Origin: an uncultured Bacteroidota bacterium
Lineage (GTDB): Bacteria > Bacteroidota > Bacteroidia > Bacteroidales > FEN-979
Reading direction: 5' to 3'
NCBI GenBank assembly: GCA_937900965.1
Contig: CALCGJ010000290.1
Coordinates: 1 to 43,959 of the forward strand
DNA length: 43,959 nucleotides
Shown here: positions 1 through 43,959 of the stretch, piece after piece
Layout of the letters: each line of letters starts with the position of its first letter
How positions within the stretch are numbered: position 1 is the first letter of the stretch
Translations under genes and position numbers: made by a program
Notes under the pieces: model-generated
What the model was told of the DNA's origin: nothing
The model's database searches: none
What the model saw: the letters and a program-made list of their open reading frames with translations, nothing else

Positions 1-64
1 TGGATGCCATCCGATTCGGGATAACAACCCCGATTGCTCCCACCGTAAAGCCCAGTCGCAGGGA

Positions 65-232
65 TTAAAGTGATTTTTTGATCCGCACAACCTTCTGAAA
101 CAGCTTTTTATATTCCTGATTTTCTTTCGGCGGTTTCTGGTTCAAAGGATTGGCATTCATTTCCACGATCCAGAATGTCAGGGCTTCGGTGATCCGTTGC
201 AAATCCGTCGTTGTCAGGGTTTCTGTTTTCAT
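65..232 (-). CDS. Small hypothetical protein, 55 aa (MKTETLTTTDLQRITEALTFWIVEMNANPLNQKPPKENQEYKKLFQKVVRIKKSL); not in the ORF track
   Basis: Read by eye on the minus strand: ATG at 232, TAA at 65-67, protein-like composition; overlaps the 3' part of ORF 108..431 in another frame. Confidence 0.55.
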   Translation of the reverse strand: MKTETLTTTDLQRITEALTFWIVEMNANPLNQKPPKENQEYKKLFQKVVRIKKSL

Positions 233-431
233 ATTCGTTGGTTTTAATGGTTTTCTTTTTGGGCTTTGAACTCAGCCTGATTGCCAGCTTTTTCCCGCCC
301 GTTTCAAAGCTGTAGCAAAGCTGTTTCGCTTCGGTGACGCTATTCCAGTTTATGGGCTTTGTTAGTTCAATCGGCTTGCCGTTAACGTTATCCAGTACCA
401 GAATGTATTTCATAGGTTTGCGATTTGACAA
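108..431 (-). CDS. Hypothetical protein (N-terminal half credible; C-terminal half overlaps another ORF out of frame)
   Basis: ORF track; the N-terminus (MKYILVLDNVNGKPIELTKPINWNSVTEAKQLCYSFETGGKKLAIRLSSK) looks protein-like. Confidence 0.45.
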   Translation of the reverse strand: MSNRKPMKYILVLDNVNGKPIELTKPINWNSVTEAKQLCYSFETGGKKLAIRLSSKPKKKTIKTNEYENRNPDNDGFATDHRSPDILDRGNECQSFEPETAERKSGI

Positions 432-434
432 CCG

Positions 435-773
435 TTAGCTTTGCTGGTTTTCGACACACCCGAAGGTTTCTTCCAGCCATTCAATGGCATCCATTTCACC
501 ATCCAGAATTCTGTTCCAAAAATTTACTGAATTTTGGAATGTACCCTTTGTGCCCTGTTTGAGATCGTTCCGTGAAGGAACACGGTTGCCGTAGTAATCG
601 AATTTGGGTTGAATGGGCAGCATACAGACGCCTGAATCCAGACAGGACATTGCAAACCTGCCAGCCGACCCTTCCATTTTCCAGCAACCACCATTATTTA
701 TTGATTCCTGCACCGCGTCCACGCCATAAGTTTTTTGGAGCTTCGTAATCTGGCGAAAGGTTAAGTGTTTCAT
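435..773 (-). CDS. Hypothetical protein, 112 aa
   Basis: ORF track; collinear with neighbours on the minus strand. Confidence 0.55.
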   Translation of the reverse strand: MKHLTFRQITKLQKTYGVDAVQESINNGGCWKMEGSAGRFAMSCLDSGVCMLPIQPKFDYYGNRVPSRNDLKQGTKGTFQNSVNFWNRILDGEMDAIEWLEETFGCVENQQS

Positions 774-805
774 TGCGTTTGGTTTTGTTAATCTGACTAT
801 TGATA

Positions 806-1276
806 CTACAACATCCCGTTATCCGAGAATGAAAAGAACTCATACGGCGTAATGATCAAATGATCCAGCACCGAAATTTCAAGGAACGAGCCAGCATTTT
901 TGATCTTGTTTGTGATGTTGACGTCCGAATCGCTGGGGACTGTTTGCCCCGAAGGGTGGTTGTGCGCTATGATAATCCCTGATGCATTGCCCTTGAGGGC
1001 TGTCTGGAAAACCCTTTTCGGATCAACGATGCAGCCAGCCGTTGCGCCTTCCGAGATTCTGGATACGCCAAGCACCCTGTTTGCACGGTTCAGCAGAACC
1101 ACGTAGAACTCTTCAACGTACTCAATCTTGTCCAAATTCCAGACGCTTTTCAGAAGCTCATAGCAGTCTTGGGAGCGGGTGATCTTTGGTCTGTCCGAGG
1201 GATTTACCCTGCTCTTGTACGTGACCTCAATCTCGGCAACAAGGAGGGTTGTAAATGTGGCTGTTTCCATTGTCAT
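806..1276 (-). CDS. RadC-like JAB-domain protein
   Basis: JAB/RadC motif IIIAHNHPSGQTVPSDSDVNITNKIKNAGSFLEISVLDHLIIT. Confidence 0.9.
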   Translation of the reverse strand: MTMETATFTTLLVAEIEVTYKSRVNPSDRPKITRSQDCYELLKSVWNLDKIEYVEEFYVVLLNRANRVLGVSRISEGATAGCIVDPKRVFQTALKGNASGIIIAHNHPSGQTVPSDSDVNITNKIKNAGSFLEISVLDHLIITPYEFFSFSDNGML

Positions 1277-1382
1277 TGCTGTGTTTTATGCATAAACAAA
1301 GATACGACATTTTTTGGTATTATACAAGCTATGGTTGTATTATATTACAACCTTTTTAAATATTTCTTACATTTGTTCCATA

Positions 1383-1619
1383 ATGATCAAAAAGGTCAAT
1401 CCACCGAAGCTGAACCGCGTTGCCGATGTGCTCAAAGCTCAAGGCAGAAGCCAGAAATGGCTTGCTGATAAGCTGGGAATATCCACCAACGCGATGCACA
1501 ACATATGCAGCCAGCAGTCCCAGAGCTTGGAGCGGTTGTTTGAAATTGCGGATGTGCTTGGGGTATCGGTGTTGGAGTTGATTAACGCGGATTATAGACC
1601 TGAGCAGAAGAAATCTTAG
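1383..1619 (+). CDS. XRE/Cro-like HTH transcriptional regulator (start trimmed to ATG 1383)
   Basis: HTH_3 pattern: LNRVADVLKAQGRSQKWLADKLGISTNAMHNICSQQSQSLERLFEIADVLGVSVLELI. Confidence 0.85.
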   Translation: MIKKVNPPKLNRVADVLKAQGRSQKWLADKLGISTNAMHNICSQQSQSLERLFEIADVLGVSVLELINADYRPEQKKS

Positions 1620-2192
1620 TTTGCACCGAGAACTATAAATGCCAATATATCCCGAAATGGCTTATTTTACTGGTCATTCCGATCATTTTCACTATTGAGT
1701 TACCGAGTTTCATATATTTTATATCTAATACGCTCAAATGCCCTGTATTTATTGGGCTTTCCGAAGGCTATGATGTTCAGAGCGGCTTTGGCGATTGGTG
1801 ATAGTTATGCGCTTTAAGCTCTTAGTTCTTGTCCCCCGTTTGAATCGATGTTTGATTTCCTGAAAAGATTTGGATAATTAGAATTGGTTCGTCCATTCAA
1901 TTAGGTTCTGCGTTCATTGCCCCAATATACCCCCCACCCCCGCCGTATCGCCAGGCGTCCCCCACGCAAAACCTAAAGGGGGGGGGACTATTTCCAGCAT
2001 AAACGCAAACTCCCAGGATTCCTGGAACCTGGATTTTTTTTGAATTTTAGGCTCGCATTGGTCACCGTGAACTTGGTCGTTGAGTGGCATAAAAGTGATG
2101 AATGTGCGTCTAAATTGAACCAAGTAGTTGAGCGTGAAAACCGTGGAGCATTCGTTAAAATGTGACCCGCCGAGTGTACTGTTTTAAAAGCA

Positions 2193-2226
2193 GAATGGCT
2201 GAAAACATCAGTGTTTACAGCCATTC
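2193..2226 (-). terminator. Intrinsic terminator of the tRNA-Arg transcript
   Basis: Perfect 9-bp stem GAATGGCTG/CAGCCATTC with inner AAACA/TGTTT pairing, followed on the minus strand by TGCTTTTAAAAC; lies 16 nt past the tRNA 3' end. Confidence 0.75.
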
Positions 2227-2241
2227 CAGTGATTTTGTATG

Positions 2242-2313
2242 TAGCCCCACCAGGACTCGAACCTGGATCTGAAGTTTAGGAAACTTCCGTTCTATCCCTT
2301 GAACTATAGGGCC
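2242..2313 (-). tRNA. tRNA-Arg (anticodon CCT)
   Basis: Reverse complement folds: acceptor GGCCCTA/TGGGGCT, anticodon stem GAAGT-TTCCTAA-ACTTC, T arm CCAGG-TTCGAGT-CCTGG; no encoded CCA. Confidence 0.92.
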
Positions 2314-2322
2314 GGGATAAAG

Positions 2323-2418
2323 TACGAATTACGAAGTACGAAGTACGATTTAAAGTTAGAAGTTAGAAGGTGGAAGTGATAGTCTTTCGTCCCTCGTCTT
2401 TCGTCTTTCGTCATTTCG
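2323..2418. repeat. Drifting heptamer array: (tacgaat)(tacgaag)2(tacgatt)-taaag-(ttagaag)2(gtggaag), then (ctttcgt)(ccctcgt)(ctttcgt)2(catttcg)
   Basis: Exact 7-bp periodicity read from the sequence in both halves, halves in opposite orientation. Confidence 0.85.
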
Positions 2419-2470
2419 CGGCAAAGGTAGAAAAATATTGTCATTTGAGAATTGTCGCTAATGGCTGATG

Positions 2471-3328
2471 TCAGAAAGGATTGAACCACAGAGATACCCC
2501 GATCCATTGGATCAACACCTTGTCGTAGAGACTGAATGGCATGTAGCCGTTGTAGTAGTCGGCCATGAGTGTGACCGGGAACCGACCTTTTTTCCCTATC
2601 CCTATTCCTCCGCTTATACGAACACCGGGACGAAAATTCTGCTCCTGTTCAAACCGCAGATCTGCACCGGCAACCCATCTTAACCAATCCTTCTCTCCAA
2701 TTGGGTGTTCGAATTGTACACCGGTCTGAGCCAGGAATGGCTTGCGCGAATAGGCACTGTGGATAACGACCCCGGCAGTTCCGTAAAACTGCCACCAGCC
2801 TTTAACCCAGGCGGCTGAGAGATCAACAACTTCATAAATGCGTTTATTGTTAATGAATCCGTCAATCCCACTTCGGAAGATATAATCATCACCCAGGTGC
2901 GCGGAAATATGGTAGAGCCTCCCCCGAAAACGCCAATGGTTAAACCGGTACTGATAGTGGACACCTATCTTGAAATCGATGTTAAACAGGTTTGTCTGCA
3001 AATTTTTAAACGGATCCTCGAAGATAAACTGGGTAAACACGGCCAACTCAAAACCAAGCTCCGACACACGTTGTGGTGAATGATGCCATCTGATTATATT
3101 GCTGCGGAGCCCAATGGAGAAGTTCCCGAATGCCCGGTTTTGCCAACGATCTGAAGCATACAGCGCATACAGTGATCCGGATATCTGACTCTCTTTGTAA
3201 TCAAGCCTGATGGTGGGGTAGAGATTTCCTTTCGGAAACCAGGTAGCTATCCTGGCACTATCCTGACAGTAGAGAAGACTGCTCCAGGAGAAGAGAATAA
3301 AAAGGACCGGAATCAATACTTTTTTCAT
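2471..3328 (-). CDS. Hypothetical secreted/outer-membrane protein with signal peptide (start trimmed to MKKVLIPVLFILFSW)
   Basis: Signal peptide, alternating aromatic beta-strand-like sequence and a terminal WFNPF. Confidence 0.65.
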   Translation of the reverse strand: MKKVLIPVLFILFSWSSLLYCQDSARIATWFPKGNLYPTIRLDYKESQISGSLYALYASDRWQNRAFGNFSIGLRSNIIRWHHSPQRVSELGFELAVFTQFIFEDPFKNLQTNLFNIDFKIGVHYQYRFNHWRFRGRLYHISAHLGDDYIFRSGIDGFINNKRIYEVVDLSAAWVKGWWQFYGTAGVVIHSAYSRKPFLAQTGVQFEHPIGEKDWLRWVAGADLRFEQEQNFRPGVRISGGIGIGKKGRFPVTLMADYYNGYMPFSLYDKVLIQWIGVSLWFNPF

Positions 3329-3372
3329 TTCCGGCCCGAAAATACACATTTTTCAAATGGTCAATAAAAATG

Positions 3373-3380
3373 TATATTTG
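3373..3380 (+). promoter_or_regulatory. Bacteroidota -7 box TATATTTG upstream of rpoN
   Basis: TAnnTTTG match; TTTT 19 nt upstream as a weak -33; fits the ATG at 3421. Confidence 0.5.
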
Positions 3381-3420
3381 CTGGTACTGATTGTTAGGGT
3401 TCAACCCTTATATAATACGC

Positions 3421-4920
3421 ATGCTAAACCAGAAACTACAGCAACGACTACAACAAAAACTTTCTCCTCAACAGGTGCTGGTCTTACGCCTGCTGCAAGA
3501 GCCTGTCCTCTCTTTTGAGCAACGAATAAAGCAGGAGATTGAAGAGAATCCAGCGCTTGATGAATCTACAGACCAGGAAATCGAACAGGATGAATATTCA
3601 GACGAGCATAACCTGGAGTCTATTGCCTCTGATGAAGACGAGTTTCAGGATGAACTCTCCGACGGCCCTGAACTAAATAATGAGTTTTCGATTGAAGATT
3701 ACCTGGAAGATGAAGAGATCCCCGCGTATCGTTTGGTTCCATCCTACAGCAGTCCGGATGAAGAGAAGCGTGAGCATCCTGTAATCTCTACTATCAGCTT
3801 CCAGGATTTCCTCCTGGCACAACTGGGCCTGAGCAGATTCACCGACAGGGAGTTTATCGTAGCCAGTACAATCATCGGCAATCTCGATGAATCAGGATAC
3901 CTGAGAAGGGAGCAAGCAGCCTTAATCGACGATTTGGCTTTCAACCAGAACATATCAGCCTCCCCTGACGAGGTGGAAAAGATGGTGCTGCTGGTCCAGA
4001 GTTTTGACCCACCGGGAATCGGGGCGAGAGACTTACGGGAGTGCCTGCTGATCCAGTTAAACCGGATTCCCGACCGAACACCTGCCGTTGAGCTGGCAAC
4101 CCTGATCATGAGGGACCATTTTGGTGAATTCAGTAAACGAAGGTTCGATAAACTAATAGCCCGCCTGAAGATCTCGGAAGCGGAGCTGAAAGAAGCCATT
4201 CAGGAGATTCAGAAATTAAGTCCGAAACCTGGTGGAAATATTCCGGAAACAGCCCGTTTGGAGGAATATATCATCCCTGATTTCATTGTAACCAATGTAG
4301 ACGGTGAGCTGGAACTGACCCTCAACAACAGAAATACTCCTGAGTTGATTGTCAACCGGCAATACCAGGATATGATTCAGGCTTTTATAAGGAAAAAGAC
4401 CAAAGCCACCAGCAGCGAGAAGGAGGCCATCTCGTTCATCAAACAGAAACTCGACTCGGCAAGAGGATTCATTGACGCAATTAAACAGCGACAAGAGACA
4501 CTATTCAAAACCATGACCGCTATCATGGAATATCAGAAGAAATATTTCCTCACCGGAGATGAGACCAAATTACGTCCGATGATCCTCAAAGATATTGCTG
4601 AAATTGTCAACCTGGATATCTCCACAATCTCCCGCGTTGCAAACAGCAAATATGTACAAACACCGTTCGGTACCTTTCTGCTGAAAACGTTCTTTTCCGA
4701 ATCCATGCAAAATGTCAAAGGAGAGGAGGTCTCTACCCGGGAGATCAAGAAGATCCTCCAGGATATTATCGAAGAGGAGGATAAGAGCGCTCCTTTCACT
4801 GATGATCAACTGGTTGATATGCTGAAAGGGAAAGGCTATAACATTGCCCGACGTACCATCTCCAAATACCGCAAACAGCTTAATATTCCCTCTGCCAGGC
4901 TTCGCGTCGAACTGCAGTAG
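3421..4920 (+). CDS. rpoN: RNA polymerase sigma-54 factor
   Basis: N-terminal Gln-rich LNQKLQQRLQQKLSPQQVLVLRLLQEP; C-terminal RpoN box ARRTISKYRKQLNIPSARLR. Confidence 0.96.
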   Translation: MLNQKLQQRLQQKLSPQQVLVLRLLQEPVLSFEQRIKQEIEENPALDESTDQEIEQDEYSDEHNLESIASDEDEFQDELSDGPELNNEFSIEDYLEDEEIPAYRLVPSYSSPDEEKREHPVISTISFQDFLLAQLGLSRFTDREFIVASTIIGNLDESGYLRREQAALIDDLAFNQNISASPDEVEKMVLLVQSFDPPGIGARDLRECLLIQLNRIPDRTPAVELATLIMRDHFGEFSKRRFDKLIARLKISEAELKEAIQEIQKLSPKPGGNIPETARLEEYIIPDFIVTNVDGELELTLNNRNTPELIVNRQYQDMIQAFIRKKTKATSSEKEAISFIKQKLDSARGFIDAIKQRQETLFKTMTAIMEYQKKYFLTGDETKLRPMILKDIAEIVNLDISTISRVANSKYVQTPFGTFLLKTFFSESMQNVKGEEVSTREIKKILQDIIEEEDKSAPFTDDQLVDMLKGKGYNIARRTISKYRKQLNIPSARLRVELQ

Positions 4921-4936
4921 GTTAATCCTGAAAACT

Positions 4937-5548
4937 ATGGACGACCGTGTTGCCCGTTTCCTTTCATTTCTGTTTCATCCGTTGCTGATCCCTACCTATC
5001 TCCTGGTAATCCTGCTTGGTATCGACACAACATATTCCGTTTTACTCCCACTCAAAATGAAATTACTGGTCGTTGGCACTATCCTGGTTACAACCTTCAT
5101 CTTTCCCCTCATCGTCATCTTCATCATGTTTCGAATGAAGATCGTCAGCTCCTTGTATCTCCCACTCCGGGAAGAACGTATTTTCCCACTGATCACGGTA
5201 GCTATCTTCTATTACCTGACTTTCTATCTGATCAGGAATGTTTACCTGCCCCAAAACTTTCAACTGTTCATTCTTGGAGCGACTCTGCTTACTGTAGTAA
5301 CCCTGGCAGTAACTCTCTTTTTCCGCATCAGCATGCATATGATTGCCCTGGGGTCTATTACAGGTCTGTTCATTGGCATGGCCATTACCTCGGATGGGTA
5401 TGCACTCTTTTTGGTTTTCGGAACAATTTTGATTTCCGGATTAACGGGATCCGCACGCCTTAAACTGAACGCCCATCAACCAGTGGAGATTTACTCCGGG
5501 TGGCTGATGGGCGCCATTGTTATGTGTGTAACCTCTTTCCTTCTTTAA
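4937..5548 (+). CDS. Integral membrane protein of unknown function (PAP2-like C-terminal region possible)
   Basis: Start trimmed to ATG 4937; multiple TM segments, HPLLIPTYLL near the N-terminus. Confidence 0.7.
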   Translation: MDDRVARFLSFLFHPLLIPTYLLVILLGIDTTYSVLLPLKMKLLVVGTILVTTFIFPLIVIFIMFRMKIVSSLYLPLREERIFPLITVAIFYYLTFYLIRNVYLPQNFQLFILGATLLTVVTLAVTLFFRISMHMIALGSITGLFIGMAITSDGYALFLVFGTILISGLTGSARLKLNAHQPVEIYSGWLMGAIVMCVTSFLL

Positions 5549-6237
5549 AAAGGCATTAGCAGGATCCCGAGTGAAAGCGAGTTAACATCAGGTCCGTTTC
5601 CTTTCGTGAAGATCTTAGAAATTGAGTAGTAGGCACTGATCTGGAACCACCGGTAACCAAACCGGAAGGTAGGACCGTAACTGAATTGCTCCAGATTTTT
5701 GATGTCACGGAATTTAACACGAAGCTTCTCCAGGTTTTTACGAAGGTAATAATCCTCACCAACAAATTTTGTATGTGCAGGAAGCAGATAAGCAATTTTA
5801 AATCCTATCCCAACCGCAATCTTGGATTTAGATTTGAACTTGAATTCTAAGGGTAGCTCAAGGTAAGGAAGGGTTAGTTTACTTCGTTTGTAATTAGCGG
5901 AATCCGGTATTCTTGCCAATTCGGTTGAATCAGTCTTACTGTCAACCTGGAAATTTCCATACATGTTCTGAGCTCTGAATCCCAATCCGATGGCAAATCC
6001 AAAGTTGCTTTTCCCGAATGGAACGTTATACATGGCAAAGGTCTGAAACCCCTGGTTTATGGTTCGTGTCTTGATGCCATCCGGGAGATTAAACCAGATA
6101 TCACTAAACAATCCAACGCCAATGGTAATGCGTTTCTTTGCTACTTCATTGACCATCTGTGCTTTCCCATTGAAAGAACAAGAGAGGATCAGGATCAAAA
6201 CGACTAAAAAAGAGCCGGATATGTGATTTCGTTTCAT
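5545..6237 (-). CDS. Outer-membrane beta-barrel protein (porin-family-like)
   Basis: Signal peptide MKRNHISGSFLVVLILILSCSFNGKAQ and beta-barrel-like strands; start trimmed from 6312. Confidence 0.7.
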   Translation of the reverse strand: MKRNHISGSFLVVLILILSCSFNGKAQMVNEVAKKRITIGVGLFSDIWFNLPDGIKTRTINQGFQTFAMYNVPFGKSNFGFAIGLGFRAQNMYGNFQVDSKTDSTELARIPDSANYKRSKLTLPYLELPLEFKFKSKSKIAVGIGFKIAYLLPAHTKFVGEDYYLRKNLEKLRVKFRDIKNLEQFSYGPTFRFGYRWFQISAYYSISKIFTKGNGPDVNSLSLGILLMPF

Positions 6238-6258
6238 AATATTCTCTTTATCTTGATA

Positions 6259-6266
6259 CAAATATA
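6259..6266 (-). promoter_or_regulatory. -7 box TATATTTG for the beta-barrel gene
   Basis: Exact TAnnTTTG match 22 nt upstream of the trimmed start; no clear -33. Confidence 0.5.
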
Positions 6267-6283
6267 CACTTGTTAACGCAAAA

Positions 6284-7192
6284 TCAGCCCCATAATTTTT
6301 CAGGATAGACACCTTTTTCTATTAAATTGCGAATACCGGCAACAACTACCTCCCTGTCATCCCTATATGTCATGCCGTACCATTTCTCGTTACAGGATAA
6401 AACACGTACCGTTGCTTCTCTTTTCTGGATTATCCCGTTAACGGCTGTGGGAATATAATATTCCGCTTTGAGGTCCTCAGCGTTTGCCTTGATAAAATTT
6501 GTAAATCCGATGCGGAGGTAGCTAAAAAAAGAGGGGGTGAAGCCCCAGAAGTTCATTGAAACCACTGTTTGTTCAGACAGTATTACCTCACTCCCCGCTT
6601 CATCCTGAAAGGCAATTCCTGCCGGGATCCGTTCGATCCGCGTACGTTCAACCACATTCTCCAGAAAAGAAGAGGAGTCTGTCTGGCAAATACCCCGGGA
6701 AACAAAACCGTGGTCGGAGAGTGTTTTTCCGATTTCATAAGCCACCATGGAGTAGTCGTTTTCCCTAACCGGTGTCCATCCATTATAATAGTCCGCCAAC
6801 ACCTTATATGCACCCCGACCATAAAAATCATCTGCATTGATCACGGCAAAAGGAGCATCAATTTTATCTGCTGCCATCAAAATGGCATGACCCGTTCCCC
6901 ATGGTTTGGTACGATCTGAATTGAATGATATCCCATCCGGAACCTTCCATATCTCCTGATTTACGAAATCAACATCGATATAGGGTTTCACCTTGTCAAT
7001 GATCAACTCCGTGAACTCTTTCTCAATACTCTCTTTGATCACAAATACTATCTTACCAAATCCTGTGATAATTGCATCATAAATAGAGTATTCGATGATT
7101 GTTTCACCATTCGGACCAATAGCATCAAGTTGCTTTAATCCTCCGTAACGGCTGCCAATACCGGCAGCTAAAATCAACAAAGATGGCTTCAT
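6284..7192 (-). CDS. Sugar-phosphate nucleotidyltransferase family protein
   Basis: N-terminal LLILAAGIGSRYGGLKQLDAIGPNGETIIEYSIYDA, NADDFYG. Confidence 0.88.
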   Translation of the reverse strand: MKPSLLILAAGIGSRYGGLKQLDAIGPNGETIIEYSIYDAIITGFGKIVFVIKESIEKEFTELIIDKVKPYIDVDFVNQEIWKVPDGISFNSDRTKPWGTGHAILMAADKIDAPFAVINADDFYGRGAYKVLADYYNGWTPVRENDYSMVAYEIGKTLSDHGFVSRGICQTDSSSFLENVVERTRIERIPAGIAFQDEAGSEVILSEQTVVSMNFWGFTPSFFSYLRIGFTNFIKANAEDLKAEYYIPTAVNGIIQKREATVRVLSCNEKWYGMTYRDDREVVVAGIRNLIEKGVYPEKLWG

Positions 7193-7201
7193 ATATAGTT
7201 A

Positions 7202-7320
7202 GTTTCAAGTGTCAATGTTCAAGATTCAAGGTAAATTCATTCCTGCATTCCTTCATTCCTGCATTCCTGCATTCCTACCTCCCTACCTCCCCACTTCCCC
7301 ACCTTCTTACCTTACTTCCC
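7202..7320. repeat. Drifting 7-mer (gtttcaa/gtgtcaa/tgttcaa/gattcaa) then 8-mer (tcattcct/gcattcct/acctccct/acctcccc/acttcccc/accttctt/accttact) array
   Basis: Exact 7- then 8-bp periodicity; the right part overlaps the 3' end of the MFS gene. Confidence 0.85.
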
Positions 7321-8615
7321 CATATCGCATAGTAAACGATCACCATATAGCACGGCACCGCCAGCCAGTAAGCCTGTTGTGAACTCCACTCATCGGACAG
7401 GTATCCCCAGATTAGCGGAAGGATTGCTCCTCCGGCGATCGCCATGATAAGCAACGCCGATCCTGTTTTTATAAAGCGGCCCAGATCATGGATTGCAAGG
7501 GGCCATATTGCAGGCCATACAAGGGCATTCGCCAATCCGAGGAGAGCAACAAACAAAATGGTATACGGCAGTACAAGTTCAACACTCCTGAAGGTCATCA
7601 TATCGAAAAAGGGAAACGTAACGGAAGATTCGGTCGGGACAACAATCGCCAGGATCGTAAACAGGATTCCCAGGATGCCACTCCAGGCGAGAGCGCTTTT
7701 TTGTGAAAGAAGTTTCGGTATGGCGACAATGCCCACGATGTATCCCAGCACCATTGCGATAAGTACCAGCGACGTGTAATATTTTGCCGACTCCAATGGT
7801 ACTCCAATGGAGTGACCATACCGGATGATTGTATCTCCGGCAATTACCTCTACGCCAACATAAAAGAAGAGGGTTAACACCCCAAGGATCAGGTGTGGAA
7901 ACTGCAGGATGGAGCTTCTGGAAGCTGCATAGGTTGAATCGGCATCCGGATCCTGTTCCATTTCAACTTCAGGGAGTGGAGCATACCGGATCAACAGCCC
8001 CAGCACAAACAACACCCCGGTCATTACCAGGTAGGGCCCTATCACACGACGAGCCAGGCTGTCAAGTGCCAGGGATCTGGTGGCTTCATCCATCCCATCA
8101 AGGCTAAGCAGGAAAGCATCCCCGTCATGCAAAATAAAATAGGCAAGGATAAGGGGGGCTATCGCTCCGGCTACCTTATTGCAAATTCCCATGATGCTGA
8201 TCCTCCGGGCTGCACTTTCCCTTGGCCCTATAATAGTGATGTAGGGATTAGAGGCCGTTTGCAATATCGCCAATCCTGTTCCCAACACAAACAAGCCCAG
8301 CAGGAAGATTGAATAGGTGCGGCTCACAGCAGCCGGGATGAAGATAAGGGTTCCCAGCGCCATCACCCATAAACCAACCATCATGCCATTCTTAAAACCG
8401 GTCTTCTTAAGGATCCAGGAGGAGGGCAATGCCATCACGGTATATGAGATGTAGAAAGCGAATGCCACGAAGAGTGCCTGAAAGTTCGATAACTCACAGG
8501 AAATTTTCAGGTAAGGAATCAGAATGCCGTTTAACCATGTAACGAATCCGAAGATGAAAAAGAAAACCCCAATGATAGTGATCGAAAGAATATAATCTCT
8601 GGAACTGGTTGTCAT
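7275..8615 (-). CDS. FucP-type sugar MFS transporter (glucose/galactose family)
   Basis: SIIGVFFFIFGFVTWLNGILIPYLKISCELSNFQALFVAFAFYISYTVMALPSSWILKKTGFKNGM; start trimmed to MTTSSRDY. Confidence 0.92.
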   Translation of the reverse strand: MTTSSRDYILSITIIGVFFFIFGFVTWLNGILIPYLKISCELSNFQALFVAFAFYISYTVMALPSSWILKKTGFKNGMMVGLWVMALGTLIFIPAAVSRTYSIFLLGLFVLGTGLAILQTASNPYITIIGPRESAARRISIMGICNKVAGAIAPLILAYFILHDGDAFLLSLDGMDEATRSLALDSLARRVIGPYLVMTGVLFVLGLLIRYAPLPEVEMEQDPDADSTYAASRSSILQFPHLILGVLTLFFYVGVEVIAGDTIIRYGHSIGVPLESAKYYTSLVLIAMVLGYIVGIVAIPKLLSQKSALAWSGILGILFTILAIVVPTESSVTFPFFDMMTFRSVELVLPYTILFVALLGLANALVWPAIWPLAIHDLGRFIKTGSALLIMAIAGGAILPLIWGYLSDEWSSQQAYWLAVPCYMVIVYYAIWGSKVRRWGSGEVGR

Positions 8616-8651
8616 AATGTGGTTGTTTTTCCTGAATATGGAATGAGTGCA

Positions 8652-8659
8652 CAAAAATA
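8652..8659 (-). promoter_or_regulatory. -7 box TATTTTTG for the MFS transporter
   Basis: TAnnTTTG match on the minus strand. Confidence 0.5.
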
Positions 8660-8707
8660 GCGGATTTTCATTTTGTTAACATTTCTTTTATTTTTGATTT
8701 TTCATTG

Positions 8708-8715
8708 TACCTTTG
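8708..8715 (+). promoter_or_regulatory. -7 box TACCTTTG for the first hybrid kinase
   Basis: TAnnTTTG match about 49 nt upstream of ATG 8764. Confidence 0.5.
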
Positions 8716-8763
8716 ACCAAGAGGCCTGATTTGTTTCATTCACAATCTGGAACGACAATAATT

Positions 8764-10794
8764 ATGGAATACACGAACGAGAAGTTCAACATTTTAATCG
8801 TTGATGACAGGAAGGAGAACCTGATTACCCTGAAGTCTCTTATAGAAAGTCCTGAACTTAATATCATAGAGGCGTTATCAGGGAATGAAGCACTTGCTGT
8901 CATGCTTGAACACAATATCTCTCTGGTTTTAATGGATGTGCAAATGCCTGGCATGGATGGCTTTGAGACTGCCGAACTGATGCGCGGGAGTGAGCGGACA
9001 AAGAACCTGCCGATCATTTTTATCACGGCAACATACCGCCAGCCAAAACAGATATTCCGTGGATATGAGTCCGGTGCGGTTGATTATCTGTATAAGCCAC
9101 TGGACAGGAAAATACTTCAGAGTAAAATCAGGGCCTATATTGAGTTTTTCAAACAAAAACATGAACTTGAAGTAACTACAAGGCAACTCAAGAAAACCCT
9201 TGAAGAGGTTGACCAGGCTAAACGAACGGCAGAGGAGGCCACTATCGCTAAAAGCTCTTTCCTTGCCAGTATGAGTCATGAAATACGAACTCCGTTGAAC
9301 GGGATAATTGGTATGACCGATTTGATACTTATGGATTCAGAGCTGCCCGAACACTACTATGAACATCTCACAGACATCAAGCAGAGCAGCGAGTCGTTGC
9401 TTGAAATCATCAATGAGATCCTGGATGTATCAAAAATTGAAGCCGATAAACTGGAACTTGAACACATTGATTTCAGTCTGAGGGATGTAATCGGGAAGGT
9501 GGTCCGTCTACTCTCAGTTAAGACCTTCCAGAAGAGCCTGGAGTTTATATGTCATTGTCCTCCCGATATTGTCGATAACCTGGTTGGAGACCCTACCCGT
9601 CTACGCCAGATCATGATAAACCTGCTCGGGAATTCTGTGAAATTTACCGAAACCGGCAGCATCACGATTGCCGTGAAACTCCTCGAGAGGGATGAAAAGG
9701 TTGCGCGGATTGAATTTTCGATCTGTGATACAGGAATCGGTATCGATGAGGAGATTCTTCCAAAACTTTTCCGCTCTTTCAGCCAGGCTGCTAAATCTAC
9801 TACCCGAACACATGGGGGAACCGGTCTGGGCCTTTCTATCTCTAAGAAATTGGTGGAGATGATGGGAGGAACCATCCAGTCTACAAGCAAAAAAGGAGAG
9901 GGAAGTTGCTTCATATTTATCCTCCCTATTGATGTGGGAAAAGGGGCGGATTTTGAAACCAAAATCTGTTTGCCTGAAACGATTAAAGATCTCCATGTTA
10001 TGCTGGTCGACATGCAGACTGAACACAACAAGGAGCTGGAGAGTTTTTTCAACCATTGCAACATACCTGTTTCCGTTGTTACTTCGGCTGAAGATGCACT
10101 TAAACTTGCAGCAAAACCTGATGCCAAAAAATTCGGTGTCATCCTGATTGATCATCTGTTACAATATCATGACGGGAAACAACTCTCTCTGCTTCTGGAA
10201 GAGGAGATGCCGGAAGGAACCAATCCATCTTTCATCATGCTTACAGATGATAAATCAATCCATTCAACCAAACGGATTAAACTTGCCGGTATCGATCATA
10301 TCCTGTTTAAACCGGTTATGCAAAAAGAGCTTCAGTGGATGTTTCAGCGAATATTCATGAAGGAGATGGAGCTTCCTGAAAAAGTCACCAGTTCCCATCC
10401 AGAGGCATCCGACAGATCCTTACGTGATCTGACCGTCCTTCTTGCTGAAGACAATGTGATCAATCAGAAGATCGTAGTACAACTGCTCTCCAAACGGGGA
10501 ATAAAAGTGATCACGGCAAGCAATGGCCTTGAAGTGGTAGAGCGGGCCAATGAACGGAAATACGACCTGGTTTTCATGGATGTCCAGATGCCGGAACAGG
10601 ATGGTTTTGAGGCAACGCGGCAGATTCGCAGCAACACAAAAGGGCCTAACGCAAACACTCCGATAATTGCACTGACTGCCAATGCCATGAAGGGCGACCG
10701 CGAAATGTGTATTGAGGCAGGCATGAATGAATATCTTTCCAAACCATTGAATCCTGATGAGATCTTTCACTCCATCGAAGAATTTTGTAAATAA
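8764..10794 (+). CDS. Hybrid histidine kinase: REC-HisKA-HATPase-REC-like-REC
   Basis: [67 protein letters not shown]...[16 protein letters not shown]. Confidence 0.93.
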
Positions 10795-10813
10795 GCTATA
10801 ACAACAAAAAAAT

Positions 10814-13800
10814 ATGTGGAATAGAGTCGAAAAAACAATTCACAAATACTTTCCCGACTTTCACTGGAGAACTCTTAAAAATCTTGGAATAGGAAAAACC
10901 ATGTTATTGTGGTTTCTGGCTATCTCCCTGATCCCACTTGCCTCACTAAGTTTCATTAACTATCTCTATTATTACCAGGGACTTAACATTTTAACCAAGA
11001 AATCCCTTTTTACCACCTCCCAACTCCGGGTTAATGATTTGAATAATTATTTTCAGCAAGCTGATAACTATCTCACCTTCTTAAAAGAGGACCCGGAACA
11101 CATCGAGCTCCTTTCCAGGGCAGATCATGAGATGAAGGCTTCGGGAATTTCTCCTTCTGAATTCGTCTCAACAGCCCAATACAGGACTACTGCCACGCAG
11201 TTAAAACACAGCTTTGGGAAATCCTGGGAACTGGAAGGACTTTATAACATTTTGATGATAAACCTAGATGGTACTATCGTTTTCAGTTTGAAAAATATGG
11301 GGATAGCCGGACAAAACCTCAATGAGGGTATCCTTTCAAATTCTCATATCAGCAAGACATTCGGAAAGATTCTCAGAAGCAGTTCCACCCTCTTTTCCGA
11401 TCTGGAATACTTCCCTTCTTCAAATAACGTCATTACCGGTTTCCTTGGATGTCCCATTTCTGACCCGCAAGGCAACAAGATTGGGGTGCTGGGTATCCAG
11501 ATCACCACCGAACGGATCGACAGGATCATCCAGTACAGTGTTGGATTCGGAAGTACAATGAAGGTCTACCTGGTTGGCCTGGATCTCAACCTTCGGTCAG
11601 TGGGTGAATCCGGGAACAGCGAAGTACTTCTGCGCCAATCAGAAGACAATTCCAAGACACGGCTGTGGCGCTCATCCAAGATCAACTCCTCTATCTCCAC
11701 TCCTGATGGTAAACCGATCATCGAAGAGGTCAGTTATTATCAAAATTCTCAGGATCTGGATGTTATGGGTTTGTTTCGGGAGATTGATTACCTGCAAACA
11801 CTTGGCACCGACTGGGCATTGGTAGAAGAGATCGGAACCTATGAGGCACATGCGATAGGCCGTGAACTTTCCACGTTTGCCAAGATCTCACTCGTTGTCA
11901 CAACCATCTTTGTATTCATCATCTCCCTGTTTGTAACAAGCCGTTTTGTCACACCAATCAAGAGCATCTCTGCCTGGGCAAAACAGGTAGCGTTGGGTGA
12001 GCTGATCAGTAAAGATATCAGGGTATCGGAGGATGAAGTGGGAGAGATGAAACATACATTCAACCGTCTTGTTTCCTCCCTTCAGCAGTATGCTGATGTT
12101 AGCCAGTCGATCGCTTTGGGCGACTATTCCAAAAAGGTTCCGATACGGAGCCAGGAAGATATTCTCGGCAAATCCATGAATGAGATGGTGGAGAGTTTCA
12201 AGGGAGTGGTGAAACAGGCTAAAGCTATTGCAAGTGGAGATTACTCCACCAATGTTGTTCCACGAAGTGATCAGGATACGTTGGGAATTTCCCTGTTCAA
12301 CATGACCAAAAAGCTCCGGGAATCATCATTTGAGATCAAGACACAGGATTGGCTCAAAACCGGAATCAATGAGCTGAGCCTGTTGAGTAGCGGAGAGCAG
12401 GGAATCAAAGATCTCTCTAATGCAGTGTTGACCTTTCTTGCCCATTACCTTGATTCCCAGGTGGGCTTGCTTTTTGTTACCGGCGATAAAAACGAGCTGA
12501 ACCTTACCGCCTCTTTTGCCTGTGAACCGGAGGTCACAACCTTAACATTTGGTAACGGTGTGATAGGACAGGTTGCTAAAGAGAAAAAATCGCTGATATT
12601 CAGTACTGTATCAGATACAATGCCCTCGGTAAATATCGGACCAACCATTGAGAAACCGAGCCATTTCATCATTGCACCTATCTTGTTTGAGGGACAAATT
12701 TTAGGCGTAATCCAGCTAGGCTCCTTCCTGCCATTCGATGAGGTGAAGCAACATTTTCTTGAGATATCACTGGAAACAATCGCATTGGCTATCCATACTG
12801 CCAGGTCGCGTGAACGGGTGGAACAGCTATTACTCAAGACTCAGGAACAAGCCAATGAACTTGCAGAACAGAAAGAGGAGTTGAGGCAGATAAACGAAGA
12901 GTTGGAAGAGCAAACGAAAGCGCTTCGCCAATCGGAGGAGAACCTGCAACACCAACAGGAAGAGCTGCGGGTCATTAACGAAGAGCTGGAAGAGCGAACA
13001 AAAGTACTGGAACTACAACGGGACGACATCCGGAAGAAGAATCAGGCATTGCAATTGGCTCAGATCGAAATCAAGCAGAAAGCCGAAGCTCTTGAAGTAG
13101 CCAGTAAATATAAATCGGAGTTCCTTGCCAACATGTCGCACGAGTTACGTACTCCTCTCAACAGTATCCTCGCTCTTTCAGAATTGTTAGCGCTCAACAA
13201 ACATAAAGGGATGGTAAAAGAGGATATCGAGTTTGCCAATGTGATCAACTCTTCAGGGAAAGATCTTCTTGAGCTGATCAACGACATCCTGGATCTCTCC
13301 AAAGTTGAAGCCGGGAAACTCGAAGTGGATCTCGAAGATCTTTATTTCGAGGATCTTGAAGATTACGTCAGGAAAACCTTCTCCCCTTTAACGAATCAAA
13401 GAGGTATCACCCTGGAATCCAAAATAGAAAAAGGTATTCCTGAACGTATTGAGACAGATCCTCAGCGTGCCCTTCAGATCATCAAGAACCTCCTGTCAAA
13501 TGCTATCAAATTCACTGAAAAAGGAGGTGTCACCTTCAGTATTCACAGGCCTGACAAGGATGTGATTTTTACCAATCCCAACCTCACACCAAAAAATTGT
13601 ATTGCTTTTGATGTCACAGACACAGGGGTCGGTATTCCTGAGGATAAGGTAAATTTAATCTTCGAAGCCTTTCAGCAGGCAGATGGAACAATTAGCCGTA
13701 AGTTCGGGGGGACCGGACTTGGACTTACCATCTCACGCAGTCTGAGCTGGCTCCTTGGCGGAGAGATCAATCTCAAGAGTACTCCAGGCGAAGGCTCAAC

Positions 13801-14347
13801 TTTTACACTGTACCTTCCTGAGAAATTAGATTCTGCAGGCGAGAAACCAAAACAAAAAGAACCTTTAGTTGCCTTTGAAGAGGATCAGGAGACAGATGCT
13901 CCTGATGAGAAAGAGGCCGCCCCTGAAGAGACAGAAAAACCTTCGTATGCAGAAAATAAATCCAACAAGGTATTTGAGAACAAAAAAATCCTGATTGTTG
14001 ATGATGACATGCGGAACGTTTTCGTTCTCACAAAAATACTGGAAGATAAGAAGGTCCAGATTATAGTGGGAAAAAATGGCCGGGAAGGGATTGATAAACT
14101 AAACCAGAACCCTGATACCGCTTTAGTCATTATGGATATCATGATGCCGGAGATGGATGGATATGAGGCAATGCGGGAGATCCGCAAGGATAAACGTTTT
14201 GTTAAACTTCCGATGATCGCACTAACGGCAAAAGCGATGAAGGGAGACCGTGAGAAATGTATCGAAGCAGGAGCTAATGATTACCTCTCTAAACCTGTCC
14301 AACCAGAAAAATTGGTTTCACTCCTCCGGGTCTGGATCCAGAAATAG
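10814..14347 (+). CDS. Membrane hybrid histidine kinase: TM-sensor-TM-HAMP repeats-GAF-coiled coil-HisKA-HATPase-REC
   Basis: SEFLANMSHELRTPLNSILALSELL; GGTGLGLTISRSL; ILIVDDDMRNVFVLTKIL...MDIMMPEMDGYEAM; repeated HAMP-like linkers. Confidence 0.93.
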   Translation: MWNRVEKTIHKYFPDFHWRTLKNLGIGKTMLLWFLAISLIPLASLSFINYLYYYQGLNILTKKSLFTTSQLRVNDLNNYFQQADNYLTFLKEDPEHIELLSRADHEMKASGISPSEFVSTAQYRTTATQLKHSFGKSWELEGLYNILMINLDGTIVFSLKNMGIAGQNLNEGILSNSHISKTFGKILRSSSTLFSDLEYFPSSNNVITGFLGCPISDPQGNKIGVLGIQITTERIDRIIQYSVGFGSTMKVYLVGLDLNLRSVGESGNSEVLLRQSEDNSKTRLWRSSKINSSISTPDGKPIIEEVSYYQNSQDLDVMGLFREIDYLQTLGTDWALVEEIGTYEAHAIGRELSTFAKISLVVTTIFVFIISLFVTSRFVTPIKSISAWAKQVALGELISKDIRVSEDEVGEMKHTFNRLVSSLQQYADVSQSIALGDYSKKVPIRSQEDILGKSMNEMVESFKGVVKQAKAIASGDYSTNVVPRSDQDTLGISLFNMTKKLRESSFEIKTQDWLKTGINELSLLSSGEQGIKDLSNAVLTFLAHYLDSQVGLLFVTGDKNELNLTASFACEPEVTTLTFGNGVIGQVAKEKKSLIFSTVSDTMPSVNIGPTIEKPSHFIIAPILFEGQILGVIQLGSFLPFDEVKQHFLEISLETIALAIHTARSRERVEQLLLKTQEQANELAEQKEELRQINEELEEQTKALRQSEENLQHQQEELRVINEELEERTKVLELQRDDIRKKNQALQLAQIEIKQKAEALEVASKYKSEFLANMSHELRTPLNSILALSELLALNKHKGMVKEDIEFANVINSSGKDLLELINDILDLSKVEAGKLEVDLEDLYFEDLEDYVRKTFSPLTNQRGITLESKIEKGIPERIETDPQRALQIIKNLLSNAIKFTEKGGVTFSIHRPDKDVIFTNPNLTPKNCIAFDVTDTGVGIPEDKVNLIFEAFQQADGTISRKFGGTGLGLTISRSLSWLLGGEINLKSTPGEGSTFTLYLPEKLDSAGEKPKQKEPLVAFEEDQETDAPDEKEAAPEETEKPSYAENKSNKVFENKKILIVDDDMRNVFVLTKILEDKKVQIIVGKNGREGIDKLNQNPDTALVIMDIMMPEMDGYEAMREIRKDKRFVKLPMIALTAKAMKGDREKCIEAGANDYLSKPVQPEKLVSLLRVWIQK

Positions 14348-15007
14348 GGATTCCGGCTTCTTGTGCTTGATCATCTTCCCATCAACAATAAAGACGATAG
14401 ATTCTGCGATGTTTGTTGAATAATCTCCGATACGCTCCATCTGAGTCAGTATGATGATCAACGCTGAGGCAACAACAATCACCTCCCGCTTTTGACCCAT
14501 CTCTTCCAGAATGTTATCGGTAATCTTCTTGCAAAGACTTTCAATAGCCGAAGCCTGAATAAAAATATCCCTGACAAACGTTGTGTTCCAGGTATTAAGG
14601 ATTGTTATTACGTCCTTTACAATTACATCTGTCATACGGATCAGCTCCTCCATCTCCAGCTCCTTCAGTATCTCAGGGTATTCAGAAATCGCCTCTACCC
14701 TGGATGCGATCCCTACTGCATGATCACCCATCCGTTCCAGGTCATTGTTCATCTTTAGCGATGACATGATCATCCTCAGATCGGTTGCAACAGGCTGCTG
14801 AAGCGCAAAGATGCGCTGACAGAGTTTGTCGATCTTCACATCAAGCTTATCAACTATTTTATCGTTGCTGATTACCTGGGAGGCAAGATCTGTATCGCAA
14901 GTCTGTAAAGCAAGCATGGTATTGTGAATCTGGTCTGCCACCAGGTTTCCCATTTTTAGAATCCGTTTTTTTAGCTTTTTCAGCTCCTGTTCAAAATGTC
15001 GTTCCAT
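14318..15007 (-). CDS. phoU: Phosphate signalling protein PhoU
   Basis: N-terminal HFEQELKKLKKRILKMGNLVADQ, ATDLRMIMSSLKMNNDLERMGDHAVGIA; adjacent to pstB. Confidence 0.95.
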   Translation of the reverse strand: MERHFEQELKKLKKRILKMGNLVADQIHNTMLALQTCDTDLASQVISNDKIVDKLDVKIDKLCQRIFALQQPVATDLRMIMSSLKMNNDLERMGDHAVGIASRVEAISEYPEILKELEMEELIRMTDVIVKDVITILNTWNTTFVRDIFIQASAIESLCKKITDNILEEMGQKREVIVVASALIIILTQMERIGDYSTNIAESIVFIVDGKMIKHKKPESLFLDPDPEE

Positions 15008-15028
15008 CGTTTCAGGTGTTGATAATGA

Positions 15029-15787
15029 TTAACCAAAACGCCCGGTGATGTAATCTTCTGTCTGCTTCTTGTCAGGTGTTGTAAAGATTTTTTTTGTCTT
15101 TCCAAACTCTATCAATTCACCCAGATAAAAGAAAGCGGTAAGATCACTAACCCTGGCTGCTTGCTGCATGTTATGCGTAACGATTACTATGGTGAAATTC
15201 TTTTTTAGTTCAAAGATAAGCTCTTCTATTTTTGCGGTTGATATGGGGTCCAATGCACTGGCCGGCTCGTCCATCAGTATGATCTCCGGATTGACGGCAA
15301 GGGTACGGGCAATGCATAGCCTTTGTTGCTGACCTCCTGAAAGGCCTAACGCCGAATGGTTCAGCCTGTCTTTCACCTCATTCCAGATGGCAGCACGTTG
15401 CAACGAAGTTACCACAATCTCCTCCAGATCTTTTTTATTATTAATCCCATTGATCTTTGGTCCGTATGCGACATTTTCAAAGATTGATTTGGCAAAAGGG
15501 TTGGACTTCTGAAAAACCATTCCGATCTTCTTCCTGAGGTTTACAACATCTACCTTCTTGTCGTAGATATCAAGTCCGTCTATGAGTACCTTTCCTGATG
15601 TCTTAACATTTGGGATCAGGTCGTTCATTCGGTTCAGGGTTCTCAGAAATGTCGATTTTCCACATCCAGACGGGCCAATGAATGCCGTCACCTGGTTCTC
15701 CGGAATTTCAACGGAGACCGAATTGAGAGCCATTTTCTCCCCATAGTAGAGGGAGAGCGCTTCGGTGACGATTTTCGTGTCTTTCAT
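15029..15787 (-). CDS. pstB: Phosphate ABC transporter ATP-binding protein
   Basis: [60 protein letters not shown]. Confidence 0.97.
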
Positions 15788-15798
15788 TCTTTGCTTCT

Positions 15799-16701
15799 TT
15801 AGGCCTTCACTCTCCGGCGAATTCTTGCCCGGATAATGACGGCTATAAAATTCAGTAAAAATGTCAACATCAACAACACCAGTGTCGTAGCGTATTGGAT
15901 GGACATAGTTCCATCTACGTCGGCCGATTGTGTTGACATGATGTATATGTGGTATCCCAGGTTCATAAACTGATCACTCAGGGATGTGGGAAGTGTTGCC
16001 AGGTAGTAAGCAGCACCAGTGAAAAGAATAGGTGCTACCTCGCCGGCTCCCCGGCTCACTGCCAGTATCATTCCTGTCATGATACCCGATATTGACCCTG
16101 GGATGACAATCTTTTTGATCGTTTGCCACTTTGTAGCTCCCAGTGCCAGACTTGCTTCCCGGAGTTCGCGCGGAACGGTTCGGATCGCCTCCTCCACGGA
16201 AATTATAACCACGGGGAGGGTGAGCAATGACATGGTCAGGCTGGCCCATAAAATATTAGGCTGCGCCCACCTCAGTTCACCTCCCAGAAAAATGGAGTCC
16301 ATTTCGCCTCCTATAAACTTGATAAAGAATCCCAAACCGAACAGCCCGAAAATAATGGCAGGGACTGTTGCCAGTGTGCGAACGGCAAAACGAATGGTTT
16401 GGGCAATCACAGATTTCTCGCTGGCATATTCTGTCAGATAAATAGCGGTGATCGTACCGAAGGGAACGGCAGCAACAGACATGATGATCACCATCAGCGC
16501 AGTCCCGTATATTGCCGGAAAAATTCCCCCCTCTGTCATCCCATTTTCAGGGAAGGCTGTCAAAAACTCCCAGGTTATTTTATCCTTTGATCCAATGATG
16601 ACCACCACCAGGATAACCACGATGATCGCAATGATAGCAATGGCCGAAAAGGCCGATGCCCCCACCAATACTCCTCCGGTGATTTTTCTTCTCCGACTCA
16701 T
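15799..16701 (-). CDS. pstA: Phosphate ABC transporter permease
   Basis: BPD permease motif [48 protein letters not shown]. Confidence 0.96.
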
Positions 16702-17798
16702 GATGTTTTTCCCTGGAATCGTTTCATCAGGCGTCCTTTCACGTAAAATTCGGCAAGTGCATTCAGGCTGAAGGTGAAGACGAACAGCAGCGAACCGATG
16801 AGGAACAACACGCCGTAGTGCGTATCACCGAAAACCACCTCGGCCATCTCTGCGCCAATTGTTGCCGCAAGCGTTCGTACCGACTCGAAAGGATTGGCTG
16901 AGATCAGAGCTGCATTACCTGTTGCCATAAGAGCAATCATGGTTTCGCCGAACACCCGTCCTATTCCCAGCAGGATTGCTGCGAAGATTCCCGGTGTTGC
17001 TGCAGGTAGAGTAACAAAAAGAGCTGTCTGCCATTTCGTTGCGCCCAAAGCGAGACTAGCCTCTTTGTAGGAGCCCGGGATGGCAGTCAGGGCATCCTCT
17101 GTAATCGTGAAGATGATCGGGATAGCTGCCAAGCCCATTGCAATGCCCCCAACGAAAGCATTCAGTCGTGTTTCATAACCAAAGAGGTCCTGTAATACAG
17201 TTGCCATCACCATCAGTGCAAAAAATCCAACCACAACCGACGGGAACCCAGCCAGCAACTCTATAGCCGGCTTAATCCATTCACGAAGCCAGGTTGGAGC
17301 AAATGCGGCCGAAAATAAAGCAGCCAGGATGGCAATCGGTGCTGCAAACAGGATTGAAATAATGGTGATCTTTATCGTACCAACAAAAAGCGGGATCAAG
17401 CCGTATCGTGGATTGGATGAGACCGGATACCATTCATCGCCAAGCAGATCCTTTACTGTAACCCGCTCATCTTCTGAAGCTGTTCCTTCCGTTCCGTAAT
17501 CCCGGTTCCCCATCAGGGAGCTATCCAGTTCAATCCCGTAAACCTCCGGCTGAAGGTTCTCCTCTTCCGGTTCAGCGAACACACCGTACTGCTCAGGTAC
17601 AAGCTCTTCGCTGCTGGTGACAGATGACTTTTCAGGTTGTTGAAAAACGGGGAGAGTCTCACGAAAGACGAAGAAAAAGATCAGGACAATGATGGTAATG
17701 GAGAGAAAAGCAACACCGGAAATGATCCGCTGAGAAAGGTATTCAGATAGCCTGAACCTCTTTCTCATCGTCTCTTTGGTAAATCCTTTCTGATTCAT
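16698..17798 (-). CDS. pstC: Phosphate ABC transporter permease with an extended acidic loop after TM1
   Basis: [51 protein letters not shown]; overlaps the pstA start by 4 nt. Confidence 0.95.
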   Translation of the reverse strand: MNQKGFTKETMRKRFRLSEYLSQRIISGVAFLSITIIVLIFFFVFRETLPVFQQPEKSSVTSSEELVPEQYGVFAEPEEENLQPEVYGIELDSSLMGNRDYGTEGTASEDERVTVKDLLGDEWYPVSSNPRYGLIPLFVGTIKITIISILFAAPIAILAALFSAAFAPTWLREWIKPAIELLAGFPSVVVGFFALMVMATVLQDLFGYETRLNAFVGGIAMGLAAIPIIFTITEDALTAIPGSYKEASLALGATKWQTALFVTLPAATPGIFAAILLGIGRVFGETMIALMATGNAALISANPFESVRTLAATIGAEMAEVVFGDTHYGVLFLIGSLLFVFTFSLNALAEFYVKGRLMKRFQGKTS

Positions 17799-17800
17799 TC

Positions 17801-18640
17801 CTATCTGACCGGGAAGTACCCGACCTCAGTTACCATTTGTTGGCCTGCAGGGGAAAGAATCCAGTCTATGAACTCCTTGGTCTCGCCGGTAGGACGAATT
17901 GCAGTGTACATGTAAAGGTACCTGCTGATCGGATAGAGCCCTTTCTTGATATTCTCTGCATTGGCCTCATATCCGGGACTATCAGCATCTTTTTTAACCT
18001 TGCAGATCTTGATGCCTTCGGCATATGCTGCACCACCATATCCGATCCCATTCGGATCTTTCAACACCGCATTAACAACGGCAGCAGTCCCAGGAAGCGT
18101 CTGGCAACTTGGTGCATAATCTCCTTTCACCACCTCCTCCTGGAAGAAGACATAGGTGCCGGAGCTGTTCTCGCGACCATAGAGTTTGATAGGTGCATCC
18201 TTGCCGCCTACCTGTTTCCAGTTGGTTACTCTGCCGGAAAAAATGTCAGCCAGTTGCTGAACTGAAAGCGCATTTACACCATTTGCCTTGTTGAGGTAAA
18301 CGGTGATCCCGTCTTTGGCACAAGGGATCTCAATTCCATTGGTATTGTATTTCTGTTTGATCTTTTCGATTTCCGATTTTTTCATCGGACGGCTGGCGTT
18401 ACAGATATCGGTAGCTCCATTGATCAAGGCAGCGATTCCGGTTCCGGATCCTCCTCCCGTTACCTGAATGATGATGTCGGGATGACTTTTCATGAATACT
18501 TCAGCCCACTTCTGGGATAAGATCACCATGGTGTCGGATCCTTTTACGGTTACTTTTTTCTGGGCAGGGGCAAATGCCACCCCAGCTATGGCAATCATTG
18601 CGATGGCCAGAATTTTGATAATTTTTCTTGAGTTTTTCAT
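17801..18640 (-). CDS. pstS: Phosphate-binding protein PstS family
   Basis: VTVKGSDTMVILSQKWAEVFMK...ITVQVTGGGSGTGIAALINGATDICNASRPMK-type motifs; next to pstC. Confidence 0.95.
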   Translation of the reverse strand: MKNSRKIIKILAIAMIAIAGVAFAPAQKKVTVKGSDTMVILSQKWAEVFMKSHPDIIIQVTGGGSGTGIAALINGATDICNASRPMKKSEIEKIKQKYNTNGIEIPCAKDGITVYLNKANGVNALSVQQLADIFSGRVTNWKQVGGKDAPIKLYGRENSSGTYVFFQEEVVKGDYAPSCQTLPGTAAVVNAVLKDPNGIGYGGAAYAEGIKICKVKKDADSPGYEANAENIKKGLYPISRYLYMYTAIRPTGETKEFIDWILSPAGQQMVTEVGYFPVR

Positions 18641-18656
18641 TGTTTGTTTATTTATG

Positions 18657-18701
18657 ACCCCTCCCCCAGCCCCTCCCCTTAAAGGGGATGGGAGGGTGGG
18701 T
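18657..18701. repeat. C-rich/G-rich inverted repeat (acccctcccccagcccctccccttaaaggggatgggagggtgggt) between the porin gene and pstS
   Basis: CCCCTT-AAAGGGG core with flanking C and G tracts. Confidence 0.75.
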
Positions 18702-18705
18702 ATGA

Positions 18706-20223
18706 TTAAAATTTGGCCTGTAAACGCAGGGTAAATATATTTTGAGGGAATACCCTGTTATAGTCGTTGTAAACTGTCATGTCGTTTACATCATATTTTT
18801 TTACCAGGTTAGAGTTGCCTGATGCATCCACACCCACTTTTTCATTGATTGGCATCTCGTAGGCGACCTGGATACGCAGATTTTTTGTAAAGAAATAGTT
18901 CCACGCAAAGGTCAACGTATGAAATGTAATGTCAGAGCTTCCGCTCTTTAACGAATTATCTGTAATATTCTCAGTCGTCTCATTGAACAGAATTACAGGA
19001 CTGGTTCCGTCAATAATAGTGGTGTTTGTGTTGATATCTGAAGAGTTGGCATCATAACCAACTACACCAATCTGTTTGCCTGAAAGTTTGGTATTCGGAT
19101 CGTAGAAATCCCAGCGGAAAGCGAACTGATTCCGCTTGCCTATATTCTTTATCAGGTAAACATAACCACCCATGAAATTCCGCCTGATAGTTGGTTTAAT
19201 TTCATTGGTATTGGTTATCATGGAGGTCAGGGTAAGGGTATCATTGTCAAGGCTGAATTGAGAATCCTCAAAGGAAAAGGTGCCAACAGCGCCTGAATAA
19301 CTATTGATCCCCATCAGGTATTCTGCCCGTATCTCCAACCCACCCAATACATCCATATACAGCTGCATCTCCCCACCAAACCAGTTACGGGTCACACTCT
19401 CTCCAACCCCTACGTTCTTATCCAGGGTATAATCACTATTCAGAAGGGTTGTGGAATTAGATTTCTGCCAGCCGAAGTAGCCGCTTGCCCCAATGTTAAG
19501 CTTACCAAAGCCTCCCAGTTTAAAACCATATGTTACACGGGTCATAAGATCCTTGAAGGGATCGAAATCGACAGCCCAGAGATTGACATTGGCTCCATAT
19601 ATATCATCAATGACCTTAAACGTGTTTCCATTCAGAACGGCCAGTTGCACTTTTAATGGAAATTCTGGTGGAGTTATTTCCAGTTTTACACCAATGCCTC
19701 TTTCTCCGGGATATAACTGCCTGATCACACGGGACCTCTCCGGTACTTCCCGTTTACTGGAGGAATATTCCACCGCGAAATTAGGTCTGTTAAACTGTCC
19801 GGCCCATAGAGAAAAAGTCTTGATCCATGGATCATGTAATTCTACATAAGCGTCCCTTAACACTGTTCCCGTTACAGTGAAATTCGGCTGCAACACAAAA
19901 ATTACCTCTTCAATGGGTTGGTATTTTATTTTGATCCGTGCCCGGCGAACGAGGAACGTATTATTCGGATAGATGGCAGGGTTCTCATAGTGGAGCCATT
20001 GGGCCTGAATGTATCCGGATAACTTTATTTTAGTAATTTTCTCCAGGTTGTTCTCAGCTGTGGCTAACCGCTCTTCAAATCCTTCAACCTTATCGTGGAA
20101 GTTGATTTCTTCTCTCTTCAAAGAGTCGTTTACCTCTTGTGAATAAATTTTTTCTGTTGATAAAAAGGTGGCAAGAGATACCATGACCACCAAAATCAGT
20201 TTGCTTTGTAATTTCTTAATCAT
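18706..20223 (-). CDS. Phosphate-selective porin, OprO/OprP-like
   Basis: Coiled-coil N-terminus then LSGYIQAQWLHYENPAI...VRRARIKIKYQPIEEVIFVLQPNFTVTGTVLRDAYVELHDPWIKTFSLWAGQFNRPNFAVEYSSSKREVPERSRVIRQLYPGERGIGV; start trimmed to MIKKLQSK. Confidence 0.9.
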   Translation of the reverse strand: MIKKLQSKLILVVMVSLATFLSTEKIYSQEVNDSLKREEINFHDKVEGFEERLATAENNLEKITKIKLSGYIQAQWLHYENPAIYPNNTFLVRRARIKIKYQPIEEVIFVLQPNFTVTGTVLRDAYVELHDPWIKTFSLWAGQFNRPNFAVEYSSSKREVPERSRVIRQLYPGERGIGVKLEITPPEFPLKVQLAVLNGNTFKVIDDIYGANVNLWAVDFDPFKDLMTRVTYGFKLGGFGKLNIGASGYFGWQKSNSTTLLNSDYTLDKNVGVGESVTRNWFGGEMQLYMDVLGGLEIRAEYLMGINSYSGAVGTFSFEDSQFSLDNDTLTLTSMITNTNEIKPTIRRNFMGGYVYLIKNIGKRNQFAFRWDFYDPNTKLSGKQIGVVGYDANSSDINTNTTIIDGTSPVILFNETTENITDNSLKSGSSDITFHTLTFAWNYFFTKNLRIQVAYEMPINEKVGVDASGNSNLVKKYDVNDMTVYNDYNRVFPQNIFTLRLQAKF

Positions 20224-20245
20224 CTTTTCAGGTTTTTTGTTGCCG

Positions 20246-20253
20246 CAAAAATA
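20246..20253 (-). promoter_or_regulatory. -7 box TATTTTTG for the porin-pst operon
   Basis: TAnnTTTG match 22 nt upstream of the trimmed start. Confidence 0.6.
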
Positions 20254-20273
20254 GCACAAGGATTCCACCTGAA

Positions 20274-20312
20274 AGTTACGGAGATATTACCTTAATATTA
20301 AATAATTGTTAA
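20274..20312 (-). promoter_or_regulatory. Candidate Pho-box array: TTAACA-N5-TTAATA-N5-GTAATA-N5-GTAACT
   Basis: Four 6-bp direct repeats with exact 11-bp period, ending at the -33 region of the -7 box at 20246-20253. Confidence 0.65.
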
Positions 20313-20322
20313 CAAAAAAGAG

Positions 20323-20346
20323 GCTGTCTCAAAACACCGGGACAGC
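20323..20346. terminator. Hairpin gctgtctc-aaaacacc-gggacagc with a T-rich tail on the minus strand
   Basis: 8-bp stem including one G-T pair; CTCTTTTTTG follows on the minus strand. Confidence 0.6.
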
Positions 20347-20508
20347 ATCTTTCCCTGTAAGTGTATTGTTTACACATGGTATTGATTATTAGCCTTTTTT
20401 ATTTGTTTCAGGGTTGATTGTAATACTTCTTTCGTAATTTTAACGATCCAACAATGTTATTCAAAATACCTAAAAATATAGTACTTTTAAAATCTGTGCC
20501 CGACTCAA

Positions 20509-20952
20509 ATGAAGATAATTAGAACGATTGATATCCTGTTGGTTGAAGATAACCCAAATGATGCAGAGCTCACCCTTCTTGCTCTGAATTCCAACAATCT
20601 GGCAAATAATATTCAGGTTATCAGAGATGGTGAAGAGGCCCTGGATTTTCTTTTCAGACGGGGTGAGTTTGCCGGCAGAGAAAGATTCGATTTGCCCCGT
20701 CTGATTCTTCTTGACCTGAAATTACCTAAAGTAAGTGGTATTGAGGTACTTGAGCAGATCAAATCCGATGATCTTTTCAAGCTTGTCCCGGTTGTGGTAT
20801 TAACCACTTCAAAGGAGGAACGTGACATAGTTCAGAGTTATCACCTGGGAGTAAATAGTTATATTGTGAAACCAGTTGACTATCAGATATTTATTAAAAT
20901 AATTACTGAAATAAGTCAATACTGGCTTTCCGTTAATGAGTTACCCAATTAA
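20509..20952 (+). CDS. Stand-alone response regulator (Rcp1-like REC)
   Basis: DILLVEDNPNDAELTLLAL...PRLILLDLKLPKVSGIEVLEQIK...VVLTTSKEERDI..YHLGVNSYIVKPVDY. Confidence 0.92.
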   Translation: MKIIRTIDILLVEDNPNDAELTLLALNSNNLANNIQVIRDGEEALDFLFRRGEFAGRERFDLPRLILLDLKLPKVSGIEVLEQIKSDDLFKLVPVVVLTTSKEERDIVQSYHLGVNSYIVKPVDYQIFIKIITEISQYWLSVNELPN

Positions 20953-20963
20953 TTGGCAATGTA

Positions 20964-22901
20964 ATGCAAGCACCTATAAAAATATTGTTACTTGAAGACT
21001 TTCCGCCTGATGTAGAACTTATCGAACGGGAACTAATAAAAGCCGGTATTAAATTCAACAGTAAGCATGTCGATAACAAGGCCGATTTCATTGAGGCAAT
21101 TCAGAAGTTCCTCCCCGATCTTATCATTTCTGATTACAGTCTTCCACAATACGACGGATTATCAGCTATCCGGGATCTTCGGGCACTTTCTCCCGGAACT
21201 CCGATCATCATCGTCACGGGCTCATTAGATGAAGAGACAGCTGCCGACACGATTAAATCAGGAGCCTGGGATTATGTAGTGAAAGAACGGCTATACCGGC
21301 TACCTTCAGCCGTAAACCAGGCTTTAAAACTCAAACAAGAGATTGAAAGCAAAATCTCAGTCGAAAAAGCCCTCCAGCAAACCGAAGATGAATATGAGAC
21401 CCTTCGGAACAATATACCACTTGCAATCTATCGGGCCACAGTTGAAGGTAAGTTGCTGTATGCAAATCCATCCTTCTGGTCGATGTTCGGATATGAAAGC
21501 ATTGAAGAGGTGATGATAAAACCCATGATCGAACATTACCTCCATCCTGAAGACCGCGGCAGGTTGATGGGAAAACTCGTAGAAGAGAAAGTCGTCAGGG
21601 ATTTTGAGATTGCGTTTTTACGCAAAGATGGCTCAACGTTCTGGGGCTCTGTATATGGCAGAGCTCTGTTTAATGAACAAGGAGACCATATATTCCAGGA
21701 TGGCATCATCATGGATGTCTCGGAGCTGAAACAGACTCACAAGGAATTAATCTCAGCCAAGGAGAGAGCCGAAGAATCGGACAATCTCAAGACAGCGTTC
21801 CTCGCGAACATGTCCCACGAAATTCGCACTCCCATGAACGCCATCCTTGGATTTTCCGAATTACTGCTTGATCCATATTACTCAAAGGAGGATGTCACAT
21901 GGTTTGTAAGTCTGATCCATAAAAACGGCAAGTCCCTGATTACTATAATCAACGACATCATTGAAGTGGCTAAAATAGAAGCCGGGATCTTACAGATTGA
22001 AAAGTCTTATTGCTCATTGGACACAATCTTCAGAGAACTCTACGAAACGTTCCGGGGAGATATGAGTAAAAAAGGACTTACCGAAATAGATTTCTCATAT
22101 ACTGCACCGGAAGAGCCCGGACTCAGGATATATACCGATCCCAACAGGTTGAAGCAAATCCTGAGGAACCTTCTGAGCAATGCCTTTAAATTCACGGAGC
22201 ACGGCCGTATTGAATTTGGCGCTCAGGTAGTTGGCGCTAATATAACGTTCTTTGTTAAGGATTCCGGCCTGGGAATTCCCGAAGATAAATTTGAGATAAT
22301 CTTTGACCGTTTTCGCCAGGTTGACGACTCACATACACGGGAATTTGGAGGGACCGGCATCGGCCTCACCATAGCTAAAAACCTGGTAGAGCGACTGGAT
22401 GGCACTATCTGGGTAGAATCCGATTTATATAAAGGGTCTGAGTTTTATTTCAAACTCCCTTTCCAACCGGAAACACAGGGCGAGAGCGAAATAAAAGACA
22501 TTCCAACTTCCGGGAAGCCTGCTGTTCAGGAAAATTGGGCTACGAAAACTATTCTTATTGTAGAGGATGTGGAGTCAAACTATATGTACCTTGAAACCGT
22601 ACTGAAGAAGACAAAAGCAAATATTCTCTGGGCAGACAGCGGGCAAAAGGCTCTTGATTATATCAGAACCACCCCTGAAATCGACATTGTACTTATGGAC
22701 ATCCAGCTGCCTGATCTCAACGGACTGGACGCCACCCGGCAGATTAAAGAGATGCGGCCTGAACTTACCGTGATAGCCCAGACCGCATTTGCGTTATCTA
22801 CAGATGAGGAGATGGTATACAACGCAGGCTGTGATGGTTACCTCACAAAACCGATCACAAAGAAAAACCTCATGTCCTGTCTTTCAACCTATTTACATTA
22901 A
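20964..22901 (+). CDS. Hybrid histidine kinase: REC-PAS-HisKA-HATPase-REC
   Basis: [89 protein letters not shown]-terminal REC. Confidence 0.93.
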   Translation: MQAPIKILLLEDFPPDVELIERELIKAGIKFNSKHVDNKADFIEAIQKFLPDLIISDYSLPQYDGLSAIRDLRALSPGTPIIIVTGSLDEETAADTIKSGAWDYVVKERLYRLPSAVNQALKLKQEIESKISVEKALQQTEDEYETLRNNIPLAIYRATVEGKLLYANPSFWSMFGYESIEEVMIKPMIEHYLHPEDRGRLMGKLVEEKVVRDFEIAFLRKDGSTFWGSVYGRALFNEQGDHIFQDGIIMDVSELKQTHKELISAKERAEESDNLKTAFLANMSHEIRTPMNAILGFSELLLDPYYSKEDVTWFVSLIHKNGKSLITIINDIIEVAKIEAGILQIEKSYCSLDTIFRELYETFRGDMSKKGLTEIDFSYTAPEEPGLRIYTDPNRLKQILRNLLSNAFKFTEHGRIEFGAQVVGANITFFVKDSGLGIPEDKFEIIFDRFRQVDDSHTREFGGTGIGLTIAKNLVERLDGTIWVESDLYKGSEFYFKLPFQPETQGESEIKDIPTSGKPAVQENWATKTILIVEDVESNYMYLETVLKKTKANILWADSGQKALDYIRTTPEIDIVLMDIQLPDLNGLDATRQIKEMRPELTVIAQTAFALSTDEEMVYNAGCDGYLTKPITKKNLMSCLSTYLH

Positions 22902-22947
22902 TTACATCACCTTGTTAATAAAGAAGGTATTAAAGACTCTTGAGAAA

Positions 22948-23589
22948 TTACTTCTTTGCTTTTCTGCTTACGATGGCCAAAATAATAATACCAACTGGAA
23001 GTAAAAGAAGAGAAAGTTCCCAAAAAGCTACATTGATAAAGGTCACCACCGTTGCCAGAACAGCAACCAGGGGCTCCACGATCATCTCACCGTTTATAGC
23101 TTTGACCTGGCCTCTTGTTACCTCCTTGTATATCAACCGATTGTTTTTGGAGGCATAATACCATCCCAGGAAACCAAACAATCCGATGAAGAACATGTCG
23201 ATATTGAAAAAGAGCTGAACATAGAAATCGTTGCCAAATTGCATGCTCAGGGCATTGGGGTAAGGAGCGAGGGCGATAAAAAAGAGGTAGATAATATTGA
23301 TCCAGGTATAGGTGTTGTCCACCTTAACAATGTATTTCGACTGGTTTGCATTGGTATACCAGTAAAGTGCCATAAACAGAAACACCAGGAATGCCGTAAA
23401 GAGTTCAGACGCTCTTTCTATTACAAATGCCTCAGGATCAATCTCATAGTCAGCCCAGAATGCAGTGTTATTGAATGTCAGCATCCCTGAGATGATAAAC
23501 AATACCATAGATACTGCAAACACAATGTCGGTGATCCGGTGCAGCCTCTCCGGTGTTTGAATTATTGAATGTTGCTTTTCTTTATTCAT
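22948..23589 (-). CDS. TMEM175/DUF1211-like membrane protein (divergent)
   Basis: LHRITDIVFAVSMVLFIISGM and overall similarity in layout to the 30229..30867 protein. Confidence 0.65.
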   Translation of the reverse strand: MNKEKQHSIIQTPERLHRITDIVFAVSMVLFIISGMLTFNNTAFWADYEIDPEAFVIERASELFTAFLVFLFMALYWYTNANQSKYIVKVDNTYTWINIIYLFFIALAPYPNALSMQFGNDFYVQLFFNIDMFFIGLFGFLGWYYASKNNRLIYKEVTRGQVKAINGEMIVEPLVAVLATVVTFINVAFWELSLLLLPVGIIILAIVSRKAKK

Positions 23590-23607
23590 ATTGTTGGATT
23601 TAGGAAA

Positions 23608-24216
23608 TCAGGAACCAATTGGCAACTCTACCCGTTTTTTAACTTCCCGCATAAGGTTTAAAGGAGTATCTGTAATAACCATGTTATACAGCCAGGCCGG
23701 GACAATGCCTCCCGGATCAACAAATCCCTCCAGGGTAAGACGTTTCATCCCGTCAGTAAGTGGTTCAATGGTCCATCGCTGCCAATAATTCTTTATCCTG
23801 ATAGCATCGGGGTTATCCGGAATCACATCCAGCAATGGTACGGCGTAGATTATTTTTTTCCCGGTTATTGAATCTATTGTAACACGCGCATCCGCGCATA
23901 AATCACGATCCTGAAGAGGCCAGGGTACATTGTAAATCAGGTAATACTGAGTACGTACATTTTCTTCATGAGAAATTACCTGGAGCTCGCTGATGTCATC
24001 ATCCCACCAATCGAAATTCTTTACATTCCCAACCACAGTTCCAATCATCTCCATAGTGGAGTAAACTTCCATTACCCCTTTGAAGGACTTCAAGGGGCTG
24101 CCCTCATCTTTCCGTGTATAGATTTTAATTCCATCCCGTTCTTTAATAAACTCCCAGGGTTGTGCAAAGAGATGAGGTGTAACCAACAAGCAGAATAATA
24201 TATAAAATGTCCGCAC
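23608..24216 (-). CDS. START/SRPBCC-domain protein with signal peptide
   Basis: WEFIKERDGIKIYTRKDEGSPLKSFKGVMEV...YNVPWPLQDRDLCADARVTID. Confidence 0.85.
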   Translation of the reverse strand: MRTFYILFCLLVTPHLFAQPWEFIKERDGIKIYTRKDEGSPLKSFKGVMEVYSTMEMIGTVVGNVKNFDWWDDDISELQVISHEENVRTQYYLIYNVPWPLQDRDLCADARVTIDSITGKKIIYAVPLLDVIPDNPDAIRIKNYWQRWTIEPLTDGMKRLTLEGFVDPGGIVPAWLYNMVITDTPLNLMREVKKRVELPIGS

Positions 24217-24348
24217 AGCAATGGTACTTTTGAGTCAGAAAATTTTATACAAAGTAACAGTAAAATTTTAAAAACTTATAATTCGTAATATCCCTATTTT
24301 TACTTTTCGTGATTTTCAACGTATTGATTTAAGAGACGGAAAAACCAT

Positions 24349-24918
24349 ATGCAAGAAAAGCTGCAGGAAATCATTCCACGTATCATTAAAGGAGATCAGG
24401 AGGCATTCCGGAGTGTAGTAGAGCATTATCAGCACCCTGCATTTACGCTAGCATTCCGGATTATTGGTGATGAGGAAGAGGCAAAAGATGCTGTTCAGGA
24501 GGGCTTTATTAAAATATGGCAACGCATAGAAAGTTACAAACCATTCCACAAATTCTCTTCCTGGATGTTCCGGATCATGGCTAACTGTGCCATCGACAAA
24601 GTGAGGAAAATCAGGCGCCGGAATGAAGTGACTATGGAGGAGGTTTCGGGAAAACTGCAAAAAATCTATTCCGGTGACCCTGATGTCACTATGGATAATA
24701 AAGAGATGGCCCGAATGATCAGAATACTGGCCGGCAGACTTCCTGAGAAACAGCAACTCGTCTTTATCCTGAGGGATATCCAGGGGATGGAATCACCTGA
24801 AGTTCAGGATATCCTGGGTATCTCTGAAACCAGGGTAAAAAGTAACCTTCATCACGCCCGGAAGTCAATCCGTGAAAAAATTGACCGGATATTTTTACTT
24901 GAAAGGAGTCGGCTATGA
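24349..24918 (+). CDS. ECF-type RNA polymerase sigma factor
   Basis: Sigma70 r2 AFTLAFRIIGDEEEAKDAVQEGFIKIWQRIESY and r4 LPEKQQLVFILRDIQGMESPEVQDILGISETRVKSNLHHARKSIREKI. Confidence 0.95.
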   Translation: MQEKLQEIIPRIIKGDQEAFRSVVEHYQHPAFTLAFRIIGDEEEAKDAVQEGFIKIWQRIESYKPFHKFSSWMFRIMANCAIDKVRKIRRRNEVTMEEVSGKLQKIYSGDPDVTMDNKEMARMIRILAGRLPEKQQLVFILRDIQGMESPEVQDILGISETRVKSNLHHARKSIREKIDRIFLLERSRL

Positions 24919-25379
24919 AAATAAGACAAGACAAGAATGCTAACGATCAGTTGGGTCCAATCCTGGAAGTTTTGCGAAAAAATGAACCCCGGTTACAGGA
25001 TACTGAAGAGATCCCTCAAAAGGTGATGCAATCGATCCGGAATATGGGTCAACGAAAATCTACAGGAGGTTTTGCACCCTCTCCCCAAATCCGCTATCTG
25101 ACCTGGGCCCAACGATTGCTAACAGCTGCATCTGTTTGCCTGTTAATTCTTTATGGAGCTGAAGAGTTTATCGTAGTGAAGAAGATGAACACCCTGGAAC
25201 AACATACTGCATCTGTCAAAGTTGAGCCAGCAAACACTATTGCCAGCCGGCTGGTAAAAAGCGGTATTAAGCTTACTTCTCTGCAGCAGAGATTCAAGAT
25301 TCGAAAAAAATATCTGGCTGCGCACCAACTTGCAATTGTAAATCATATTGAAGAAACTCTTAAATCCATACAACCATGA
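24915..25379 (+). CDS. Single-TM hypothetical protein, putative anti-sigma factor
   Basis: ATGA overlap with the sigma gene; one central TM segment; no HxxxCxxC zinc motif. Confidence 0.55.
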   Translation: MKIRQDKNANDQLGPILEVLRKNEPRLQDTEEIPQKVMQSIRNMGQRKSTGGFAPSPQIRYLTWAQRLLTAASVCLLILYGAEEFIVVKKMNTLEQHTASVKVEPANTIASRLVKSGIKLTSLQQRFKIRKKYLAAHQLAIVNHIEETLKSIQP

Positions 25380-26428
25380 AAATCCGAAAGATCCTTATAA
25401 CACTTTTCTTCGTTGTTCTGATATTCAGTGGATGCCGTGAAATCAGTGTAACTACCCGGGTGCACGATGATGGATCATTCACCCGGATTATCCGGATTAC
25501 AGGCGACTCTTCCTCTGTTTTCAAGGGAGACCTGCCCTACCCGGTTGATTCGACCTGGAAACGGGTAGCAGTCAGGGATACAACCGTCAAAGACTCAGAT
25601 GAGAATGACGACAACGAGGATGATTACATCCTCACATATACCAAAACATTCACCAGTAGTGATGCACTAAATGCTGAGATTGATCTGGATACCAGCTGGC
25701 GTCATCAGCTTGACCGTCAGATAACAGTTACAAAGAGCTTTTGGTTTTTCTATTCCTATTTGACGTTCAGGGAGATCTTTAAGCCGGCAAACCCGTTTAC
25801 CTTACTTGATTACAAGGAGTATCTATCAGCAGAAGACCTGCAGTGGATAAACGGTCAAAAAAGTATCATCAGCCGCTCGGACTCTAACCACTTTGATGAA
25901 GTGGAAGAGAAGGCTCTCCATTTTATTGCAGCTTCTGTTACAGCAGAAATGGAACAAATCCTGGAGGAGGGGATCACACGCCTGAATGATCCTGAACTTC
26001 CTGTCAGTGATGTGGCTCGTTTTCATGACAGTATCTACCATTATGTTGAGGAGTGGAAAATTGATAAGCCTGAAAAACTTATTGATTACTTCCAAAACTG
26101 GACTGGTAACCCGGTGGTTGGTCGCTTGCATAACATAACACCAGGTTTGTTCGACAATTTCAATAAGAAAGTACAGTTCTTCAACTCTCTCGTTGATATG
26201 GAATCCTATCCGGAAACCGTTGAAATGCCCGGATTGATCACCGAAACCAATTCCTCAATGCTGAAAGGGAACCAGGTTAGCTGGGAGGTTCAGCCATTGA
26301 ATCTCATGCTTGTAGAATATGAGATGGTTGTCGAATCAAGAGTTGTAAACAACTGGGCCTTTGTGATTCTGGGAATTGTGATTCTGCTTTTGATTATTGT
26401 AATGGTTATAAAAGCATTGAAAACTTGA
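25376..26428 (+). CDS. Lipoprotein with C-terminal TM helix, unknown function
   Basis: Lipobox LIFSGC, C-terminal NWAFVILGIVILLLIIVMVIKAL; 4-nt overlap with the upstream gene. Confidence 0.75.
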   Translation: MKIRKILITLFFVVLIFSGCREISVTTRVHDDGSFTRIIRITGDSSSVFKGDLPYPVDSTWKRVAVRDTTVKDSDENDDNEDDYILTYTKTFTSSDALNAEIDLDTSWRHQLDRQITVTKSFWFFYSYLTFREIFKPANPFTLLDYKEYLSAEDLQWINGQKSIISRSDSNHFDEVEEKALHFIAASVTAEMEQILEEGITRLNDPELPVSDVARFHDSIYHYVEEWKIDKPEKLIDYFQNWTGNPVVGRLHNITPGLFDNFNKKVQFFNSLVDMESYPETVEMPGLITETNSSMLKGNQVSWEVQPLNLMLVEYEMVVESRVVNNWAFVILGIVILLLIIVMVIKALKT

Positions 26429-26455
26429 TTTTCGAATCGTGATTTGTTATATTTG
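26424..26455 (+). promoter_or_regulatory. Promoter CTTG-N20-TATATTTG
   Basis: Exact -7 match and near -33 match upstream of ATG 26481. Confidence 0.55.
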
Positions 26456-26480
26456 ATGTTGAAATCAATCCTTACAAATC

Positions 26481-27743
26481 ATGAAAAAGCTATTTCTGCT
26501 TCTATCATCAGGATTTATCCTGTTCTCCTTTTCCGCTCTATCCCAGACCTTTTGGGATGATGTCCCTCTTCCTGAACCAGTGACTGAGGTTGCTGCAATC
26601 AATGTTGATGAGAATGGTACTCTCTTTCTTGGCTCACAGGATGATGTCTACTATTCAACTGATTATGGAGAAACCTGGACTGAATCCAATAATTGGCCGG
26701 GGCATAATCCCAATTGCTTCGGTTTCAATTCATCCGATCACATTTTTATCGGGACTTTTTCGAATGGCATGTATCGCTCAACAAACGGAGGAAATACGTT
26801 TAGCGAGATTAATAACGGGTTGTCCTTTTGGAATGTCTGGGATATACTTGTCATGGAAAACGACGATATCCTTATCGCGACACCCGGAGGAATTTTCAAA
26901 TCCAGCAACAACGGGAATCAGTGGAATCTGTTCGGAACAGGACTGCCTGCTGATGAGATCGAGAAACTGATCAGGGCTGAAAACGGGACACTTTTTGCAG
27001 GTACATTCGGATCGGGTATGTATCGTTCATTTGATGATGGTGCCAGCTGGACTGCTTGTAATTCAGGTTTGCCAGCCAGTGCCATGATCACAGCAGGGGT
27101 TGGAGCACCCAACGGGTATATTTTTGCAGGTATTTTTCCGGAAGGCATGTTCCGCTCAACAAACAATGGTGACTCATGGGAGGCTTTCAACATGGGTTTA
27201 CCTTTTCTGAAATTATCCGGATCGCCTCGTGGCTTATCAGTAGTTGATATTAAAATCCAGCTTCTATTCGTCGTTTGTATCGTCTATTTCCATGGAGCAT
27301 TTTATCGTTCATTTGATTCTGACAATAGAGATGAATGGTTGCCAATCATTGACGGGCTTCCGGGAGAACCTACTACTACTGCTTTATCATCAGGATCCGA
27401 TAACCGAATGTTTCTTGGAACCTATGACCAGGGACTTTACCGAAGCTCCTGGGTCCTCCAAATCCCTGACCCTCCAGGCATAACTGATAATTATAGTGTA
27501 ACAGTTTTCCCTAACCCCTTCCGGACAGTTACGACTATTGAATTTCATATTCCTGATAATGAGCAGGTTAAAATTCAACTGTTTAGCCCTATAGGGCAGT
27601 TAATCAGTATTTTATCTAAAGATACTTATACTAAAGGTTTTAATAAAATAGTTTGGGAGCCTGAAGGAGTGACACCAGGGCTTTATTATCTCAGGTTCCA
27701 GGCAGGGAGTTTCACAGGAACAAGAAAACTAATTATTAAATAA
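26481..27743 (+). CDS. Secreted BNR/beta-propeller protein with T9SS C-terminal sorting domain
   Basis: Repeated YRSTNGGNTF/YRSFDDGASW blades; YSVTVFPNPFRTVTTIEFHIP...GLYYLRFQAGSFTGTRKLIIK. Confidence 0.88.
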   Translation: MKKLFLLLSSGFILFSFSALSQTFWDDVPLPEPVTEVAAINVDENGTLFLGSQDDVYYSTDYGETWTESNNWPGHNPNCFGFNSSDHIFIGTFSNGMYRSTNGGNTFSEINNGLSFWNVWDILVMENDDILIATPGGIFKSSNNGNQWNLFGTGLPADEIEKLIRAENGTLFAGTFGSGMYRSFDDGASWTACNSGLPASAMITAGVGAPNGYIFAGIFPEGMFRSTNNGDSWEAFNMGLPFLKLSGSPRGLSVVDIKIQLLFVVCIVYFHGAFYRSFDSDNRDEWLPIIDGLPGEPTTTALSSGSDNRMFLGTYDQGLYRSSWVLQIPDPPGITDNYSVTVFPNPFRTVTTIEFHIPDNEQVKIQLFSPIGQLISILSKDTYTKGFNKIVWEPEGVTPGLYYLRFQAGSFTGTRKLIIK

Positions 27744-27754
27744 TAAGCTTTCTC

Positions 27755-28381
27755 CTATTTTTCATTTAGCTTTTTAGTCAGGTAAACGATCAGGTTCTCG
27801 TTCGAGTCGGCCAGATTTTTATACTGCCCCTGAATACTCTGCAGAAATTTCAAGTACCATAGATATTGAGGTCTCAATTGTTTGGTCCAGAGGTTATAAA
27901 ACTCACTCTTTGGACGCTCCATATTCAGGACAAGAAAGTTCATCCCATAGTTTTCTGCTTTGGTAAACAGGCTAAGCATATTAAGCTTATTATTCTCAAA
28001 CTCATCGATCATCCGGATGGTTTCAAAATCCATGACATCTGTTCCTCCTGAAGCCAGAACAGCTTCCCAAACACGTGTATTCACAGAGGAGGTGAAGAAT
28101 ATAGGGACACCAAGGATATCCGGCATCTCTCCTCTTTTATAGGCTTCAAAAAAGGTATTAACCACACTGTCAAATATTGTACGTTCCTTCTCAATCTGGC
28201 TCTTTTCCAGCTCACACTCGGCAATAAAAAACTCATAAATTGCCATGGCTTTCCGCTCCTCTTTAACAGTTTGTTGGTAGTTTGTGAGGAAAAAAGCTCC
28301 CCAGACTCCAAGAAAAACCACAAGTAATTCAAACAATAACCAAAGGGGGTTTCTGGATGTTCGCTTTTCTCTTACTCTCAT
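27755..28381 (-). CDS. Hypothetical protein with N-terminal TM (DUF6090-like layout)
   Basis: RNPLWLLFELLVVFLGVWGAFFLTNYQQTVKEERKAMAIYEFF. Confidence 0.6.
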   Translation of the reverse strand: MRVREKRTSRNPLWLLFELLVVFLGVWGAFFLTNYQQTVKEERKAMAIYEFFIAECELEKSQIEKERTIFDSVVNTFFEAYKRGEMPDILGVPIFFTSSVNTRVWEAVLASGGTDVMDFETIRMIDEFENNKLNMLSLFTKAENYGMNFLVLNMERPKSEFYNLWTKQLRPQYLWYLKFLQSIQGQYKNLADSNENLIVYLTKKLNEK

Positions 28382-28481
28382 AATTGTATCTGTTTGATCT
28401 TACCAAAAATAAAAAATCTAACCATATGAACCACAGAAATCCCCGAAATGTGTATTTTCGCATATCACTAAATTGCATATT

Positions 28482-28772
28482 ATGAACTCATCACGAATTT
28501 CAAAATGGTTGCCTCTCTTCATTCTTCTGGGAATAATCGTCACCTCCTGTGCTCCCGGAAACGCAGAATTTGATATCGATCCTGCCGGCTTCTGGATGGG
28601 GCTATGGCATGGTTTTATCTCATTTTTCACCTTCATCATCAGCCTGTTTACAAGTGATGTAGGTATCTATGAGATAAATAACTCAGGATGGCCTTATAAC
28701 CTGGGATTTATCATTGGGATAATGATCTTCTACGGTGGCAGCTCAAAGTCGAGTTGCAGGAAGTGGAAGTAA
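28482..28772 (+). CDS. Small membrane lipoprotein, hypothetical
   Basis: Lipobox-like IIVTSCAPG, TM segments, C-terminal FIIGIMIFYGGSSKSS. Confidence 0.65.
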   Translation: MNSSRISKWLPLFILLGIIVTSCAPGNAEFDIDPAGFWMGLWHGFISFFTFIISLFTSDVGIYEINNSGWPYNLGFIIGIMIFYGGSSKSSCRKWK

Positions 28773-28823
28773 CAGATCCGGTAGGTTAATTCCTGACAAA
28801 AGGATAGTCATTTTTTGATCCGG

Positions 28824-30048
28824 TTATTCGGTCTCCTGGTACTCCTTGATTGTCTCGTTGACGTTAAGAATGTAATCCCCGATTCTTTCGCTTAAGGAGA
28901 AAAGATCACTATAAACAGAGCCTATTTTATGCTTGTACCTCTTCTCTTTGAGATCTTCAAAATGTTGCTGACGTAGCTGATCTCTCCCTCTGCAATATTG
29001 GTAAGGTAGAGGGCGATTTCGAGTTCGAGATCATCTGTTATCTCCTCATATTTCTCAATTTTTGAAAGTAACTTATAGTATTTCTTCGGTTTTATTTCTG
29101 TTTGAAGGGTTTGAAACAGGTAAAACATCTTCTCGACACGAAGTCCGAAATTTGCGATCTCTTTGCGAGCCTGGAGAATAGATAGTTCACTTGTTGAAAA
29201 AAGCCCCGACTTGATATACTTCAGGCTAAACTCTTCATCATCTTCACTTTTTTGAGGAACCATCAGTGTGGCAATTTTCGCAATAAATGGTGCAAATCCA
29301 ATCAGGAGCAGGGTATTGATTACATTGAAACTTGTATGAAAAACAGAGAGCGCAATGGGATAAACACTTTTTATACTCTCAAATTCAAGGTTCGACAAAT
29401 GGGTATTTAATATGGATACCCCATGCTTTTTCTGAAGAAAATAGTTTATCCCCACTAAAAAATAATGAAATAAAGCGAGCATCCAGATCACTCCGAAAAG
29501 ATTGAAGATCAAATGGGCACGGGCCGCTCGTTTAGCGGATACATTCGCCACAATTGCAGCGAGGTTCGCTGTGATCGTTGTCCCGATATTCTCACCCAAT
29601 ACCATAGCAGCTGCTAACTCAAAAGGGATGAGCCCATTATAGCACATCACAAGTGTCAGTGCCATGGTGGCACTGGAAGATTGGATAATGATTGTGAGGA
29701 TGGTGCCAATGGCAACGAAAATCAGGACAGACAAAAACCCAAGATCCGTAAATGAGGAGAGAAATTGCAGGGATTCAGGATTATTGTGGATATCAGGAAC
29801 AGAAGTCCGGCATTGACAAAGCTAACGACCATGACCGTGGTGGCAGATGATGATTGGATGGTGGTGGTGATCAACATCCCTGTAAATACCCCTTTTATCC
29901 GGCTGCTGGTCATGGCAGCAAGAATGTGCCTCATCCTGCTTCCAGCCACTTTCTGAAGTGCATCACTCATAAGCTTCATGCCATATAAAAAGAGGCCAAG
30001 AGAGCCTGCAAGGGTAAGAATTTTCCCAAGAGTTGAAATCACTTCCAT
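28824..30048 (-). pseudogene. Na/Pi cotransporter family gene disrupted by internal deletion and frameshifts
   Basis: N-terminal GLFLYGMKLMSDALQKVAGSRMRHILAAMTSSRIKGVFTGMLITTTIQSSSATTVMVVSFVNAGL, then another frame (SVPDIHNNPESLQFLSSFTDLGFLSVLIFVAIGTILTIIIQSSSATMALTLVMCYNGL), then a third segment (KIGSVYSDLFSLSERIGDYILNVNETIKEYQETE). Confidence 0.85.
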
Positions 30049-30228
30049 TGTAGCTTATACTGGTTAAAGAAGCCAACCAAAATAGAACAATTCAATATAA
30101 AAGGGGTGTAAATAAAAGGAGGGTTATAAAAAGTTATCTACAGACGACTCCTGAGTTTACCGCACAAAATACTACCGGGAGGCTGACCATGAAACTAAAT
30201 GAAGCTATGTTGATCTCTGCCCGTTTGC

Positions 30229-30867
30229 CTATTCCAGGTCATTGTTAACAGGGATTCCGTATAATCTCTGAACCAGAAATTTACTAACAGGAATCAGCAG
30301 AAAAAAGAGGCCTGAATATGCCGGGATAATAAAAGCTGCAACCATTGCCACAAGCGAGACAAAGATAAACGACCAGGTATTTGCCTTTCCAAGGAGGATA
30401 TCATTCCGGCTGATATCCGCAGAAACCAAGCGATGGTCCTTTGTTGCATAATGCCAGTTGAGCAAAAACAAAATGCCAATGATCAACATATTTGAAGAAA
30501 AAATCAGGGCTGCCAACCAATCGGTAGCATATGTTGATTGAAGAGAGGCAGAAAAGGGAACCAGGCATATGTACATGAGCAAGAAGATCGTCATCCACAT
30601 GTGCTTGTAATCCGTTTGGATCAGGTTACTCATTTGCTTCCGCTGTATCATCCAGAAGATTCCCAGGAGAAAAAAACTGAGGAAATAGATTATAAATTCA
30701 TTGATCTGCAAAAGCAATGCCTGGTGCAATCCAATCCTCATCACTGTCTCTTTTTCGGGGATGCTGATGTTTAATACGAGGATGGTCATGGCGATGGCAA
30801 AGATGCCATCGGAAAGTGCTTCGATGCGGTTAATCGGAAAGGGGGTTTTCCTGCCTGCCATTTTCAA
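30229..30867 (-). CDS. TMEM175/DUF1211 family membrane protein
   Basis: NRIEALSDGIFAIAMTILVLNISIP motif. Confidence 0.88.
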   Translation of the reverse strand: MKMAGRKTPFPINRIEALSDGIFAIAMTILVLNISIPEKETVMRIGLHQALLLQINEFIIYFLSFFLLGIFWMIQRKQMSNLIQTDYKHMWMTIFLLMYICLVPFSASLQSTYATDWLAALIFSSNMLIIGILFLLNWHYATKDHRLVSADISRNDILLGKANTWSFIFVSLVAMVAAFIIPAYSGLFFLLIPVSKFLVQRLYGIPVNNDLE

Positions 30868-30953
30868 TGTATATAGTATTTTCGCAAAGATATTAATTTA
30901 ACGCCTTTATATATGTAAATATTAGTGCTTTCTTGCGCGAAGAGGGTTGTTAT

Positions 30954-30984
30954 TTTGATTTATTCTAAATTAATATTAGCTTTG
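30954..30984 (+). promoter_or_regulatory. Promoter TTTG-N19-TAGCTTTG for the TPR kinase
   Basis: Exact match to TTTG-N19-TAnnTTTG. Confidence 0.75.
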
Positions 30985-31068
30985 TGCTTTGCAAGTTAGA
31001 TTATTTATCAAATTCCTTTACTTTACATCAAAAATGATGAAGGAGTGATTTCCCTCGAACCAGTAATC

Positions 31069-33276
31069 ATGAAAAAAGCCTCTTTCATTGTATCAGCAAT
31101 ATTCTTTTTTGTTTTTCATCTGCAGGCCAGATCACAATCCCTTCCTGAAATCCTGGATACCTTGCAGAAGATAACTGATGACACCACTCTTATCAGGGGT
31201 TTGAATCAGACGGTATTCCATTTTCATGATCCGGAGCTGGCAATTGACACCTTACTTGTTGCATTAAACATAATGAAGGAAGCTGGCGACAAAGATGGCC
31301 AGGCTGACATTTATGCTTCAATCGCAGAGATATATAATTTTCAGAACCGCTATCAGTTAGCTCTGGAAAATAATAAGAAAAGCACGATTTTATACAGAGA
31401 ATCCGGCAACAAAAGCGGACTGGCATACCAATTGGTCAACCTGGCTGTAATCCAAAGGCAGATGGGGAATCTGGGTGATGCCATGACGAATCTTGTTGAA
31501 TCCCTGCAAATCAGCCGGCAAATCAACGACACTACCAGTATGGTAGAATCACTCCTTGCCCTGGGTTTTACCTATATGTATGTAGAGAAATGGGAGGATG
31601 CCCTGAAGGTACAGCAAGATGCTTTTGACATCTATGAAAAGAGGGGTGATTCACTTGGTATTGCCAGGGTTTATAACGATATGGGTGCAACGAATATGAA
31701 GGCCGGAAAACTTGACGTCGCTTTGAAACAACATCAGGCTGCCCTTGCAATCAGGTTAAAATCAACCGATTATTATTATACCTATGCCTCCTACATTTAC
31801 ATTGGAGATATTTATTATCATTTGGGCTTGTATCCTGAATCAATCACTAACTACAAGGCGGCAATACCTTTTGCAAAACTTGCAGGGGATAAAATCGGAA
31901 TTATCAAAACGCATATTTATTTAGGTACATCTTATTTTAATTTGCAAGAATACCATAAAGCCTTAAAGCAATTCCTTGAAGCATTGGAATTGAGCTACGA
32001 AGTTGAAGATCGTACCGGTGAAGCGCAAGCATCTTTGAATATAGCTAAAATTTACCTTGCATGGGAGAAACCCAGGGAGGCACTCTCCTGGTTGCAAAAA
32101 GCTGAAAAAGCTGCACCGAGATCAGATTTTCTTTTTCTGGAAAACATCTACGAAAGCATTGCCGAATCTTACCGCAAACTGGGGGATTATAGAAATGCTT
32201 ATACTAACCTTCTGTTGTTCAACCAGGTAAAAGATTCGATGATTGTTGCCCAGAACCTTGATAAAGTAACCACGTTAATAAACCGGCTGGAGTTTGAAAA
32301 CCTGCAGGCATTGCAGAAAGAAAGTAATATTAAAGAGCTACAGATCAAGCAAGCAGAAATCAACAGGCAAAAGATTGTCAGGAATTTCAGTTTGTTCGGA
32401 ATGTTTGTTATACTGGTACTGGCCGTGATCTTTTTTATCCGGTTCACTGAGAAGAAAAAGTTGAATTCCAAATTAAACAGTGTGTTATCAGATTTAAAGT
32501 CAACCCAAACACAGTTGATCCATGCCGAAAAAATGGCTTCACTTGGTGAACTGACTGCTGGTATTGCACATGAGATCCATAATCCATTGAATTTCGTTTT
32601 GAATTTTTCTGAGCTTAATACCGATCTTATCAGGGAACTAAAGGAGGCCATCGAAGAGGATAATCTTGATGATGCCAAAGCGATGCTTGAAGATATTGTG
32701 GATAATGAGCAGAAGATCGTTCTCCACGGCAAACGGGCTGATTCCATTATCAGGGGGATGTTACATCACAGCCGAACAGGTTCAGGTAAAAAAGAACTCA
32801 CCAACATCAATGCTCTTGCAGACGAATATATAAGGATGGTGTACCATGGGTTCCTGGCGAAAGACAAAACATTTCATGCTGATTTTCACATTGAACTTGA
32901 CAAGAATATACCGAAAATCAACGTTCTTCCCCAGGAAATTGGCCGTGTACTGCTGAATTTGATCAACAATGCATTTTATGCGGTTGATGAGAAAGCAAAA
33001 GATACTGAATTTGAATATATACCACTTGTAACTGTAAAAACTTCTCTTATTAATGGAACTGCCAGGATCAGCGTAGCAGATAACGGGAACGGAATTCCTG
33101 ATGATATATTACCGAAAATTTTTCAGCCTTTTTTCACAACCAAACCTTCCGGCGAGGGAACAGGACTTGGTTTAAGCTTAAGCTTTGACATCATTACCAA
33201 GGGGCACAGCGGTGAATTACAGGTGAATACAAAAGAAGGAGAAGGAACTGAATTTATCATATCCTTACCCGTCTAA
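31069..33276 (+). CDS. Periplasmic TPR sensor histidine kinase
   Basis: Signal peptide, multiple TPRs, TM (FSLFGMFVILVLAVIFFI), MASLGELTAGIAHEIHNPLNFVLNFSEL, GEGTGLGLSLSFDIITKGHSG. Confidence 0.93.
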   Translation: MKKASFIVSAIFFFVFHLQARSQSLPEILDTLQKITDDTTLIRGLNQTVFHFHDPELAIDTLLVALNIMKEAGDKDGQADIYASIAEIYNFQNRYQLALENNKKSTILYRESGNKSGLAYQLVNLAVIQRQMGNLGDAMTNLVESLQISRQINDTTSMVESLLALGFTYMYVEKWEDALKVQQDAFDIYEKRGDSLGIARVYNDMGATNMKAGKLDVALKQHQAALAIRLKSTDYYYTYASYIYIGDIYYHLGLYPESITNYKAAIPFAKLAGDKIGIIKTHIYLGTSYFNLQEYHKALKQFLEALELSYEVEDRTGEAQASLNIAKIYLAWEKPREALSWLQKAEKAAPRSDFLFLENIYESIAESYRKLGDYRNAYTNLLLFNQVKDSMIVAQNLDKVTTLINRLEFENLQALQKESNIKELQIKQAEINRQKIVRNFSLFGMFVILVLAVIFFIRFTEKKKLNSKLNSVLSDLKSTQTQLIHAEKMASLGELTAGIAHEIHNPLNFVLNFSELNTDLIRELKEAIEEDNLDDAKAMLEDIVDNEQKIVLHGKRADSIIRGMLHHSRTGSGKKELTNINALADEYIRMVYHGFLAKDKTFHADFHIELDKNIPKINVLPQEIGRVLLNLINNAFYAVDEKAKDTEFEYIPLVTVKTSLINGTARISVADNGNGIPDDILPKIFQPFFTTKPSGEGTGLGLSLSFDIITKGHSGELQVNTKEGEGTEFIISLPV

Positions 33277-33352
33277 GATTTGTATTGTCAATATTTATTG
33301 CTAATATTGAAGAATATTTAATGTGTTTCTTCTTTACTAAACTAAAATAATC

Positions 33353-33601
33353 ATGGACGGACTAATTGGTATTCTGGTTTTTCTCGCAGTCGGAGCAATT
33401 GCCGGATGGCTGGCAGGTGTATTGTTTAAAGGCAGCGGTTTCGGCCTGCTTTGGAACATCATCGTCGGTATCGTCGGTGGAATTGTTGGCGGATGGCTAT
33501 TTGGAACCCTGTTTGGAACAAGCTGGATAGGCGGGATCATCACGGCAGTTGTTGGTGCCGTTATCCTGCTTATTATTGTCAGCCTGTTCCGGCGGAGATA
33601 A
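33353..33601 (+). CDS. GlsB/YeaQ/YmgE family (transglycosylase-associated) membrane protein
   Basis: Gly-rich small membrane protein GAIAGWLAGVLFKGSGFGLLWNIIVGIVGGIVGGWLFG. Confidence 0.92.
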   Translation: MDGLIGILVFLAVGAIAGWLAGVLFKGSGFGLLWNIIVGIVGGIVGGWLFGTLFGTSWIGGIITAVVGAVILLIIVSLFRRR

Positions 33602-33668
33602 TTCCTCTTTACTTCCCGGGAATATTGACATTAACCAGAAAACGAAACCTATCTTAGGCGGTTCGCAG

Positions 33669-35441
33669 TTATTTTATCAGGATTTTCCTGACCGTGGTCC
33701 CTTCTGAGGTCTGCCATGCAACCAAAATCATTCCTGCATTCAGTCCCTGTATATCCAGATCTATGATCCCGTCAATGGGAGGCAATGGCTGTATCTTCAG
33801 GAAGCGTCCGGTGATATCATAGAATAGTATTCTGCTGGGTTCGTTCATCGTACCTTTCATAAACAGGGCATCTTCCACAGGATTTGGAAACAAGACCATT
33901 TCAGGACCTTTTTTCCGGGCATCTACACTGCTAATGCCATCCCATACAACGAACTGACCCATCATCCCATTGTCTTCATGAGGCAGAATGTGGCAGTGAT
34001 ACATGTAGGCATTCATGGAAGCAATGGGAGTCCCCCAATCCAGGAATTGGGTTATGAACCGTAGTTTCCAGCCTGGCCTGACCAATACATTGTCTTTTGG
34101 CCCTTTGAATTCATCAGGCATATCAATGTAACCACCTGAAATGCTGTCCCAAATATCCAGGATATAGAACCCTATATCGTGCATGTGAAAAGGATGTGAG
34201 AGATTCGTGCGGTTATGAATGGTCCAAATTTCCGTAGCTCCCAGTAGCACAGTGTCGTTAATGTAAGTCATATCGAAGTTTTTATGATCGATAGTGAAGG
34301 GGGTACTATTCCCCGGGTTTAAATTACCATAGAAGGTCTTGGTTCTGCGTCTGGATGTCAGGTTTGTATCAGGGATCTCCAGGGGTGGGAAGATTGACGG
34401 GATCGAAACAATTGGATTGGGTGAGGGCGCATCTACAACTATCATCATAAACGTTGTGGCAGCACTTCCATGGAGGTTTGCACTTCCAATCGTATTATCT
34501 GGTATTGAGCGGGCATAGTTCATCAAATAAAGGGTATCTCCTTCCCTGTTATTCAGATCCAGGACCCATTCAGTACGGACTCCGGCGCCCATAAGTACAG
34601 AATCCATGGGGAACGGTGCTGCCGTAAATCCGGCATCCGTGGCGACCAGGATAAAAGGTTCAGCCTGCTTCAGGTTATTACCAAGGCCTAAATAGTAGGC
34701 AAATTTGCCTGAGCCATTCAAAACCCTGAAACGAACCATTTGTGCGGGTACATGAAAGTAAGGCAGCATAACCCCATTGATCAGGGTAACATTGCCATTG
34801 CTCCCTGATGTATCTATCACTGTCACCCCGTTGACTTTCTTAAAATGCCGTTCCTGGATGATGATCGGGAAATCATCGATGCCATAGGTATGAGGCAACT
34901 TCACGTACAGGCTGTCTGTCAGGTCTTCCACATAGATCAATCCGGCCATACCCATCTCCGTTTGTTCGTAACTGTGTCCGTGTACATGAGGATGATACCA
35001 CATGGTTGCTGGTTTATCCAGAATAGGAAAATCGATGCTCCAGGTTGAATCCGACTTGACCGGCTCGTGGGGGTTGCCATCAGCCAGGGCAGGTACATGA
35101 GCTCCGTGCCAGTGAACTGTGATCACCTGAGGGAGGTTATTTTTCACATTGGTATGCGTGTTTACTCCATATTCCCAAACGATTGAGGGTCCAAGAAAGG
35201 TATTGGATGTACTGTCTTTGTGATTAAACGCAAAGGTCTTCACAAGAGTGTTTAACGTATCCGTTCCGTTTGGATTAAAATTGTGGTATAATGTATCAAC
35301 CCGCAGCTCAATGGAATCGCTGTGTATCCTGTAAGGAATAGGCAAGGGGTTAATATAGGTCTGACCAACCAGGTTTGCGGTACCTGACAGACAAATCAGT
35401 GATAAAACCACATTCAGGTAATTAGTGTAAAGTTTTTTCAT
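33669..35441 (-). CDS. Secreted multicopper oxidase with T9SS C-terminal sorting domain
   Basis: Copper motifs HWHGAH, WYHPHVHGHSYEQ, HPFHMHDIGF, YHCHILPHEDNGMMGQF; C-terminal MVLFPNPVEDALFMKG...VRKILIK; start trimmed to MKKLYTNYL. Confidence 0.93.
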   Translation of the reverse strand: MKKLYTNYLNVVLSLICLSGTANLVGQTYINPLPIPYRIHSDSIELRVDTLYHNFNPNGTDTLNTLVKTFAFNHKDSTSNTFLGPSIVWEYGVNTHTNVKNNLPQVITVHWHGAHVPALADGNPHEPVKSDSTWSIDFPILDKPATMWYHPHVHGHSYEQTEMGMAGLIYVEDLTDSLYVKLPHTYGIDDFPIIIQERHFKKVNGVTVIDTSGSNGNVTLINGVMLPYFHVPAQMVRFRVLNGSGKFAYYLGLGNNLKQAEPFILVATDAGFTAAPFPMDSVLMGAGVRTEWVLDLNNREGDTLYLMNYARSIPDNTIGSANLHGSAATTFMMIVVDAPSPNPIVSIPSIFPPLEIPDTNLTSRRRTKTFYGNLNPGNSTPFTIDHKNFDMTYINDTVLLGATEIWTIHNRTNLSHPFHMHDIGFYILDIWDSISGGYIDMPDEFKGPKDNVLVRPGWKLRFITQFLDWGTPIASMNAYMYHCHILPHEDNGMMGQFVVWDGISSVDARKKGPEMVLFPNPVEDALFMKGTMNEPSRILFYDITGRFLKIQPLPPIDGIIDLDIQGLNAGMILVAWQTSEGTTVRKILIK

Positions 35442-35465
35442 GACGTTGTACTTAGTTTTAGTGCA

Positions 35466-35496
35466 CAAAGATAATCTTATTTTGTCTAATTCCAAA
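35466..35496 (-). promoter_or_regulatory. Promoter TTTG-N19-TATCTTTG for the multicopper oxidase
   Basis: Exact match to TTTG-N19-TAnnTTTG. Confidence 0.8.
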
Positions 35497-35583
35497 TATA
35501 TTTCATTGAATATGAGTCTGTTAAAAATATAACATTCATTTTTTGTGTTGTTTTTACCGGATATGAAACCCACGAGATATTTG

Positions 35584-35591
35584 TATCTTTG
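35584..35591 (+). promoter_or_regulatory. -7 box TATCTTTG for the 35614 gene
   Basis: Exact TAnnTTTG match 22 nt upstream of the ATG. Confidence 0.5.
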
Positions 35592-35613
35592 GTAAGATTT
35601 AACCAGATGGAGT

Positions 35614-37050
35614 ATGGAAAGTGATATCCTGAGCACCAATCGCAAAGCATTAAGAATAAATTTAGATTCATCGATTTACGGTACTATAGCTGAAATTGGG
35701 GGAGGCCAGGAGGTGGCTCGCCAGTTTTTTCAGGCTGGAGGCGCTTCCGGCACCGTTGCAAAATCCATTTCTGCTTACGATAAATTATTCAGTGATAAGC
35801 TCTACAATAAGAATAAGCCGGGTAAATATGTTTCTGAAGGCAGGCTATGCAAAATGCTGGATGCCGAGTACACTGAACTTGTCAGCCTCCTGACGGAGCA
35901 GCGGGAGATTCCATCAAAATACTTTGCTTTTGCCAATACAGTGACTACGCTCAATTTCAACAAGGATAACTACAGCCATGGCTGGATGGGGATGCGTTTT
36001 CAATATAATCCCGGTCCTGATCCCAATGAAGTATTACTCCATGTGCACCTGCTGGAGCAGGATACCCTGCTTCAGCAGCAAACTCTTGGTATTCTTGGTG
36101 TAAACCTGATCTTCGCCTGTCACAACTTTATAAAAAATCCAGTTGATTTCATCCTCTCCCTGATGGATAACATCTCCAGGGATCGGATTGAGATCACCAT
36201 GATGCGTATGCGTGGACCGGATCTCGATTATGTTGACAACAGGTTGCTTGGAGTCCAGCTGGTGAAGAACGGCATGACATCAGCAATGATCTTTGACCGG
36301 AGGGGAGAGGTTCAGCAACCTTCCGATATGCTTTATAAAAAAAATGTCTTGCTCTTCAGAGGGGCATTCCGTCCCATTCATTACGTGGGATTCGATATGT
36401 TGAAGTCCAGTTACCGGATCTTCAAGCGGGATGAAGATTATGACCGCGACAACACCATGGCCCTATGCGAAATATCTGTCAACAACCTGTTAAGAAAGGG
36501 GGAAATTGATGAACGTGATTTTCTGGAACGTGTCGATCTGCTGAACGGAATGGGGCAAAATGTAATGATTTCGAAATTCAAAGAGTATTACAAACTTGTC
36601 AGCTATTTTTCACAGTTTGCTTTAAAGAACCTGAGGATTGTCATTGGTGTCCCGGCATTCATGAATATAATCAATGATAAGTACTATTCCGATCTGAGGG
36701 GAGGGATTCTGGAAGCATTTGGACAAATCTTTGTGGAAAACATGAAGGTTTATATTTACCCAACCATTCCATCGGTTTCAATTGATACCAGGGAAGCCGT
36801 CGGAGAACTCCTGACCTCAAAAGATATCCTCCTGTCAAAAGAGCAGCAAGGCCTGTATCAATACCTTGTAACGAACAGGAAGATCATTGATATTACCAAC
36901 GTTAAGAAGGAGTGGTTATATATCAGTTCTGCCAATGTTTTGAGAATGATCCGCGAAGCTGAACCCGGGTGGGAGAAAATGGTTCCCAACTATATTGAAA
37001 AGGAGATCAGGGAGAAGGGGTTGTTCGGATACAAGCCCAAAGCTACTTGA
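35614..37050 (+). CDS. Conserved cytoplasmic protein of unknown function, 478 aa
   Basis: Long well-formed ORF without signal peptide; motifs such as SHGWMGMRFQYNPGPDPNEVLLHVHLLEQDT. Confidence 0.75.
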   Translation: MESDILSTNRKALRINLDSSIYGTIAEIGGGQEVARQFFQAGGASGTVAKSISAYDKLFSDKLYNKNKPGKYVSEGRLCKMLDAEYTELVSLLTEQREIPSKYFAFANTVTTLNFNKDNYSHGWMGMRFQYNPGPDPNEVLLHVHLLEQDTLLQQQTLGILGVNLIFACHNFIKNPVDFILSLMDNISRDRIEITMMRMRGPDLDYVDNRLLGVQLVKNGMTSAMIFDRRGEVQQPSDMLYKKNVLLFRGAFRPIHYVGFDMLKSSYRIFKRDEDYDRDNTMALCEISVNNLLRKGEIDERDFLERVDLLNGMGQNVMISKFKEYYKLVSYFSQFALKNLRIVIGVPAFMNIINDKYYSDLRGGILEAFGQIFVENMKVYIYPTIPSVSIDTREAVGELLTSKDILLSKEQQGLYQYLVTNRKIIDITNVKKEWLYISSANVLRMIREAEPGWEKMVPNYIEKEIREKGLFGYKPKAT

Positions 37051-37108
37051 CTTATAGTAATCGTTTTTGTATATTGCAACCTGACATTTGATATAAAACC
37101 TCAATATC

Positions 37109-38848
37109 ATGAAACGATTGATCGTTTGCCTATGCCTCCTGATTCCTGCAATTACCTATTGTCAGATTATCCATGTGCCGGGGACCTATCCCACCATTCA
37201 ACAGGGTATTGATGCAGCGGAAGAGTCCGATACAATCCTGGTGGATGTTGGCACCTATCATGAAAATATTGTCATCTCCGGGAAGCGAATAGTGGTAGGT
37301 TCAAAATTTTTAATTACCGGGGATACGTCATATATATCTCAGACCATCATTAATGGAACACAGCAGGGATCTGTAGTTACTTTTGGTCCTGAAGAGATAC
37401 TGGATACCCAATTTTCAGGATTCACTATTACCAATGGGAGTGGAAATACAGGTGGTATGGGTGGAGGCATCTTACTTACAGCCGCCAGACCTATATTAAC
37501 TAACCTGGTTATTTCATCAAATTCGGCTAATCGGGGAGGAGGCATCTCTAACGTAAACAGTTCCACATTAAATCTGAGTCATTCAAGAATAATTAACAAT
37601 TCTGCTTCGCTAAAGGGAGGAGGAATTTATTCTCATATTTCAAATTTGTTTGTTAATGATTGTGAATTCATTCAGAACAACGCAACCAGTCAGGGAGGAG
37701 GTGCCATTATTTTCGAAGTAAGTGAAAATTATGATCACACACTTCATGTCCAAATCCGGTCTTCCAGTTTCATCCAGAATATATGCAGCCAAAATGCCTC
37801 AGGAGGTGTGTCGATCAAGCAAACCGGGGAGGCAAATGAAATTGTTGTCAAAATTTCAGGGTGTACATTTGAGGAAAATCTCAGTAAAGGGAATAATTCA
37901 TTGCTGATAAGTGGGGCTCAAGCAAGAGTGGACATTCAAAATTGTTCATTTACCAATAATGAAGCTGAACAATACTGCGCAGGTGCCGCTTTTCTCCAGA
38001 ACGCACACGGTAGGGTTGTAGGTTCCCTCTTTGCAAATAACAGGGCCGCAACAGGAGGCGGAGACTGGAACTCAGGAGGAGCTACAGTCTGGGGAGGAGC
38101 TCAAATTGATTTTATTAATTGTGCTTTTATTGAAAACGAAGCCAGTTATGGAGCAGGATTGACGGTAGGCGGAGGAGGCACTGCAAATTTAGGTAATTGC
38201 ATTTTTTGGGGTAATACGAATGATCAGATAGCCCTGGTTGATTTTAATGATATTGGAGGAAACATTGACATCGGGTTCAGCAATATTCAGTATGGCATTG
38301 ATTCCATTTCGGTGACGCCAAATTCCTATCTGTTTTGGGGCGAAGAAAACATGGATGTTGATCCTCTGTTTGTGGGTGAAGGTGATCACCCCTACTCCCT
38401 GGATAAACATTCACCATGTATCGATGCCGGGACTCCGGATACAAATAGTTTGAATTTACCGCAATACGATTTGATTGGAAACTGGCGGGTTTGGGATGGG
38501 GATAGCAATGGTGTGGCAATTATTGATATGGGACCCTATGAGTATGGTCCAAGTCTTCTGGGTATTGATCCCACTGAGATAGACAAGCCAACATTATCCT
38601 GCCTTACTGTTTACCCCAACCCCTTTTCATCCTCCACAACCATAGAGTATAAACTGGCTCATCCGGCGAAAGTAATAATCATTTTTTATAACCAGCTGGG
38701 GAGACAGGTGGAAATAATTGAAGCATACCAATTAAAGGGTTTACAGAAGATGGTGTGGGCTCCGGCCAACCTGTCGGATGGCATTTACTTCTACAGGTTC
38801 AAAGCTGGCGAACAAATGGCATCGGGTAAGTTGGTGTTGAAGAGGTGA
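37109..38848 (+). CDS. Secreted right-handed parallel beta-helix protein with T9SS C-terminal sorting domain
   Basis: IIHVPGTYPTIQQGIDAAEESDTILVDVGTYHENI; repeated GGG/N-rich rungs; LTVYPNPFSSSTTIEYKL...SGKLVLKR. Confidence 0.92.
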   Translation: MKRLIVCLCLLIPAITYCQIIHVPGTYPTIQQGIDAAEESDTILVDVGTYHENIVISGKRIVVGSKFLITGDTSYISQTIINGTQQGSVVTFGPEEILDTQFSGFTITNGSGNTGGMGGGILLTAARPILTNLVISSNSANRGGGISNVNSSTLNLSHSRIINNSASLKGGGIYSHISNLFVNDCEFIQNNATSQGGGAIIFEVSENYDHTLHVQIRSSSFIQNICSQNASGGVSIKQTGEANEIVVKISGCTFEENLSKGNNSLLISGAQARVDIQNCSFTNNEAEQYCAGAAFLQNAHGRVVGSLFANNRAATGGGDWNSGGATVWGGAQIDFINCAFIENEASYGAGLTVGGGGTANLGNCIFWGNTNDQIALVDFNDIGGNIDIGFSNIQYGIDSISVTPNSYLFWGEENMDVDPLFVGEGDHPYSLDKHSPCIDAGTPDTNSLNLPQYDLIGNWRVWDGDSNGVAIIDMGPYEYGPSLLGIDPTEIDKPTLSCLTVYPNPFSSSTTIEYKLAHPAKVIIIFYNQLGRQVEIIEAYQLKGLQKMVWAPANLSDGIYFYRFKAGEQMASGKLVLKR

Positions 38849-39000
38849 ACTTCTTCATCGTTACATCCTCATAGGGATAGTCTTCCATTGGTAATAAGTT
38901 TTCCCATTACCAGGGTGTTCATAACCGTATATGAATGGCCTGTTTTTGCACTCAATCTTCGTGTTTTATGAAGGGAAGGATCAGGAATAAAAAATCTTGA

Positions 39001-39393
39001 AAAAAAGTTTTAGATATTCTTATAGAAGCTTTTCATTATGGACCCGATGGCATGGATATTTTCCTGGGCAACTATTCTCCCGATGATCAACGCAATGGAA
39101 GTCTCTTTTTATCCAAAGCAACTTTTCATTCTCCGGATTCTGATGGCCAGATTCCTGTTTCCGCTGAAAATGTAAACATTAATGGAGATAACATGTCATG
39201 GTGGATTGATAAAAACACCTATTTCCTCACAAAGAGGTCAATCTCCACAACATTTAAAGGAGGTAACATTGAATTTACCGCAACGTACAAATATATCCCC
39301 GGGGGTATCAACTATATGGCATATGCAGAGCTCCTTATCCCGGCAAAAAACCTCATCGTCAGGATCCATTACTTTGATTACAAGAAAAATTAG
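39001..39393 (+). pseudogene. Possible truncated gene; open frame KKVLDILIEAFHYGPDGMDIFLGNYSPDDQ... lacking an upstream ATG
   Basis: Frame is open and protein-like upstream of the ATG at 39052, but a TGA lies at 38998. Confidence 0.35.
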
Positions 39394-39401
39394 GATTGAA
39401 G

Positions 39402-39926
39402 CTACTCAGTGGCTTTCTCGATTAACCGTTTGACAATGCCGGCGGGGCCCTCCGGGAACCAGGTGTTGATCATCCATTTCGGGGCATTCCCCACAGGCGA
39501 GAAGGTGACCGTCAGGATGAGTTTGGTTTTTCCGTTGCCGATATACTCAAAGTCAAACAGGGCATCATAGAGAGTCATCCTCCCGGCATCCGTTCGCTTA
39601 TAGGCATCCGGTTCTGCGGTTGCCTGCACCCGCAATCCTTTCTCGCCGTCCTTTTCCACTCGCATCCGGTGCACCAGGTCGTTGTCAGGCATCGGCCAGG
39701 GTGAGTCAAAAAAAAGATATATGATCCATTCATTGTCGTTGATCCGTTTGATCTCTTTACTTAACTCATTGTTTTCCCAAATGTAAATGTAGTTTTCACT
39801 GCTACGCAAGAATTTTTCCGCATTGTCAAGGGTAATATCGCCTGTGATCTCAGCAATGTAATAGATGATCTTGATATCTTCCCCGCTGGCATCTTTCGCG
39901 CTGACTACCTCACTCTTTATCTTCAC
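39402..39926 (-). CDS. START/SRPBCC-like protein, apparently 5'-truncated
   Basis: FFDSPWPMPDNDLVHRMRVEKDG...FSPVGNAPKWMINTWFPEGPAGIVKRL; frame continues upstream (NWNEEISKDGLVKIKSE) without ATG or signal peptide. Confidence 0.6.
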   Translation of the reverse strand: MKIKSEVVSAKDASGEDIKIIYYIAEITGDITLDNAEKFLRSSENYIYIWENNELSKEIKRINDNEWIIYLFFDSPWPMPDNDLVHRMRVEKDGEKGLRVQATAEPDAYKRTDAGRMTLYDALFDFEYIGNGKTKLILTVTFSPVGNAPKWMINTWFPEGPAGIVKRLIEKATE

Positions 39927-40034
39927 CAGGCCATCTTTGGATATCTCTTCATTCCAGTTTCGGTTTTGCGAAAGAGTATGAAATCGGATTTATTTCTGTT
40001 TGCCAAGTTAAGAAAATCGAAGAGAACCCGTGGA

Positions 40035-41099
40035 TCAATTCAACGGTGGGATCGCAAACTTAGGTGTTGTGGCCCCATTGGCTGCATAGAGTCCCCAGTG
40101 TGGGCCGATACCGAAAGGTTCTGCTGTCTTCCAGGGCTCGTCAAACATCGAGAACCAAAGTGTATTGTAGGATTTGTTGTAGATGTTCTGGCCGTTGATC
40201 CAGTTAAGGGTAGCAGTGAAATGGATTCGTTGGTTGTTTACATTCTCCATGCTGGGATCGTTCCCACCGCTGGGCCAGCCTATTTCTCCGATAACCACAT
40301 CAATGCCCTGTGCCTCCGCCTGTGCCATTCCGTTGTCGTGCGACCACTGCATGTTTCCAGCAAGACCTGAAGGATTATTCTGACTGTTGTATTTCTGTCC
40401 GTAATAGGGGTAGATGGTCATGAAAATAACACGATCACCCTGCCCGTTCAGGCTTAAACACTTCTGCATGATCATTGGACATCCGTGACTGTCGCCCATA
40501 CCATTGGGAAGTCCTCCTGTTCCGGTGATACACGAAGTGACCGAAACAGAGGTAAGACCCGCAGCGTTGAGTTTTTGTTTTGCATACTCCATGTACCCTG
40601 CAACTGTCCCGTCAGCAACGTAATTGGGCCCATTGAGATTGGTTTCGTTGCCGACAACGAGCGCCGTTACCGCAATAGGATTTACGCTCGCACTGCTTAC
40701 GGCAAGATCGATATCGGCTTTGGTCCTGGTGGCATCATTCGTGTAACAGTGAATACCAACCGCAACTTCAATACCTCGGGATGCCGCTTCGGGAATAACC
40801 TGGTCCAGTCCGTTCGAAACTGTATAGGTACGGATGAAATTGAAGTTTTTCGCAATCAGCGTCAGATCAGCCTGGATCTGAGAAAGGGGCACCTGTGTAC
40901 CGGGATTCTGTCCGTTGAAATGAAATGGACCGTAATTGACACCCATGTGTGCCTTTGCCGCAAAGATATCGTGTGATGGTTCTTTAGGCATGGGTAAAAC
41001 AAGCGATGTATTGTCAGACTGCTTTTTGGTACAGCCTGCCATAACAGCCATCAATGCAATGATCGCTGTGTAAAAAATGACATGTCTTTTTGTCTTCAT
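40035..41099 (-). CDS. GH17-like glucanase-family lipoprotein
   Basis: Lipobox VMAGC; GVNYGPFHFNGQNPGTQVPLSQIQADLTLIAKNFNFIRTYTVSNGLDQVIPEAASRGIEVAVGIHC; VIGEIGWPSGG. Confidence 0.82.
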   Translation of the reverse strand: MKTKRHVIFYTAIIALMAVMAGCTKKQSDNTSLVLPMPKEPSHDIFAAKAHMGVNYGPFHFNGQNPGTQVPLSQIQADLTLIAKNFNFIRTYTVSNGLDQVIPEAASRGIEVAVGIHCYTNDATRTKADIDLAVSSASVNPIAVTALVVGNETNLNGPNYVADGTVAGYMEYAKQKLNAAGLTSVSVTSCITGTGGLPNGMGDSHGCPMIMQKCLSLNGQGDRVIFMTIYPYYGQKYNSQNNPSGLAGNMQWSHDNGMAQAEAQGIDVVIGEIGWPSGGNDPSMENVNNQRIHFTATLNWINGQNIYNKSYNTLWFSMFDEPWKTAEPFGIGPHWGLYAANGATTPKFAIPPLN

Positions 41100-41145
41100 C
41101 TATCCTGTATTTTTAAACGTGTTAGTAATCAGCGTTTTCATTTTT

Positions 41146-41178
41146 CAAATGTATTATATTTATTTGGACTGTACCAAA
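41146..41178 (-). promoter_or_regulatory. Promoter TTTG-N21-TACATTTG for the GH17-like gene
   Basis: Exact match to TTTG and TAnnTTTG with 21-nt spacing. Confidence 0.7.
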
Positions 41179-41259
41179 ATAAAATTATAAATTTTGTTAA
41201 ATTGAAAAACCGTTCACATTTTAACGTCCAACATTTCCATACCTTTATGGCAAAAAAAA

Positions 41260-42618
41260 GTGAAAAGTCTCTTCTTTCTGATTGTTTTTGGATCACTGCC
41301 CCTGGCGATTTTCTCACAGTCGCCGGATGAAACGGTGATCGGGGAAATATTTGATAATGTCCTACTGAGCGATAAAGCCTACCGGAATCTCGAATATTTG
41401 TGCGAATATACCCCCGGCAGATTGCTTGGATCCGAAGAATCTGTTACCGCATTGGAATACATGAAAAGTTACTTCGAAGAGATGGGGGTTGATACGGTAT
41501 TTCTGCAGGAATTCAAAACTCCGGCATGGAGATGCAATAACACAGCTGTAACCATTCTTTCAGGTGAGGGAGACATCATTCTCAGGGCTGATGCATTGGG
41601 TCCTTCTCCCTCCACACCCGGGGAGGGATTGGTTGCTCGTGTAGTTGAGGTACAGGGATTGGAAGAGCTGAAAACGCTGGATAGTGATACTATAGCCGGG
41701 AAGATCGTATTCTTCAACAAGCCTGTTAACCTGAAACTGGTAAATACCTTCCAGTGTTACGGCAGCGCGATCGATCAGCGCTATCATGGCCCTGCTCTGG
41801 CAGCAGAAATGGGTGCTGCCGGAGTTCTGGTCCGATCTGTCACTACAAAGCACGATACCTTTCCTCATACAGGATCCACCGGCTTCGAAGACAGGAAGAT
41901 CCCCTGTGCGGCAATCAGTACCGTCGATGCCGACATCCTGAGTGATGCCCTGAAGGCAGATAACAACATGCAGGTAAAAATGGTCATCGATGCTGAAGAT
42001 CTACTTGAGATAACCTCTTTCAACCTGATAGCCGACATCCGGGGATCAGTCTATCCTGATGAGTATATTGTTGTGGGAGGCCATATCGACGCCTGGTTCA
42101 ACAGCCCGGGAGCTCATGACGACGGCATTGGGTGTGTACAATCGGCCGATGTGCTCAGGATCTTTAAAGAGCTGGGGCTTGATAATAAAAGAACCATCCG
42201 CGCCATCATGTTTATGGATGAAGAGCTCTACCAGTCAGGAGGTAATGCCTATACCGATTATACCGAAACCAACGGAATCAAAAATTATCTGGCCCTGGAG
42301 GCCGACGCCGGAGGGTTTACTCCGGAGGGTTTCACAGTGGATGCAACGGATAGCATTTACGATAAAATTGCAGGGCACAAAGATCTTCTCAAACCATATG
42401 GTATCCATTACATCAGGAAAGGAGGAAGTGGTGTGGATATTGGCCCTTTGAAGAATTTTGGGGTTCCTTTGATGGGATACAGAACGGATTCACAACGTTA
42501 CATGGACATTCATCACTCGGCCAACGATTCCTTTGACAAGGTCCACCCTAGAGAGCTGCAACTGGGTTCAGGCTGCCTGGCTGCGATGATATACCTGATT
42601 GATACACATGGACTGTAA
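41260..42618 (+). CDS. M28 family metallopeptidase, secreted
   Basis: IVVGGHIDAWFNSPGAHDDGIGCVQSADVLRIFKELG, IMFMDEELYQSGG, HHSANDSFDKVHPRELQLG. Confidence 0.92.
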   Translation: MKSLFFLIVFGSLPLAIFSQSPDETVIGEIFDNVLLSDKAYRNLEYLCEYTPGRLLGSEESVTALEYMKSYFEEMGVDTVFLQEFKTPAWRCNNTAVTILSGEGDIILRADALGPSPSTPGEGLVARVVEVQGLEELKTLDSDTIAGKIVFFNKPVNLKLVNTFQCYGSAIDQRYHGPALAAEMGAAGVLVRSVTTKHDTFPHTGSTGFEDRKIPCAAISTVDADILSDALKADNNMQVKMVIDAEDLLEITSFNLIADIRGSVYPDEYIVVGGHIDAWFNSPGAHDDGIGCVQSADVLRIFKELGLDNKRTIRAIMFMDEELYQSGGNAYTDYTETNGIKNYLALEADAGGFTPEGFTVDATDSIYDKIAGHKDLLKPYGIHYIRKGGSGVDIGPLKNFGVPLMGYRTDSQRYMDIHHSANDSFDKVHPRELQLGSGCLAAMIYLIDTHGL

Positions 42619-42647
42619 GCTGATATTTTGTTTTGAATAAGCATTAG

Positions 42648-43959
42648 ATGAAAAGAGTCTCCTTCTCCCTGCTTGTCTGTTGGCTCTTCCTGCTGGCTAC
42701 TATCTGGACTGCTGTTTCTATTGGGAAATGGAAAAAACAGATCATCCTGAAATGGGATGTATCCAGCTATTATCTCTATTTACCGGCCACTTTTTTATAC
42801 CGGGATTTAATGCATTTGGAGTTCTATCCCGCTATCGATTCTGTTTACCATCCTTCCGATCGTGTAAAAGGCTATGCGATCACGCCATACCACTTAACAC
42901 AAAAGAAGATCATCAAATATCCTTTAGGCGTGGCATTGTTTGAGATTCCGGGTTTTGCGGGTGCTTCACTCTGGTGCAGCCTCGATTCATCCCATCCGGC
43001 AGATGGTTGGTCGGAGCCTTATCAACTTGCGATCGCATTGAACTCCATCCTGTTTGTCTTTCTGGGTTTACTCTTTCTCCGTCGCTTCCTGCGAGTCTAT
43101 TTCAATGAGCTGGCAACAACGGTTGCTTTACTCATCGTTGCATTTGGGACCAACCTGTTTTTCTATACAGCCATTGAACCCGGGTTTAGTCATCCCTATC
43201 TCTTCTCTCTCTACTGTGCGATTCTTTGGTTCACACAGAGATGGTATCAGCGCCCGTCGTTGTTAGATTCGATTATAGTAGGTTTTTCGATTGGGTTGGC
43301 TACTATCATCAGGCCAACAGATATCCTGATCGCGCTCTATCCAATCCTGTGGTTTTCTCTTTCCGGATCTTCACGATCCGTCTGGTGGATTCACTGGAAG
43401 CGGGCGTGGTGGAAGGTGCTGATAGCTTTTGGCTGTCTGATGCTTCCGTTGTTGTTACAGATGGCCTATTGGAAAGCCACCACAGGTTTCTGGCTCTATT
43501 ACTCCTATGAAGGGGAGGGATTTAATTTCCATGACTGGCACTTGATCGACGGTCTTTTTAGCTACCGGAAAGGATGGTTTATTTACACTCCCCTCGCCAT
43601 GCTCGGTTTTATCGGCCTCTTTTTTGTATGGAAGAAACGATCCCTCAGCTTCTATCTATTGCCATCTGTCTGCTACTTCTTGCTGACCCTATGGCTCACT
43701 TTCTCCTGGTGGATGTGGTGGTATGGTGGCAGTTTTGGAGCACGGGTGATGGTTCAGTCGGTAGCCCTGCTGGCATTTCCAATCGCTGCTTTAGTGGAAC
43801 GGACAATGCGGAGCGGGCCTCTGTGGAAATCAATCCTGATCCTGATCATCACTGCGGGAATAACCCTCAACCTTTTTCAGTCGTGGCAATATAACAAAGC
43901 AATCATTCATTGGGGTAACATGAACAAAGAATACTACTGGCGTGTTTTTGGAAAAACGA
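42648..43959 (+). CDS. Multi-TM glycosyltransferase-like (mannosyltransferase/DUF2029-type) protein, runs off the right edge
   Basis: Translated by eye from ATG 42648: MKRVSFSLLVCWLFLLATIWTAVSIGKWKKQIILKWDVSSYYLYLPATFLYRDL...GLATIIRPTDILIALYP...; open to the window end, so absent from the ORF track. Confidence 0.8.
   Translation, partial: MKRVSFSLLVCWLFLLATIWTAVSIGKWKKQIILKWDVSSYYLYLPATFLYRDLMHLEFYPAIDSVYHPSDRVKGYAITPYHLTQKKIIKYPLGVALFEIPGFAGASLWCSLDSSHPADGWSEPYQLAIALNSILFVFLGLLFLRRFLRVYFNELATTVALLIVAFGTNLFFYTAIEPGFSHPYLFSLYCAILWFTQRWYQRPSLLDSIIVGFSIGLATIIRPTDILIALYPILWFSLSGSSRSVWWIHWKRAWWKVLIAFGCLMLPLLLQMAYWKATTGFWLYYSYEGEGFNFHDWHLIDGLFSYRKGWFIYTPLAMLGFIGLFFVWKKRSLSFYLLPSVCYFLLTLWLTFSWWMWWYGGSFGARVMVQSVALLAFPIAALVERTMRSGPLWKSILILIITAGITLNLFQSWQYNKAIIHWGNMNKEYYWRVFGKT

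Follow-up and report, generated by a model that had tools for sequence, protein, structure and literature searches.

The window, as we call the whole analysed stretch of 43,959 nucleotides from an uncultured Bacteroidota bacterium, carries on its minus strand four direct repeats at 11-bp spacing which, on sequence comparison, are very probably a Pho box, that is, a head-to-tail operator for a PhoB-type regulator of the OmpR family that would control an operon of the type porin-pstSCAB-phoU. The array and its promoter are composed of the following elements:

20307..20312, minus strand: repeat 1, TTAACA followed by ATTAT; TTAACAATTAT is nearly invariant across family loci
20296..20301, minus strand: repeat 2, TTAATA; TTAA in 39-40 of 40 loci, with C or T next
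20285..20290, minus strand: repeat 3, GTAATA; TAA in all 40 loci, 34 of which have G as the first base
20274..20279, minus strand: repeat 4, GTAACT, taking the -33 element position; (T/G)TAAC conserved, 20 bp from its end to TAnnTTTG
20246..20253, minus strand: Bacteroidota -7 element TATTTTTG (TAnnTTTG), whose distance to the start of the array is constant in nearly all 40 loci

Read directly, minus-strand positions 20312-20274 give TTAACA ATTAT TTAATA TTAAG GTAATA TCTCC GTAACT, with hexamers starting at 20312, 20301, 20290 and 20279 and a period of exactly 11 bp. A preliminary description of this DNA had proposed four phased hexamers at 20274-20312 and a -7 box at 20246-20253, and both are found on the minus strand at these coordinates; 20 bp separate the last hexamer from TATTTTTG (20253-20246), and the porin ATG lies at 20223. 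The half-site consensus is KTAAYA, with a family-specific left half TTAACAATTATTTAA, and not the CTGTCAT core of the E. coli type. As expected of a Pho box, the array contains at least two head-to-tail units at an 11-bp period and, judging from the sequence, occupies the upstream core-promoter position at a fixed helical phase. Immediately 5' of the array, a terminator-like hairpin, GCTGTC-N12-GACAGC, is followed by CTCTTTTTT (20346-20314, minus strand). No minus-strand gene is evident ahead of it, the place is taken in relatives by other genes or terminators, and a terminator scan with a loop limit of 8 nt does not list it.

The promoter precedes a porin gene followed by pstS, pstC, pstA, pstB and phoU, the last five all scoring above curated cut-offs:

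18706..20223, minus strand: first gene of the operon, outer-membrane porin of the O/P family, 505 aa (PF07396, 27.8 bits, cut-off 20.9)
17801..18640, minus strand: pstS, phosphate-binding protein (TIGR02136, 258.9 bits, cut-off 206.6)
16698..17798, minus strand: pstC, permease (TIGR02138, 235.4 bits, cut-off 196.45)
15799..16701, minus strand: pstA, permease (TIGR00974, 243.8 bits, cut-off 193.45)
15029..15787, minus strand: pstB, ATPase (TIGR00972, 417.9 bits, cut-off 343.2)
14318..15007, minus strand: phoU (TIGR02135, 184.8 bits, cut-off 130.25)

Divergent from this operon (20509-22901, plus strand) are the genes for a single-domain response regulator and then a PAS hybrid histidine kinase, neither of which is a candidate for binding the array because both lack a DNA-binding domain.

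Four KTAAY units at 11-bp phase occur once in the window against an expectation of 2.9e-5 from 5-mer frequency, an optimistic value since the motif was picked after the array had been seen. With up to three mismatches, 0.27 sites are expected in shuffled sequence, and the array, in two registers, is the sole site of the window. The intergenic region that harbors it is AT-rich (32% GC); its period-11 self-similarity score is equalled by 20 of 1000 shuffles, and a period-16 match outscores period 11 within it. We therefore rejected intergenic self-similarity as a proof of the array, and this weakness makes conservation across species the decisive evidence.

Such conservation is extensive. The porin is present in 54 of 120 related genomes, mostly of the window's own family, and upstream DNA was read at 48 loci, of which 40 were tabulated (the own locus, family relatives and one locus from the same order, G081). 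Across these 40 loci the hexamer cores show little or no variation (37-40 of 40 at most core positions) and the spacers differ, and nearly every locus has TAnnTTTG 59 nt from the start of the array. The 11-bp TTAA-type array is kept at this position in nearly all family genomes with a porin ortholog, so that conservation ahead of orthologous porin-pst operons, which the preliminary description had predicted for a genuine operator, is observed over the 40 loci. One base pair has been lost in a sister species (L003), and in distant porin relatives (L041-L043, L045-L049) the arrays are weaker or unrecognisable in the stretch examined. One genome (G019) carries copies of an identical pst promoter at three contig ends (C13, C36, C51), probably through a repeat in the assembly or a duplication of the operon.

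The array is also found beyond the pst operon. When the window's own genome (3.79 Mb) was searched with up to three mismatches to the family consensus, two sites were retrieved and none with the reversed pattern. The second (C121:7117-7154) lies between the divergent genes for a PiT-type phosphate transporter (PF01384) and a small CarboxypepD_reg secreted protein, with a -7-like box, TACTTTTA, at the same distance as in the pst promoter. A looser pattern of three repeats and three mismatches was discarded, with 11 forward/reverse matches in this genome against 10 in the control; it is uninformative beyond one mismatch. Over 43 genomes of the family, a pattern combining three repeats with TAnnTTTG yielded, at one mismatch or fewer, about 100 matches, compared with 5 for the reversed pattern, and an exact search with a free gap (4-34 bp) about 107 matches, compared with 0, a count into which a four-repeat site enters twice, once per register. 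The 56 non-pst family sites that were read precede genes for a plcP-like metallophosphoesterase (PF12850; 13 sites), the small CarboxypepD_reg protein (13), a TonB receptor (7), a glycosyltransferase (3), phoB (2), pstS (2) or a LuxR-type regulator (2); of the remainder, 4 form a separate class of TTTTAAT-type arrays and 10 lack any obvious connection. The PlcP metallophosphoesterase of Flavobacterium is induced by phosphate depletion (PMC8115612). At the two plcP-like loci examined, PiT and PhoU-like genes, named from their translations, are close by on the same strand, directly after the plcP-like gene in G028 and behind an intervening convergent glycosyltransferase gene in G032. The array thus recurs before genes of phosphate acquisition (pst, plcP-like/pit, pstS) and, in two relatives, before the gene of the regulator, phoB. 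Equal frequency upstream of unrelated genes, which the preliminary description had regarded as fatal to its proposal, is not what these searches returned: the full motif greatly outnumbers its reversed counterpart, and a substantial proportion of its other occurrences precede phosphate genes.

Several of these family sites have peculiar settings. At one locus (L104, 14880-16135; G032:C70), phoB and a small CarboxypepD_reg gene point away from each other, each behind a phased array of its own. The LuxR-type response regulator genes that two genomes of the family carry behind a KTAAY array (L117, 408-1061; L126, 463-1116) possibly encode a downstream regulator in the phosphate response. The TTTTAAT-type 11-bp arrays, also with an in-phase TAnnTTTG, precede coiled-coil membrane-protein genes (L122, G039:C120:62655; L135; L137; L138) and are probably operators of another OmpR-family regulator. 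As these genes have no evident phosphate role, 11-bp arrays alone are not proof of a Pho regulator.

At the scale of the phylum, the fixed-gap pattern had 26 matches in 248 genomes, 25 of these matches lying outside the own genome, and none in the control; several precede porin, pstS or TonB-receptor genes, as named from translations and not from a family search. With the gap left free, 393 genomes gave 55 matches against 5 in the control. The distance between array and box was 10 bp in 25, 21 bp in 15 and 32 bp in 4, together 44 of the 54 matches outside the own genome, when chance would place 3 of 31 gaps in phase; because some rows represent the same site in overlapping registers, the computed p-value is too small, but the quantisation is plain. 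The placement of the last hexamer at -33, as given in the preliminary description, holds in the window's family; in other parts of the phylum the array is often one 11-bp step nearer to the -7 box. Among 40 pstS upstream regions from more than 20 families, 10 have strong four-repeat arrays at period 11 and 30 are without a strong array; none was detected at periods 7-10 or 12-15 or in reversed sequence. Conservation before pst genes therefore extends beyond the family, with a signal essentially restricted to period 11. We lean slightly towards a grammar shared across the phylum, in which tandem KTAAYA-like units at 11 bp stand at quantised distances of 10, 21 or 32 bp from the -7 box, the array slides by whole turns, and the half-site co-evolves with the recognition helix of PhoB (VHIRR with KTAAYA, VNITR with GAAACA-TTCANA).

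The same architecture is visible in Bacteroides. At period 11, 62 of 78 pstC promoters of the Bacteroidaceae type pass a five-repeat threshold, including those of two B. fragilis genomes; one passes at period 12 and none at other periods. The PstC of G356 is identical to that of Bacteroides ihuae, from which the window can be assigned to the same order as Bacteroides, Bacteroidales. Both B. fragilis genomes have six repeats, GTAACA-N5-GTAACA-N5-GAAACA-N5-TTCAAA-N5-TTCACA-N5-TTAATA, with a TTTCTTTG box 10 bp beyond the array (counted from the TTAAT core) and the pstC start no more than ~40 bp from the array end. A published study, whose main text gives no motif, found that a 512-bp fragment of the pst promoter is shifted by recombinant B. 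fragilis PhoB and that pstSCAB transcripts fall more than 100-fold once phoB is deleted (PMC3547664). We assume that this fragment contains the six-repeat array.

As for the protein that would bind the array, the own genome encodes five response regulators with a Trans_reg_C domain. A PhoB-like protein is encoded at G000:C269, its gene being followed by one for a histidine kinase. Two PhoB models are its best NCBIfam matches, both below the curated cut-off of a PhoB equivalog (NF053854, 207.4 vs 270; TIGR02154, 204.8 vs 296.2), and among PDB structures the DNA-binding domain most resembles that of E. coli PhoB (DRTIDVHIRRIR vs DRTVDVHIRRLR). The protein is ~39% identical to Bacteroides PhoB, and the recognition helix reads VHIRRIR in the former and VNITRLR in the latter, a difference that would fit the drift of the half-sites in Bacteroides, as a correlation drawn from two clades. 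In G032 and G036, the genes for relatives of this protein (67-68% identical) are preceded by an array; no convincing array was seen in the region upstream of the own phoB-like gene.

The most serious competing explanation is that the array serves a different OmpR-family regulator, for instance an ArcA-like one or an envelope or redox regulator, which likewise recognises direct repeats at 11 bp, with the phosphate operon as one of several targets. The five regulators of the own genome leave room for it, the PhoP motif of Riemerella anatipestifer is ArcA-like by its authors' account and was connected with aerotolerance (PMC9603813), and the TTTTAAT-type arrays occur in the same family. Nevertheless, the KTAAYA class is repeatedly found at pst, plcP-like/pit and phoB genes, the promoter region bound by PhoB in B. 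fragilis has the same architecture, and no DNA-binding domain is present in the single-domain regulator or the hybrid kinase encoded divergently, all of which make this alternative improbable.

Still less credit can be given to the idea that the repeats are simply AT-rich promoter or UP-element sequence with no specific binding protein. The low GC content of the intergenic region and its marginally unusual self-similarity would agree with it, but it is contradicted by the conservation of hexamer cores over many species with variable spacers, by a signal confined to period 11 and lost or strongly reduced in reversed controls, and by the quantised gap to the -7 box. We consider an action of the conserved block in RNA, as a leader or attenuator, the least probable of all: it is suggested by the hairpin and T-run just upstream on the same strand (20346-20314), but the array is upstream of the -7 box and would thus be outside the transcript, the hairpin is not common to relatives, and an Rfam search returned sub-threshold chance matches only, with no family fitting the block. 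The Pho-box reading of the preliminary description is supported by the conservation, the fixed phase to the -7 box and the regulon-like distribution of the array.

The PhoP boxes of B. subtilis, with the consensus TT(A/C/T)ACA-N5, share with our array a near-identical TTAACA-like core and the 11-bp phase, but belong to another phylum and promoter type, whereas the repeats described here stand in a fixed position relative to the Bacteroidota -7 box. The E. coli Pho box consists of 11-nt direct repeat units with the core CTGTCAT (PMC4415409). It resembles the array in its head-to-tail 11-bp repeats that replace the upstream core-promoter element before pst, and in the DNA-binding domain of the candidate regulator, to which E. 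coli PhoB is the nearest PDB match; it differs in its core, KTAAYA being found here, as well as in the presence here of at least four repeats and of a TAnnTTTG -7 element at 20-bp spacing. Within the phylum, the B. fragilis pstC promoter likewise has 11-bp repeats in phase with a -7-like box, in a region that PhoB binds and for which it is required (PMC3547664), but its half-sites drift to GAAACA/TTCAAA and its PhoB is of another clade. The Riemerella motif, obtained by DAP-seq for an autoregulated PhoP/PhoB-type regulator, has the core TTTAACA, but was described as ArcA-like and linked to virulence and aerotolerance, not as a Pho box phased to a -7 element (PMC9603813). Beyond these two papers, we did not find a Bacteroidota Pho box in the searchable literature, which mostly excludes subscription papers and preprints. 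Provisionally, the KTAAYA half-site, the constant helical phase between the array and the Bacteroidota -7 element and, in the window's family, the last repeat at -33 appear to be new, while the half-site TTTAACA was already known from Riemerella PhoP (PMC9603813).

By analogy, PhoB would bind this promoter in the window's organism. Under phosphate limitation, a phosphorylated regulator, most likely the PhoB-like protein at C269, would bind the four 11-bp repeats along a single helix face. The subunit bound last would sit at the position of the -33 element and recruit the sigma-RNA polymerase to TATTTTTG, switching on porin-pstSCAB-phoU. We infer the binding of this protein, the phosphate control and the contact of the last subunit with sigma.

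The PhoB regulons of Bacteroidota matter for the use of phosphorus in the gut, soil and sea. A motif with a built-in rule of distance to the -7 box produces very few false matches (0-5 in controls versus about 50-110), and with it the Pho regulon of many Bacteroidota genomes would become predictable from sequence; the array also links the work on B. fragilis PhoB with the ArcA-like PhoP motif of Riemerella.
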